From the NCBI GenBank assembly GCA_017559905.1, contig JAFYQF010000014.1, forward strand, positions 1 through 54,181: a stretch of 54,181 bases of DNA. Reading direction: 5' to 3'. Source of the DNA: a bacterium. GTDB taxonomy: Bacteria; Cyanobacteriota; Vampirovibrionia; Gastranaerophilales; Gastranaerophilaceae. The translations under genes were made by a program, and so were the position numbers. Shown here piece after piece: positions 1 to 54,181 of the stretch; the first letter of the stretch is position 1, and the number at the start of each line of letters is the position of its first letter. The notes under the pieces are model-generated. The model saw only the letters and a program-made list of their open reading frames with translations, searched no databases and was not told where the DNA came from.

Positions 1-1616
1 CTTCTTTCAACGTTTTTAGTTAATACGCCTTTAATACTATCGTATTCAGTTTGAAGTGCATTGTGTTCAGTGTCTAATTTTTTCAAATCAGTGTCATATT
101 GTTTATCTTTAACTTCGATTTCTTTTAAAGTTTTAGTGTATTCAACTTCAGCTCTAGCAATAGCTTCTTCGTCTTTTTGTTCAGTAATGTCTTGAGCATT
201 AGTAAATACAATAGAAGTCCACGCAGCGTTTCTAACACCTTGTTCAGAAGAAGAAATTTCTTTGAATTGAACTTGTTCTAATGTAATCAACCCGTTATCA
301 ATAGCGTATTTAAGGTATTCAGGGCTATTCATATCGCCATCTTTAAGTACAGCCCAGCTTTGTTCAGTAGTAGATTTAGAAGCCCAGCCAGCATCAGGGT
401 CGTAAGCACCGTTGTTTCCGAAACCACCTTTGAAGTTAGAAACACCATTCATTCTGTTCCAAAGGTTAACGTACCATTGAGCTTCATCAAGGTCTGTTGC
501 TACACGAACAGTTTTTGGTAGGTATTTTTGGATTTCTTCATTTTTAACTGGTTTAGCAGCTTCCCAAGCTGCAACGTCTGCATCATAAGCGTCTTGGTCA
601 TATTTTTCAACTTCTTCTTCACTTAATTGTTTTAAATCGTGCTCAACAAAATAGAAGAATTTTTGTAAATTTTCAGAAGAAGCTGCTTCGCCAGTGTCAC
701 TTGTAACAACATAATCTTCATGAACTTCCCATAATAAATCTACTGCTCTTTGGTACAATGTCATATTTGGATCAGACGTCGGACCTCCTACTGTTACTTG
801 GCTGCCATTTATCTCTGCGGTTTCTGTACCACCAGGAATAACATCGCCTGAACAATAGTTTTCTTTAAAAGCTTCGGTAATGGGGTCAAATTTTGCACGA
901 TTATGATTTGCAGTATTCCAGCACCAATCTTCGCCATGTTCACCACATGTATCTGCATATACTGTATATGTTTCTCCAGTACTTGTTGTATGTGTGCCAA
1001 CTCCAATTGCATCTGCAAGAACATGCATATAACAATTATTTCCGCCAATTGCGTTGCCTAAACAACCTCCTGCAGCACAAAAATCTTGGTAAATTTTATT
1101 GTTTCCAGTAGGAACGACTTCTGTTGTCCAGTATTTTTCATTATCAGGATCTGGTTTTTGAGCTTCCCATTCCGCTAATTTTTCTTCATAATCAGCTTCT
1201 GTATCCACCCAAACAGGGTTAACATATTCAATAGTAATCCCTTCGCCTATATCAGCTAAAACGCCGTATTTATCAAGGAATTCTTCAAGAGTGTTAGAAT
1301 TTTGGTAGTTAGCAGCATCTCTTTCAGAAACTAGAATTTGACCAGCAGAATTTATTAATCCATATTGGTTTTTCAATTCACCATATTGAGTAAGAGCTGC
1401 GCCAGATAAATCATAACTTACGATATCGCCGTTAGCGTTATAAGTGTTAAATAGGTATTGAGTTTTGTTTAAAGCTTTAACATATTTATCACTAGCTTGG
1501 TCAGTGGCGTTGGCTAAACGAATTTTTGCATTAGAAATGTTTTGAGATTGAAGTTCGATGTTGTTCAATCTTGCGGTGATAGTAAGCAATCTAGCTTGTG
1601 ATGCCGCCATTCCCAT
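1..1616 (-). CDS. MGMAASQAR-family putative exported structural protein (C-terminus beyond window)
   Basis: Open reading frame without stop from the ATG at 1616 to the window edge (538 codons seen). The N-terminus (MGMAASQARLLTITARLNN followed by an Asn/Gln-rich amphipathic helix) and the charged heptad-rich C-terminal part (from about residue 475) bracket a variable middle containing several Cys, Trp and Gly-rich stretches. Helical termini around a variable core recall flagellin/hook-type proteins exported without a Sec signal; that is inference, and no signal peptide is visible. Start supported by AAAGGA 12-17 nt upstream and by the same N-terminus in the gene at 54093. A sigma-28-like promoter lies upstream. 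Function unknown; the family is common in this lineage as hypothetical proteins, from memory. Confidence 0.8.
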   Translation of the reverse strand, partial: MGMAASQARLLTITARLNNIELQSQNISNAKIRLANATDQASDKYVKALNKTQYLFNTYNANGDIVSYDLSGAALTQYGELKNQYGLINSAGQILVSERDAANYQNSNTLEEFLDKYGVLADIGEGITIEYVNPVWVDTEADYEEKLAEWEAQKPDPDNEKYWTTEVVPTGNNKIYQDFCAAGGCLGNAIGGNNCYMHVLADAIGVGTHTTSTGETYTVYADTCGEHGEDWCWNTANHNRAKFDPITEAFKENYCSGDVIPGGTETAEINGSQVTVGGPTSDPNMTLYQRAVDLLWEVHEDYVVTSDTGEAASSENLQKFFYFVEHDLKQLSEEEVEKYDQDAYDADVAAWEAAKPVKNEEIQKYLPKTVRVATDLDEAQWYVNLWNRMNGVSNFKGGFGNNGAYDPDAGWASKSTTEQSWAVLKDGDMNSPEYLKYAIDNGLITLEQVQFKEISSSEQGVRNAAWTSIVFTNAQDITEQKDEEAIARAEVEYTKTLKEIEVKDKQYDTDLKKLDTEHNALQTEYDSIKGVLTKNVER

Positions 1617-1654
1617 TGTTTTCGTTTCCTTTCGTAATTGTTCTAGTATCTGTG

Positions 1655-1682
1655 ATTACGGCATTATGTAAAGGAAACTTTA
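1655..1682 (-). promoter_or_regulatory. Sigma-28/FliA-like promoter of the 1616 gene
   Basis: On the minus strand TAAAGTTT (1682-1675), 12 nt, then GCCGTAAT (1662-1655). Consensus for FliA is TAAAGTTT-N11-GCCGATAA. The paralogue at 54093 has TAAAGTTT-N12-TCCGATAT at the matching position. Predicted transcript start is about 30 nt before the ATG. Confidence 0.5.
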
Positions 1683-1698
1683 ATAAATATACTATGTT

Positions 1699-1717
1699 TG
1701 TAACGTATTTGTAACAT
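1699..1717. promoter_or_regulatory. Paired GTWAC operator-like direct repeats
   Basis: TGTAAC at 1699-1704 and TGTAACAT at 1710-1717 (plus strand), 11 bp apart, 17 nt upstream of the -35 element of the 1616 gene. A similar pair 10 bp apart occurs at 53995-54012, upstream of the paralogue. Helical-turn-spaced direct repeats are typical of OmpR/PhoB-type regulator sites; the regulator is unknown. Confidence 0.4.
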
Positions 1718-1780
1718 TCGGGCAATAAATTAAACTTTAAATACTTTATATATACAAGAGGAATATTAAGGGGAACTATC

Positions 1781-2617
1781 TTGGCATTAAGTTACGCAAA
1801 TTATCACAAAATGAATATGTTTGGATTTGGTGCAAGTCCGATGTTTATGCCAATGACTTATGGTTATGGTCATTCTCATTGTTATTCACCAATGGATAAT
1901 TGTTTATCATTGTTTACGACAATGGCTGTAACTAGTGCTGTGATGAAATCAGCTTTAGGGTTGATTAATCCTACTCAAAACCTAAAATCTTCACAAAAAC
2001 AAAATAATAATTTTTATAATCCGTTTGCAAGTTATACAATGCCAATGTATAATTTTAGTTTTGTTCCTCAATTCACTTATATGCCAACGATTCCGCCAGT
2101 GAAGTTAGAATTTAAACCAATGAAGTTCACTGTTCCAAAATTTGATTTTAAGGCTAAAGCTCCAGCAAAAACGGTAAGAACGAATTCTTACACAGGACAA
2201 CGTCCAAGCACAGTTACTTCAATTGCAAATGTTGCTAAAATTTATGACCCAGAAAAAGGCAAGAAGTTAGCTCAAGCTGCTATTGATGGTTTAAGTACTG
2301 CTGACAAAGGGTATTGTGCAAGAGCTGTGAAAACAGCAATTGCAAATACTGGGCTTGGTGCTTATGAATCAGGACACGCTTGTGATATGCCTTCAATTTT
2401 GGGACGTAATGCTAATTTTAAAGAGGTAAAAGTTTCAGCTTCAGATTTAGATAAATTGCCTGCTGGTTGCGTATTATGTTATCCTCCTGGTGACTGTGGT
2501 TATAATGCAGTAGTTGGACATATAGAGTTTACTGATGGAAATGGCAATGGTTTCCATTTTACTCAAACTCGTAATATCAGACAATCCGATAATGTAAGAG
2601 TTTTTGTTCCAGTTTAG
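1781..2617 (+). CDS. Putative NlpC/CHAP-like cysteine peptidase or amidase
   Basis: 278 residues from a TTG start preceded by AAGGGG with 8 nt spacing; the next ATG (residue 11) has no such site. Residues 1-125 are unusual: rich in Met, Phe, Tyr and Pro, with one hydrophobic segment (about 40-62). Residues 170-278 look like a papain-fold amidase domain: Cys179 in a GYCARAV helix start, a conserved-looking hydrophobic strand, then His247 in GHIEF followed by a Gly/Asn turn. This is the Cys/His layout of NlpC/P60 and CHAP domains, which cut peptidoglycan peptide bonds. No clear Sec signal. An NSYTG peptide sits at 135-139. Assignment is from motif order only. Confidence 0.55.
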   Translation: MALSYANYHKMNMFGFGASPMFMPMTYGYGHSHCYSPMDNCLSLFTTMAVTSAVMKSALGLINPTQNLKSSQKQNNNFYNPFASYTMPMYNFSFVPQFTYMPTIPPVKLEFKPMKFTVPKFDFKAKAPAKTVRTNSYTGQRPSTVTSIANVAKIYDPEKGKKLAQAAIDGLSTADKGYCARAVKTAIANTGLGAYESGHACDMPSILGRNANFKEVKVSASDLDKLPAGCVLCYPPGDCGYNAVVGHIEFTDGNGNGFHFTQTRNIRQSDNVRVFVPV

Positions 2618-3192
2618 GATGCTAAAACTTTTAATAAATTGCGTACGTTGAGGTTTAAGTCGTCTAATGTTCCACTATTGTTGATTGTATAGTCACAAAG
2701 TTCTTTCTTTTTATCCTGTGGAATTTGTGCATTGAGTCTTGTTTTTGCATATTCTACGGAGTAATTGTTCCTTTGAATAAGCCTTTCTAATCTTATTTTG
2801 TCTTCGCAGTATATTAGAACAATTCTGTCAAACAATTCTTGCATATTGCTTTCAAATAGTTGAGGAATTCCTACAAATGCAAAATCATGTTGTTTGTTTT
2901 GTTCAAAAAATGCTAAAATTTCAGCTTTCACAAGTGGGTGAATTATACTTTCAAGTTTTTTTAGTTGAGTTTTGTCTGCAAAAACGACTTTCCCTAATTT
3001 TTCTCTTGATATTGTTCCGTCATTATTTAGAATATCAAATTCTCTGAAAGCTTCAGTAATTTGAGGGTTTTCTTCAAGAATTTTATGTGCGACCTTGTCT
3101 GTATCAAGAAAAGGGTAATCCATTTCTTTCAAAATCTTTTCAACAGCGGATTTACCAGAAGCTATATTGCCTGTGATTGCTACCTTAAGCAT
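2614..3192 (-). CDS. coaE: Dephospho-CoA kinase
   Basis: 192 residues, close to the usual CoaE length. It phosphorylates the 3'-OH of dephospho-CoA with ATP, the last step of coenzyme A synthesis, in the cytoplasm. P-loop GNIASGKS at residues 8-15, the LDTDKVAH motif following it, and the CoaE lid region with RLIQRNNYS are visible. The start overlaps the end of the upstream pseudouridine synthase gene by 8 nt, so the two are probably translationally coupled in one minus-strand operon with ybgC. The 3' end overlaps the convergent gene ending at 2617 by 4 nt. Confidence 0.95.
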   Translation of the reverse strand: MLKVAITGNIASGKSAVEKILKEMDYPFLDTDKVAHKILEENPQITEAFREFDILNNDGTISREKLGKVVFADKTQLKKLESIIHPLVKAEILAFFEQNKQHDFAFVGIPQLFESNMQELFDRIVLIYCEDKIRLERLIQRNNYSVEYAKTRLNAQIPQDKKKELCDYTINNSGTLDDLNLNVRNLLKVLAS

Positions 3193-3919
3193 TTTTTTGA
3201 ATCCTGTTCATAAAGTTTTTTAAGTCTTTAATTTGACGCGGTTTAATAGGTTTAAATTCGCCTCGTTTCATCCCATCAAGGTTAATAATAGCATGTTGAA
3301 CTCTTTTTAGAGTTTTAACTTCATATCCAAAATGCTCGAACATTTTTCTAATTTGGCGGTTCATACCTTGGTATAGAGTAATTTGCATAAAGGTATGTTT
3401 TTTGTCTGCTTCTAATACCGTAATGTCAGCATAAGCGATTTTACCAGGTTCTATTTCTATTCCGTTTGCCATCTGCTCAAGTTCGTGTTGATGAATTACT
3501 GAATCTATTGAAACTAGATAAACTTTTGGAACTTTAACGGATGGGTGGGTTAGCTCATTAATCAAATCTCCGTCGTTTGTTAAAATTAAGAGTCCTGTAG
3601 AATCTTTGTCTAATCTGCCGACAGGTCTTAAGTGGTAAAGATTTTCAGGCAAAAGGTCATAAATTGTTTTGCGACCTTTTTCATCGTCTGCAGTTGTAAT
3701 ATATCCTGCAGGCTTGTAAAAACGGTAATATTCCAATTTTACAGGTCTAATCATCTTTTGGTTCACAAAAACTTTGTCCTTTGCTGATACCAAAAATCCA
3801 AGCTCTGTAACTTTTTTGCCGTTAACAGAAACCGCACCGCTTTCAATAAGTTCATCAGCTTTTCTTCTAGAACAAAGACCTGAAGACGCTATATATTTGT
3901 TTAAACGGGTTGAAGACAT
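3185..3919 (-). CDS. RsuA/RluB-family pseudouridine synthase
   Basis: 244 residues. An N-terminal S4 RNA-binding domain (residues 4-50, RLNKYIASSGLCSRRKAD) is followed by the RsuA/RluB catalytic domain with GRLDKDSTGLL; Asp104 is the expected catalytic aspartate. The C-terminal NRQIRKMFEHFGYEVKTLKR block is typical. It isomerises uridine in ribosomal RNA; whether 23S (RluB-like) or 16S (RsuA-like) is the target cannot be settled by eye, RluB-like being more likely. It overlaps ybgC (ending 3901) by 19 nt and coaE by 8 nt. Confidence 0.93.
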   Translation of the reverse strand: MSSTRLNKYIASSGLCSRRKADELIESGAVSVNGKKVTELGFLVSAKDKVFVNQKMIRPVKLEYYRFYKPAGYITTADDEKGRKTIYDLLPENLYHLRPVGRLDKDSTGLLILTNDGDLINELTHPSVKVPKVYLVSIDSVIHQHELEQMANGIEIEPGKIAYADITVLEADKKHTFMQITLYQGMNRQIRKMFEHFGYEVKTLKRVQHAIINLDGMKRGEFKPIKPRQIKDLKNFMNRIQKNA

Positions 3920-4326
3920 TCAATCTCCTTTTTGAAGATGTTTGCTAAAACTTCTGGCATGCGTCTGTAAAGCTTGCCTGTTTTTGAAACCGCTACAACT
4001 TCAACTTCTGCTTCAATAAATGTTTTTAAAGTATCAGCAGATTTGATAGTCTGGGCGAATGTAACTGATAGTCCATTGAATTTTGATATTTTAGTTTCAA
4101 TAATAATATTGTCGTTCAATTTCGCAGAAGCTTTGTAACGTACGTTAAGATTGACGACAGGCATAACTATATCCTGACTTTCAAGCTCAATCAAGTTGTG
4201 ACCTAACATTTCGCACCATTCAACTCTGCCGGCTTCAAGCCATCTTAAGTATGAACCGTGCCAAACAACACCATAAGCGTCGGTGTCAGAATAATAAACT
4301 TTGTTTTTTAAAATGTGAATATTCAT
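3901..4326 (-). CDS. ybgC: YbgC/4-hydroxybenzoyl-CoA thioesterase family protein
   Basis: Hotdog-fold acyl-CoA thioesterase of 141 residues. The motif YSDTDAYGVVWHGSYLRW near the N-terminus holds the catalytic Asp of the YbgC family, and the remaining sequence has the expected length and beta-strand pattern. I chose the ATG at 4326, not the in-frame TTG at 4344, because a TATAAT box (minus strand, 4338-4333) lies exactly 6 nt before the ATG. The TTG codon would therefore be upstream of the transcript start, and the mRNA is probably leaderless. First gene of ybgC-pseudouridine synthase-coaE. Confidence 0.9.
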   Translation of the reverse strand: MNIHILKNKVYYSDTDAYGVVWHGSYLRWLEAGRVEWCEMLGHNLIELESQDIVMPVVNLNVRYKASAKLNDNIIIETKISKFNGLSVTFAQTIKSADTLKTFIEAEVEVVAVSKTGKLYRRMPEVLANIFKKEIECLQPV

Positions 4327-4332
4327 ACTCGG

Positions 4333-4361
4333 ATTATAACACAATTTTTGTTTAATATTAA
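4333..4361 (-). promoter_or_regulatory. Promoter of ybgC (leaderless arrangement)
   Basis: Minus strand: TTAATA (4361-4356), 17 nt, TATAAT (4338-4333), then 6 nt to the ATG at 4326. No Shine-Dalgarno can fit in the transcript. Confidence 0.6.
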
Positions 4362-4376
4362 AAGGAGGTTAACAAA

Positions 4377-4511
4377 ATGAAATATATTTGTAAATTATGT
4401 GGGTGGGAATACGATGAGGATAAAGAAGGAACTGCTTTCCAAGAATTAGAGGAAGATTGGTTGTGTCCTTTGTGTGGTGCTCCAAAAGAAGATTTTGAAT
4501 TGAAAGAATAA
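4377..4511 (+). CDS. Rubredoxin-like protein
   Basis: 44-residue protein with two CxxCG knuckles, CKLCGW at residues 5-10 and CPLCGAP at residues 30-36, the iron-binding pattern of rubredoxin. It is slightly shorter than classical rubredoxins (about 52-54) and resembles short rubredoxin-like domains. It would be a cytoplasmic one-electron carrier, probably for peroxide or superoxide detoxification in an anaerobe. Excellent ribosome site AAAAGGAGG 8 nt before ATG. Divergent from ybgC and followed by its own terminator, so it is monocistronic. Confidence 0.92.
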
Positions 4512-4514
4512 TCA

Positions 4515-4539
4515 AATGGCGGAATATCCGCCATTTTTT
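4515..4539 (+). terminator. Rho-independent terminator after rubredoxin
   Basis: Stem AATGGCGGA (4515-4523), loop ATA, TCCGCCATT (4527-4535), then a T run. Confidence 0.85.
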
Positions 4540-4601
4540 CATTATGTAAAATTCTTGTATAAAATTAGCAAAAATTTTGTATCAGTGGTTTTATTAAAGG
4601 T

Positions 4602-5438
4602 GTGGAAGGTTTAAATTTTAAAAATCCTAATATTAACCATCGTTATATGACTCCAAGTATGGGCTCATCATATTCGACTGCTCGTGTTCACCAGCAAGAA
4701 GAAAATCCTGAAGTAAAAACTATTGCGAAAGCTGGTTTGTTACAAGCTGCAGCAATTCTTTTGACAAAAGTTTCAGAATGGTGTGGGCAAAAGTTGATGC
4801 AAGGCAAAGAGTTTACAAATGCACGTAATATTAACGGAATTGCCGAAGAAATGTTAACTTCAAATAATTTGAAATATAAAATATCTGTAAGATATATTGA
4901 TAATTCAAATGCTAAAAATATTGCAGAACAAATCAAACGTGCTAGGGGTGTTGATATGTCAGATGAGTTGAATACTGTCGCTAGAGGGGCCAATGCTTTT
5001 TATTCTGATGGATTAAAACTTGCAGTTGCTCCAAAATCAAAACCTTCATTGATTTTGCACGAGTTGGGACATGCTATTACGGCGCACAAAGGTAAGTTTA
5101 TGAAATTTCTGCAAAAATCAAGAATTTACGCCGCATCTGTACCTACAATTTTATTGATGTTTAATGATATGATGCCTAAAAAGCAAGGGGAAGAAACTTT
5201 CATAGAAAGACATGCTGGTAAAATTGGTTTTTGTGCATTTTTGCCAACGATTATAGAAGAAGGTTTAGCGTCTTGGCGTGGAATTAGTGCTGCTGAAAAA
5301 GTTAAGAAAACAGTTTCTAATATGGACTTAAAACCTTTAAAACGTAACTATGCTTTTGCTTGGTTAACGTATGTTATATCTGGTCTTGGGCTAGGTATAG
5401 CGGCTAAACAAGCCATTTTAGAAAATAAACAAAAATAA
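4602..5438 (+). CDS. Putative zincin metalloprotease, membrane-associated
   Basis: 278 residues. HELGH at 153-157 is a zinc-protease HExxH motif, and IIEEGLASW (Glu219/220) about 63 residues later could give the third, glutamate, ligand, as in gluzincins. Hydrophobic stretches lie near 44-62, 175-190, 205-218 and 252-270. No Sec signal is evident. The GTG start at 4602 is uncertain: AAAGG is only 1 nt away, and an ATG at residue 16 is possible. No known family recognised; substrate unknown. It lies alone between the rubredoxin terminator and the tRNA-Pro promoter. Confidence 0.6.
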   Translation: MEGLNFKNPNINHRYMTPSMGSSYSTARVHQQEENPEVKTIAKAGLLQAAAILLTKVSEWCGQKLMQGKEFTNARNINGIAEEMLTSNNLKYKISVRYIDNSNAKNIAEQIKRARGVDMSDELNTVARGANAFYSDGLKLAVAPKSKPSLILHELGHAITAHKGKFMKFLQKSRIYAASVPTILLMFNDMMPKKQGEETFIERHAGKIGFCAFLPTIIEEGLASWRGISAAEKVKKTVSNMDLKPLKRNYAFAWLTYVISGLGLGIAAKQAILENKQK

Positions 5439-5442
5439 CCAC

Positions 5443-5471
5443 TTGACTTAAAAAATCTTTTATAATAAACT
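5443..5471 (+). promoter_or_regulatory. Promoter of tRNA-Pro
   Basis: TTGACT at 5443-5448 with TAAACT at 5466-5471 (17-nt spacer). A TATAAT at 5461-5466 overlaps but would leave only 12 nt. Confidence 0.5.
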
Positions 5472-5515
5472 CAAATTGTTCGCAAAATTATTTTGTGAAT
5501 ACCCCAAATATTCAA

Positions 5516-5592
5516 CGGGATGTAGCGCAGCTTGGTAGCGCACCTCGCTTGGGACGAGGGGGTCGCACGTTCGAATCGTGTCATCCCGACCA
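5516..5592 (+). tRNA. tRNA-Pro (TGG)
   Basis: 77 nt including encoded CCA. Acceptor CGGGATG pairs with CATCCCG; the anticodon stem CCTCG/CGAGG encloses CTTGGGA, anticodon TGG; the T arm contains TTCGAATC. Its own promoter is upstream and a terminator with a TTCG tetraloop directly follows. Confidence 0.96.
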
Positions 5593-5601
5593 TTTAAAAA
5601 G

Positions 5602-5626
5602 GACTCACTTCGGTGGGTCTTTTTTT
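5602..5626 (+). terminator. Terminator of tRNA-Pro
   Basis: Stem GACTCAC (5602-5608), TTCG loop, GTGGGTC (5613-5619), then seven T. Confidence 0.85.
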
Positions 5627-5773
5627 GTGAATAGAGGTCGGACTTCCCCGATTACATCGTGGCACCATGCACACAGTTCTAATTTCATAAGAACTGTGGC
5701 AAGTTGCATCCACCACCGTAAGGCTCAATAAATTTCACCAACGGTGGATGTATCATCCCGACCATTTAAAAAA

Positions 5774-5797
5774 GACTCACTTCGGTGGGTCTTTTTT
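5774..5797 (+). terminator. Second copy of the tRNA-Pro terminator
   Basis: GACTCAC (5774-5780), TTCG, GTGGGTC (5785-5791), T run. It is the duplicated hairpin from 5602. Confidence 0.6.
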
Positions 5798-5889
5798 CTG
5801 TGAAGATTGCGTTTCTCCTATTAGATCGTAGCGCTATGCAAGCTTATTTGTGCTTAAGTAAACTTAAGTTAAAAATATCTTCTGGAAAA

Positions 5890-5917
5890 TTGACGGACAC
5901 TTTTTTTATAATAGAAT
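5890..5917 (+). promoter_or_regulatory. Promoter of yidC
   Basis: TTGACG (5890-5895), 16 nt, TAGAAT (5912-5917), about 35 nt before the yidC start. Confidence 0.65.
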
Positions 5918-5952
5918 AATCTTATATACAGATTATATGAGGATTAGGGAAA

Positions 5953-7092
5953 TTGGATTTTACAACTTTAACTATTGAAGCATTGAAAATGCTTGCACAA
6001 TTTGTTGGTAACTACGGTTTGGCAATTGTTGCTTTGACTATTATTATAAGAATGATTTTGTGGCCTTTGAATGTTAATCAACAACGTTCTATGCGCCAAA
6101 TGCAAACTCTGCAACCAAAATTAAAAGCTATTCAAGAACGCTACAAAAGCGATCCGCAAAAAATGCAGATGAAAATGATGGAGTTTTACAAAGAACATAA
6201 GTTCAACCCAATGGGCGGATGTTTACCATTGTTAATTCAGATGCCTGTGTTCATTTTGTTGTATTCTGCATTGATGAGCCCTCAATTTATTCAAATCGCT
6301 GGGGATTCTCAATTCTTATTCGTAAAAAGACTTGATACAACATTGAGAGCATCTGCGGGTGTTTCTAATGATGGCGTGATGGGTGCAGCTAAAAATGATA
6401 TGTTTATGTTGGGTAAGACTGCTGTTGTTTATCTCCCAACAGAAACTCTTCAAAATGTTAAAATTGAAAAACCTAATAAAGCTCTTGAGGTTCAAGGTGA
6501 ACTTGTTCCTGGTGAACCAATCGATTTTAAAGTTAGTTTAGATCAATTAGATTTGAAATTTAGTCAATTAGAACAAATTGAAAAAGCTGAAATGGTTATT
6601 ACTGACGTTAATACAAAAGAAACTGAAAAGGTTACTTTTGAACGTAGAGGTGGTTTGTTGACAGCTTCTGTTCCGTCAAAAGAAGTTGAACACAGTTTCC
6701 ATTGGGATATTTTAGCATTGATTGCAATTTTTGCTTTGACAATGTTGTTATCTCAAAAGTTAATGATGGCTCAAAATAAAAATGCTTCAAATGACCCTAC
6801 TCAAGAAGCTATTCAAAAATCAATGGGTACATTTATGCCAATAATGATTATTATGACTTTTGTCATAATTCCTATCCCTGCAGGTGTATTGATTTACTTG
6901 ATTATGTCAAATATTATTCAAGTTGCACAGACTATCATTGTTAATAAACAAATTGATATGGAAGAAGCTGCAAAAAAAATCCATGCAACTGATGGTGGCA
7001 AAGTTATTGAAGCAGAGATTGTTGATGAAAAACAACCTAAAGTTAATGGCTCATTGCTAGATATTTTAAAAGAGAAGTTCGGTGGCAAGTAA
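5953..7092 (+). CDS. yidC: YidC/Oxa1 membrane protein insertase
   Basis: 379 residues; TTG start with AGGATTAGGG upstream. The first membrane helix (about 19-39) carries the conserved groove arginine, Arg33. A charged cytoplasmic hairpin (40-85), the NPMGGCLPLLIQMPVF helix (85-108) and two C-terminal helices (about 295-330) follow the Oxa1 fold. Residues about 110-250, between the second and third core helices, form a long hydrophilic beta-rich extracytoplasmic insert. A comparable insert is present in cyanobacterial YidC as I recall it, and is absent from short Gram-positive YidC. It inserts membrane proteins together with SecYEG. Own promoter; queA follows after 12 nt. Confidence 0.95.
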   Translation: MDFTTLTIEALKMLAQFVGNYGLAIVALTIIIRMILWPLNVNQQRSMRQMQTLQPKLKAIQERYKSDPQKMQMKMMEFYKEHKFNPMGGCLPLLIQMPVFILLYSALMSPQFIQIAGDSQFLFVKRLDTTLRASAGVSNDGVMGAAKNDMFMLGKTAVVYLPTETLQNVKIEKPNKALEVQGELVPGEPIDFKVSLDQLDLKFSQLEQIEKAEMVITDVNTKETEKVTFERRGGLLTASVPSKEVEHSFHWDILALIAIFALTMLLSQKLMMAQNKNASNDPTQEAIQKSMGTFMPIMIIMTFVIIPIPAGVLIYLIMSNIIQVAQTIIVNKQIDMEEAAKKIHATDGGKVIEAEIVDEKQPKVNGSLLDILKEKFGGK

Positions 7093-7104
7093 GGCTAATT
7101 AAAG

Positions 7105-8151
7105 ATGATACTTTTATCAGATTATGATTATGAATTGCCTGAAAGTTTAATAGCACAACTTCCGGCAGACAAAAGAGATAATTCGAAAATGATGGTTCTT
7201 GAAAAAGACCATCATTCGATTTTGCACAAACATTTTTACGATATTGTAGATTTGATAGATAAAGATACCATTCTTGTATTAAATAATACAAAAGTAATGC
7301 CAGCAAGGCTTATTGGATATAAGGATACTGGCGCTAAAATTGAGGTATTTTTATTAAAGGCGTTAGAAGATCGTAAATGGGAAGTTTTAATAAAACCTTC
7401 TAAACGTATCAAAGAAAATACTGTTGTGAAAATCAGTGATGAACTTTATGTAAAAGCTATAGAAAGAACTGAAGAAGATGGCGGATGGATTGTTGAACTT
7501 CTTTATGAAGGGGATATTTTAGATGTACTTCATCGTAACGGGAATATACCACTACCGCCTTATATAGAGCGCAAATTGGCTGATGAAGATATTAAAAAAC
7601 TTGATTTTGAAAGATATCAAACTGTCTATGCTAAAGATGAAGGTTCTGTAGCTGCACCTACTGCAGGGTTGCATTTTACGGAAGATATTCTTAATCGCCT
7701 AAAAGAAAAAGGTGTTGAGATTGTCTATGTAACTTTGAATGTTGGATTAGGTACATTTAGACCTGTGAAATGTGAAAATGTTCTAGAGCATAAGATGCAT
7801 TCTGAAGTTTTTGAAATAACCGAAGAAGCCGCAAGGCTTATAAATGAGGCTAAAGTAAAAGGTAAAAAACTTACTGCCGTTGGTACAACAACTGTAAGAA
7901 CTCTTGAAACTGCATTTCAGCAATTTGGAGAAATTAAGGCTTGCAAGTCGGCCTCTGAATTGTTTATTTATCCATCTTATGAGTTTAAGGTTGTTGATAA
8001 TTTGATTACGAATTTCCATTTGCCAAAATCTACGTTGTTGATGTTGGTTAGTGCGTTAGCTGGTAAAGATTTTATCTTTGAAGCTTATGGTGAAGCGATT
8101 AAAAATGAATACCGCTTCTTTAGCTATGGCGATTGTATGTTCATAAAATAA
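7105..8151 (+). CDS. queA: S-adenosylmethionine:tRNA ribosyltransferase-isomerase
   Basis: 348 residues, standard length. It transfers the ribosyl group of SAM to 7-aminomethyl-7-deazaguanosine in tRNA, the penultimate stage of queuosine synthesis. Start region DYELPESLIAQLPADKRDNSKM, the NNTKVMPARL block, PPYIERK, and VAAPTAGLHFTEDIL are hallmark QueA motifs. AAGG lies 12 nt before ATG. Likely cotranscribed with yidC. Confidence 0.97.
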   Translation: MILLSDYDYELPESLIAQLPADKRDNSKMMVLEKDHHSILHKHFYDIVDLIDKDTILVLNNTKVMPARLIGYKDTGAKIEVFLLKALEDRKWEVLIKPSKRIKENTVVKISDELYVKAIERTEEDGGWIVELLYEGDILDVLHRNGNIPLPPYIERKLADEDIKKLDFERYQTVYAKDEGSVAAPTAGLHFTEDILNRLKEKGVEIVYVTLNVGLGTFRPVKCENVLEHKMHSEVFEITEEAARLINEAKVKGKKLTAVGTTTVRTLETAFQQFGEIKACKSASELFIYPSYEFKVVDNLITNFHLPKSTLLMLVSALAGKDFIFEAYGEAIKNEYRFFSYGDCMFIK

Positions 8152-8288
8152 TATTTTAAATGTTGCCTTTTTGATAAAAATCATTAATCTAAATGATAAC
8201 AAAAGTAAGTTAGGCAGGTAGAATAGTTATGTAAAGTCGGATTAGTTATATCCAAGCTGGTCTGACTGGCATGACAAGGGGCGGAACT

Positions 8289-9047
8289 ATGTTTTCAGAA
8301 ATGATTCAAGGTTTATTGAACTCTGGCGGTAAGACTCAAGCTATGCAAAGATACGCACAGCTAAATAGCCGTGTTGCAAATTTTAAGAATGAGATTAACG
8401 GTCCGCAAATGCCTCAAAATGCAAACCCTATGGATACGTTGTATCCTGCTAATAGAGCTAATGTTCAATCTTTTGAAAATGTTTTGAAAGCTTCAACTAC
8501 TGATTTTGGTACTCTATTAAGAAGTAATCAGATTAAAAATGTTAATGCTAATATTGTTAAAAATACTCCAGTAGTGCCTTCTGCTCAAAGCTTTGAACAA
8601 TTGCCAAGCATTCAAGTGAAAGATATTCCAAATATTTCACAAGTGCAGTTGCAGCCAACTCAAACAAATCAACATCAGTTGTTGAATATGATTTCTCAAG
8701 TTTCACAAAAACACGGCGTTGATGAAAACTTGATAAAAGCTGTTATTAAACAGGAATCAGGTTTTAACCCAAGAGCTAAATCAAAAGCTGGTGCGATGGG
8801 TTTGATGCAATTGATGCCTGCTACAGCGGCTAGTTTAGGGGTTAAAGATCCTTATAATCCTGTGCAAAATGTTGAAGGTGGTGTAAGGTATTTGAAGTCT
8901 ATGTTGAATAGATATAATGGTAACACTATTTTAGCCCTTGCTGCTTATAATGCAGGTCCTGGTGCTGTGGATAAATATGACGGTGTTCCACCATATCGTG
9001 AAACCCAAAATTATGTTCGTAATATTTTGGCTAATTATATCCAATAA
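8289..9047 (+). CDS. Lytic transglycosylase, SLT domain, no Sec signal
   Basis: 252 residues. I start at the ATG at 8289 because AAGGGGCGG ends 5 nt before it; the in-frame ATG at 8271 has no site. The C-terminal half (residues about 130-252) is a Slt70-type goose-lysozyme-like domain: catalytic Glu156 in [12 protein letters not shown], then [13 protein letters not shown] and the [12 protein letters not shown] motif. It cleaves the MurNAc-GlcNAc bond to give 1,6-anhydro ends. The first 125 residues are Gln/Asn-rich and have no signal peptide or membrane helix, so the route to the periplasm is unclear; specialised muramidases of flagellar or type III systems are one precedent. Confidence 0.88.
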
Positions 9048-9082
9048 ATGTATTATTTTTTTGAATAGTCCTCTTTATCCTT

Positions 9083-9110
9083 TTGCATAAAATATTTTTT
9101 TTGTTACAAT
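9083..9110 (+). promoter_or_regulatory. Promoter of the MCE gene
   Basis: TTGCAT (9083-9088), 16 nt, TACAAT (9105-9110), 30 nt upstream of the start codon. Confidence 0.65.
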
Positions 9111-9140
9111 TATGGTATTGATAGTTACAGGAGAGATTTT

Positions 9141-10502
9141 ATGAGATTCTCATCATCTTTTAAAGTAGGGCTTTTAACACTTTTATCATTAATATTGTTA
9201 GTAGGTGTAGTTCTTAAAGTTAAAGGAAGAGCTTTAACTTCTGCAAAAAGAATTGAAATTAATTTTAAAGATGTAAACGGCATGCGTCCTGGTGCTGGTG
9301 TTCAGATGATGGGTTTAAAGGTTGGACAGGTAGAAGAAATTACACCTGTAATTGACGCTGAAAATAGTTTAGTAAAAGTTAAATTTGTAATAACAGAGCC
9401 AAATCTTGAAATTCCGAAGGCTTCTGTCTTTTCCATTCAACAGTCAGGTTTGATTGGAGAGTTGTTTTTAGAGATTACACCACCAAGAACAAGAACAATT
9501 TATATTCCTATGGAAAATAAAGATGTGTTGTATAAAGACGACGTTGTTGTTATGAATTTAGACAACCAGTTGCACGATGTTGGTAAAATTAAAAATATCG
9601 AAATCGTTTCTAGAGAAATCTTGCCATACAATATAAAAGAATCTATTAAAACAAAAAGTGCATACAAGATAGATTATATTGTTAATGTTCCTGGATTAGT
9701 TTTGCCTCAATTTTTGAAAGGTAAATCGGTTTCTTTAGAAGGTAAGAAAAAACTTTATATTTCTACTTTGGATAATGTTGTTTTGCCTTATCCAACTCAA
9801 GATTCCCCTTACACAATTATTGAGCCAATGAGGCTTTCTGATTTTATGGAATGGCAATATAAGGCTGCAGAATCACTAACTGAAACTAACCAAAAAGTAA
9901 ATGAAATTCTTTCAGACAAAATGATTGCAGAATTAAAAAGTTCAGTTACAAATTTGAATACATTAACTGACAAGACTGCAAAAACAATGACAAGAATTGA
10001 TGAGTTGGTTGAATCTTCTCAAGAAGATATTAAAACATTGATGGTGTTATTAGAACAGACCTCTACTGATTTCAACAAATTATCTGCTAATTTGAATAAC
10101 GTAATCGGGGATCCTAAATTTAAAGATACGATGCTTTCAACTGCTGATTCTGTTGATAAGTTGGCACAAAATATTAATAAAATAATTGGTAATGATGAAG
10201 AATCTCAAAAAATGGCCTCTGATATTAAGGAAATAATCAATAATATCAATGAGATTAGCGGGTATGTAAATGGAATTACCAAAAATGATCAGTTAAAAAA
10301 TGATTTGACAAATGCTGTTGCTGGTGCTAATAAAGCTATAGATGGATTAAATATTGCATTATCTTCTGTTAATAATATGACACCAGAAAACAAAACCGAA
10401 TTACAAGCAATAATTGATGATACAAAGGTTACAACTTGCAATTTAAGAAAATTCTCCGAAAAATTAAATAAAAGATTTTTACTTTGGAGATTGATATTCT
10501 AG
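9141..10502 (+). CDS. MlaD/MCE-domain lipid-transport protein
   Basis: 453 residues. An N-terminal membrane anchor (about 8-26), an MCE domain (about 36-115, with KDVNGMRPGAGVQMMGLKVGQVEEI and the SGLIGELFLEIT strand), then a long helical region with heptad-like Asn/Leu/Lys repeats (about 230-435). This is the architecture of MlaD, Mce and plant TGD2: hexameric rings in the periplasm that ferry phospholipids between membranes. Partner ATPase and permease genes (mlaF, mlaE) are not in the window. ATG preceded by CAGGAGAG. Head of a run with the 92-residue protein, lpxK and nth. Confidence 0.88.
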   Translation: MRFSSSFKVGLLTLLSLILLVGVVLKVKGRALTSAKRIEINFKDVNGMRPGAGVQMMGLKVGQVEEITPVIDAENSLVKVKFVITEPNLEIPKASVFSIQQSGLIGELFLEITPPRTRTIYIPMENKDVLYKDDVVVMNLDNQLHDVGKIKNIEIVSREILPYNIKESIKTKSAYKIDYIVNVPGLVLPQFLKGKSVSLEGKKKLYISTLDNVVLPYPTQDSPYTIIEPMRLSDFMEWQYKAAESLTETNQKVNEILSDKMIAELKSSVTNLNTLTDKTAKTMTRIDELVESSQEDIKTLMVLLEQTSTDFNKLSANLNNVIGDPKFKDTMLSTADSVDKLAQNINKIIGNDEESQKMASDIKEIINNINEISGYVNGITKNDQLKNDLTNAVAGANKAIDGLNIALSSVNNMTPENKTELQAIIDDTKVTTCNLRKFSEKLNKRFLLWRLIF

Positions 10503-10518
10503 AAAGGATTTACACATA

Positions 10519-10797
10519 ATGAAACTTACTCCAATACAAAATACAAATTTCACAGGATACGGGCAGAAAGATATTAGCAAATTAAGAGGACATATTTTAA
10601 AACAAAAACAAGGAGCATTGTGTGATTTGTACAAGAATTTTGATGTGAATTTAGTTAATAATTTTGTGATGACAAAAAGAATTGATGTTGCAAAATTTTC
10701 TCAAAATTGGAAGCTAGGAGAATTCGCCGAAACTCCAGTTGTTCAGCATGCTCTTAAGGTAATTAAAGGCGGTCGTTTTAGCAAGGCAGGTCATTAA
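10519..10797 (+). CDS. Small hypothetical protein with N-terminal NFTG peptide
   Basis: 92 residues, not recognised. Basic, no signal peptide or membrane helix. The N-terminus reads MKLTPIQNTNFTGYGQ; similar short N-x-F-T-G peptides occur in other hypotheticals of this window. AAAGGA lies 8 nt before ATG. It sits 16 nt after the MCE gene and 2 nt before lpxK, so it is cotranscribed with envelope genes; its role is unknown. Confidence 0.75.
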   Translation: MKLTPIQNTNFTGYGQKDISKLRGHILKQKQGALCDLYKNFDVNLVNNFVMTKRIDVAKFSQNWKLGEFAETPVVQHALKVIKGGRFSKAGH

Positions 10798-10799
10798 TC

Positions 10800-11819
10800 G
10801 TGAATATAAAAACCAAAATTTCAAAAATTCATTATACAAGAAATGCAAAAGGAATGTTGTTTAGAATGTTAAAATTCTGTTCAATGTTTTATGCTGTTGG
10901 TAGTGGTTTAAAAAACCTTTTATATGATGAAAGCATAATTAAACCTAAAAAAGTTAATGCGTTTGTAATTTCGGTTGGCAATATCACGACAGGTGGCGTT
11001 GGTAAAACTCCTATTGTTTTAGAATTGGCAAAATATTTCGTTAATAAGAGAGAAAAAGTTGCCATAATTTCTAGAGGTTATGGTGGAGCTTTATCTAACA
11101 AACAAATAAATGTTATTTCTGATGGCAAAGAAATTTTTTATAATGCTAAAATGGCTGGAGATGAGCCATTTTGGCTTGCGCAAAATGCAAAAGGTGTTGT
11201 TGTAATAACTTCTAAAAATAGGTTTGAAGCTGCAAAATTTGCTGTTGATAATTTCGGTGTTACAAAGATTATTTTGGATGATGGTTTACAACACCGCAAG
11301 TTGCATAGAGATTTAGATATTTTATTAATTGACAGTGAAAAGCGTTTTGGTAACACAAAGTTGCTTCCTGCAGGTCCATTAAGAGAAGGCAGAGAGGCTT
11401 TCCAAAGGGTTGATAGAGTTGTTATTGTTAGTAAAAATACAGACCACTCAAAAGCTGAAAAATTAGCACTAACTACTGCTAAAAAAATGAAAGTAAAGAC
11501 AACTGTTTGTTATACAGAACCAGCTTATACTTATAATATTAATAATGGTGAATTGCTTCCTGATAATACAGAGATTGTTGCGATGAGTGCTATTGGTCAA
11601 CCTGGACAATTTTATAGATTTTTGTCTAATTTTAAAATCGCTAAAATGGTTACGTTTGATGATCATCACTGTTATTCAAAATCAGAAATTAGTAAATGGG
11701 ATAAGCCTATTGTAACCACAGAAAAAGATGCTGTTAAAATTAAAGATTTTGGGTTTGAAAATGTTTATGCTTTAAAACTTAAGACCAAAATTAATATAGA
11801 GGAACTTTTGAATGGATAG
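10800..11819 (+). CDS. lpxK: Tetraacyldisaccharide 4'-kinase
   Basis: 339 residues, GTG start. LpxK phosphorylates the 4' position of the lipid A disaccharide precursor at the inner membrane. Visible marks: an N-terminal hydrophobic region, the Walker A-like GNITTGGVGKTP (60-71), SRGYGG, the GDEP motif, LDDGLQHRKLHRDLDILLID and PAGPLREG. Its presence shows the organism makes lipid A and has an outer membrane. It overlaps nth by 8 nt. Confidence 0.95.
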   Translation: MNIKTKISKIHYTRNAKGMLFRMLKFCSMFYAVGSGLKNLLYDESIIKPKKVNAFVISVGNITTGGVGKTPIVLELAKYFVNKREKVAIISRGYGGALSNKQINVISDGKEIFYNAKMAGDEPFWLAQNAKGVVVITSKNRFEAAKFAVDNFGVTKIILDDGLQHRKLHRDLDILLIDSEKRFGNTKLLPAGPLREGREAFQRVDRVVIVSKNTDHSKAEKLALTTAKKMKVKTTVCYTEPAYTYNINNGELLPDNTEIVAMSAIGQPGQFYRFLSNFKIAKMVTFDDHHCYSKSEISKWDKPIVTTEKDAVKIKDFGFENVYALKLKTKINIEELLNG

Positions 11820-12462
11820 TTTGCTTTTGGCAGAGCAGTCTATAGACAAGATTGTACAATCTTTAAAAGATGCTAATCAGCCTCAAAGTGATTTTGTAAA
11901 ATTAATGGATTCGTTTAAAGATCCTTATCTAGTGTTGATTGCGTGTATATTGAGCTTGCGCACAAACGATAAAACAACTTATCCTGCGACGTTAAGAATG
12001 TTAGAATTAGGTCGTACTCCAGAAGATTTTGCGAAATGCGATGTGAAAGTTTTGGAAAAAGCAATTTATCCAGTTGGTTTTTATGCAAACAAAGCGCGTC
12101 AAATTGTAGAGCTTTCAAAAACTTTGGTTGCAGAATATAATTCGCAAGTCCCAAAATCTATCGAAGAAATGACAAAATTTAAAGGTGTTGGAAGAAAAAC
12201 TGCAAATCTTGTTATGAGTGAAGGTTTTAATGAACCTGCAATCTGCGTAGATGTCCATGTTCATAGAATTTTTAATCGTTTAGGATATATAAAAACAAAA
12301 ACGCCAGAGGAAACAGAGTTTTTGTTAAGAGAAAAACTCCCTGTAAAACATTGGATTGATATAAATTCGTTGTTGGTTACACATGGTCAAAATGTTTGCA
12401 AACCGATTAAGCCATTGTGTGATACTTGTCCTATTAAAGAATTTTGTGCAAAGCTGATTTAA
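11812..12462 (+). CDS. nth: Endonuclease III
   Basis: 216 residues. DNA glycosylase/AP lyase that removes oxidised pyrimidines. The helix-hairpin-helix motif KGVGRKTAN carries catalytic Lys129, Asp147 lies in VDVHVHR, and a C-terminal [4Fe-4S] site has spacing C-x6-C-x2-C-x5-C (Cys196, 203, 206, 212). Overlaps the end of lpxK by 8 nt, indicating translational coupling. No terminator-like hairpin is seen before the next promoter. Confidence 0.96.
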   Translation: MDSLLLAEQSIDKIVQSLKDANQPQSDFVKLMDSFKDPYLVLIACILSLRTNDKTTYPATLRMLELGRTPEDFAKCDVKVLEKAIYPVGFYANKARQIVELSKTLVAEYNSQVPKSIEEMTKFKGVGRKTANLVMSEGFNEPAICVDVHVHRIFNRLGYIKTKTPEETEFLLREKLPVKHWIDINSLLVTHGQNVCKPIKPLCDTCPIKEFCAKLI

Positions 12463-12476
12463 TAGAAACTTAATAA

Positions 12477-12505
12477 ATTGACCATATTTGTATAATTTGC
12501 TAGTA
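12477..12505 (+). promoter_or_regulatory. Promoter of the DUF2339 gene
   Basis: TTGACC, 17 nt, TAGTAT; GGAGGAATT then precedes the ATG at 12529. Confidence 0.7.
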
Positions 12506-12528
12506 TTCCGATATAACATGGAGGAATT

Positions 12529-14709
12529 ATGCTAGAATTTGCGGTAGTAGTTTTGTTTGTTTGGTTGTTTGTAATACAGTGCAAACAAGTTGAAATAACA
12601 GATTGTTTGAATGATATAAGAAAAGAAATAAAAGGGCGAAATAAAGATAACAAAGATGAAAATTTGTCATCTCAAGTCGTTTCGGAAGAATGCAATGTGC
12701 CGATGGATAACTCTAGTTCATCAGAAGATGTTGCTTTAGAAATCTTGCAAAATGATGAGCCTATATCCATAAATGATATTTCTGACGAGGTTGTTTTCTC
12801 TGCGCAAATCTGTGCAAAACAAGATAATTCTTCTAATAAAGTAAAAGCAGAAAATGATGAAAAACAAAGTTTTGAAAATTTATTTTTAGGTAATATTTTC
12901 AATAAAATTGGAGCTTTAGCTATTTTAGTTGGGCTTATAATTTTTATAAAATTAATATCTCCATATTTTGTTTTTACTGCAGGTATGAAACTAGCATTGG
13001 GATATTTAGTTGGATTAGGTTTTATGTTTGGAGCATGGAAGCTTCATGCTAATGACAAAATGAAAAGTTATTCAGAAGTTTTGTTGGGAACAGGTTTCGG
13101 CACAATGTTTATTACTACATACTGCGGAGCTACAATATTGAACTTGCTAAATGCACCTGTAGCAGGAATTATTGCAACTGCTTTGTTGTTAGCTTCATTC
13201 AAAATTGCCGATAAGATGAAGACTGTATCAATGCTTGTTATAACTTTAATTGCGGGTTATTTGAATCCATTCTTTATAAATGCTGATTTGCGAGTAGAAC
13301 CAAACTTCTTGATAGGGTATTTGATATTCGTAAACATATTAGGACTTATTTATTCTTACAAAAATAAAAGCCGTAGCGTAATTAATATTATCAATTTAGT
13401 ATTAACTTTATGCTTTATGTTATTTACATCTAGAGTTGGAGTTGTAGGACCAGCCGTTTTGTGGGCGATTTATTTTGTATATGATTTATTAGTTAACGTA
13501 AAAGAATATTCCGTTGATAATAGATTTTTAAATTATATAAATTTGGGCGTGTTTGTATTGCTAACTGCGCTTAATTTGGTATCCGATGTAAAAGTTGGAA
13601 TTGCAATGCTTGTGGTTGCTATTCTGTACGCAGGAGTTGCGTTTGCAAAAAGTGAACATAAAGAAATGCTAAAAAATTATATTCATCTAGCATTAACTGC
13701 GTTTGGATTTTCAGTGTTTTTTATTACTGCAAGCTATGAAGTACACAGAGTTTATATCTGGGCAATTGAAACAGTAGTTCTTGCTTATTTTGCAATGAAG
13801 TTCCAATATAAAGAGCTTTTAAATTGGGCAGTTGGTGTTTGGACTGCGGCTGCAGTAACTTTGTTGTGCATAGATGATGTGGTTTGTGCTTCAAGTATAA
13901 AAAACTTTACTCCATTTTGGAATATAAGATTGCCTGTATTTGCGCCGATTATTCTTTCTTCATTTGCTGTTACAAAGCTTTGTTCAAAACTAGAAGATGA
14001 AAAATTTAAGTCTTTAGTTAATGTATTTAAGGTTGAATATATTTCAATGCTTTATTTATATTTAGGTTTTGAGGCGAATGATATTATTAACAAAATGTTT
14101 GTTGGAAATAATACTTCAGCAACATTTGTAAGAAATATGATAAATGTAATCTTGGGATTTGTTTATACTATTCAATTTAAAAGATTGTATAATGCAACTC
14201 AATTTAAATTATTTCAAATAGCATCATCAGTTGTTGGTTTAATTTCTTTAGTTTATCTAATGTGTGCAGGTTGTAATTATAGACCATCGACAGCATTTAT
14301 TCCAGTTGTAAATATTAGAGTTGTAGCTTTCTTAAGTGCAATTGGTTCGTCTGTATTGTATGCAAGATGGTCAAAATCTGAAGCGTTTAAATATTTGGCT
14401 ATTTTGTTGGGTTTTGTATTAGTTCATACTGAAATAAAAGATTCAATGGACAGATTTGTATGGAATAATGCAGATTATTTGTTGTCTGTTGGTTGGATTT
14501 TGTACGCAGGTATCATTACAGCTTTGGGTATTTTTAGAGATAAACAATATATGAAATTTGCGGGGATTGCACTTTGCATACTTTCTATAATAAGAATATT
14601 TATCTTTGATTTGGCTCATGTGGATATATTGTATAAATTTATTGCGTTTTTAACTTTGGGGACAATTCTACTTGTACTCTCTTATTTCTACAACAAAAAA
14701 CAAAAATAA
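12529..14709 (+). CDS. DUF2339-family polytopic membrane protein
   Basis: 726 residues. An N-terminal helix (1-17), then a hydrophilic acidic cytoplasmic stretch (about 20-110), then roughly 18-20 membrane helices to the end. The first core segment (ENLFLGNIFNKIGALAILVGL, about 114-135) and the GxxLGxG-type repeats match the DUF2339 family, which occurs widely in bacteria without a known function. Monocistronic from its own consensus-like promoter. A role in envelope biology is a guess. Confidence 0.8.
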   Translation: MLEFAVVVLFVWLFVIQCKQVEITDCLNDIRKEIKGRNKDNKDENLSSQVVSEECNVPMDNSSSSEDVALEILQNDEPISINDISDEVVFSAQICAKQDNSSNKVKAENDEKQSFENLFLGNIFNKIGALAILVGLIIFIKLISPYFVFTAGMKLALGYLVGLGFMFGAWKLHANDKMKSYSEVLLGTGFGTMFITTYCGATILNLLNAPVAGIIATALLLASFKIADKMKTVSMLVITLIAGYLNPFFINADLRVEPNFLIGYLIFVNILGLIYSYKNKSRSVINIINLVLTLCFMLFTSRVGVVGPAVLWAIYFVYDLLVNVKEYSVDNRFLNYINLGVFVLLTALNLVSDVKVGIAMLVVAILYAGVAFAKSEHKEMLKNYIHLALTAFGFSVFFITASYEVHRVYIWAIETVVLAYFAMKFQYKELLNWAVGVWTAAAVTLLCIDDVVCASSIKNFTPFWNIRLPVFAPIILSSFAVTKLCSKLEDEKFKSLVNVFKVEYISMLYLYLGFEANDIINKMFVGNNTSATFVRNMINVILGFVYTIQFKRLYNATQFKLFQIASSVVGLISLVYLMCAGCNYRPSTAFIPVVNIRVVAFLSAIGSSVLYARWSKSEAFKYLAILLGFVLVHTEIKDSMDRFVWNNADYLLSVGWILYAGIITALGIFRDKQYMKFAGIALCILSIIRIFIFDLAHVDILYKFIAFLTLGTILLVLSYFYNKKQK

Positions 14710-14741
14710 TACTCCAAATACCTTAAAGATATGCTAAAAAC

Positions 14742-14770
14742 TTGCTTTTTCTATGTTGTTATGCGATAAT
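14742..14770 (+). promoter_or_regulatory. Promoter of the hydrogenase operon
   Basis: TTGCTT (14742-14747), 17 nt, GATAAT (14765-14770), leaving a leader of about 60 nt before hydC. No clear regulator site (for example a Rex palindrome) was found. Confidence 0.5.
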
Positions 14771-14839
14771 CCTGTCAAGATTATGTTGTAAAAACTGCAT
14801 AAATCGGGGTTATTAGTAAATCACGAATAGGAGTTTCAG

Positions 14840-15334
14840 ATGAGTGTAGAAAATCCTCAAGGTATTGCTACATCTAAATTGGACCAAATAATCTCTGAAT
14901 GCGGAGGAAAGAAGTCTAATTTGATTGCAATGCTTCAAAAAGTACAGGAAGTTTACCGATACCTTCCTGAAGACGCAATGATTTATATCGGTACGAAAGT
15001 TGAAGGATTATCTCCAGCAACTGTATTTGGAGTAGCAACTTTTTATGCTCAATTTTCACTTGAACCAAAGGGTAAATTTGAAATTAAAGTTTGCGATGGT
15101 ACAGCTTGTCACGTAAGAGGTTCAATGCCTGTATTGAATGCAATTAGAGCAAAATTAAACTTGAAAGAGGGACAATTAACAAGCGAGGGTGGTCTTTTCT
15201 CCCTTGAAACGGTTAGCTGTTTAGGTGCTTGTGGGCTAGCTCCTGTTGTTGTTATTAACGACAAAGTTTATCCTCAAATGACATCTGATGCTATTACAAT
15301 TGTATTGGATACCTTGATTAAGGAGGAACAATAA
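14840..15334 (+). CDS. hydC: Bifurcating [FeFe]-hydrogenase gamma subunit (NuoE-like)
   Basis: 164 residues of the NuoE/24-kDa family. A thioredoxin-fold [2Fe-2S] cluster is bound by Cys85 and Cys90 (CDGTAC) and Cys127 and Cys131 (CLGAC). It works with the next two genes to move electrons between NADH, ferredoxin and H2 in the cytoplasm. ATG preceded by AGGAG. Its stop codon overlaps the next start region (15334), a sign of tight coupling. Confidence 0.93.
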   Translation: MSVENPQGIATSKLDQIISECGGKKSNLIAMLQKVQEVYRYLPEDAMIYIGTKVEGLSPATVFGVATFYAQFSLEPKGKFEIKVCDGTACHVRGSMPVLNAIRAKLNLKEGQLTSEGGLFSLETVSCLGACGLAPVVVINDKVYPQMTSDAITIVLDTLIKEEQ

Positions 15335-17196
15335 TGGAACAAACAGCATTAAATATTGATATTAAAGAAGAACAACGCAAAGCACAAGAACATATTGCAG
15401 AACAAGGGTTGAGAGTTCTTGTTTGTGCAGGTACAGGCTGTGTTGCGAACGGTTCATTGAATGTTATTGCAAAATTTAAAGAATTAGGAGCTGATGTTTC
15501 TGTTCTTTCAGATTATGACAAAATGACAATAGTACCAACTGGTTGTCACGGATTTTGTGAACAAGGTGTTCTTGTTATTATCCCAGACAAACACGTTACT
15601 TATGTAAAAGTTAAAGAAAAAGATGTTGAAGAAATTTACGAAAGTCATGTAAAAAACAATAAACCTGTAGAAAGATTACTTTATACAGATCCAAAAACAC
15701 ATGAACATGTTCATAAAAATGAAGATATCAACTTCTATGCAAAACAAACTCGTACAGCATTAGCAAATTGTGGTCATATTAACGCAGAATCTATAGAAGA
15801 AGCAATCGCAGTAAGAGGCTATGAAGCTTTAGCGAATATCTTGCGTGACAACAATCCTGATGCAGTAATTGATGAGATTGAAAAATCTGGTCTTCGTGGT
15901 AGAGGAGGCGGAGGTTTCCCTACAGGACGTAAATGGAGATTTACAGCTGCAAATAAAGGTGGCAAATCATATGTTGTATGTAACGGTGACGAAGGTGACC
16001 CAGGTGCATTTATGGATAGAAGTATTATGGAAGGTGACCCTCATAAACTTCTAGAAGGTATGGCAATTGCTGCGTTTGCAATTGGAGCTGACGAAGGTTA
16101 TATTTACGTTCGTGCAGAGTATCCTCTAGCAATCAAACGTTTGAGAAAAGCTATAGCTGATGCTGAAGCTAAAAATTTCCTAGGTAAAAATATTATGGGA
16201 AGTGATTTCTCATTTGAACTACATATTAAAGAAGGTGCTGGTGCATTTGTTTGCGGTGAAGAAACTGCGCTTATTGCTTCTATTGAAGGTGAACGTGGTA
16301 TGCCAAGACCAAAACCACCATTCCCAGCAAACAAAGGTTTGTTTGGAAGACCAACTTTGATTAATAACGTTGAAACATTAGCAAACATTCCTGTAATCAT
16401 GTTGAACGGTGCTGAATGGTTTGCTCAAATGGGTACTGAAACATCAAAAGGTACAAAAACATTTGCGCTAACAGGTGATGTTAACAATACAGGTTTGATT
16501 GAAGTTCCGATGGGTACAACTCTACGAGAAATTGTATTTGATATCGGTGGCGGAATGAGAGATGGTAAAAAATTCAAAGCTGTTCAAATCGGTGGCCCAT
16601 CAGGTGGTTGTTTGACAGAAGAACATCTTGATATTCCAATGGACTATGATAACTTGATTAAAGCTGGTGCTATGGTAGGTTCTGGCGGTTTGGTTGTAAT
16701 GAGTGATAAAACTTGTATCGTTGAAGTAGCAAGATTCTTCATGAACTTTACTCAAAATGAAAGTTGCGGTAAATGTGTTCCTTGCCGTGAAGGTACAAAG
16801 AATATGTTAAAAATTCTTGAAAAAATCGTAGCTGGCAAAGGTGAAATGAAAGATTTGGATACATTGGAAGAACTAGCATTGGCTGTAAAAGATGGTTCAT
16901 TGTGTGGGTTGGGTAAAACAGCTCCAAACCCTGTTCTATCAACTCTAAAATATTTTAGAGATGAATACATTGCGCACATCCAAGATAAAAAATGTCCTGC
17001 TGGTGTTTGTACTGCGATGAAGAAAGTTGTTATCAATGAGGATTTATGTAAAGGTTGTACAAAATGTGCAAGAACATGTCCTGTTGGAGCAATTTCAGGA
17101 ACAGTTAAACAACCTCACCACATTGATCAAGACAAATGTATTAAATGCGAAGCTTGTTTTGCAAGCTGTCCATTTAGAGCAATCGTATTGGAGTAG
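15334..17196 (+). CDS. hydB: Bifurcating [FeFe]-hydrogenase beta subunit (NuoF-like flavoprotein)
   Basis: 620 residues. Domain order: thioredoxin-like [2Fe-2S] domain (Cys31, 36, 71, 75); NuoF core with the FMN/NADH loop GLRGRGGGGFPTGRKW (about 186-200) and CNGDEGDPGAFMDRS; a [4Fe-4S] site with ESCGKCVPC (476-484) and SLCGLG; and a C-terminal two-cluster ferredoxin domain (about 572-617). This four-part layout is that of HydB/HndC in electron-bifurcating hydrogenases, not of respiratory NuoF. It oxidises or reduces NAD(P)H through FMN. Strong ribosome site AAGGAGG. Confidence 0.93.
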   Translation: MEQTALNIDIKEEQRKAQEHIAEQGLRVLVCAGTGCVANGSLNVIAKFKELGADVSVLSDYDKMTIVPTGCHGFCEQGVLVIIPDKHVTYVKVKEKDVEEIYESHVKNNKPVERLLYTDPKTHEHVHKNEDINFYAKQTRTALANCGHINAESIEEAIAVRGYEALANILRDNNPDAVIDEIEKSGLRGRGGGGFPTGRKWRFTAANKGGKSYVVCNGDEGDPGAFMDRSIMEGDPHKLLEGMAIAAFAIGADEGYIYVRAEYPLAIKRLRKAIADAEAKNFLGKNIMGSDFSFELHIKEGAGAFVCGEETALIASIEGERGMPRPKPPFPANKGLFGRPTLINNVETLANIPVIMLNGAEWFAQMGTETSKGTKTFALTGDVNNTGLIEVPMGTTLREIVFDIGGGMRDGKKFKAVQIGGPSGGCLTEEHLDIPMDYDNLIKAGAMVGSGGLVVMSDKTCIVEVARFFMNFTQNESCGKCVPCREGTKNMLKILEKIVAGKGEMKDLDTLEELALAVKDGSLCGLGKTAPNPVLSTLKYFRDEYIAHIQDKKCPAGVCTAMKKVVINEDLCKGCTKCARTCPVGAISGTVKQPHHIDQDKCIKCEACFASCPFRAIVLE

Positions 17197-17219
17197 GATT
17201 AAAACAAAGGAATAAAAAA

Positions 17220-18974
17220 ATGACAGATAAGAAAACATTATTTATAGACGGTAGAGAGGTTGAGTTCACAGACGAACCAAACCTTCTTGAAGTTATCAGA
17301 AAAGCTGGCATGAATGTTCCGACTTTCTGTTACCGTCCTGACTTAACAACATTCGGTGCTTGCCGTATGTGTGTTGTAGAGATTGAAGGCAGAGGTATTC
17401 AATCTTCTTGTACAATGCCACCGGAAGCTGGTTTAAAAGTTCATTTGAATACAGATAGAACTCGTAGAATTAGGAAAACAGTATTGGAACTTCTTTTAGC
17501 AAGCCATGATAAAGAATGTCTAACTTGCGAAAAATCAGGCAACTGCGAACTCCAAAGATACGCAGAAGAATATGGTATCAGATCAATCAGATACCCTGAT
17601 AAACCAGTTGAAGAATACTTGCCAATTGATGACAGTTCTCCATCAATTGTTAGAGATCCAAACAAATGTATTCTTTGTGGGGCTTGTGTGAGAGCTTGTT
17701 CTGAATTGCAAGGGCACGCAGTTTTAGGTTTTGCAAATCGTGGCTCAAAAACTGTAGTTCAACCTATGAACGGTAGACCTCTTGGTCAAGTTGATTGTGT
17801 AAACTGTGGTCAATGCGTTGCCGTTTGTCCTACTGGTGCATTAACAATTAAATCAGATATTGAAAATGTTTGGAAAGATATTACAAACAAAGATAAAAAA
17901 GTTGTTGTTCAAATGGCACCAGCAACTCGTGTTGCTTTAGGTGAAATGTTTGGATTACAACCTGGTGAAAATACAATTAAGTTAATGAATGCAGCGTTGA
18001 GAAAAATTGGTTTTGATTTGGTATTTGATACTAATTTCTCTGCTGACTTAACTATTATGGAAGAAGCTTCAGAATTTTTAGAAAGACTAAAATCTGGTCA
18101 AAATTTACCACTATTCACTTCTTGCTGTCCTGGTTGGGTAAAATATATGGAAGATCAACATCCAGATATGCTTCATCACTTATCAAGCTGTAAATCACCT
18201 ATGTCAATGTTGTCTTCAGTATTAGTTGAGCTTGTTCCAAAATATTGGAATTTAGACAGAAAAGATTTGACTGTTGTTGCAATTATGCCTTGTACAGGTA
18301 AAAAATATGAATGCAAACGTCCAGAACTTTCTCACGATGGTCGTCCTGATACTGATTATGTTTTAACAACACAAGAATTGGGCAGAATGATTAAAGAAGC
18401 TGGTATCAACTTCAATACTCTTGAAGGTGAAGATGCTGATAATCCTTTTGGTGAATATTCTGGTGCTGCTACAATCTTTGGTGCGTCAGGTGGTGTAGCA
18501 GAAGCTGCGGCTCGTACAGCTTATGAATTTGTAACAGGTGAACCTTTAGCGGATGTAAATATTACTCCACTACGTGGAACATCAAATAGATGTCGTGATA
18601 TTGAACTTGATTTGAAAGGAACAAAACTTGTTATTAGAGTTGTTTCAACTCTTAAAGAAGCTGAAAAATCAATTCAAGAAATCAAAGCCGGAACTGCTCC
18701 TTTCCAATTGCTAGAAGTAATGGCTTGTCCAGGAGGTTGTGTCAATGGTGGCGGTCAACCAACAAGCTGTGACGATAGCAGTGTAAAAGGTGAACGTGCT
18801 GAAGGTCTATATAAAGAAGATGCTGAATTAGGTCTTCGTAAATCTCATATGAACCAATCTATTCAAAAGCTTTATAATGAATATTTGGAACATCCAAATT
18901 CTCACAAAGCTCACGAAATTTTGCACACAATCTACAAAGATAAATTTGCGGGTTCATACAAAGATATTAAATAA
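17220..18974 (+). CDS. hydA: [FeFe] hydrogenase catalytic subunit
   Basis: 584 residues. N-terminal [2Fe-2S] domain (Cys37, 48, 51, 64); His-ligated [4Fe-4S] site (His96, Cys100, 103, 109); two-cluster ferredoxin domain (Cys150-160 and Cys193-203); H-cluster domain with TSCCPGW (300-306, including the proton-relay cysteine), MPCTGKKYE (356-364) and MACPGGCVNGGGQP (501-514); and a C-terminal small-subunit-like tail. All catalytic residues are present, so it should be an active group A hydrogenase evolving H2 or consuming it reversibly. Maturases HydEFG are not in the window. Confidence 0.97.
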   Translation: MTDKKTLFIDGREVEFTDEPNLLEVIRKAGMNVPTFCYRPDLTTFGACRMCVVEIEGRGIQSSCTMPPEAGLKVHLNTDRTRRIRKTVLELLLASHDKECLTCEKSGNCELQRYAEEYGIRSIRYPDKPVEEYLPIDDSSPSIVRDPNKCILCGACVRACSELQGHAVLGFANRGSKTVVQPMNGRPLGQVDCVNCGQCVAVCPTGALTIKSDIENVWKDITNKDKKVVVQMAPATRVALGEMFGLQPGENTIKLMNAALRKIGFDLVFDTNFSADLTIMEEASEFLERLKSGQNLPLFTSCCPGWVKYMEDQHPDMLHHLSSCKSPMSMLSSVLVELVPKYWNLDRKDLTVVAIMPCTGKKYECKRPELSHDGRPDTDYVLTTQELGRMIKEAGINFNTLEGEDADNPFGEYSGAATIFGASGGVAEAAARTAYEFVTGEPLADVNITPLRGTSNRCRDIELDLKGTKLVIRVVSTLKEAEKSIQEIKAGTAPFQLLEVMACPGGCVNGGGQPTSCDDSSVKGERAEGLYKEDAELGLRKSHMNQSIQKLYNEYLEHPNSHKAHEILHTIYKDKFAGSYKDIK

Positions 18975-18981
18975 TCTAGAC

Positions 18982-19012
18982 AAAAGCGCCCGAGAAATCG
19001 GGCGCTTTTTTA
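18982..19012 (+). terminator. Terminator of hydCBA
   Basis: AAAAGCGCCCGA, GAAA loop, TCGGGCGCTTTTT. Strong GC stem and T run directly after hydA. Confidence 0.92.
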
Positions 19013-19029
19013 ATAATCGGAGGATTTTT

Positions 19030-19452
19030 ATGAAAAAGATTTTATTACTTTTAGGGTTGTTATTTTTTTGTAGTGGAATTTCTGCATTTGCTCAAGATGC
19101 AATCTTAACAGATGAAGGTGTTGTAATTCTTGAAGAAGAAGCTCCGTCAAAATTTAAAACTGCAGTAAATCGTATAAAAGTTAAAAGATATGCAAAAAGA
19201 TTTGTAAAGGCAAAATTAAAAAAAGATAACCAAAAAGCTCATGATGAGTTAGGAAAATTTTTTGAGTATGGTGGTGTTAACTCTGCTATAAAAATTTATT
19301 CACCTTGCCCTTGTCGCAAACACATTACTGTAAATAGTAAACAAATAGATGCTAAAAATAAACGATGTGTAGTTTTTGAGTATAAATATAATGACAAAGA
19401 TTACGCCGTTGCAAAGTGTAAAAAGAATAAAAAGAAGAAAGTTAATAAATAA
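19030..19452 (+). CDS. Small secreted basic protein, unknown
   Basis: 140 residues from the ATG at 19030 (CGGAGGATTTTT upstream); a longer in-frame reading from 18877 runs through the hydA end and the terminator and is rejected. Clear Sec signal peptide (LLLLGLLFFCSGISAFAQ). The mature part is Lys-rich with a central SPCPCRKH motif, a further Cys pair later and a poly-Lys C-terminus. Not recognised. Located between the hydrogenase terminator and a shared bidirectional terminator. Confidence 0.8.
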   Translation: MKKILLLLGLLFFCSGISAFAQDAILTDEGVVILEEEAPSKFKTAVNRIKVKRYAKRFVKAKLKKDNQKAHDELGKFFEYGGVNSAIKIYSPCPCRKHITVNSKQIDAKNKRCVVFEYKYNDKDYAVAKCKKNKKKKVNK

Positions 19453-19482
19453 AAAAGGCGCAGTTTTTATCTGCGCCCTTTA
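19453..19482. terminator. Bidirectional terminator
   Basis: GGCGCAG (19457-19463) pairs with CTGCGCC (19471-19477), flanked by A and T runs. It serves the convergent genes ending at 19452 and 19498. Confidence 0.75.
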
Positions 19483-19497
19483 ATTATGATGTAAATT

Positions 19498-20016
19498 TTA
19501 TTTTCTTCTTTTTTTAGTTGTTGTTTTAGCTTTTGGTTTTGTTGTTGGTTGTTTAACAACGTTGATTACTAAAGGAGTGATATCTTCCCCACCAGAAAGA
19601 ACAACGCCTTTTGCCAAAACTAAATCGTAGTTGCCAAGTTTTGCTTGAGCTTTAACTGTGTTTGAAATGCTCTCATCGATTTTTTGAAGTTTTTCGATGT
19701 AATCTTTTTCCATTTTTTCACGTTTTGCTTGCAATTCTTTTGAGTATTTTTCTTCTAAAGATTTTTTCTTAGCTTCGTCTTTTTGCATTGCAACATCTTT
19801 TCTTGCTTTTTCTACAAATTTAACAAGTTCGTCAGTTTTTAGTTGTTGTTCTTTTTTTAGGTCTTGCACTTGTGCAGATGAAGCTACTACTTCTTGAATA
19901 TCAACTGTTGCAACTTTGAAATTTGCAGGAATATCTGATATCGCATAATTGTTTGCAGTGAATCCTATTGCAAAAGCTGCTAATGCAATTGTTAAAAATT
20001 TAACACCGTTTTTCAT
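19498..20016 (-). CDS. OmpH/Skp-family periplasmic chaperone
   Basis: 172 residues. Signal-peptide-like N-terminus (KFLTIALAAFAIGFTANNYA), then KVATVDIQEVVASSAQVQDLKKEQ, the typical first strand and helix of Skp/OmpH. A long Lys/Glu coiled coil (about 55-125), the closing strand NYDLVLAKGVVLSGGEDIT, and a Lys/Thr-rich tail follow. Skp holds unfolded outer-membrane proteins in the periplasm. It is divergent from the TpsB pore gene, a plausible client. Ribosome site AGGAGGAGAG. Confidence 0.9.
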   Translation of the reverse strand: MKNGVKFLTIALAAFAIGFTANNYAISDIPANFKVATVDIQEVVASSAQVQDLKKEQQLKTDELVKFVEKARKDVAMQKDEAKKKSLEEKYSKELQAKREKMEKDYIEKLQKIDESISNTVKAQAKLGNYDLVLAKGVVLSGGEDITPLVINVVKQPTTKPKAKTTTKKRRK

Positions 20017-20150
20017 AATCTCTCCTCCTATTGTATCAACCTTTGGTATGAATTTTTTATTTTTTACTAAATTAAAAGTGTGAACTTTGATTAAGCTCCT
20101 TTACACTGTTAGGAATATTTTATATAATAATATAGTCCGAATAAAGTCTT

Positions 20151-20175
20151 TTTACAAAATATTAATTTTTGTAAA
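20151..20175. promoter_or_regulatory. Perfect 9-bp inverted repeat in ompH/tpsB intergenic region
   Basis: TTTACAAAA (20151-20159), 7 nt, TTTTGTAAA (20167-20175), about 100 nt upstream of the TpsB start. It may be an operator or simply AT-rich promoter DNA. No convincing -10/-35 pair was chosen for this 256-bp gap. Confidence 0.35.
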
Positions 20176-20272
20176 ATTATAGGCAAAAAAATAAATTTTC
20201 TGTTTTTATTTAGATGTTAGTGTATAAGAATAGAAGTGAATTCAAAAATTTATTAATTAATAGATAAGGTGA

Positions 20273-22270
20273 ATGATGGAAAAGATGAATTTAAACAGTA
20301 GATTACTTAAGGCAATGATATGTGTAGCAGCTATAGCGTCGATTGTTTTGCCATCTACTATTGCACCAGCAGGAGCAGCTCCTGTTGATTTACCTATTTC
20401 AATAAATCAAATGATGATGGAACAAGGTAGCAATATTAAACACGGTACAGATGATTTGCGTTATTTGCGTAATGAAAAAGCTATTACAGAAGATTATAAA
20501 CAATATGACCGTGATAGAAATTTTGAAGGCAACAGTGGTGTTATTCAAAACTATAATGGTTCAGATTATTCTTCTTCAGGTAGTTATATTGAAGGTCAAG
20601 TTGAAGATATTGCCACAAATGGTGTTTATATCAATTCAATCGAAGTAGCGCCTTCTTCAGTTTTATCGCAAGAAGAAGTTAACTCTATCATTCAACCGTT
20701 ATTAGGTAAAAACGTATTCATTAGCGATATTCAAAAAGTTATTGACCAATTGAATAACAAATATGCAGAAAAAGGTTTTGTTACAGCAAAAGCATTTTTG
20801 CCTGAACAAACTGTTGAAAACGGTCATATTTATATTGAATTAATTGAAAGTAAAGTTGGTAACTTAAAAGTTGAAAATAACAAATGGACTAGAACAAAAT
20901 ACATTACAGATCGTATTGAACAAGAACCTGGTCAATTATTTGATATTGTAGAGCTAGAACAAGATATCTTGGATTTCAACAGATATAACGAAGGTGTTAA
21001 CTTAACAGCTAACTTGTCTGCAGGTGCAGAACCTGGAACAACAGACATTACTGTTAGAGCAAACGAAAAAATTCCTTTCCACGTAGTAGGTATTATGGAT
21101 AACGCAGGTCGTTACCAAACTGGTAGATTACGTGGTGGTGCAATGATTTATGCAGACAGCTTATTCCACAACAGAGATAGATTGTCTTTAGGTTCATATT
21201 TCTCTGGTGGTGCAATAAGCCCATTTGCAGATTATAACTTCCCTGTAAATAAAAAAGACGGACGTGTAGGTTTCATGTTCTCTTCAACTTTAGCTAAAGT
21301 TAAATGGGGTGAGTTCTCTAATGATCCTTGGAACATTAAGAGCAGATCTTATGTTTATTCTTTGTACTATACTCAACCATTGGTTAGAAACCCTGGCTTT
21401 GAATTAAAAAGCTATGCAGGTATTAACTATAAACGTTCAAGATCTATGGGTGCTATCTTCGGTTATGATTTCATGGATAATTTAGAAGAAGTAACAAGTT
21501 TTGACGTTGCTTTGAACTTAAGAAAAGATACAAAACATGGTATTTGGTATGCGAACCAAGGTATTGGTGTAGCTGTTCCTCTTTGGGCTAGTGAGTCTGA
21601 TTACTTAAAAATCAGTGGTGGTGCTATCAGATTGCATGACTTCTCTCACGGTGTAGTAGGTCAAATGAGAGCAAATTACCAAATTATTCCTAACAACAAA
21701 CATGTTCCATACATTGACCAATTCCAAGCTGGTGGTTTGAATACTGTTAGAGGTTACTCTGAAGGTATGATGATTGGTAAAAATGGTTTCTTCTTAACTA
21801 ATGAGTTGATGTTCCCATTATTGCCTAGAGAAATTACAAGCCCACGTTCTGGTGAAAAAGTTCCATTCGTTGGTAAATATGTTAAAGGTGCAGTGTTTGC
21901 CGATGTTGCAGGTATCTTCCCTCAAGTTGATGAAGATGGTATTTACAAACCAGAAGGACACCACGGTTCATACTTTATGGCATCAGTTGGTATGGGCTTA
22001 AGAGTTCAACTTCCAGCAGACTTAAGTGCTAGATTATATTGGGGTTATCCTCTAATTAATAGTACATATCTTGATACTGATAGAAAAATTGGTAGATTCC
22101 ACTTCGAACTTACAATGGAACCAAACTTGGATGCATTGTTAAGACGTAGAAGTACAGCAGCTAGACCTGCTCCAGCACCTTACGTACAAAAAGAAGTTGA
22201 TGCATTATACAACTACGACGACGTAAGACACTATGACTACTTCCAAGATGGTAGTGGCGGTAACTTATAG
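20273..22270 (+). CDS. TpsB/ShlB-family outer-membrane pore (Omp85 superfamily)
   Basis: 665 residues. Signal peptide (about 10-36, ending PAGAAP), an Asn/Tyr-rich linker, a ShlB-type POTRA domain (about 120-205, with VLSQEEVNSIIQPLLGKNVFISDIQKVIDQ), a second POTRA-like part, then a beta-barrel with alternating aromatic strands. The Omp85 signature VRGYSEG near residue 493 is the loop-6 motif. TpsB pores export large TpsA adhesins or haemolysins. No TpsA partner or haemagglutination domain is found nearby. Ribosome site AAGGTGA; either of two adjacent ATGs may be used. A terminator follows. Confidence 0.9.
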   Translation: MMEKMNLNSRLLKAMICVAAIASIVLPSTIAPAGAAPVDLPISINQMMMEQGSNIKHGTDDLRYLRNEKAITEDYKQYDRDRNFEGNSGVIQNYNGSDYSSSGSYIEGQVEDIATNGVYINSIEVAPSSVLSQEEVNSIIQPLLGKNVFISDIQKVIDQLNNKYAEKGFVTAKAFLPEQTVENGHIYIELIESKVGNLKVENNKWTRTKYITDRIEQEPGQLFDIVELEQDILDFNRYNEGVNLTANLSAGAEPGTTDITVRANEKIPFHVVGIMDNAGRYQTGRLRGGAMIYADSLFHNRDRLSLGSYFSGGAISPFADYNFPVNKKDGRVGFMFSSTLAKVKWGEFSNDPWNIKSRSYVYSLYYTQPLVRNPGFELKSYAGINYKRSRSMGAIFGYDFMDNLEEVTSFDVALNLRKDTKHGIWYANQGIGVAVPLWASESDYLKISGGAIRLHDFSHGVVGQMRANYQIIPNNKHVPYIDQFQAGGLNTVRGYSEGMMIGKNGFFLTNELMFPLLPREITSPRSGEKVPFVGKYVKGAVFADVAGIFPQVDEDGIYKPEGHHGSYFMASVGMGLRVQLPADLSARLYWGYPLINSTYLDTDRKIGRFHFELTMEPNLDALLRRRSTAARPAPAPYVQKEVDALYNYDDVRHYDYFQDGSGGNL

Positions 22271-22295
22271 AGTGTAGCTAGACAAAAGAAAGATT

Positions 22296-22332
22296 ATGCG
22301 GTAACTTTATAGAAGAAGTTACCGCATTTTTT
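22296..22332 (+). terminator. Terminator after the TpsB gene
   Basis: ATGCGGTAACTT (22296-22307) pairs with AAGTTACCGCAT (22316-22327), then T run. Confidence 0.9.
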
Positions 22333-22342
22333 ATGAGGATTT

Positions 22343-23017
22343 ATGACAAAGGGAATTTTTATAACCGCAACAGGAACAGATGTTGGGAAAACTTATATTT
22401 CAGCATTAATAGTAAAATCAATGCGTGAAAGTGGTTTGAATTGTTTGTATTATAAGCCAGCATTGAGCGGTGCAGAGGTCGTTGATGGGAATTTAGTTGC
22501 AGGTGATTGCGATTATGTTTTAAAAAAATCAGGTATAAATAAAAATCCGAATGATTACGTTTCTTACATTTTTAAGCCTGCAGTTTCGCCACATTTAGCA
22601 TCTGAAATTGAAAATAATCCTATAAAGTTAGATAAAATTTTATCAGATTTTGAGAGAATTAAATCAGAGTGTGATTATTTGCTTGTAGAAGGAGCTGGTG
22701 GGATTGTTTGCCCATTTAGTCTAAAAGGGGATAAACTCCTCTTAAAAGACGTAATAAAGACTTTAGAATTAGATATTGTAATTGTTGCACCAGCTAGTCT
22801 TGGAACAATAAATTCTACAGTGTTGACTGTTGAGTATGCAAGGCAAAATGGAATTAATATTAGGGGAATTATATTGAATAACTTTGATGAAAATGATTTT
22901 ATGCAGGTTGATAACAAAAAACAAGTTGAAGAATTGACTGGAGTAAATGTTATTGCAACTGTTAAAGCTGATGATAAAAATATTTCATTAGATAAAATTT
23001 TGAAAGTATTTAGTTAA
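22343..23017 (+). CDS. bioD: Dethiobiotin synthetase
   Basis: 224 residues. P-loop ATGTDVGKT near residues 8-16, substrate lysine in YYKPALSG, and VEGAGGIVCPF identify BioD. It closes the ureido ring of 7,8-diaminopelargonate using CO2 and ATP. It precedes bioA, the enzyme that makes its substrate. bioB and bioF are not in the window. ATG preceded by GAGGAT. Confidence 0.95.
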   Translation: MTKGIFITATGTDVGKTYISALIVKSMRESGLNCLYYKPALSGAEVVDGNLVAGDCDYVLKKSGINKNPNDYVSYIFKPAVSPHLASEIENNPIKLDKILSDFERIKSECDYLLVEGAGGIVCPFSLKGDKLLLKDVIKTLELDIVIVAPASLGTINSTVLTVEYARQNGINIRGIILNNFDENDFMQVDNKKQVEELTGVNVIATVKADDKNISLDKILKVFS

Positions 23018-23029
23018 TAAATTAAAAAG

Positions 23030-23054
23030 TGATCCTGAAACGAGTTCAGGATGA
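23030..23054. repeat. GATCCTGAA...TTCAGGAT palindrome between bioD and bioA
   Basis: ATCCTGAA, ACGAG loop, TTCAGGAT: an 8-bp stem in the short bioD-bioA gap. It closely resembles dispersed palindromes (GATCCTGAAAC-AGTTCAGGATGAC type) I recall from many unrelated genomes. It could also affect bioA translation. One copy only in this window. Confidence 0.55.
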
Positions 23055-23077
23055 CTGCTATTGTTGGAGATAAAATT

Positions 23078-24421
23078 ATGCAAAATTGGGCAGAAAAAGA
23101 TTTAGAATATATTTGGCATCCTTGTTCACAGATGAAGGATTACGAAACTTTAGCACCAATTGTTATAGAAAAAGGTGAAGGGGTTTATCTTTTTGATGAA
23201 AATGGTAAACGATATGTTGATGTAATTAGTTCTTGGTGGTGTAATTTATTAGGACATTGTAATCCTCACATAAGTGATGCCGTAAAAGCGCAGATTGATA
23301 ATCTTGAGCATGTTATTTTTGCAAATTTTACTCATAAACAAGCTATTATGCTTTGTGAAAGATTAACTAATATTTTGCCTAAAGGTCTATGTAAATTTAA
23401 TTTTACGGATAATGGTTCATCAGCAATTGAAGCTGCGATGAAAATTAGTTTTCAATATCATGCACAAACGGGAAATCCTCAAAAGATAAAATTTATGGCG
23501 TTGACTGATGCTTATCATGGTGAAACAATCGGAGCGTTATCTGTGGGTGATTGTGATTTGTATACAAAATTATATAAGCCTATTTTAATGGATATAATAA
23601 AAGTTCAAGCTCCAGATTGCTTTAGGTGTCCTTATGGAAAGTGTCGAGAAAATTGTGAGTGTGAATGCTTTGAGCAGGCTGAAAAAATGTTTGAAAAATA
23701 TGGCGATGAAACTTGTGCAATGCTAGTTGAACCACTTTTACAAGGGTCTGCAGGAATGAAAGTTTATCCACCACTTTATTTGAAAAAATTAAGGAAGCTG
23801 TGTGATAAATTTAACGTTCATTTGTTGGCAGATGAAATTGCTACAGGTTTTGGGAGAACTGGCAAAATGTTTGCGTTTGACTGGGCGGAAGTTTCCCCTG
23901 ATATTATGTGTCTTTCTAAAGGTTTGACAGGTGGGTATATGCCTTGTGCCATTGTTGCAACTACGCCAAAAATATATGATGCGTTTTATGATGAATATTC
24001 AACAGGAAAAGCTTTTATGCATAGCCACACTTATAGTGGAAATCCAATGGCGTGTTCTGCAGCTAATGCAGTTTTAGATTTGTTAGAAGATGGTGAAATA
24101 TTAAAAAAAGCAAATGAAAATGCTGTTTATTTTAATCAAAAAATTAGAGAAAAATTTTTGTCACATAAAAATGTTGGCGAAGTTCGTTCGATTGGTTTGA
24201 TTAATGCAATTGAGCTTGTAAAAAATAAAGATACAAAAGAACCTTTTGAGTCAAAGTTGAGAATTGGTTATCAAATTTATAAAAAAGCACTTGATAAAGG
24301 TGTTATTTTAAGACCGCTTGGCAACGTGATTTACTTTAATCCTCCATTAATTATTGAAAGAAAAGATATGGATTTTGTAATCGATGTTGCGTATGAATCT
24401 ATGTGTGAAATTTTATCTTAA
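23078..24421 (+). CDS. bioA: Adenosylmethionine-8-amino-7-oxononanoate aminotransferase
   Basis: 447 residues. Class III PLP aminotransferase that makes 7,8-diaminopelargonate. IWHPCSQMKDYE near the start, WWCNLLGHCNP, the GSSAIEAAMK motif, the cofactor Asp in ADEIATGFGRTG and the Schiff-base Lys in SKGLTGGYMP are typical of BioA. I use the ATG at 23078 (TTGGAGATAAAATT upstream); the longer frame from 23051 reads through the palindrome. A Cys-rich segment (DCFRCPYGKCRENCECEC) occurs in BioA of other anaerobes too. Confidence 0.95.
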   Translation: MQNWAEKDLEYIWHPCSQMKDYETLAPIVIEKGEGVYLFDENGKRYVDVISSWWCNLLGHCNPHISDAVKAQIDNLEHVIFANFTHKQAIMLCERLTNILPKGLCKFNFTDNGSSAIEAAMKISFQYHAQTGNPQKIKFMALTDAYHGETIGALSVGDCDLYTKLYKPILMDIIKVQAPDCFRCPYGKCRENCECECFEQAEKMFEKYGDETCAMLVEPLLQGSAGMKVYPPLYLKKLRKLCDKFNVHLLADEIATGFGRTGKMFAFDWAEVSPDIMCLSKGLTGGYMPCAIVATTPKIYDAFYDEYSTGKAFMHSHTYSGNPMACSAANAVLDLLEDGEILKKANENAVYFNQKIREKFLSHKNVGEVRSIGLINAIELVKNKDTKEPFESKLRIGYQIYKKALDKGVILRPLGNVIYFNPPLIIERKDMDFVIDVAYESMCEILS

Positions 24422-24430
24422 CAAGAGGAA

Positions 24431-24467
24431 TCCGTCCTGAAGAGCAAAAAACAGGACGGAAAATTTT
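24431..24467 (+). terminator. Hairpin after bioA
   Basis: CCGTCCTG and CAGGACGG form an 8-bp stem around a 12-nt A-rich loop, followed by AAAATTTT. A modest terminator for bioDA. From here to 24637 no gene was found on either strand. Confidence 0.55.
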
Positions 24468-24637
24468 GGAGGTGAATAGCAACACAAATAGATTGCGTTA
24501 TGAATTTAACGTAATTATTACACTAATTGAAGCTTACACTCTCTTAATTGGCGATTTAAAAATCAGAAAACGGAACATTTAGCACGCCTTGACGTCTCTT
24601 TAATTGTCGAAGTTTTTATCGACCATAAGGTTAAAAA

Positions 24638-24733
24638 TTAACCTTCTGCAGTAAGTTCTTCCCAAATGCTAGGAACAACGATTAATGCTGTGTAGACGAT
24701 AAAACCAAATAGGATTAAATTAATTGCTTCCAT
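24638..24733 (-). CDS. 31-residue single-span membrane peptide
   Basis: ATG at 24733 to TAA at 24638. The product MEAINLILFGFIVYTALIVV continues PSIWEELTAEG: one membrane helix (about 4-21) followed by a short acidic tail. It has a textbook ribosome site (AAAGGAGAGTTGAT then ATG). Codons look ordinary for the window. No similarity recognised; size and layout resemble the small single-span subunits that stabilise membrane complexes, but no homology is claimed. It is divergent from the zinc-ribbon gene at 24848. Confidence 0.7.
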   Translation of the reverse strand: MEAINLILFGFIVYTALIVVPSIWEELTAEG

Positions 24734-24780
24734 ATCAACTCTCCTTTGTTTACACACTGTTATTATTCCCAGTTATCAGT

Positions 24781-24805
24781 TTTTTGTAACATAATTTTAC
24801 AAAAA
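24781..24805. promoter_or_regulatory. 9-bp inverted repeat between two divergent genes
   Basis: TTTTTGTAA (24781-24789), 7 nt, TTACAAAAA (24797-24805), between the 31-residue membrane peptide and the zinc-ribbon gene. Includes TGTAACAT at 24785-24792. Operator function is conjecture. Confidence 0.35.
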
Positions 24806-24847
24806 TAATACAAATGTTTTAGATAAAATAGATGAAAGAGGTTTGAG

Positions 24848-25165
24848 ATGAAAAGGAAATTAAGTTTACTATTTAAAAATCTATGTTGTTCGATTTGTAA
24901 GCATGAATTTGATGAAGATTCGTTTGTTATAAAAAGAGATGAGCAAGGTCTTTTGGTAACTAATTTGCAATGCCAAAATTGCGGTAAAAATTACGGTGTT
25001 GCGTTTTTAGGGTTTTCTGAAATTAATGTAAAAGATGAGTCGAAAATTCCTCTTGAGGTTCAAGAAGGACCCGCTCCAATTTCTTATGATGATGTAATAG
25101 ATGCGCATAGGTTTATTAAAAATTTTGATGAAAATTGGCAAAATTATATTAATAAAAATGATTGA
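24848..25165 (+). CDS. Zinc-ribbon protein, unknown
   Basis: 105 residues. An N-terminal zinc ribbon with CSIC (14-17) and CQNC (42-45) knuckles about 25 residues apart, then an acidic tail. Probably cytoplasmic; binding partner unknown. A GAGGTTTGAG site precedes the ATG. Its stop overlaps an upstream in-frame extension of the next gene, with which it is likely cotranscribed. Confidence 0.7.
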   Translation: MKRKLSLLFKNLCCSICKHEFDEDSFVIKRDEQGLLVTNLQCQNCGKNYGVAFLGFSEINVKDESKIPLEVQEGPAPISYDDVIDAHRFIKNFDENWQNYINKND

Positions 25166-25224
25166 TTATAGCAAAAAATATTTTGTTTAGTTTTAAAATA
25201 TTCATAGTCATAAAAAGGTTGTTC

Positions 25225-25950
25225 ATGGAAATTAGAAACAATACCCCGAATTTGAATTTTAATGCAAGATTAATCAGTAAGGCTGTAACTCATGTCGGCA
25301 AGAATGAAATCTCTTTGTACAAGTTGGGAGCTGAAGATAAGGGTTTTCTTGATAATTTTGTTTCTCGTGCGAATTTGAAAAAGTTATATCCTACAGATTC
25401 GTCTTATGATGGTTTTTTTGAGTGGAATGCTATAATAAAAACCTCTGCTCTAAAGGCTGGTCGTGACAATATGATAATGGCAACATGTGATAAACGACCT
25501 TGTGGATTTCTTATATTCAAAGAAAAGCCTCATAAAAAACTTCATATAACAAAATTAGTTACTTGGGGTGTGCGCAAAGATGTTAAACCTCCGCATGTTG
25601 GTAAAATTTTAATGCATTCTGTGTTTTCTGAAGCTCAAAAAGACCAAATGAAATCAATTTATTTTATTCCAAATCCAGATATTTCTTTGGGAAAATCTGA
25701 TTATGCTTTTTATGAAAAAATAAATTTCAAAGCAAGTGACTCAATCACTGATGAACGTTATATTTTCGATTGCGCAAATTTAGGCAAAAGCAAAGCACAA
25801 CTTGAATACTTTTTTGACATCAAAAATGAACGAGAAATTAAAGATGTAAACTTAACTAAAGAACTTTCTTTAACTTATCATGAAACTTTGAAAGAAAAGA
25901 TTTTTTCTTTGTTGAAAGGTTTAGCAAATAAGGCTAATTTAACCAAGTAA
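25225..25950 (+). CDS. GNAT-like acetyltransferase with N-terminal NxNF peptide
   Basis: 241 residues from the ATG at 25225 (AAAAAGG upstream); an earlier in-frame start at 25162 would add an AT-rich, unsupported leader. The middle (about 20-165) looks like a divergent GNAT fold: LGAEDKGFLDNFV, a PCGFLIFKEKP strand, then VRKDVKPPHVGKILMHSVFSEAQ in place of the acetyl-CoA loop and an AFYEKINF late motif. The canonical Q/RxxGxG/A loop is not clear. The N-terminus MEIRNNTPNLNFNARL resembles peptides in other local hypotheticals. The 3' end overlaps the convergent nupC gene by 12 nt. Confidence 0.6.
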   Translation: MEIRNNTPNLNFNARLISKAVTHVGKNEISLYKLGAEDKGFLDNFVSRANLKKLYPTDSSYDGFFEWNAIIKTSALKAGRDNMIMATCDKRPCGFLIFKEKPHKKLHITKLVTWGVRKDVKPPHVGKILMHSVFSEAQKDQMKSIYFIPNPDISLGKSDYAFYEKINFKASDSITDERYIFDCANLGKSKAQLEYFFDIKNEREIKDVNLTKELSLTYHETLKEKIFSLLKGLANKANLTK

Positions 25951-27222
25951 TATTCCTGCGATTGCTGCCGACATATAGCAAGTTAGAGTTCCGCAGATTA
26001 AGGCTCTAACCCCTAATCTTGCAAGGTTCTTTCTTTGGTTAGGAGCAAGCTCTCCGATACCACCAAGTTGTATTGCAATAGAACCAAAGTTCCCGAAACT
26101 GCAAAGCGCAATGCAAGCTATTAAATAGCTTTTGTTTGACAATGCTTCTGGTAATGAACTCAAATCAACGTAAGCAACCATTTCGTTTAATACAAGTTTT
26201 GTTCCCATCAAACTACCAACGGTAGTAGCTTCGCCAATTGGTACTCCCATAAGATATGCAAATGCCGAGAAAATTCTTCCTAAAATAGTTTTTAGAGAAA
26301 GTTGTGTTAAATCAAATGATGCAAAATTTATGTGCGCATAATTAACTATAAGATTACCGATACCACCTAACACCCAGTCAATAAATGCAACTAAAGCAAC
26401 AAGTGCGATAATCATTGCAACTACGTTGATACCAACTTTTATACCTTCAGAAGCTCCTTGAGAAATTGCATCAAAAAGGTTTGTATAAGGTCTTCTTCTT
26501 TTGCTAAATGTTATTTTAATATCTTCACTAGTTTCTGGAGTTCCAGTTTCTGGATAAACGATTTTAGACATTACCAAAGCTCCAGGAGCAGCCATAATTG
26601 ATGCCGCTAGTAAGTATTGGGCAGGAATTCCTAATCCAATGTAAATTGGCATTGTTGCAGCAGAAATACAAGCCATGCTACCAGTCATAGAGGCAAGCAT
26701 TTCTGAACGAGTAAGTTTTTCCAAATATGGTCGTATCATAATTTGGGCTGCGATTTGACCAACAAATGCGCTTGCTACGTTTGAAAGTGCTTCCGCTCCG
26801 CTTACGGACATTAATTTATTCATAGCTTTCCCTAAAATAGGAACAACTCTTTGCATAATTCCGTAATAATAAAGTATGTTTACCAGAATCATCATAAATA
26901 TTAATGATGAAATTAATTGGAGCGCAAATACAGAAGCTCCAGCTCCAAAAACATTAGATAAAGCTTCATTGTTATTCATTAATGGACCAAATACGAATTC
27001 TCCGCCCTCTTTTGCAAAATCTAGTATCTTGGTAATAAATTCGCCTAGCTTCATAAACATAGTTCTACCAATCGGTACTTTAAATATAAAAACAGCTAAA
27101 AGAATTTGTAAAACAAATCCCATGCCGATTGTTTTGTAGTTAATCGCTTTTCTGTTATTTGACATCAAAAATGCAATTGCGAAAATAAAAATAATACCAA
27201 AAATACCAAAAAATCTTTCCAT
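25939..27222 (-). CDS. nupC: NupC-family concentrative nucleoside transporter
   Basis: 427 residues with about 10 hydrophobic segments. The core shows GAEALSNVASAFVGQ and the two-fold GxPxGE-type motif VPIGEATTVGSLMGTKLVLNE characteristic of CNT transporters, which import nucleosides with Na+ or H+. The C-terminal CSFGNFGSIAIQLGGIGELAPNQR block is also typical. Single gene; AAGGAAAA lies before the ATG. Confidence 0.93.
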   Translation of the reverse strand: MERFFGIFGIIFIFAIAFLMSNNRKAINYKTIGMGFVLQILLAVFIFKVPIGRTMFMKLGEFITKILDFAKEGGEFVFGPLMNNNEALSNVFGAGASVFALQLISSLIFMMILVNILYYYGIMQRVVPILGKAMNKLMSVSGAEALSNVASAFVGQIAAQIMIRPYLEKLTRSEMLASMTGSMACISAATMPIYIGLGIPAQYLLAASIMAAPGALVMSKIVYPETGTPETSEDIKITFSKRRRPYTNLFDAISQGASEGIKVGINVVAMIIALVALVAFIDWVLGGIGNLIVNYAHINFASFDLTQLSLKTILGRIFSAFAYLMGVPIGEATTVGSLMGTKLVLNEMVAYVDLSSLPEALSNKSYLIACIALCSFGNFGSIAIQLGGIGELAPNQRKNLARLGVRALICGTLTCYMSAAIAGILLG

Positions 27223-27425
27223 AAATTTTCCTTATATAAGTACAGTAAATATCATACTTTAAAGGTAAAGATTTTTCTTTATATATTAATAAAAAATTTA
27301 CTTAATATTGCTTAATATTATCCTAAAGAGCTATTGAAAAAAATCCTGTCGGTATTTTACTATATAAGCAGGGAGATTATATATTTTTCTGCACAAGAGT
27401 TTATAAGAGAAGGAAAAGGTGTTTT

Positions 27426-30257
27426 ATGCGAATTGATTCGATTATGCCTGCAGTGGTTTCGCGGGTTAGTGGTAACAGACAAGAGTACAAACAAAACATC
27501 AAGGCGGGTAATGTTTTAGAACGAGATACGGTGAATATTCGACCGAATTTTTCTATGATAACTTTTACCGGTGAGCAGAAAAACATGACGCAAGTCCTTT
27601 CTTTAGCTTACGAAAATATGGGGTTAGGTTTGCCTGAAGATTATGCAGGAGGCATGGGGGTTGTAACTTATGAAGCACCAAAAAGTTTTATAAGACACGA
27701 AGGGTTAGATGTACGATCGGTTTCACCATTCCACAATCATGGAAATCATAAAGGTGGATTTAAATTTTTATATACTAAAAACCTTGTAAGAGATGAAAAT
27801 GGAAAACTTCCAGAGCAGATTGAGGCAAAGTGGTTTTTAAGTGCAGAGCCTGGAGTTGATTTAGAAGCGTTTGCTAAGCAACAAAATTTTGACCCTAAAG
27901 ATTTGAGATATGTTATTCAAAGTGAACCTAATGGCAAAGATGCTGATAGTAAATCTAAATATTGTTTGATTGAACCTACTGGTGTAAAAGGTGATTTTGA
28001 AAGAATGTCCAATGACAAAGTTGGAGAACTTCAAAAAGTAAATTATGAATTATTCCAAATATCACAGGATAACCCATCTTATAATAAAATTCAAAATACA
28101 CCAAATTATTTTATGTACACACAAGAGTTAGCAAAAACTCCAAAACCTTATACATATAGCGCAGGTGGGCATGGTGGTATAGAAGCAGAGGTTTTAAACT
28201 CTGATTTTTGTCGTGCTGTAATGAAGGCTACTGAGCAAATGAATACTGACAAGTTTGGTAAATGGAATCCTGCAAATATATGGGGACATGATAGAGTTGT
28301 TGCAGCTTTTACTAACCACATGGCAAGTGAGTCTGCTGGCGGTAATGACTATTGGAACGGTATAAGATTCCATTATACAGCTCACAACCCTGGTAGATAT
28401 TATCAAGGTTTCACGGATAATCCTTTTGAGTTTTCAAGAATAGTTTTTGATAAGACAGATGTAAATGCGCTAAAAAAACATCCATTATATCAATTAGTTG
28501 AGGATTTGAATTCTCGTGGATGGTCAAGCTTAAAGTCTGGTGAAAAAGATACTGTAAAAGCAATTTTAGACCCTATGATTGGTAGATTTAAAGATTTCTT
28601 TGGAATGTATAATATTACTAAAATTGCAATTGAAGCAACAAAATCAAATCCGAATAATTTTACCTTTGGTACTGTGTCACCAAATTTCGATAAAGAGATG
28701 AAATCACCTGATATGGATGTTGCACCAGGATTAGGACAAGATTTGAGAGAAATAAAAACAATAAGTCCGCTTAATGGTTCAACTCCAGCAAGTTTAGGGC
28801 TAGATAATAACACTGCAGATTTTGGTCGTGGTGGTAATATTTTGTCAGAAAGAAAACACGGTTATACTCCATTGGTTTATGATGGTGATATCGAGAAATA
28901 TTTGCACGATAAAGAGTTGAATGCAAAATGGTTTACAGATATATTATCAGAGGCTCAAGAAAAAGGACAAGATACTTTAAATAAAGTCTTTTTCAACGAT
29001 TTGCAAATAGAGCAAGGTCGTAGCGTAATGGGTAATATATCAGATTTCCACCCAGGAAAAGATTTATTGATTATAGGTTGGGGAAGACCTGATGAGCAAA
29101 AAGCTTTTCCAATTACTTTAGAGGGTTATATAAAATTTTTAGAAAACCCTAAAATCCCACTAGAACACAAAAAAGCTGTTAAATTGCAATTAGGATGGGG
29201 AGATGCTGCATTTGATAAGGGCTCTCGTGAGTGGAGCTTAATTAAAGCTGCATTCGATAAAATCCAAACAATTGAAGATGGACTATTTAAAAATAATTGT
29301 CAGTTGGTAGATGGTCGTTACCCAAACAAAATTGTTGGATGTGCAACTCATGGCGTATTTACTTCTCGTAGAGAAATGTGCGGTATTACTCCGTTGGAGT
29401 CCAAAGCGGCAGCTACTCCATATTTAGCTACTGCAACTGGTGGTCCTGTAGATTATACAAATCAAACAAATGGATGGTTAACAAAAACTGCGCCAGAGAT
29501 GAATCCTTCTTATTATGGTTTAACTTGGGGGGATACAACTGAACATATTGATGATGTAAGACGTGCTCGCTCATCAGAAGAAGTTGCAGATTGTTTTAAA
29601 GCCATGGCAAAAGAATATATTACAGATAGGGCATCTTATGTTGCAAGATGTAAGAAAAATATTGAAGAAAAATTTGATTGGCATAATAACGATGAGTTTA
29701 ATGGTGGCAAATCTGCGAACAAAATGTATAGAAATGATGTTTGGATGATTGATGAAGGTTGGGTTGCCAGAGCAAAAGAACCTTTGAAAAAATTGGTAGG
29801 AAATGTTCAAACCGCGAATGTATATACTAAAGAAGCGGCCGAAAAAGCGCTTAAGGTTATTGTAACAAAAGCAGAAGATTCTATTTCAAAAGCGGCAGAT
29901 GATGCTGTTAAAAATTTAGGAAATAAAGTTGCTGAAGTTACGCAACAAGCTGTTGATCAAATCAAAGAAGCTGCTGTTGTAGCTGCTAAAAATGCAAATG
30001 GTTCAAAGGTTAGTAAGATAGCAGCGTTTGGTGGAGGTCTTGTGGCGGGTATAGTTGGTGGCGGTGCGTGGCACTTAATCAAAGGTACTGCAGGTGTCGC
30101 AAGTGCAAGCTCAACTACTGCACCAGCTGCAGTGCAAACAGTTAGCCCAATTGCTCCATCTTATACCTTAAATTCAAGCTATACAATGCCGATGAAAAAC
30201 ATAATTGGAAATCAAAACTTAACACTAACTTCGCCACCTTCAAAAATGGCAGGTTAA
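27426..30257 (+). CDS. Glycogen/starch-synthase-like GT-B glycosyltransferase with long C-terminal tail
   Basis: 943 residues, about twice a normal GlgA. GT5-like landmarks appear in order: YAGGMGVV at 73-80 (cf. KxGGLGDV), WGHDRVVAAFTNHMA (cf. HxHDWHTAL), AHNPGRYYQG at 319-328 (cf. HNxAYQG), and GVFTSRREMCGITPLESKAA followed by ATGGPVDY at about 643-680 (cf. PSRFEPCGLTQL...TGGLxDTV). The Lys of KxGG is replaced and EPCGL reads EMCGI, so donor specificity is doubtful. Residues about 810-855 form a Lys/Ala/Glu helix, followed by a Gly-rich hydrophobic helix (about 862-885) and a Ser/Pro tail. An ITFTG peptide lies at 45-49. Ribosome site AAGGAAAAGGTG. Alternative: a lineage-specific surface sugar transferase. 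Confidence 0.7.
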   Translation: MRIDSIMPAVVSRVSGNRQEYKQNIKAGNVLERDTVNIRPNFSMITFTGEQKNMTQVLSLAYENMGLGLPEDYAGGMGVVTYEAPKSFIRHEGLDVRSVSPFHNHGNHKGGFKFLYTKNLVRDENGKLPEQIEAKWFLSAEPGVDLEAFAKQQNFDPKDLRYVIQSEPNGKDADSKSKYCLIEPTGVKGDFERMSNDKVGELQKVNYELFQISQDNPSYNKIQNTPNYFMYTQELAKTPKPYTYSAGGHGGIEAEVLNSDFCRAVMKATEQMNTDKFGKWNPANIWGHDRVVAAFTNHMASESAGGNDYWNGIRFHYTAHNPGRYYQGFTDNPFEFSRIVFDKTDVNALKKHPLYQLVEDLNSRGWSSLKSGEKDTVKAILDPMIGRFKDFFGMYNITKIAIEATKSNPNNFTFGTVSPNFDKEMKSPDMDVAPGLGQDLREIKTISPLNGSTPASLGLDNNTADFGRGGNILSERKHGYTPLVYDGDIEKYLHDKELNAKWFTDILSEAQEKGQDTLNKVFFNDLQIEQGRSVMGNISDFHPGKDLLIIGWGRPDEQKAFPITLEGYIKFLENPKIPLEHKKAVKLQLGWGDAAFDKGSREWSLIKAAFDKIQTIEDGLFKNNCQLVDGRYPNKIVGCATHGVFTSRREMCGITPLESKAAATPYLATATGGPVDYTNQTNGWLTKTAPEMNPSYYGLTWGDTTEHIDDVRRARSSEEVADCFKAMAKEYITDRASYVARCKKNIEEKFDWHNNDEFNGGKSANKMYRNDVWMIDEGWVARAKEPLKKLVGNVQTANVYTKEAAEKALKVIVTKAEDSISKAADDAVKNLGNKVAEVTQQAVDQIKEAAVVAAKNANGSKVSKIAAFGGGLVAGIVGGGAWHLIKGTAGVASASSTTAPAAVQTVSPIAPSYTLNSSYTMPMKNIIGNQNLTLTSPPSKMAG

Positions 30258-30267
30258 TGAAATAAAG

Positions 30268-30293
30268 AAGTCACCATTAGGTGACTTTTTTTA
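30268..30293 (+). terminator. Terminator after the GT-B gene
   Basis: AAGTCACC (30268-30275), ATTA, GGTGACTT (30280-30287), T run. Confidence 0.88.
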
Positions 30294-30365
30294 TTAATAA
30301 AAAACTAGCAAATTTTAAAATTTACGGTTTTTTAGATTGGAAATAAAAGAAAAGGATTTATTAAC

Positions 30366-31205
30366 ATGGTAAAAATCACAGATTGTGCAAGGCTTCCGCT
30401 AACGCAGATAAAAGGCTCAATGAAGCAACGTTTTGCTAAATCCGAAGAATATTGTGACAAGTTTTTCCAAAACATTCTTGATGATTTTGAGTGTGGTGAT
30501 GATGTCCATGTTATTAAAATAAAAGATAGTTTTAATAAAGTTTTAAACAAGTATGTAAATATTGTTTTTGAAAAAACTAATGCTGGAGAAACCCCTAGTG
30601 CTGGCACAATCTCCTTGCAGGGTGACAATAGAATTTGTGGGTATAGCTTAACCTTGCCGATGGATGATAAAAATACAATTTCTTTATTTAGTACGACTTC
30701 TTTAATGCATGAAGTTCGTCATATTTTTGATTATCTAACTAATCCTAAAATTCTGACAAGGCAAGTTGGATATAAAAAATCTGTTCCTGAAACTATTTTA
30801 TTTAAGACTGTATTAACCGCAGACAAAGATTTTAATAAAAAAGAATTGACTTCTTGGTTAGATCATTGTTTCGGACCAAAAGATATTTATAATAGAATAA
30901 ATTTTTTGCAAAGTTGCAGACACTATTTCCTTACTGAAAAAAATGCCTATGGTAGAGAGTTGTATTACTTGCAAAAGTTTATAACAGAGAAAAAACATCT
31001 TGATTTTTCTCTGTTGTTACATCCTAAAAATGAGTTCTCACATGAAATAAACAGATTTAATGACTTTTTAAATAGGTTTAATATTGATGGTAAAATAGAA
31101 GCTTTGAACGAAGAACTAGCAAAAGCCATTAAAACTGTGAGAGATGACCACAAGGCGCAACTTGAGCTTCAAGCTAAACTTTTGGCTGAAGGTGAGTTGG
31201 ACTAA
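30366..31205 (+). CDS. Putative zincin-like protein (HEVRH), unknown
   Basis: 279 residues, cytoplasmic by appearance. LMHEVRHIFDYL holds HEVRH (115-119), a possible zinc-protease HExxH site on a helix, preceded by a strand (NTISLFSTTS) as expected for zincins. A third ligand is not obvious. The C-terminal third is helical and charged, ending in a coiled-coil-like stretch. Ribosome site AAAAGGATTTATTAAC. No family recognised. It follows the glycogen-synthase-like gene but beyond a terminator. Confidence 0.5.
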   Translation: MVKITDCARLPLTQIKGSMKQRFAKSEEYCDKFFQNILDDFECGDDVHVIKIKDSFNKVLNKYVNIVFEKTNAGETPSAGTISLQGDNRICGYSLTLPMDDKNTISLFSTTSLMHEVRHIFDYLTNPKILTRQVGYKKSVPETILFKTVLTADKDFNKKELTSWLDHCFGPKDIYNRINFLQSCRHYFLTEKNAYGRELYYLQKFITEKKHLDFSLLLHPKNEFSHEINRFNDFLNRFNIDGKIEALNEELAKAIKTVRDDHKAQLELQAKLLAEGELD

Positions 31206-31216
31206 TATTTTTTCTA

Positions 31217-32218
31217 TTAGAATTCAATCCTTTTTAATTTATTTATTACTAACTCTGGTGTAAGAGCTTTCATACATTCTGGAGTTTTGTTTTTGCACAA
31301 TTCTTTAGCTCCACCTTGTAGCAGGCATGGTGAACATTTAAAGTCTTTTGTGATAATTGTGCATTTGTCACTTCTTGGAGCCCATCTTTTTAGCGAAGTT
31401 GGTCCGTGTAATAAGATAGACTGAGTGTTTGCAGCCGCTGCAATGTGTATAATTCCAGAATCTATTCCAATAACTAAATCACAACGTTTTACTAATGCCA
31501 TTGTTTCTTTGATTTTTAATTCTCCGCACAAATCAATTGGTGGAATTTTGATATTATTTAATTTGTCTAAAAGTTCTGCGTAATATTCTTTGTCTTTCAT
31601 TCCGCCCACAAAAAATATTTGAGCACCCATTTTGTCAGAAATATATTCAATAACTTCTGTCCAATATTCATTAATCCAGTTTTTTTCAGGCATTCTACTG
31701 CATGCTTGTATTAAAACTTTTGTGCTATTAACGTTGTTTAGAATTGGGTCAACTTTCTGATAGTCACTGTCGTTAATCCAAATTTCTGTTTTGTAGTTTT
31801 TTACTTCTAAGCTAGTTGCTTTTAGCAAGTCCAAATAGCAATCAATCTCGTTTTTATCTTCTTTGTAAGGTGCTGTTTTTGTCAAAAATTTGTTTCTAAA
31901 AACTTTAAATCCAATTCTATTTTTAACTCCTGCTAAAAATGCAACGATAGAAAAGAAACTGTCATTTTTTAAAAAATAAATAGTATCGTATTGTTTGAAT
32001 ATTTTTATGTATTCGAATATCTTTTTAGTATTTTTGTTAATATGCACAATGTTATCAATATATGGACAACTTTCCATTATACCTTTTGCAACATTGTCAA
32101 CTAATGCATCAATAATTGAGTTTGGTAAATTCTTGCGTAACTCTCTAAAGAAGGCGCTCGCAAATACAGTGTCGCCAATTGTTCCATAACGGATAACCAA
32201 GATTTTTTTATTGATCAT
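31217..32218 (-). CDS. Glycosyltransferase family 9 (heptosyltransferase-like)
   Basis: 333 residues. IRYGTIGDTVFASAFFRELRK at the N-terminus and GIDSGIIHIAAAANTQSILLHGPTSLKRWAP in the C-terminal half are the donor-binding marks of ADP-heptose:LPS heptosyltransferases (WaaC/WaaF/RfaF). A Cys-rich end (CSPCLLQGG, then further Cys) is seen in many GT9 enzymes. It should add a heptose to the LPS inner core on the cytoplasmic face. Which core position is not determinable here. AAAGG is upstream of the ATG; tRNA-Lys lies just upstream on the same strand. Confidence 0.9.
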   Translation of the reverse strand: MINKKILVIRYGTIGDTVFASAFFRELRKNLPNSIIDALVDNVAKGIMESCPYIDNIVHINKNTKKIFEYIKIFKQYDTIYFLKNDSFFSIVAFLAGVKNRIGFKVFRNKFLTKTAPYKEDKNEIDCYLDLLKATSLEVKNYKTEIWINDSDYQKVDPILNNVNSTKVLIQACSRMPEKNWINEYWTEVIEYISDKMGAQIFFVGGMKDKEYYAELLDKLNNIKIPPIDLCGELKIKETMALVKRCDLVIGIDSGIIHIAAAANTQSILLHGPTSLKRWAPRSDKCTIITKDFKCSPCLLQGGAKELCKNKTPECMKALTPELVINKLKRIEF

Positions 32219-32255
32219 TAAAATACCTTTTGTAAATAATTTAACAATAAAAAAT

Positions 32256-32328
32256 TGCGCTTGGCGCGATTCGAACGCGCGACCTATCCCTTAAAAGGGG
32301 AGTGCTCTACCTGCTGAGCTACAAGCGC
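32256..32328 (-). tRNA. tRNA-Lys (TTT)
   Basis: 73 nt, acceptor GCGCTTG/CAAGCGC, anticodon loop CTTTTAA with anticodon TTT, T loop TTCGAAT. CCA is not encoded, unlike tRNA-Pro and tRNA-Glu in this window. Confidence 0.96.
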
Positions 32329-32389
32329 AAATTGTATATTTATTATTTTTTCAACTCAATGATTTGCTATTCATTTCGTCAGTAATTTT

Positions 32390-32418
32390 ATGTTAGCAAG
32401 AACAAATTTTAATGTCAA
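32390..32418 (-). promoter_or_regulatory. Promoter of tRNA-Lys
   Basis: Minus strand TTGACA (32418-32413), 17 nt, TAACAT (32395-32390), about 60 nt upstream of the tRNA. Confidence 0.75.
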
Positions 32419-32484
32419 CAGTTTTATCAAAAAAAAATAGTAAAATTTTTTTATATGTTTTTATGCGCAAAAAAGGAGAATATA

Positions 32485-32535
32485 ATGAGGCTATCTTTTA
32501 TTACTGCATCAAATATTGTTAAGCGTAATATTTAA
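32485..32535 (+). CDS. Possible 16-residue ORF (leader-like)
   Basis: MRLSFITASNIVKRNI, preceded by a very strong ribosome site (AAAAAAGGAGAATATA then ATG). It lies in the otherwise empty 32329-32596 gap, and no downstream gene on this strand follows closely, so it is not an obvious attenuator. May be chance. Confidence 0.3.
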   Translation: MRLSFITASNIVKRNI

Positions 32536-32548
32536 TCCTGTAAAATAA

Positions 32549-32575
32549 AAACCGCCTAAGATTTAGACGGTCGAA
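32549..32575 (-). terminator. Terminator after the XRE regulator gene
   Basis: Minus strand: ACCGTCTAA, short loop, TTAGGCGGT followed by TTTTTAT. Confidence 0.75.
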
Positions 32576-32596
32576 AAGGTATTAATTACGGAAAAT

Positions 32597-33166
32597 TTAC
32601 TGTAGATCTATAAATCTTTTTGCGCAATCAAACATTGCATTTACAAGAGCTGCGTTTGAATAAATGTTCATTCCGCCTGTTTCTAAAACTTGTTTCATTC
32701 TTTTTTCCCAAATTTCATATATGTCATCTCGTTCAATACCTAAAACTTTTCCTATCATGCTCAATTCTTTGTAATCAATTGGGATAGGTATGTTGCCTCG
32801 AAGAATATCAACGATTTCTAATCTTTTTTTACGAGGAAAAGCTTTTAAAAAATTAACAGTTGTCATGCCTTTTTGTTTCATGATTTGTTTTAAAAATTCA
32901 ATTGAATCGTCAATTAGAATTGGTTCTTGAGGAATTTTGTATTCATCAAATTCTTCAGGCTCAATTTCCATGACGGTTGCAATTCTTTCAAGCGTAGTGC
33001 TCCTTGTTGAAAAAGAAATAGAGTTGTCTATAAGGTTGTATACATAGGAAAGAGTTACGCCAATCATTTCAGCAAAATCCTTTTTGTGGATTCCATTTTT
33101 TTCTAAAAATTTTGCAACTTTTTCGGAGCTTTTTTCTTGGATTATTTGTTTGTTTTTTGAATTCAT
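32597..33166 (-). CDS. XRE-family transcriptional regulator with two helix-turn-helix regions
   Basis: 189 residues. A first lambda-repressor-like HTH (about 14-60: VAKFLEKNGIHKKDFAEMIGVTLSYVYNLIDN) is followed by a linker and a second, more divergent HTH-like region (about 88-150). No effector domain. AAGGAT lies 7 nt before the ATG. It is divergent from pth with about 130 nt between starts; targets unknown. Confidence 0.8.
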   Translation of the reverse strand: MNSKNKQIIQEKSSEKVAKFLEKNGIHKKDFAEMIGVTLSYVYNLIDNSISFSTRSTTLERIATVMEIEPEEFDEYKIPQEPILIDDSIEFLKQIMKQKGMTTVNFLKAFPRKKRLEIVDILRGNIPIPIDYKELSMIGKVLGIERDDIYEIWEKRMKQVLETGGMNIYSNAALVNAMFDCAKRFIDLQ

Positions 33167-33298
33167 TTTTTTATCCTTATTTTGATTAAATTCATTATTA
33201 AAATAAGGTTTTTCTATCTTTTTGTTAAGCGAAACTGTGGTAAAACAAGAGGGTAATATTTATTTGCGTTAAAATAATAAAAAAAGGGTTATTAATAT

Positions 33299-33856
33299 AT
33301 GAAATTAATTGTTGGATTAGGAAATGTAGGTGAAAAATATCTTTTTACACGTCATAATGTAGGTTTTATGGTTGTGGATAAGTTAGCTTATGATAAAGGG
33401 TTTGATTTTAGGGAAGAAAAAAAGTTGAAATGTTTTCTTGCTAAAACTCGTTTGAATGGAGAGGATGTTGTGATAATTAAACCGACAACATTTATGAACC
33501 TATCTGGAGAAGCGGTTTCATTGGTAATGAATTATTATAAGATTGATGTAAAAGATTTGTTGATTATTTATGATGATTTATCTTTAGATTTAGGCAAGTT
33601 AAGATTTAGAGCAAATGGTTCAGATGGAGGCCATAATGGGATTAAATCCATAATTAAGCATGTTTCAACAAAGGATTTTCATAGAATAAAAGTTGGCATT
33701 GGACCTCAACCGCCAATTCCTGCAGAGGCTTTTGTGTTGCAGAATTTTGCAAAAGAACAAATGGACGATTTGAAGCAATCTGTAAAGAGAACAATCGAGG
33801 CTTTAGAGTGTTACCTTTTAGATGGTATTGAAAAAGCTCAAAATCGTTATAATTAG
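33299..33856 (+). CDS. pth: Peptidyl-tRNA hydrolase
   Basis: 185 residues, standard length. LIVGLGNVGEKYLFTRHNVGFMVVDKLA contains the catalytic His; KPTTFMNLSGEAV and DDLSLDLGKLRFRANGSDGGHNGIKSI, with the catalytic Asp and substrate Asn, are intact. It releases peptides from stalled peptidyl-tRNA. AAAGGG is upstream of the start. Confidence 0.97.
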   Translation: MKLIVGLGNVGEKYLFTRHNVGFMVVDKLAYDKGFDFREEKKLKCFLAKTRLNGEDVVIIKPTTFMNLSGEAVSLVMNYYKIDVKDLLIIYDDLSLDLGKLRFRANGSDGGHNGIKSIIKHVSTKDFHRIKVGIGPQPPIPAEAFVLQNFAKEQMDDLKQSVKRTIEALECYLLDGIEKAQNRYN

Positions 33857-33930
33857 CCGAGGGGGCTATTCAATATTGGCTTTTTAAGGTATAATTAACA
33901 TAAATTACAGACTTATAGAGGAGTATATAA

Positions 33931-35334
33931 ATGAGTACACAGTTAGCAATTCAGTATGAAGAGAATGAGCAATTTGAACAAGCTCTCGAAGAATATAAAA
34001 AAATATATGAGCATAATCAAAAAGATTTGAGTGTAATTGAGCGTTTAGCACATTTGTCTATGATGGTTGGACAAAAAGAGGAAGCTGCGGGCTATTATAT
34101 GAAAATGCTTGAGTTTGATGCTACAAATACTATGGTTTATGAACAATTAATGGATATTTATATTGATACTGACAAGTTCAAATATTATATTAATAGAGGT
34201 AATCTTCATTCAGTTCAGCAACAATATGAACATGCTGCAAATGATTATAAAAAAGCTGTTCAAAATACTGATGATGAAAAACAAATTATCAATACTCGTT
34301 TTGTGTTAGCATCTGTTTACGTTCAATTAGGGCAAAATACGAAAGCTATTGATGAGTATATGAGATTGTTGGATTATGATGAAATTCCTGTTCCAACATA
34401 CTTAAATCTTGCAAAATTATACATTAATGAAGATGCTATAGGTAGTGCAATTAACGTTTTAGAAAGAGCTTATTCTAAAAATATTGATGTAGAGCATATT
34501 AGAGAAAATTTGGCAGGGCTATACTTAAGAGATGGTCAATTGGACAAAGCTCTAGAAACTACTCAAGATAATTTAACAAAAGCAAAATGTTTGTTAGAAA
34601 AAGAAGATGCCGATGAAGCTTATAAATTGTTAGAATCAGCTGATGATAATGCTAAAAATACTGCAAAATATCATTCTTTGTTAAGTCAGTATTATTATGT
34701 AAAAAAAGATTTTGATAAAGCGCTTTTAGAAGTTGAAGAATTTAGAAAATGCGATTCAAAATCACCGCTAGCATATCAAATGGCTGCAATCATTTTTGAA
34801 GAAATGAATGATGACTTTAATGCGCATTTAAATTGGGGTCGTTACAATTTAGTTAGAGGAAACAAAGATATTGCTATAAATGAATTTTTGAATGCTGTAC
34901 AAATTAATAATGATGATGTTAATTTGTTAGTATCATTGGCTATGTTGTTGGAAGAAAGTGGAGATAAAAACCACGCTATGGAATATTATGATAGAGTAGC
35001 TCAACTTGAACCAAATAACCCAAGCGCATTAGCAAAGCTTGCTGATTTTAGAGCTAGCATTGGTGATTACCAAACAGAAGTAGATTATTTAGAAAAATGG
35101 TATGAGGTCGACAAAAGAAATTACGAATTAATTAAGCGTATTGCTCAATCTTATGAAAGAATAAAAAATAAACCTTCTGCGGTTGAATATTACCAAAAAT
35201 ATTTGCAAGTTGCATCAACTGCTCAAGATTATGAAAAAATCAAAGCTCATCTTGCTAAATTAGAAAATACTGAAATGGCTGAAGAAGAAGGCTTGATTGA
35301 TAAATTTATGAGATTTTTTAATAAAGATAAATAA
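33931..35334 (+). CDS. Tetratricopeptide-repeat protein
   Basis: 467 residues almost wholly of TPR-type helical pairs (for example YEENEQFEQALEEYKKIYEHN; AQLEPNNPSALAKLADFRAS), about 10 repeats. It has no signal peptide and ends in a short basic amphipathic segment. TPR proteins serve as scaffolds; no partner can be named. It follows pth by 74 nt and is closed by a strong terminator shared with the convergent pilC gene. Confidence 0.85.
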   Translation: MSTQLAIQYEENEQFEQALEEYKKIYEHNQKDLSVIERLAHLSMMVGQKEEAAGYYMKMLEFDATNTMVYEQLMDIYIDTDKFKYYINRGNLHSVQQQYEHAANDYKKAVQNTDDEKQIINTRFVLASVYVQLGQNTKAIDEYMRLLDYDEIPVPTYLNLAKLYINEDAIGSAINVLERAYSKNIDVEHIRENLAGLYLRDGQLDKALETTQDNLTKAKCLLEKEDADEAYKLLESADDNAKNTAKYHSLLSQYYYVKKDFDKALLEVEEFRKCDSKSPLAYQMAAIIFEEMNDDFNAHLNWGRYNLVRGNKDIAINEFLNAVQINNDDVNLLVSLAMLLEESGDKNHAMEYYDRVAQLEPNNPSALAKLADFRASIGDYQTEVDYLEKWYEVDKRNYELIKRIAQSYERIKNKPSAVEYYQKYLQVASTAQDYEKIKAHLAKLENTEMAEEEGLIDKFMRFFNKDK

Positions 35335-35353
35335 AAATATCTAAAACAATGCT

Positions 35354-35384
35354 AAAAAGGTTCCTAAATTTAGGAACCTTTTTT
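35354..35384. terminator. Bidirectional terminator between TPR and pilC genes
   Basis: Perfect palindrome AAAAGGTTCCTAAA/TTTAGGAACCTTTT with flanking A and T runs. Confidence 0.9.
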
Positions 35385-35401
35385 AATGCTCTTTATATTG
35401 T

Positions 35402-36625
35402 TTATATAGAAAGCACTGCGCCAGCATACATTTGGAAAAATGCAATTGCTAGTGCTAATGTTAATCCTCCTAATATAATTAACAAAATTGGTTCAAAAGC
35501 TTTTGTCAATGCTTGTAATACAAGTTCCACTTTTTTGTCTATAACATCAGAACAATCTTTTAACATTTTAGACAAGTTTCCGGCTTTTTCACCTGAAGCA
35601 ATCATTGTGATTAATGTTGGTGGCAACAGCATTGATTGATGTAAAGCTTCAGAATAAGCGATACCTTTCTCCATAAGTTTTGTTGTTAGTTTCGCTTTTT
35701 TCTTGAGTTCATAATTTGAAACGGTTTTTTCTGCTAGAGATAATGATTTTGGGAATGGAGCTCCGCATTCGTACGATATTGCCATTATGCTCATATAGTT
35801 TGATAGATTTATGTAGCTTACAAAATCTTTTAAAAGTGGAATTCTGATAAAAGTCATGTCAAAAAGCTTTTTGGTATGCGGGTTGGAAGCTAGGTATATA
35901 AAAGCACCTATAACACCGAATACACCAATTATGCATAAAAGCCAGTAATCTCCAACAAATTGTAATAAATCTGATACGCTTTGTGCAAAAGGTGGAATTT
36001 TACCTAAATTATCATTGATTACACCCATAAACGCAGGAAACAATACTTTTGCAAAAAATATCAAAATTCCTAGCATCATTGTGACTAAAATACTTGGATA
36101 AATGGATGCTTGAAGGATTTGACTTTTGATTTCGTCCTGTTTTCGAAGAATCATAAGCATTCTTTCTAAAGTCGTTGCTAATTCACCAGTATTTTCACCA
36201 GTTACGCATAAATCAATAAAAATTTCGCCGAACAAATCGTGGTACAAATAATTCATGGATTCAGAAAAAGTTTTTCCTTTCATTATTTCACCTTGTAGGG
36301 CGTGTGCAATTTTTTTAATTTTAGGTCTTGGAGAGTTTATTTCTATTGTTTGGAGTGCTTCAAGCAAGCTTATGCTTGAAGAAAGCATAACTTGTAAATC
36401 AGATATGAACAAAATTTTGTCATCCAAACTTAAATAGTTAATTCCGCCGAAGTTCCCAGCCTCATCTGACATTTCATGCACAACCAAATCAGCTTGGAAT
36501 ATTTCTAAAGGCGTAAACCCAAGATTTCTAATTAATTCACGAGCCTCTCTTGGCGTTTTTGCTTCAAGCTCTCCGTTAATAATATCTTTACCATCTTTAA
36601 GTGCACGATATTGATATTTAGCCAT
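35402..36625 (-). CDS. pilC: Type IV pilus/type II secretion inner-membrane platform protein
   Basis: 407 residues. The N-terminus MAKYQYRALKDGKDIINGELEAKTPREARELIRNLGF is typical of PilC/GspF. Two T2SSF domains (about 70-190 and 270-395) each end in membrane helices; four hydrophobic segments are visible, the last at the C-terminus. It is the integral-membrane platform beneath the pilin assembly ATPase. No pilB, pilT or pilin genes are adjacent, so it is a lone gene here. GAAGG precedes the ATG. Confidence 0.92.
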   Translation of the reverse strand: MAKYQYRALKDGKDIINGELEAKTPREARELIRNLGFTPLEIFQADLVVHEMSDEAGNFGGINYLSLDDKILFISDLQVMLSSSISLLEALQTIEINSPRPKIKKIAHALQGEIMKGKTFSESMNYLYHDLFGEIFIDLCVTGENTGELATTLERMLMILRKQDEIKSQILQASIYPSILVTMMLGILIFFAKVLFPAFMGVINDNLGKIPPFAQSVSDLLQFVGDYWLLCIIGVFGVIGAFIYLASNPHTKKLFDMTFIRIPLLKDFVSYINLSNYMSIMAISYECGAPFPKSLSLAEKTVSNYELKKKAKLTTKLMEKGIAYSEALHQSMLLPPTLITMIASGEKAGNLSKMLKDCSDVIDKKVELVLQALTKAFEPILLIILGGLTLALAIAFFQMYAGAVLSI

Positions 36626-36647
36626 ACTTAAACCAACCTTCTTTTTT

Positions 36648-36681
36648 AAAAAGGTAGACCTTATTGCAGGTCTACCTTTAA
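36648..36681 (-). terminator. Terminator after clpC
   Basis: AAGGTAGACCT (36651-36661), 6-nt loop, AGGTCTACCTT (36668-36678); on the minus strand it is followed by a T run. Confidence 0.85.
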
Positions 36682-36685
36682 ATTA

Positions 36686-39205
36686 TTATTCTTGAGTAAC
36701 TTCTTCGACCACTTCTTTTTCTTCTTTTGCTCTTGAACGTTTTGCTTTAGCTTTTTCAAAAGCTATCTTGTCGTCGATAAGAGTCATTCGAATTGTATCG
36801 CCTGAAGAATATTTTCCAGAAAGAATTTCTTCAGCAAGCATATCTTCGATTTTTCGTTGAATAAGTCTTCTTAATGGTCTTGCACCATAAGCTTCAGAGT
36901 ATCCATCTTTAGCCAAATGGTCTTTTACTTCATCTGTTACTTCAATTGATAATTCACGTTCTGCAAGACGTTTGAATAAATCTTTCAACATCAAATCTAC
37001 GATTTGTCTGATTTCTTCTTTACTTAAGTGTGCGAATACGATTGTTTCGTCAATACGGTTCAAGAATTCAGGTCTGAATGCTTTTTTCATTTCTTCAGAA
37101 ACTGTGTCTTTTAGTTTTTCGTATTTGTCTTTAGATTCATCTTCAGCAGTTGAGAAACCAAGTTTTGATGTTGTCATAATCATACTAGCACCAACGTTTG
37201 AAGTCATAATGATGATTGTGTTTTTGAAATTGATGTGACGACCTTTTGCATCTGTTAATCTACCATCATCAAGGATCTGAAGCATGATGTTAAATACGTC
37301 TGGGTGCGCTTTTTCAATTTCGTCGAACAATACAACTGAATAAGGCTTTTTACGAACAAGTTCAGTCAAGTGTCCGCCATCATCGTAACCTACATATCCT
37401 GGAGGTGAACCGATAAGTTTAGCTGTTGAATGTTTTTCCATAAATTCTGACATATCAACTCTTATCATGTTATCTTCAGAACCGAATACTGCTTCGGCTA
37501 AAGCTTTTGCTAATTCGGTTTTACCAACCCCAGTTGGACCGCAGAAGATAAAACTTCCTATTGGTCTGTTTGGTGATTTTAAACCTACTCTTGCACGTCT
37601 AATAGCTTTAGAAATAGCTACAACTGCGTCGTTTTGTCCGATTACACGAGCGTGAAGAGTGTCTTCTAAACGAAGAAGTTTTTCACTTTCGCCTTCAGTT
37701 AGTTTTGTAACAGGTACGCCAGTCATTGTTGCAATAACTTCAGCTACGTTTTCCGCAGTAACTGTCGGTTTGTTAGCTTCGTGTTCTTCTCTATATTTTT
37801 GTGCCATTTCTCTGATTCTATCTTTCATTTCAGCTTCTTCATCACGAAGTTGACTTGCAAGTTCGAATTCTTGATTGCGAATAGCATCTTCTTTGTCTTT
37901 AATTAACGAGCGAAGCTCTTTTTCAAGCTCTTTCCCTTCAGGAGAAAGTGTAGATACTTTCAAACGAACTTTTGAGCTTGCTTCGTCAAGTACGTCGATA
38001 GCTTTGTCTGGTAAAAATCTATCTGTAACGTATTTGCTAGAAAGTTTTACTGCTGCAATAATAGCTTCATCAGAGATAATCAATTTGTGGTGGTCTTCGT
38101 ATTTTGGTTTAAGACCTTTGATAATCTCAATAGACTCATCAATAGTTGGTTCTTCAATGATTACTGATTGGAAACGTCTTTCTAATGCAGAGTCTTTTTC
38201 AACGTATTTTCTGTATTCATCAAGAGTTGTAGCACCAATAACTTGGATTTCGCCTCTTGAAAGTGCTGGTTTTAAGATGTTTGCAGCATCAATTGCACCC
38301 TCGGCAGCACCTGCGCCGATAAGAGTGTGCATTTCGTCAATTACAAGAATAATGTTTCCTGATTGACGGATTTCGTCCATAATTTTTTTAAGACGTTCTT
38401 CAAATTCTCCACGATATTTTGTACCAGCGACCAAAAGTCCCATGTCTAATTGGATAACTTTTTTGCCGTCTAAAATATCAGGAACTTCGGCGTTAACAAT
38501 TCTGATAGCAAGTCCTTCTGCTACTGCAGTTTTACCAACACCAGGTTCACCGATAAGAACAGGGTTGTTTTTAGTACGTCTTGCAAGAATTTGAATAACA
38601 CGTTCAATCTCTTTTTCTCTACCCACAACAGGGTCTAGTCTTAATTCTTGAGCAGCAAGAGTTAAATCTCTACCAAATTCATCAAGGCTTGGAGTTTTGG
38701 TTTTTCCGCCTGATGAAGATGATGAAGATGAACTTGAGCTAGAACTTCCTGAAGCTGTTGCTTGCGGTTTAGATTCTCCAAGCATTTTAACAACATTGCT
38801 TCTGATTTTGTTTAAATCTACTCCAAGGTTTTCTAAAACTCTAGCCGCAACACCTTCGCCTTCTCTTATCAAACCTAATAACAAGTGTTCAGTGCCGATA
38901 TAGTTGTGCCCTAACTGTCTTGCTTCGTCCCATGACAATTCAAGAACTCTTTTTGCTCTAGGTGTAAATGGAATTTCTACTGCAACAAAGCCAGAACCTC
39001 TGCCGATAATTTTTTCGACTTCAGCTCTTGCATCTTTGAGTGTAACGCCCATAGACTTAAGAGTTTTAGCAGCAACGCCAGTTCCCTCTCCTATAAGCCC
39101 AAGAAGAACTTGTTCTGTTCCAACAAAATTGTGCCCTAATCTACGAGCTTCTTCTTGCGCAAGCATAATAACTTTTATAGCTTTCTCCGTAAAACGTTCA
39201 AACAT
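36686..39205 (-). CDS. clpC: ClpC AAA+ protease ATPase subunit
   Basis: 839 residues. Two Clp-N repeats (about 1-145), an unusual pure Ser linker (about 157-169), D1 with Walker A GEPGVGKT, a UVR motif coiled coil (about 420-470), D2 with GPTGVGKT, and a short basic C-terminus. The UVR motif distinguishes ClpC from ClpA and ClpB; ClpC is the housekeeping Hsp100 of cyanobacteria and Gram-positives. It unfolds substrates for ClpP. Own promoter with TTGAAA-N17-TAAAAT; no CtsR-type operator is seen. Confidence 0.97.
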
Positions 39206-39241
39206 TTTCTCTCCTATCTATCTATATTTTTGGATATATAT

Positions 39242-39270
39242 ATTTTACATAAAAAATAAAAAACTTTCAA
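39242..39270 (-). promoter_or_regulatory. Promoter of clpC
   Basis: Minus strand TTGAAA (39270-39265), 17 nt, TAAAAT (39247-39242), 36 nt before the start codon. Confidence 0.65.
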
Positions 39271-39388
39271 TACATTACATGTCCTTAACAAATGCTCTGC
39301 ATGGATAATTTTTCATGTTTTAAATTCTGCTGAAATGCTTGTTAATCCTGACTTTTTATAAAATTTTAAAATTTATAAAATAAAAGTG

Positions 39389-39417
39389 TTGACATTTAAT
39401 TTTGTTTAGCATAGAAT
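39389..39417 (+). promoter_or_regulatory. Promoter of tRNA-Glu
   Basis: Consensus TTGACA (39389-39394), 17 nt, TAGAAT (39412-39417), 24 nt upstream of the tRNA. Confidence 0.88.
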
Positions 39418-39441
39418 AAAAAGCGTGGAAGAAATAAACAA

Positions 39442-39517
39442 GCCCCCATCGTCTAGAGGCCTAGGACAACACCCTTTCACGGTGTAGACAGCGATTCGAA
39501 TTCGCTTGGGGGTACCA
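39442..39517 (+). tRNA. tRNA-Glu (TTC)
   Basis: 76 nt with encoded CCA. Acceptor GCCCCCA/TGGGGGT, anticodon loop CTTTCAC with anticodon TTC, T loop TTCGAAT. Confidence 0.96.
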
Positions 39518-39527
39518 TTTAAAAGAT

Positions 39528-39550
39528 AAGCGCCAATGAGGCGCTTTTTT
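39528..39550 (+). terminator. Terminator of tRNA-Glu
   Basis: AAGCGCC, AATGA loop, GGCGCTT, T run. Confidence 0.88.
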
Positions 39551-39742
39551 AGTGCGAAATTTTAACCTTGTTTTTAAAGACTATTCTTGACAGAATTTAG
39601 GTTTATATGTTTTAATTGTTACATAAATAGCAGAAGTATAAAATTTTAACTCACTATCCGTTTACTTTTTTATCAACAAAATTTCTATGCGTGCATAGGT
39701 TTTGTAGGTTTTGCTATGTATTTTTTTATTAGGGAGGTTATT

Positions 39743-40504
39743 ATGAAAATTATTTTTACAACAAAATCAGGGATGCAATTGATTACTAAACATTTGAAAG
39801 CTGAAATTTGCAAGCGTTTATGTTTGATATCAGATGAGATTGCGAAAAGAAAAAACAATGATTTAGGACAAAATGTATTTTTGAACTACAGAATTTTCGC
39901 TAAAAAATATGATAAAAGAACTAATTTTAAGGCAGTTGTTTATAATAATGAAGATGAATTTATTATTTGTTTTGTAGGTACTGATTCGATGTGTTTGAAA
40001 GACCATGTTGCAAATTTAAAAATGGGATTTGGTAAAGCTTCAAGGCAGATGATATTAGCGAAAAATTTTGCAAAATCTATTATTGAAAACAATTATTCAA
40101 CGAAGTCTATTGTTTCAGGGCATTCAGAAGGTGGAAGTGAGGCTTTGTTTGTTGGTTTGAATTTTGGACTAGAAACCTATACTTACAACGCATTTCCACT
40201 ATCTAATTCTTTGAAAAAATCATTGATAAAAAACTATGGAACAGTTAATTCTATAAGCAACTATAGGGCACCAAAGGATATTGTTTCGAAATTGTTTTAT
40301 ACGGATATTGGTAATACTTATGTTGTTGAAAATTTGCAAAAAAAATTAAATGCTAACTTTTTTCTCGCCATGAAACACGCTCATTCATTGAAAAATCTTG
40401 GCAATTGTCGTGGTGCAATTCCTATAGCTGTATATAAAAAGAAACATAAATATTTTATTGATAAAATTTTTAGATTGCAGGATTTGATATGTAAATCTTG
40501 TTGA
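39743..40504 (+). CDS. Lipase class 3-like alpha/beta hydrolase
   Basis: 253 residues from the ATG at 39743 (TAGGGAGG upstream). FVGTDS (77-82) and SGHSEGGSEAL, with nucleophile Ser128 in G-x-S-x-G, match the class 3 lipase pattern of an oxyanion-side FRGT strand followed by a GHSxGG elbow. YRAPKDIVSKL may carry the acid residue and a late His (HAHS) the base. No signal peptide, so it would be an intracellular esterase or lipase, or be exported by another route. Substrate unknown; single gene after tRNA-Glu. Confidence 0.65.
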   Translation: MKIIFTTKSGMQLITKHLKAEICKRLCLISDEIAKRKNNDLGQNVFLNYRIFAKKYDKRTNFKAVVYNNEDEFIICFVGTDSMCLKDHVANLKMGFGKASRQMILAKNFAKSIIENNYSTKSIVSGHSEGGSEALFVGLNFGLETYTYNAFPLSNSLKKSLIKNYGTVNSISNYRAPKDIVSKLFYTDIGNTYVVENLQKKLNANFFLAMKHAHSLKNLGNCRGAIPIAVYKKKHKYFIDKIFRLQDLICKSC

Positions 40505-40535
40505 ACTTTTGTCTAGTTTATATTAAATTTTTCTT

Positions 40536-41165
40536 ATGGCTAGAATAATCGGAATTTCAGATATACACGGAGAATACGTCAAATTATGTGCAGTTTTGGA
40601 CAAGCTTTCTCCTAATAAAGACGATACGATTGTTTTTATGGGTGATTATATTGACAGAGGTGCCAAATCTAGAGATGTTGTCGATAAAATTATTTCTATG
40701 CAGGATGTATGTAATTGTGTTTATTTGATTGGCTCTCATGAGTATGCGCTTTTGCATGCGGATAGAGATGAATATTATAATTATTTGTTTTGGAATTATG
40801 GCGGGCCTAATACTGTCCAAAGTTACGGCAGTTATGAAAATATTTTCAAAATTCATGGTGAATTTTTTAATAGTTTAAAGTTCTACCACATAATTGATAA
40901 TTATGTTTTTGTTCATGCCGGATTTAATATTAAATATCCAATTGATGAACAAGATGAAGTCGATATGGTTTATATTAGACGTAATTTTTATGAGCACAAA
41001 CACAATTTCCCATACAAAGTAATTTTTGGACATACTGATTTTGATTGTCCGCAAGTCCAAGATGACAAAATTTGTATAGACACAGGTTGCGGTAAATATA
41101 AGCACGCTCCGCTTACGGCATTTGTGTCAGAGGATGGAAAAGAGTATTTTGTCAATTCTGATTAG
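40536..41165 (+). CDS. PPP-type metallophosphoesterase
   Basis: 209 residues. Metal-binding motifs in order: SDIHGE (8-13), GDYIDRG (36-42), GSHE (66-69), VHAGF and FGHTDF. The third motif is normally GNHE; here the metal-bridging Asn is Ser67. The family includes protein Ser/Thr phosphatases and Ap4A hydrolases. The start has no Shine-Dalgarno, and a TATATT box lies 11 nt before the ATG. The 3' end overlaps the convergent VWA gene by 4 nt. Confidence 0.85.
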   Translation: MARIIGISDIHGEYVKLCAVLDKLSPNKDDTIVFMGDYIDRGAKSRDVVDKIISMQDVCNCVYLIGSHEYALLHADRDEYYNYLFWNYGGPNTVQSYGSYENIFKIHGEFFNSLKFYHIIDNYVFVHAGFNIKYPIDEQDEVDMVYIRRNFYEHKHNFPYKVIFGHTDFDCPQVQDDKICIDTGCGKYKHAPLTAFVSEDGKEYFVNSD

Positions 41166-42052
41166 AATTGAATAAATTTATATCCTCTAGTTGGTTTTGT
41201 GTTATCATCCTGTTGAGTTGTTGTCTGTTGTGTTTGAGGTGTGAAAGGTTTGTATAAACCTTTTTCTCTGCGCAAATTAGGGTCACGCATTCTTCCTTCT
41301 TGGATAGTTCCAACAGGTACTTTGAAAGCTTTTTCAAGTGCTTGTTCAAATTTTGGGATGTCGTTTAGTCCATCTATTGTGTGGAAAGTTCCGCCTGTGA
41401 TTTGGGTTAAGCAAGTTAAGCTGTTGGCGTTACCAACCTTGATAACGTCAATTTCTAAATCTCTATGTTGTGAAATTGTGTTCTTTATGTATTTGCAAGG
41501 ATCTCCACCGCAGGTGTCATCGCCATCTGTAATAAGAATTATTTTTTTTCTTTTTCCTGTTGGGTTGCCTCTTGATACAACGGTTAGGTTTTTAAAGTCT
41601 TTTTTTAATGCTTCTTTTAGTGCATATTCAATTGGTGTCATACCGCCAATTTTTGCATCATTCATTCCTTGTTGAATTTTGGATTGGTTGTCTTGTCTGA
41701 AATAAGTTACAAGTCTTGTTGATTTGCAAGCTTCGTTCATAAAAACGTTGTAACTATAGGAGCTTGGCCTTTCTCCAAACACTCTCAAGGCAACGGATGT
41801 ATTCTCTGGGATTTTAGGTAAGATATAATTTACTGTTTCAGAAACAGTTTTAATCCAGGGGGTCATGCTTCCTGAACAATCAACCAAAAGCTCAATTCCC
41901 TCGCCATAAACTCTTCCGTATTTAGGGCTTTGTTCAAGGGTTGTTTGTTTGTATTTTTGAGGTGTGTATACCTTAACACGAGAATTGTCTGCCGAGATTG
42001 ATGGCAGTTGAGTCAAGAGTAAAATTGAAAGCAATGCAATATAAAACCTCAA
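41162..42052 (-). CDS. Secreted von Willebrand factor A-domain protein 1
   Basis: 296 residues from a TTG at 42052, chosen because AGGAGG lies 6 nt upstream and the product then begins with a clean signal peptide (RFYIALLSILLLTQLPSISA); the longer ATG frames add a hydrophilic leader. The VWA domain (about 52-230) has an intact metal site: DCSGS at 58-62, Thr in GGMTPIEYAL, Asp in ITDGDDTCGG. It shares GGDPC-Y and N- and C-terminal motifs (KVY-P-xxY; Y-K-F) with the next gene, its tandem paralogue. Expected location periplasm or surface. Confidence 0.85.
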   Translation of the reverse strand: MRFYIALLSILLLTQLPSISADNSRVKVYTPQKYKQTTLEQSPKYGRVYGEGIELLVDCSGSMTPWIKTVSETVNYILPKIPENTSVALRVFGERPSSYSYNVFMNEACKSTRLVTYFRQDNQSKIQQGMNDAKIGGMTPIEYALKEALKKDFKNLTVVSRGNPTGKRKKIILITDGDDTCGGDPCKYIKNTISQHRDLEIDVIKVGNANSLTCLTQITGGTFHTIDGLNDIPKFEQALEKAFKVPVGTIQEGRMRDPNLRREKGLYKPFTPQTQQTTTQQDDNTKPTRGYKFIQF

Positions 42053-42122
42053 CGAACACCTCCTGAATTCATTATACATATTAATAACGAAAATACAAAA
42101 GGTAAAGTTCAATGTTTAAAAT

Positions 42123-42968
42123 TTAGTTGCCCACATATTTATATTTTCTAGCAAGAGGTTTGTCTTGGTTGTAATGTGGAGTTTTTTCTTTGTAAGTTGA
42201 TTCGTTTTCAATTGTTTTAGATATTTGGATAGAACCTTCTGGAAGTTCAAATGATTGTTCAAATGCCATCTCGAAAATTTCGCGGTTGTTGTTTACTTGG
42301 TAAAAAGTTCCACCACTTTCTTCTGCAAGGCAGGCAAGATGAGTGCCACTTCCAAGTTGGATTACGTCAATAGAGATGTCGTTTCTTTCGCTCATTAATT
42401 CTCTAATATATGCACAAGGATCTCCACCGCAAGTGTCGTGACCGTCTGTTACAAGAATTATTTTTTTTGATTTTTTTGCATCTTCTTTTTTGTCAAAAAT
42501 ATTAGCAGGTGCAAAATCTTCATCTACGGTTTTGTGGAGTGCGAATTCAATAGGTGTTAAGCCTCCAACTCTAGAGTCCTTTAGCCCTGTTAGAATTGCT
42601 TCGTCGTTTCTGCGGCTGAAACCTGTAACAAGGTTGCTCATTTGACAAGCGGTTTGGTAATTTCCACCATTATTTCTACCGCCAAACGTTCTTAACCCAA
42701 CGATATTTTTTCTTGTAACGTTTGGAAGAACTATTTCTAATGTTTCGATTGCAACTTTAATCCAATTCTTCATACTGCCTGAATAATCTACAAGTAGCTG
42801 AGTTTGGGTGTAAGAATTTGTTCTCACTTTAATTGGCTCTTGCAATTTTTGCAATTGACGATAAGCTCGTGGTGAATATACTTTGAATTCTCCAGCTTGG
42901 GCTTCTGGCAATGGAAATGCCAAAGTTGTTGAAAATATTGCTAACAGTAAAATTAGTGCTTTTTTCAA
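42123..42968 (-). CDS. Secreted von Willebrand factor A-domain protein 2
   Basis: 281 residues. Signal peptide (MKKALILLLAIFSTTLAFPL, cleavage near AQA), then KVYSPRAY, and a VWA domain with metal site DYSGS (61-65), GGLTPIEFAL and VTDGHDTCGGDPC. It is the upstream member of a tandem pair with the gene ending at 41162. Divergent from the secreted VirB10-like gene at 43085; the short spacer between them makes a shared regulatory region likely. Confidence 0.87.
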   Translation of the reverse strand: MKKALILLLAIFSTTLAFPLPEAQAGEFKVYSPRAYRQLQKLQEPIKVRTNSYTQTQLLVDYSGSMKNWIKVAIETLEIVLPNVTRKNIVGLRTFGGRNNGGNYQTACQMSNLVTGFSRRNDEAILTGLKDSRVGGLTPIEFALHKTVDEDFAPANIFDKKEDAKKSKKIILVTDGHDTCGGDPCAYIRELMSERNDISIDVIQLGSGTHLACLAEESGGTFYQVNNNREIFEMAFEQSFELPEGSIQISKTIENESTYKEKTPHYNQDKPLARKYKYVGN

Positions 42969-43084
42969 GATAAATTTCCCTAATAAATTTTCCCTATATA
43001 TAATAAGTAAAAAATGAACAAAAAATTTACAAAATCGTTAATTATAATGAAGATTTATTGCAAAAGAATATTGGTAAGTCTATA

Positions 43085-44422
43085 ATGAAACTTAAGATGA
43101 TTATGAAAAAGTATCTTATTCTATTTATAACTCTGGTTTGTACTGTATCTACTGCATTTGCGGCAGATGTTTCTCGTCTTTACAGAGTTAAAAATTCTCA
43201 ACCTGATAATGTTAACAAGGTTTTACAATCTTTTATAAGTAGGAATTTCCCAGATGCGATAAGAAAAAATAACACTTATATTTTAGAAAATAAGTACAAA
43301 GGGTTGTATTATGTTTTAATTATTGCTAATAAAGCTGAAGATTGTTATTTCTATTATATGTCTAACAATGACGATGAAAGTTTGAGAAAAGAATTGGTAA
43401 AGACTTTAAAAAATAACGATTTTAAAGTTAAAACAGTCAGGGATTCCAGTTTGAAAAGCTTTTTCTATGGAGAAGCTTATACAAGTTTGGCTCATAGTAA
43501 TGTTAATACTTATCTCCGTTCAGGAGTTTCTGACAAAAAAGAAAATAAGGAAATCTCTGAAAATATAATTGACGCTAAAAATGTTGAATATGATTTCAGC
43601 GATGAAGCTCAAGCAAGGTTTGAAGGTCATAAGTATTCTCAACCGCAGAATTTTGTAAAAATAGAGCAGTCTGATAATTATAATTCTTACCCAAATGAAG
43701 ATTACTTGGCAGATGCGCCTATTGATTTAGTTGCTCCAAAAAATAATCAGAGTGGTGGAATTAGGTTGCCGAAGATAGAGTCTTCAAACTCATCTTATCA
43801 GGGAAATATGTTTGACCCTAATTATCGTACAAATTATGAGCCATCTCAATATGAGCAGTCAAATAATGTGTTAACGGGTAGTGTTGTTCATATTAGCGAG
43901 GGTTCGACTTTTACTGCGGCATTGTTATCTGATATAAGTTCAGAAAGCCTTGTGAATAATGATGGCGTTTCTGCAGAACTAGATAGAGATTGGGTTTATA
44001 ATGGTCAGCTTATTGCGCCGGAAGGTAGTGTGTTAATTGGTAGAGCTGTTGAGACTCGTTCAGCTTCGTTTGCGATGAAAAATGGACAGGTTGGGCTTTT
44101 GTTTGATGAGATAATGACTCCAGATGGAGATGTTATTCCGTTGAAAACTAATAAAGTTTTTATTGTTGGTAATTCTTCAAGAGCATTGAATGTAACCAAA
44201 AGAGTTGTTGGTGGAGCTGCAACTGGATTGTTGTTATCTGCTGTTTCAATGATGATGGGTGTTGATCCCACAAGAGCCCTTATTACAGGTGCTTCTATAG
44301 GTGCAGGAGCTGGAGCAATTTCTGCTATTTCATCAAAAGGTGAAGAAATAAGTGTGATTGAAGGTACTCAATTAGAAATTATGTTAACAGAGCCGTTAAC
44401 GGTACAACTATACAGACAGTAG
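43085..44422 (+). CDS. Secreted protein with C-terminal VirB10/TrbI-like domain
   Basis: 445 residues. Signal peptide (KKYLILFITLVCTVSTAFA). Residues about 25-140 form a small alpha/beta region, 150-270 a low-complexity linker, and 275-445 a beta-rich domain: GSVVHISEGSTFTAALLSDISSES, then LIAPEGSVLIGRAV, and a Gly/Ala-rich hydrophobic pair (about 375-410). The SD-x-S, PxGSxLIG and late Gly-rich hydrophobic order resembles VirB10/TrbI, the channel protein of type IV secretion. No other type IV secretion genes are nearby. Start taken at ATG 43085; a TTG at 43058 is in frame. First gene of a four-gene operon. Confidence 0.6.
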   Translation: MKLKMIMKKYLILFITLVCTVSTAFAADVSRLYRVKNSQPDNVNKVLQSFISRNFPDAIRKNNTYILENKYKGLYYVLIIANKAEDCYFYYMSNNDDESLRKELVKTLKNNDFKVKTVRDSSLKSFFYGEAYTSLAHSNVNTYLRSGVSDKKENKEISENIIDAKNVEYDFSDEAQARFEGHKYSQPQNFVKIEQSDNYNSYPNEDYLADAPIDLVAPKNNQSGGIRLPKIESSNSSYQGNMFDPNYRTNYEPSQYEQSNNVLTGSVVHISEGSTFTAALLSDISSESLVNNDGVSAELDRDWVYNGQLIAPEGSVLIGRAVETRSASFAMKNGQVGLLFDEIMTPDGDVIPLKTNKVFIVGNSSRALNVTKRVVGGAATGLLLSAVSMMMGVDPTRALITGASIGAGAGAISAISSKGEEISVIEGTQLEIMLTEPLTVQLYRQ

Positions 44423-44435
44423 TGAAAGGGTTTAA

Positions 44436-46007
44436 ATGGCGGTAATTATTACGTCTAAAAATAATGAGAAGGTTTTTAGTGACAAGAATTTCATTATAAT
44501 CGGTTCGAATTCTGATTGTGATTATCCGGTTGATGTTGATTTTGATTTGATTTTGACTGTGAAATATGATGAAAAATTAAATAAATGTGTTGTAGTTAAT
44601 GATTTTGCTAATCCGAAAGTTTTGTTTAGAGGGGAACCTTTTTTAGGTAAGTTAGTTGTTGATAAGTTCTGTAAGTTGAAATTTGCTGGGAGTGAAGATT
44701 TTCTAGGTATTAAAATTGAGGCAAAAGGAACTCAAAACGCACATTCTAATGCTGAAGCACAATTAAAACCGACTAATTTAGTTAATGATAAGTTGGATGA
44801 AGTTCAGCAAGAACTTGAAACTGCAAGAATTTCTGTGGTGAAACAAATTTCGTTTGCAATAACAGATATAAGAAAACGACTTGCTGTTAATAATAGGTAT
44901 GCAATTTTGTTGAATATAGTACTAGTAGTGAGTGCTGTTGCGATGATGTTTGGGGTTACGAATTATTTAATGGGACTTCCAATATCAGATACTGTGGCAT
45001 TTTTAACAATGCCTACAAATATTAAGATGTTAATTGTTTTTTCTTTGTTAGGGTATACTGTTTCATTAGCGTTAAAACAAGGAGTATTCTTGTTTTTGCA
45101 AAATAGAGATTTGAGAGAACCATCAAAAGGTGCAGGGTTTGCACAATATTTTTTGATTATATTTTCGACATTTTTTATGTGTGTATTTTACGCAATCAAT
45201 TTAATTTATTATATGAATCCTGATAATAGAATCTTTTATTCTATTATTGTGTCGTTGATTTTTGTCTTAATGAATCTATTCGTATCAGCTTTTTGTGGAT
45301 ATTTTAAATATCGTGGGCATAAGTTGTCATATGAATTAGACAAATATGAATATCGAGAAGATTTAGAGATTGTTTTGAATAGATACCAAAATTGGATTAG
45401 AGTTTATTTAAACAATTTGAGCAAAACAAAGATTGAGTATTTACAAAATAAAAATTTTACTTTACAAATAGTGCGATTCTTTAAAACTATGTTAGGGTTT
45501 ATGACGGCTCCTGTAGTGGCTTATGGAGTTTCAAACACTTTGGCGATGTGTTTTCCTGAAGCTGCAGGATGGATAAGAATTTCAAGCTTAAGATTTTCGC
45601 TTGTGTTTTTAATATTGTCTTCATTATTGATAGTATTTGCTTTCTTTGCTTTTTCAAACGCTTTTGTATGTATAAGAAAAATCAATGGTTCAGATATAAT
45701 AAAGTTTGATGGTTTTAGGGATTATTTTTCGCACGGAACAGATATTTTCGGATTGCAAAAGACAAGAGCCTTAAATGGTGAAAAGATTAAGTTTTTAGTA
45801 ATTGGTATTTCTATAATTCTAATTGAATTCACTATGAATATGAGCTTTTTTATGACAGAAATCGGAGCGGATTTGAATGGTATACTGTTGAGTTTGATTG
45901 CTGCAAGTTTACCGACTGCATTTTTGCTTGCTGAAACAAATTTGTTAAGTGTAACTAATTACGAATTGTACATTTGTGATTCAATAATGTCGAAAATGGA
46001 TAGATAA
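44436..46007 (+). CDS. Polytopic membrane protein with N-terminal FHA-like domain
   Basis: 523 residues. Residues 1-95 resemble a minimal FHA fold (NFIIIGSNSDCDYPVDVDFD, cf. the IGRxxxxDI strand), without clear phosphothreonine-binding Arg/Ser residues. A coiled linker (about 110-150) follows, then about 8-9 membrane helices with a cytoplasmic charged loop (about 290-345). Not recognised beyond that. The stop TAA overlaps the next ATG (TAATG), so translation is coupled to the TonB-like gene. Confidence 0.6.
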   Translation: MAVIITSKNNEKVFSDKNFIIIGSNSDCDYPVDVDFDLILTVKYDEKLNKCVVVNDFANPKVLFRGEPFLGKLVVDKFCKLKFAGSEDFLGIKIEAKGTQNAHSNAEAQLKPTNLVNDKLDEVQQELETARISVVKQISFAITDIRKRLAVNNRYAILLNIVLVVSAVAMMFGVTNYLMGLPISDTVAFLTMPTNIKMLIVFSLLGYTVSLALKQGVFLFLQNRDLREPSKGAGFAQYFLIIFSTFFMCVFYAINLIYYMNPDNRIFYSIIVSLIFVLMNLFVSAFCGYFKYRGHKLSYELDKYEYREDLEIVLNRYQNWIRVYLNNLSKTKIEYLQNKNFTLQIVRFFKTMLGFMTAPVVAYGVSNTLAMCFPEAAGWIRISSLRFSLVFLILSSLLIVFAFFAFSNAFVCIRKINGSDIIKFDGFRDYFSHGTDIFGLQKTRALNGEKIKFLVIGISIILIEFTMNMSFFMTEIGADLNGILLSLIAASLPTAFLLAETNLLSVTNYELYICDSIMSKMDR

Positions 46008-47014
46008 TGATTAAAATTTATTTAATAACATTGTCAATAATATTAACAACGCTGACTATAATTATCAGTGTAACTAAACCTGAAATGTCAAAGCAGGTTA
46101 AGTTTTCGCAGAACGAAGTTCAGGTTACTATGTCAGAAGTAGCAAGAAATCCTGAAGCTACAAACAAATTGCCAGAACAAGTAAAAGTTGAAAATAAAGA
46201 TAATATAAGTGTGAAAGTTATAGATAAAACAGTACAAGTTTCAGCTCCAAAAACTCAACAGACAACCAAAATCGTAGAGAACAAAGCGCAAACATCTGTT
46301 AAAAATATAGAGGTTAAAAAGCCTGTTCAATCTGCAAAACCAGTTGAAAAAAATATTACAGTGCCTACTTCTAACGTAAAAACAACTGAAAAAACTGTTC
46401 AAGTTGCACCGCCAAAAGCTCAAGAAAAAGTTATCACAACTGAATTGCCAAAATCAGTAAAAGATATTCTGCAAAATAAACAACCAGAACAAGTTCAAGA
46501 AAAACAAATTACTGTTGAACAAACTCAACCTCAAAAAACGGTTGAAGTCGTTCAAAAACCAGTATCTTTGCCAAAAGTCGAGTCAAAACCAATTGAGCAA
46601 ATGTCTCCTGATGAAATTATTAAACAAGCAGAAAAAGAAGATAGACTTTTGAATGAAAGGGAAGAAGTTGTTGTCTGGAACGTTTGGCGTAGTAATCTTC
46701 AAAACCAAATTATGCACGACACTCAAGTTTCAGCTCCTTTAGGAACTGTGTTTAAATTTTCGTTCACGGTTGATAAAAAAGGTCGTATTTCAAATTTAAA
46801 AGCGTGGGCACAACCTTCTATGTACAATAGTGTTGCGGTAAATTATTTAAAACCACTAATCCAAAGCTATCAGGGAAAACCAATTTTGACATTCCCTTCT
46901 AGGACAAAACGTGTTATAACTAATGTAACGGGTGGTTTTACTATCTCAACAGAAGATAAGTTCAGTACCCCATCTGATTTTTCAGACATAGAAAGAATTA
47001 AGACTGTAAGGTAG
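46007..47014 (+). CDS. TonB-like protein 1
   Basis: 335 residues. A short N-terminal tail and one membrane helix (about 4-22), then about 180 residues of Lys/Pro/Gln/Val-rich linker with repeated QVSAPK/QVAPPK-type units. A C-terminal domain (about 225-335) has a TonB-like strand-helix pattern: FKFSFTVDKKGRISNLKAWAQ followed by SVAVNYLKPLI. TonB transmits energy from the inner membrane to outer-membrane receptors; the ExbB/ExbD motor is not in this operon. Family by architecture. Confidence 0.65.
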   Translation: MIKIYLITLSIILTTLTIIISVTKPEMSKQVKFSQNEVQVTMSEVARNPEATNKLPEQVKVENKDNISVKVIDKTVQVSAPKTQQTTKIVENKAQTSVKNIEVKKPVQSAKPVEKNITVPTSNVKTTEKTVQVAPPKAQEKVITTELPKSVKDILQNKQPEQVQEKQITVEQTQPQKTVEVVQKPVSLPKVESKPIEQMSPDEIIKQAEKEDRLLNEREEVVVWNVWRSNLQNQIMHDTQVSAPLGTVFKFSFTVDKKGRISNLKAWAQPSMYNSVAVNYLKPLIQSYQGKPILTFPSRTKRVITNVTGGFTISTEDKFSTPSDFSDIERIKTVR

Positions 47015-47018
47015 GTTT

Positions 47019-48026
47019 ATGTATATTTGCGTAGAATGTCAAGAAAAATTTAAGGCAAAACCTGAATATTGCACTTGCGGAAATGATGAATTTAAGTTTG
47101 TCGCTGATGAAACTCCTGTTTTAGTTAGTCAAAAAGTAGATACTGAAGAAGTGAATACAGGTGTTTTATATAGAAATAATATCTCTTGTAAGAAAGTTTT
47201 GTCATTAGGAATATTTATTTTATGTTTAATACTTTCTGTTTTGGTGTGGTTTATTAATCCAAAATCAGAAACCAAAAAAACACATTCTAAACCTGTAGAA
47301 GTTTCAGAAAATATTCCAAATATTGATGCGATATGGAATGATGCTCCTACAAAAAATAATACTCCTGTTGCTAAAAAAGAGGAATCTTTACCGCCGAAAC
47401 CAGTTGTTAATAAGGTTCAAGAACAAATTAAAAATATAATAACTCCGCAAAAAACAAAGAAAAATAATATTCAAAAACCAACCCAAACCACAAAAACTGA
47501 ACCTAAAAAAGTTGATAATGAAAATAAAGCAAGTTCAAAATCTCAAACACAAAAGTCTGAACCTGTAAAAAAAGAAACTAAATCAGAGGCAAACACTCAA
47601 CAAATAAAGTTGCCTCAATCTATTGTTGATACGGTTAAAGCTCCTGTACCTAATCAAAAACAGGATAAAGTAGAAACTCCAATCGCAAAACCGATAGTTC
47701 AGCCAAAACCTGAACCACCAAAGATGAGTGAAACGGAATTTTTAAATTATAAAGGTGCTATAAGAAGTGCGCTTTTGGCAAAATTAAATGTAGTAGCAAT
47801 AAAAGGTGCTGGAGATTGTGCTATTGAATTTTCATTAGACAATTCTGGAAAATTAATTAACCGCAATTTTATTTACAAATCAGCTAATAAAACCGTAAAT
47901 GATGAAGTCTATAATATGTTGATGAGATTACCTTATTATAAAGAACCTCCAGCTCATTATAACGGAGAAAAGATAAAACTTAAGTTTACTTTTAATAACG
48001 GTTATTATGAAATAACATTTATATAG
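47019..48026 (+). CDS. TonB-like protein 2 with N-terminal zinc ribbon
   Basis: 335 residues. A cytoplasmic zinc-ribbon-like head with CVEC (4-7) and CTCG (19-22), a membrane helix (about 65-84), a long Lys/Pro/Gln/Thr linker (about 90-235), and a C-terminal TonB/TolA-like domain (IRSALLAKLNVVAIKGAGDCAIEFSLDNSGKLINRNFIYKS...). A zinc ribbon on the cytoplasmic side of a TonB protein is unusual. It starts 4 nt after the previous gene; the operon ends at a terminator at 48165. Confidence 0.65.
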   Translation: MYICVECQEKFKAKPEYCTCGNDEFKFVADETPVLVSQKVDTEEVNTGVLYRNNISCKKVLSLGIFILCLILSVLVWFINPKSETKKTHSKPVEVSENIPNIDAIWNDAPTKNNTPVAKKEESLPPKPVVNKVQEQIKNIITPQKTKKNNIQKPTQTTKTEPKKVDNENKASSKSQTQKSEPVKKETKSEANTQQIKLPQSIVDTVKAPVPNQKQDKVETPIAKPIVQPKPEPPKMSETEFLNYKGAIRSALLAKLNVVAIKGAGDCAIEFSLDNSGKLINRNFIYKSANKTVNDEVYNMLMRLPYYKEPPAHYNGEKIKLKFTFNNGYYEITFI

Positions 48027-48164
48027 GTTTTACTACTTTACAAATAATATTATTGGTGTAACATGATTATTATGATAAATAGATTGATCCGACGTAGAAT
48101 ATTTGATTTAGAGGTTTTGTTGAGAAAATAAAACGCAAATTTTTACGCGGACAAAAAGATTTCG

Positions 48165-48199
48165 AAAACAAGACCTTGAAAATCAGGGTCTTGTTTTTT
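48165..48199 (+). terminator. Terminator of the VirB10-like/TonB-like operon
   Basis: AACAAGACCTTGA and TCAGGGTCTTGTT around AAA, then T run. Confidence 0.85.
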
Positions 48200-48279
48200 G
48201 TTAAAAAAACTTAAAATAAGTGAGAAATCACGCAATTTAAATTTTTACGGTACTTACAAATAAATGTGAAAGGACAATT

Positions 48280-48366
48280 ATGAAATTAATACAACGACGA
48301 TGTGCTGTCATAAACAAAGCGAATGCCCCAATCGTGAGATTAATGAATTTAATTTGGGGCTTGTAG
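48280..48366 (+). CDS. Possible 28-residue leader peptide
   Basis: MKLIQRRCAVINKANAPIVR then LMNLIWGL, stop. AAAGGAC lies 5 nt before the ATG. It lies about 60 nt upstream of the gene at 48427, which has a similar AAAGGACA site. The coding part overlaps a GCCCCAA/TTGGGGC stem, an arrangement compatible with translational control. Could be chance. Confidence 0.4.
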   Translation: MKLIQRRCAVINKANAPIVRLMNLIWGL

Positions 48367-48405
48367 TAGACAGTGTGCAAACACGTTTAAATAACGGTTT
48401 GCCGT
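48305..48405 (+). other. Potentially structured 5' leader of the 48427 gene
   Basis: Nested pairings CTGTC/GACAG and GCCCCAA/TTGGGGC, followed by GTGT-GCAA-ACAC and ACGG-TTTG-CCGT hairpins in sequence. No known riboswitch class recognised. The rest of the 48027-48426 gap holds the operon terminator and nothing else identified. Confidence 0.35.
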
Positions 48406-48426
48406 AATCGTAAAGGACAAGCATAC

Positions 48427-49851
48427 ATGATACCCGCAATAACAGCAAGTAAAGTATATTCAACATTAGGTAACAGCAATTCTCTAGTGCCGTTGGCATT
48501 AAAAGACATTATTAACAGTGTCGGATTAACAACAGCATCTTACATTACTGGAGATGAAGCTGAAGGTAGAGACAGATTTATTGACGAGTTTGGAACACAA
48601 GCAATTTGGCTTTTTGGTATTCCTGCTTATAAAAAGGTTTTAGATTTAACATTGTTTAAGGCTATGGGTTATGACCCTAAAGTTGATGTTAGAATTTTAA
48701 AAGATAAAGAAATTTTTGCAAAAGCAAAACAATATGCTGCTAATGATACCATTAAGGCTTCTTTAGAAAAAATTGGTAAAACAAGTTCTAATATCAAAAC
48801 TTTTAAAGGTTTAACAATGGGCAAATTCGTTGCCTCAACTGCTTTAACAATCCTTTCATATTATGGACTTACAAAGTTCAGACACAAACACACAGAAGAA
48901 CATATTAAAGAGGAGTATTTAAAATCACTTCAGCAACAAGGTTTGTTGAATAACTCGTCTGCTAAAGATAAATTTATTCAAGCTCCGCAGAAAGTTTCTC
49001 CTGCTTTTGGTATGGTGCACAATTTTAATGCTCAAAATAAAAAGGACAAGGATAAAAATCCATCATTTACAGGGATTCAAGATTTTATGTTTAGTCCAAC
49101 TAAAAACTTGATGATTGTAGATGCTTCAATTACTGCAGAAAGACTTTTTGAATCAAGAAACCTCCAAGATACTATTGGCTATGGTATTAAAGAAGGTTCT
49201 TTCTGGGCGTTTATGTATTTGTTAGGTGAAAAAATTCAAACTCATTTTGAGAATAAAGCTGAAAAAGATCACAACAAAAATATTCAATTAGATGCAAGAG
49301 TTATTGAAGGTGAAGATTTGAAAAATGCGCTTAAGAATGAAAAATTGCCATCTATATTGAAAGCTTTTTCTAATATGAAAAAAGATGTTGATGTATACGA
49401 TTTTGTATGCAATCCAAATAATAAAGACAATGTAATTGTAAAAATGGCTAAAATTTCAGATATTATTGAAGTTGTTGATGCTAAAGACATTAACAGTGCA
49501 GTTGATACAAGAAAATACATTGATATCGCTCAAGTAAAAGGCCTTGGTGAAAAACTAAACAAATTATTTAAGCAATTTGGTGATTACAAAACTGATATGC
49601 TTGCTAAAAATGACAAATTGACTGAAGAACAAATGTTGGAAACTTTCTTAAAAGATTTGAAAAAGTTAAAAAGAGCATCAATCTTGAAGAATATAGGTTC
49701 TTGTATAACAGCTTTAGGTGTTGTAGCTCCAGCATTGATGGTTGCAGTTAGATACTTTGGCGGGCAAGATAATAAAGGCTTCAAAGTTAAAGAAGACATC
49801 GAAAGAAAATTAGCTGAAGATATTAAAAACGGCAAGAATATTACTGCATAA
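48427..49851 (+). CDS. Hypothetical membrane-associated protein with NPSFTG peptide
   Basis: 474 residues, not recognised. Hydrophobic segments near 140-155 (TALTILSYYGL), 250-262 and 420-445 (GSCITALGVVAPALMVAV), separated by Lys/Asp-rich helices. KNPSFTGIQDF at 210-220 repeats the short peptide seen near the N-termini of other hypotheticals here; in this protein it follows a Lys/Asp-rich linker, as if marking a domain boundary. Convergent with the flavoprotein gene, overlapping it by 11 nt. Confidence 0.65.
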   Translation: MIPAITASKVYSTLGNSNSLVPLALKDIINSVGLTTASYITGDEAEGRDRFIDEFGTQAIWLFGIPAYKKVLDLTLFKAMGYDPKVDVRILKDKEIFAKAKQYAANDTIKASLEKIGKTSSNIKTFKGLTMGKFVASTALTILSYYGLTKFRHKHTEEHIKEEYLKSLQQQGLLNNSSAKDKFIQAPQKVSPAFGMVHNFNAQNKKDKDKNPSFTGIQDFMFSPTKNLMIVDASITAERLFESRNLQDTIGYGIKEGSFWAFMYLLGEKIQTHFENKAEKDHNKNIQLDARVIEGEDLKNALKNEKLPSILKAFSNMKKDVDVYDFVCNPNNKDNVIVKMAKISDIIEVVDAKDINSAVDTRKYIDIAQVKGLGEKLNKLFKQFGDYKTDMLAKNDKLTEEQMLETFLKDLKKLKRASILKNIGSCITALGVVAPALMVAVRYFGGQDNKGFKVKEDIERKLAEDIKNGKNITA

Positions 49852-50998
49852 CTCCCATTGCAGCAATATAACCTGTTGACCAGCAGTTTTGAAGATTAAA
49901 CCCGCCACAGAAGCCATCTATATCAAGGACTTCCCCGCAAAAATATAAATTTTTAACGATTTTAGACTCCATTGATTTTGGGTCTATTTCGTTTAGGGAA
50001 ACTCCGCCACAGGTTACGACTTCACCACCTTTAGCTGAAGATAAAACAGTTAATTCAAAATTATTTAGTAGATTCAGAATTTTATCTCTAGCGTTTCCGT
50101 TTATCTTATGAGCTTTTAAGTCTTCATCTATATTTGCTTTTTTCAAGATGAATTCGGTAAATGATTTTGGAACATAGGCTGAGATTATGTTTTTGATACT
50201 TTTGTGAGGGTTTTCGTTTAATGTGGTTTGCAAATCTAATTCTCCGACAAAATCCAAATTTATTGTGTATGGAAATCCTTTTCTGGCCATAACTGATGAG
50301 ATTTTGTAGATTAATGGCCCTGAAATTCCGTTATGAGTGAATAAAATATCTCCACGCTCTTGTCTTTTGTCGAATTTAATGGCAATATTTGGAATTGAAA
50401 CTCCAGAGAGTGCTGAAAAATCCTCATTAATATTCAAACTTGTTAGAGCTGGTATTGGGTTCTCGATTTTATGACCAAAATTTCTTGCTAGTTCAAAAGC
50501 GGAATGTCCACCAATAGCAACTACAACTTTTTCAAAAAAGTAGGATGCCTTTTCTGTTTTTACAGAAAAACCGCCATTACAGAGTTTAACATCAGAAACG
50601 CATTCGTTTTGTATTTTAATACCAGAAATAGCGTTCAATATTGATTTTCTGACTTCAGAGGCACTATTTGATGTAGGGAAAATTCTCATATCGTCTTGGA
50701 TATATGTTTCTACACCTATTTTTTCAAAAAAATCAATAGTTTCTGCTGTTGCAAATTTTGAAAAAACTGAATATAAAAACTTTTCGCCTCTTGGGTAATT
50801 AGATGCAAGTTCTTTTAAATCGAATTCAGCGTGCGCAAGATTGCAACGACCACCACCTGTTGGCAATAAGGTTTTTAGAGGTGAATTCTTTTCAAAAATA
50901 ATTGGTGAAAAGCCTTGTTGCTTTAGGTAATACGCACAAATACATCCAGCAGGACCACCGCCAATGATAGCAATTTTAGATTTCGACTCTTGTGCCAT
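49841..50998 (-). CDS. HI0933/YhiN-family FAD-dependent oxidoreductase
   Basis: 385 residues from the ATG at 50998. The dinucleotide fold IIGGGPAGCICAYYLKQ, the family motif TGGGRCNLAH, and the end block YFCGEVLDIDGFCGGFNLQNCWSTGY identify the HI0933 flavoprotein family, whose reaction is still unclear. The start lies inside the end of folK (23-nt overlap), so the two are translationally coupled. A longer in-frame start at 51043 lies deeper in folK and is less likely. Confidence 0.92.
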   Translation of the reverse strand: MAQESKSKIAIIGGGPAGCICAYYLKQQGFSPIIFEKNSPLKTLLPTGGGRCNLAHAEFDLKELASNYPRGEKFLYSVFSKFATAETIDFFEKIGVETYIQDDMRIFPTSNSASEVRKSILNAISGIKIQNECVSDVKLCNGGFSVKTEKASYFFEKVVVAIGGHSAFELARNFGHKIENPIPALTSLNINEDFSALSGVSIPNIAIKFDKRQERGDILFTHNGISGPLIYKISSVMARKGFPYTINLDFVGELDLQTTLNENPHKSIKNIISAYVPKSFTEFILKKANIDEDLKAHKINGNARDKILNLLNNFELTVLSSAKGGEVVTCGGVSLNEIDPKSMESKIVKNLYFCGEVLDIDGFCGGFNLQNCWSTGYIAAMGVMQ

Positions 50999-51482
50999 AC
51001 AAAAATACCATTTCAGGGTTCTCAAGGTCGCTGTGCAAGTCAATTATTGATTTATGCAAGATTGGGTGTTCAAAATCTGGGATTAATTCCAATAAAGGAA
51101 CGAGTGTGAATGCTCGCAAATGTACGAATTTATGTGGAATTGTAAGATTTTCTTCTTGTATTATTTCTTTTCCGTAAAATAGGATATCAATATCAATAGT
51201 TCTGTCTTCGTAGTTACTGTTTGTAGATGGACGTCTACCAAGTTGCGCTTCTATTCTTTGGCATTCTACAAGCAACTCTGCTGGAGATAGCTTTGTTTTA
51301 ATTTCAACAACAGCGTTGACAAACCAAGTTTCGGAAGCCATATTCCAAGGTTCTGTTTCATAAAAAGCTGATGTCCTAATAATGCTAATGTTTTCGCAAG
51401 CATTCAAAAGACTTGTCGCCTGCTGTACGTAGCCGATTCTATCGCCTTTATTTGAACCTAAACTTAAATAAACTATTGCCAT
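50976..51482 (-). CDS. folK: 2-amino-4-hydroxy-6-hydroxymethyldihydropteridine pyrophosphokinase
   Basis: 168 residues, normal HPPK length. YLSLGSNKGDRIGYVQQA, YETEPW, FVNAVVEI and LGRRPSTNSNYEDRTIDIDILFY, with the metal-binding DxD, are hallmark motifs. It makes the pyrophosphorylated pterin for dihydropteroate synthase in folate synthesis. The ATG is only 6 nt from a TAAAAT box of a consensus promoter, implying a leaderless mRNA. Confidence 0.96.
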   Translation of the reverse strand: MAIVYLSLGSNKGDRIGYVQQATSLLNACENISIIRTSAFYETEPWNMASETWFVNAVVEIKTKLSPAELLVECQRIEAQLGRRPSTNSNYEDRTIDIDILFYGKEIIQEENLTIPHKFVHLRAFTLVPLLELIPDFEHPILHKSIIDLHSDLENPEMVFLYGTRVEI

Positions 51483-51488
51483 AACTGT

Positions 51489-51517
51489 ATTTTATAAATT
51501 TTCACTATTTCTGTCAA
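51489..51517 (-). promoter_or_regulatory. Promoter of folK (leaderless arrangement)
   Basis: Minus strand TTGACA (51517-51512), 17 nt, TAAAAT (51494-51489), ACAGTT, then ATG. Confidence 0.8.
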
Positions 51518-51522
51518 TATCT

Positions 51523-52623
51523 CTATTTTTGAAGTTTTTTCATTATTTCCATAAGAGAAGCTAATACGGTTAGAATATCACGTTCTGAAATAAATCCAAG
51601 AGTTCCAATTCTGAAAATTTTGTCTTTCAAATCGTTTTGACCGTTAGCTACAATAATATTGTAGTCTTCTTTTAGTGCTTTGCGAATTTCGGGTACAGAG
51701 ATTCCTTCTGGTGGATATATTGAAGTTACAGCATAGCTTGCAATGTTGTCGTCTTCAATAAATAGGCTAAAACCAATTTCTCTTAAAGAGTTTCTTAACA
51801 ACATTGCGTTTTCTTTGTGTCGTTTTAGAACGTTTTCAAGCCCTTCTGCTCTAATCATTTTTAATGCTGTGTGAAGTGCCACAACAAGATTAACTGCAGG
51901 AGTGTAAGGTGTTGTATGTTGTGCTAAATTCTTTTTGTATGCGCTCCAGTTAAAGTAAAATCCTGGATATTTACATTGTTTGTGAGCTTCAAATGCTTTT
52001 TCGCTGGCAACGAGGAATGACAAACCTGGTGGTATCATAAATCCTTTTTGAGAGCCAGAAACAAGCACGTCAATTCCCCACTCATCAGGTTTTATGTCCA
52101 TAGCCCCAACGCTAGTAACACCATCAACAACAGATAATGCGCCGTGTTCTTTGATGATTTGGCAAAGAGTTTTAACATCATTAACAGCACCTGTAGAGGT
52201 TTCTGATTGAGTAAGGGTTACAATTTTTATTTCTTTGTTTATATCTTTTGCTAATCTTTCGCTCAAAACTTCAGGGTCTATAACTTCGCCGTAAGGTACT
52301 GTGATACGTTCAACTATAGCACCATGAGATTCTGCGATTTTGCCCCAGCGTTCGCCGAAGTTGCCGATGACAAGAGATAATACTTTGTCGCCCGCGTTTA
52401 TAATGTTGCAGAGTGCTGCATCCATTGCACCTGTTCCGCTTGCTGCAAATATAAAGACATCATTTTTAGTTTGAAAAACATATTTTAAGTTTTCATTAAC
52501 TTCATCAAAGATTGCCGAGAATTCAGTACTTCTGTGTGGCATAGGTGATTTTGCCATATCTAAAAGTACTGTTTCTGGTACAGGTGTTGGACCTGGAATC
52601 ATTAATAAAGTTTTGTCTTTCAT
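51523..52623 (-). CDS. Class V aminotransferase (alanine-glyoxylate/serine-pyruvate type)
   Basis: 366 residues. MIPGPTPVPETVLLDMAKSPMPHRSTEF at the start, FAASGTGAMDAAL, SVVDGVTSVGAMDIKPDEW, and the PLP lysine in SGSQKGFMIPPGL are typical of the alanine-glyoxylate/serine-glyoxylate family. Cyanobacterial members were once labelled 'soluble hydrogenase 42-kDa subunit'. The likely role is glyoxylate, serine or phosphonate transamination; the substrate is unresolved. AAGGAG precedes the ATG. Divergent from waaA. Confidence 0.9.
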   Translation of the reverse strand: MKDKTLLMIPGPTPVPETVLLDMAKSPMPHRSTEFSAIFDEVNENLKYVFQTKNDVFIFAASGTGAMDAALCNIINAGDKVLSLVIGNFGERWGKIAESHGAIVERITVPYGEVIDPEVLSERLAKDINKEIKIVTLTQSETSTGAVNDVKTLCQIIKEHGALSVVDGVTSVGAMDIKPDEWGIDVLVSGSQKGFMIPPGLSFLVASEKAFEAHKQCKYPGFYFNWSAYKKNLAQHTTPYTPAVNLVVALHTALKMIRAEGLENVLKRHKENAMLLRNSLREIGFSLFIEDDNIASYAVTSIYPPEGISVPEIRKALKEDYNIIVANGQNDLKDKIFRIGTLGFISERDILTVLASLMEIMKKLQK

Positions 52624-52651
52624 GTTTTTTCTCCTTAATTCTGTAATAATA

Positions 52652-52680
52652 TTAACATGTTTTCAGATTTCATGTATAAT
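52652..52680 (+). promoter_or_regulatory. Promoter of waaA, inside the annotated 5' end
   Basis: TTAACA (52652-52657), 17 nt, TATAAT (52675-52680), 9 nt to the ATG at 52690. The upstream ATG at 52657 would lie before the transcript start. Confidence 0.6.
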
Positions 52681-52689
52681 GTTAACGAA

Positions 52690-53931
52690 ATGTTTATATA
52701 TGGAATTTTATCAACAATTATATTTTTAACGCTACTTCCGTTTTACTATATTGTGAGAGTAATTCAAAAAAAATATTTGTATGGCTGGAGAGAGAAGTTA
52801 GGGTTTTTGAAATCACCACAATTAGGTGACAAGGTTATTATGTTGCACGGAGTTTCTGTTGGCGAGGTTATTGCGTTAGAGAATCTTACAAAGAGAATTA
52901 AAGCAGAATTCCCTGATTACAAGATAGTTGTTACTACTGGTACAAAAACGGGACAAGATATTGCACATAAAAAATATGCGGATATTGCGGATTTGGTTAC
53001 GTATTTTCCATTTGATATCCCATTTGCGGTTAATTCTTTCTTGAACAAGATTAAACCGTCTGTTGTTTTGATTGCCGAAACAGAGTTGTGGCCTAATTTT
53101 GCATATCTTTGTAATAAGAAAAATATTCCTCTGTACATTATAAATGGAAGAATTAGTGATAATACTTTCAATGCCTACAAGCGCTTGACGTTCTTTTTCA
53201 AACATATTTTGAAAAACTATACTGGCATGTTTATGCAAAGTATTGAGGATAAAAATAAACTTATTGCGATTGGTGCTAATCCTGAAAATACAGAATTTAT
53301 GGGCAATCTTAAGTTTGATGTAAAAAAACAGGATGTAAATATTGATATCGGAAAAGGGACTAATAAGCTAATAATTGCAGGCAGTACCCACAAGGGCGAA
53401 GACGAAATTGTTCTTGATGCTTTTGTCAATGTTAAAAAACAAGTTCCTAGCGCAAAGTTATTACATGTTTCAAGACATTTGGATAGAATTCCTGATATTG
53501 TTGAGTTGATTAAAAAAACTGGACTTTCTTATGGATATCGTTCAAAAGGTGATACTTTTGTTGATAAAGAAATTATTCTACTTGATACGATGGGCGAGTT
53601 GGGTAAAATGTATTCAATTTGTGATGTAGCTTTCATTGGCGGCAGCTTTAATAATACAGGAGGGCACAATCCTTTAGAAGCTTCTGTATACAATAAACCT
53701 GTTATTACAGGGCCTTCTATACATAACTTTAAGGATATATATGGTATTTTAACTCGTACAAATGCAGGAAAATTAGTTCAAACTCCTAAAGAACTTGAAG
53801 ACCATATTTTGAAACTGTTAACAGATGATGAATTCTATAAATCCGCTCAACAAGACTGTTTGACGGTTTTTGATAGCCAAAAAGGCGCTCTAGACTTTGT
53901 AATTAAAAAGTTGAAAGATAAATTACTTTAA
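52690..53931 (+). CDS. waaA: 3-deoxy-D-manno-octulosonic acid transferase
   Basis: 413 residues from the ATG at 52690; the ATG at 52657 would add 11 residues but has no ribosome site and overlaps the promoter. N-terminal membrane anchor (about 3-22), then YGWREKLGF, HGVSVGEV, VTTGTKTGQ, ETELWPNF and the C-terminal FIGGSFNNTGGHNPLEA donor-binding motif of WaaA/KdtA. It adds Kdo to lipid A precursor on the inner membrane, complementing lpxK at 10800. Closed by a terminator. Confidence 0.94.
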   Translation: MFIYGILSTIIFLTLLPFYYIVRVIQKKYLYGWREKLGFLKSPQLGDKVIMLHGVSVGEVIALENLTKRIKAEFPDYKIVVTTGTKTGQDIAHKKYADIADLVTYFPFDIPFAVNSFLNKIKPSVVLIAETELWPNFAYLCNKKNIPLYIINGRISDNTFNAYKRLTFFFKHILKNYTGMFMQSIEDKNKLIAIGANPENTEFMGNLKFDVKKQDVNIDIGKGTNKLIIAGSTHKGEDEIVLDAFVNVKKQVPSAKLLHVSRHLDRIPDIVELIKKTGLSYGYRSKGDTFVDKEIILLDTMGELGKMYSICDVAFIGGSFNNTGGHNPLEASVYNKPVITGPSIHNFKDIYGILTRTNAGKLVQTPKELEDHILKLLTDDEFYKSAQQDCLTVFDSQKGALDFVIKKLKDKLL

Positions 53932-53951
53932 AATTTTGTTAAAGGTTTGAA

Positions 53952-53975
53952 GCTCCCTCATTGAGGGAGTTTTTG
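53952..53975 (+). terminator. Terminator of waaA
   Basis: CTCCCTC and GAGGGAG around a short loop, then T run. Confidence 0.88.
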
Positions 53976-53994
53976 CTATGATTAATACCTATCA

Positions 53995-54012
53995 TGTAAC
54001 GAAATGTAACAT
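53995..54012. promoter_or_regulatory. Paired GTWAC operator-like direct repeats, second copy
   Basis: TGTAAC (53995-54000) and TGTAACAT (54005-54012), 10 bp apart, 16 nt upstream of the sigma-28-like -35 element. Same layout as at 1699-1717. Confidence 0.4.
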
Positions 54013-54028
54013 AAGAGCGATAAAAAAT

Positions 54029-54056
54029 TAAAGTTTTACTCAAAGTAATCCGATAT
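54029..54056 (+). promoter_or_regulatory. Sigma-28/FliA-like promoter of the 54093 gene
   Basis: TAAAGTTT (54029-54036), 12 nt, TCCGATAT (54049-54056). Close to the FliA/SigD consensus and parallel to the copy at 1655-1682. Confidence 0.55.
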
Positions 54057-54092
54057 ATATGACAAGGAAACGAAATTGAAAGGGAATTTGTC

Positions 54093-54181
54093 ATGGGAAT
54101 GGCAGCATCACAGGCTAGGTTCTTGGGACTGACAGCCAGAAAAACAAATACTGAATATGAAGGTCAACAGATTAACCAACA
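54093..54181 (+). CDS. MGMAASQAR-family putative exported structural protein (N-terminus only)
   Basis: Only the first 29 codons are in the window: MGMAASQARFLGLTARKTNT, then a Glu/Gln/Asn-rich helix. Ten of the first eleven residues match the gene starting at 1616 on the minus strand, and the rest keeps the same TAR-x-x-N-x-E spacing. GAAAGGG lies 8 nt before the ATG. See the 1-1616 entry for the family reasoning. Confidence 0.85.
   Translation, partial: MGMAASQARFLGLTARKTNTEYEGQQINQ

What the first reader, a model, noticed from the sequence alone, without database searches (positions are those of the whole stretch)
53995..54181. Two distant MGMAASQAR paralogues share a sigma-28-like promoter and a paired operator
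At 1616 (minus) and 54093 (plus) the paralogues have the same upstream layout. Each has two GTWAC boxes 10-11 bp apart, a gap of 16-17 nt, TAAAGTTT, exactly 12 nt, [GT]CCG(A/T)(T/A)A, and then the start codon 36-39 nt downstream. TAAAGTTT and CCGATA are the FliA/SigD consensus. This implies a regulon for the family, driven by an alternative sigma factor plus a dimeric regulator.
Basis: partly seen in the sequence, partly recalled or inferred. Interest (0 to 1): 0.75.

Follow-up and report, generated by a model that had tools for sequence, protein, structure and literature searches.

The report
Shared promoter for flagellin-like export family
The two genes at the ends of this gut-bacterium contig belong to a dozen-member family of flagellin-shaped proteins that are nearly all preceded by the same flagellar-type promoter, and they track a second, filament-less relative of the flagellum that earlier papers read as a decaying flagellum.

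Summary
At both window ends an MGMAASQAR gene is preceded by two GTWAC boxes (10 or 11 bp apart), TTAAAGTTT, exactly 12 nt, [GT]CCG and the start codon. It is a regulon signal: 11 of 12 family members in this 1.84-Mb genome carry it, against 9 of 266 other genes, and 60 of 79 homologues elsewhere do, 54 with identical spacing. A FliA/sigma-28 gene is present. The one exception belongs to a subgroup with a conserved sigma-70-like promoter.

The larger finding is what the family belongs to. The genome has no flagellin, yet encodes a divergent flagellar export machine (FlhA, FliOPQR, FliE/F/H/I, FliM/N-like, rod proteins FlgB/C/F/G, and a transglycosylase in this window). Flagellated relatives carry this as a second set beside a normal flagellum. 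The family survives in 47 genomes without flagellin. A high-confidence model (pLDDT 94) of a homologue resembles flagellar axial proteins.

Best reading: sigma-28, with an OmpR/RpaB-like regulator, drives flagellin-like subunits or substrates of a second, flagellum-derived type III secretion apparatus. Export, transcript starts and the regulator are inferred, not shown.

The parts
54093..54181 (+). 5' end of an MGMAASQAR family gene (cut by the contig end)
   Evidence: MGMAASQARFLGLTARKTNTEYEGQQINQ; one of 12 paralogues in the genome
54028..54055 (+). sigma-28-type promoter: TTAAAGTTT (-35) - 12 nt - TCCGATA (-10)
53995..54011 (+). operator-like direct repeat TGTAACGAAATGTAACA, boxes 10 bp apart
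3..1616 (-). MGMAASQAR family gene (538 aa, 3' end cut by the contig end); helical N- and C-terminal ends, variable middle
1656..1683 (-). sigma-28-type promoter: TTAAAGTTT - 12 nt - GCCGTAA
1699..1716 (-). operator-like direct repeat TGTTACAAATACGTTACA, boxes 11 bp apart
8271..9047 (+). SLT transglycosylase; its counterpart lies between flgC and fliE in the second flagellar-type (T3SS-2) operon of relatives, so it is probably the T3SS-2 peptidoglycan-piercing enzyme
   Evidence: SLT 119 bits here, 108 bits for the counterpart in L207; same N-terminal pattern MFS...; orthology judged by eye and domain, not by a tree

Best explanation
The shared upstream layout is a sigma-28 (FliA) promoter with an upstream 10-11-bp direct-repeat operator of the OmpR/PhoB type. 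It defines a regulon made mainly of a lineage-specific family of flagellin-like axial proteins. The family is most likely exported by, and assembled on or secreted through, a second flagellum-derived type III secretion apparatus (called T3SS-2 here) that is distinct from the motility flagellum and persists in species that have lost flagellin. Logic: the export machine is transcribed without this promoter; FliA then turns on the late substrates, as flagellin is turned on in ordinary flagella; a response regulator bound about 60 bp upstream of the start adds an environmental signal. Shown by sequence: the promoter and operator signal, its conservation, the presence of FliA, the second machine, co-occurrence, and the predicted axial-type fold. 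Inferred: transcription by FliA, export, assembly, and the identity and sign of the regulator.
For: Promoter: 11/12 own family members against 9/266 other ORFs; 60/79 homologues, 54 of the 60 with the identical TTAAAG-N16-CCG spacing. Information content is high at both boxes, TTAAAG and GCCG, and near zero between them, over 57 non-redundant sequences. FliA: TIGR02479 above cut-off, regions 2.4 and 4.2 conserved with E. coli FliA, above cut-off in 107 of 118 genomes. Machine: FlhA, FliH, FliF, FliE, FliM/N-like, FliO, FliP, FliQ, FliR, FliI directly downstream of a family gene, FlgB/C/F/G. No flagellin in the own genome (99.96% complete) or in 12 same-genus genomes. Two FlhA clades and two FliP copies in flagellated relatives but one in flagellin-less ones. 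One contiguous operon for the second set in relatives, separate from the canonical flagellar cluster. Fold: pLDDT 94.1, N-helix 2-47, beta-rich middle, C-helix 258-332. The 27 best VIA-align matches are all flagellar axial proteins; Foldseek's top 11 are flagellar filament entries.
Against: No transcript start, binding, export or microscopy data. The spacing TAAA-N16-[GT]CCG is 1 bp longer than in the E. coli tar and motA controls (N15). Flagellin genes of relatives gave only a weak positive control (9 of 22 under a looser regex). The structural Z-scores (6.3-9.4) are moderate, and paired terminal helices can inflate them. The model is of a 333-aa homologue; the window's own 538-aa member modelled poorly (pLDDT 56). 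T3SS-2 also occurs in two families (f10, f11) without the MGMAASQAR family, so it must have other substrates. FlhB, the hook, MotA/B, a secretin and FlgM were not searched.
Confidence: 0.7

Rival explanations
1. The genes are a sigma-28 regulon, but the retained export genes are only the remains of a decaying flagellum and the family has an unrelated cell-surface or cytoplasmic role.
For: PMC3787301 read the partial set in MEL.A1 as ongoing genome reduction, and PMC4040986 read the subset in several Gastranaerophilales as not encoding a functional flagellum. FliA regulons can hold non-flagellar genes.
Against: The remaining genes are not remnants of the motility flagellum. They form a separate clade and operon that flagellated relatives carry in addition to it, and FliP of this set is present in 46 of 47 flagellin-less family-bearing genomes. 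The family's predicted fold is that of flagellar axial proteins.
Confidence: 0.15
2. T3SS-2 plus the family is a true second flagellum: a rotating or non-rotating external filament whose subunits are the MGMAASQAR proteins. (A narrower version of the best explanation, so the two are not exclusive.)
For: Flagellin-like architecture with conserved ends and a variable middle; rod proteins FlgB/C/F/G, FliE and a FliM/N-like C-ring protein are present; a weak FliK-like and a FlgE/F/G-like gene follow the operon in one relative (G074).
Against: The FliG-like position is taken by a protein without a Pfam FliG match. A hook, cap proteins and MotA/B were not found, but were not searched. A dozen paralogues of very different length do not suggest one polymer.
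Confidence: 0.35
3. The paired boxes and the TTAAAG..CCG match are chance or inherited flank similarity.
For: The genome is AT-rich and TTAAAG is common.
Against: 17 hits against 2 for the reversed control; 1e-13 enrichment; uninformative columns between the conserved elements; DNA similarity between the closest paralogues stops before the promoter.
Confidence: 0.02

Closest known systems
FliA/SigD (sigma-28) late flagellar regulon, e.g. E. coli tar and motA promoters
   Same: TAAA -35, GCCG -10, late axial substrates under a FliA-family sigma factor
   Different: Spacer 16 instead of 15 to GCCG; an upstream OmpR-type direct repeat; no flagellin in this genome
Chlamydia sigma-28 (a sigma-28 retained by a bacterium without flagella)
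   Same: FliA-type sigma kept without motility (PMC10597470, abstract); also FlhA/FliF/FliI paralogues beside a T3SS (PMC2830194)
   Different: Here the targets are flagellin-like axial proteins and the companion machine keeps rod proteins
Non-flagellar T3SS (injectisomes; the Myxo-type systems without secretin, PMC3459982)
   Same: Flagellum-derived export apparatus without flagellin
   Different: FlgB, FlgC and FliE present; FlhA2 scores higher against the FlhA model (669 bits) than against SctV (566 bits), below both cut-offs
HLR1 element bound by RpaB in cyanobacteria (PMC6331805, PMC4361706)
   Same: Direct repeat of TWACA/TAACA, e.g. TAACAAAATTTAACAC
   Different: Mostly 11-bp rather than 10-bp period (23 against 12 rows); the regulator was not identified here
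Flagellin / FlgL / FlgK axial proteins
   Same: Long N- and C-terminal helices flanking a variable beta-rich middle
   Different: No Flagellin_N or other Pfam match; characteristic MG[LM][AS]ASQAR start

Membership tests
sigma-28 (FliA/SigD) promoter | TAAA -35 and GCCGATAA-like -10 | tested here: met
   TTAAAG invariant by selection, GCCG at 81-98% per column
sigma-28 (FliA/SigD) promoter | 15-bp spacer between TAAA and GCCG (E. coli) | tested here: inconclusive
   16 bp here, nearly uniformly; E. coli tar and motA give 15
sigma-28 (FliA/SigD) promoter | a FliA/SigD sigma factor in the genome | tested here: met
   TIGR02479 242 bits over cut-off 189.6
sigma-28 (FliA/SigD) promoter | transcript start at the promoter, dependent on FliA | not testable with these tools
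   no RNA data
HLR1/RpaB (OmpR-type) operator | direct repeat of (G/T)TTACA-like boxes, 10-bp period | tested here: inconclusive
   period 11 in 23 rows and 10 in 12 rows
HLR1/RpaB (OmpR-type) operator | RpaB or another OmpR-type regulator encoded and binding | not tested
bacterial flagellum (motility) | rod proteins FlgB, FlgC, FliE | tested here: met
   FliE over cut-off (57.8 against 30); FlgB and FlgC just below theirs (56.7 against 59.05; 98.1 against 102.1)
bacterial flagellum (motility) | flagellin (PF00669) | tested here: not met
   none in a 99.96% complete genome; positive controls rang
bacterial flagellum (motility) | hook, cap, MotA/MotB | not tested
non-flagellar T3SS as defined in PMC3459982 | no FlgB/FlgC/FliE | tested here: not met
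   all three present
non-flagellar T3SS as defined in PMC3459982 | secretin SctC | not tested
   none recognised beside the clusters read; genome not searched
flagellin family | Flagellin_N sequence match | tested here: not met
flagellin family | axial fold: paired N- and C-terminal helices with an inserted middle | tested here: inconclusive
   consistent, Z up to 9.4

The most novel reading that the evidence does not exclude
Gut Melainabacteria (Gastranaerophilales and relatives) carry an ancient second flagellum-derived machine, separate from the motility flagellum, that exports or assembles a dozen flagellin-like paralogues under sigma-28 plus an OmpR/RpaB-type signal. The 'degenerate flagellum' of non-motile members is this intact system.
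Probability: 0.6. Interest if true: 0.85.

Novelty: new variant of a known kind. Interest (0 to 1): 0.76.

Why it matters
It reinterprets published reports of partial or decaying flagella in gut Melainabacteria as a second, conserved secretion or appendage system. It gives a promoter code for an unannotated protein family with about a dozen copies per genome in a major uncultured gut lineage. It also offers a new comparison point for how non-motile type III systems arise from flagella, and makes that testable: clone the promoters, look for filaments, and test export.

Tried and rejected
Chance or flank homology as the source of the motif (rejected). The sigma factor gene next to family member L006 as the dedicated sigma: it is an RpoD-like protein by eye, while the FliA orthologue lies elsewhere. 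The family as a known Pfam or NCBIfam family: no hits, and no convincing sequence relatives in the PDB. Flagellin promoters of relatives as a positive control: only weak (9 of 22 by a loose pattern); their upstream regions carry the operator in 6 of 22, against 12% of random windows and 56 of 60 family members. Structure of the window's own 538-aa member: low confidence. Literature searches for Melainabacteria with FliA found nothing, and for Melainabacteria with type III secretion found three papers; none of their titles, abstracts as listed, or the one passage read describes a second system.

Full report
1. Observation. Both sites are as described. At 54093 (+): GTAAC boxes 10 bp apart, TTAAAGTTT, 12 nt between TAAAGTTT and TCCGATA, 37 nt, ATG. 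At 1616 (-): GTTAC boxes 11 bp apart, TTAAAGTTT, 12 nt, GCCGTAA, 39 nt, ATG. The strict pattern is found twice in the window against 0.1 in shuffles, and TAAAGTTT-N13-CCG 17 times in the genome against 2 for the reversed control.

2. The family. The window is a whole contig of a 1.84-Mb, 99.96% complete genome. Its closest named relatives are Candidatus Gastranaerophilales MAGs, so this is a gut Melainabacterium (inference from homology). The N-terminal pattern finds 11 members, and a twelfth (MGLSASQAR) turned up behind a promoter hit; the profile also reports 12. The proteins share the first ~50 and last ~75 residues and differ in the middle. No Pfam or NCBIfam family covers them.

3. The promoter is a family signal. 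11 of 12 members have TTAAAG-N15-17-CG within 150 nt of the start, against 9 of 266 other ORFs (Fisher 1e-13). The control is conservative because the stretches were chosen around motif hits. Several of the nine control genes look like true further regulon members: a 377-aa and a 447-aa protein, a 936-aa protein, an HD-GYP-like protein and small acidic proteins. In other genomes 22 of 24 and 60 of 79 homologues have it, 54 of the 60 with identical spacing. Most remaining exceptions, including the exception in this genome (C25:221504), form a group with a conserved TTGACTTT-type, sigma-70-like element instead.

4. The paired operator. Aligned on TTAAAG, 57 non-redundant upstream regions show TTGTWACAAA around -34 to -25 and TTAACA around -21 to -16, with near-random columns elsewhere. 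The boxes are 11 bp apart in 23 rows and 10 in 12; 20 rows have no pair under the strict box pattern. If transcription starts about 7 nt after the -10 element, the repeat is centred near -61, a usual place for an activator touching the polymerase alpha subunit (inference from general knowledge). The repeat resembles HLR1 sites of Synechocystis such as TAACAAAATTTAACAC (PMC6331805); HLR1 is bound by the OmpR-type regulator RpaB (PMC4361706). No regulator was identified here.

5. The sigma factor. Six sigma-70-family proteins were found. One is a clear FliA/WhiG member (TIGR02479, 242 bits over 189.6) whose regions 2.4 and 4.2 match E. coli FliA. The spacer is one base longer than in E. coli tar and motA.

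6. A second flagellar-type machine. The genome has no flagellin but encodes FlhA, FliH, a 348-aa unknown, FliF and FliE in one cluster; FliM/N-like, FliO, FliP, FliQ and FliR in another; FlgB, FlgC and two FlgF/G-like proteins in a third; and FliI immediately downstream of a family gene. FlhA, FliI, FliF, FlgB and FlgC fall below the NCBIfam flagellar equivalog cut-offs while being closest to those models. In flagellated relatives there are two FlhA clades: one (FHIPEP about 850-890 bits) sits, in the genome read (G041), with a canonical cluster containing proteins that by size and sequence are FliQ, FliR, FlhB, FlgK and FlgL, with a Pfam FliP hit at the same place; the other (about 700-737 bits, 64-90% identical to ours in families f1, f4, f6, f8) sits in an operon flgG/F-flgB-flgC-SLT-fliE-fliF-X-fliH-flhA-fliI, complete or nearly so in four genomes. 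The counterpart of the SLT gene is in this window at 8271-9047. Flagellin-less family-bearing genomes have one FliP (46 of 47); flagellin-bearing ones have two or more (48 of 51). The family is in 98 of 118 genomes including this one, 51 with flagellin and 47 without. The second machine also occurs in two families (f10, f11) that lack both flagellin and the MGMAASQAR family. The FliA-type signal was not seen in front of the machine's own operons, which matches the flagellar logic of machine first, FliA-driven substrates later.

7. Fold. A 333-aa homologue modelled on a 50-sequence alignment gives pLDDT 94.1: helix 2-47, beta-rich middle, helix 258-332. Foldseek's top eleven matches are flagellar filament entries, at weak E-values (1.7e-3 to 0.07). 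In VIA-align the first 27 entries are all flagellin, hook-associated, cap, hook or rod structures (Z 9.4 to 6.3), with mostly unrelated coiled coils and receptors below. The window's own 538-aa member gave a poor model but the same terminal helices (2-50 and 474-537).

8. Interpretation. The most economical account is a sigma-28 regulon of flagellin-like axial subunits or substrates served by a second flagellum-derived export apparatus. By the markers of PMC3459982 the machine is neither a classical non-flagellar T3SS (it has FlgB, FlgC and FliE) nor a working motility flagellum (no flagellin). Earlier work listed two flhA genes in one genome and took the residual set in another as flagellum loss (PMC3787301; likewise PMC4040986); no held passage that was read names a second system.

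9. Limits. No expression, binding, export or imaging data. The flagellin positive control is weak. Z-scores are moderate.

Noticed in passing
1-1616 and 54093-54181; L054:18074-19731: Both contig ends, and the end of contig C14, lie inside family genes; P0001 and the C14 copy share near-identical N-terminal ~126 residues (96.5% DNA identity over 431 nt) with divergent middles, so assembly breaks at paralogue repeats and recombination between paralogues is likely.
   Followed up: partly
L052:18396-19871; L054:14864-16588: Two proteins carry only the cytoplasmic C-terminal half of FlhA on unrelated N-termini; the second shares its N-terminal domain with the 348-aa T3SS-2 protein by eye. Possible substrate adaptors.
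   Followed up: partly
L066:5255-6505 and homologues L157, L166, L170, L171, L176, L179, L182, L184, L186: One family subgroup lacks the sigma-28 promoter and has a conserved TTGACTTT...TAATTA sigma-70-like element.
   Followed up: partly
L051:2852-3898: A 348-aa protein conserved at the FliG position between FliF and FliH of the second machine has no Pfam match.
   Followed up: no
L057:11355-12419: Directly downstream of a family gene: a 354-aa protein with an HEAAH metalloprotease-like motif and a weak EF-hand match; candidate co-exported protein.
   Followed up: no
L066:3546-3872: A 108-aa, probably helical protein downstream of the sigma-70-type family member looks like terminal helices without a middle domain.
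   Followed up: no
1740-1718 (-): A second sigma-28-like match (TTAAAGTTT-N11-CCCGA) 102 nt upstream of the 1616 start, just upstream of the operator boxes.
   Followed up: no
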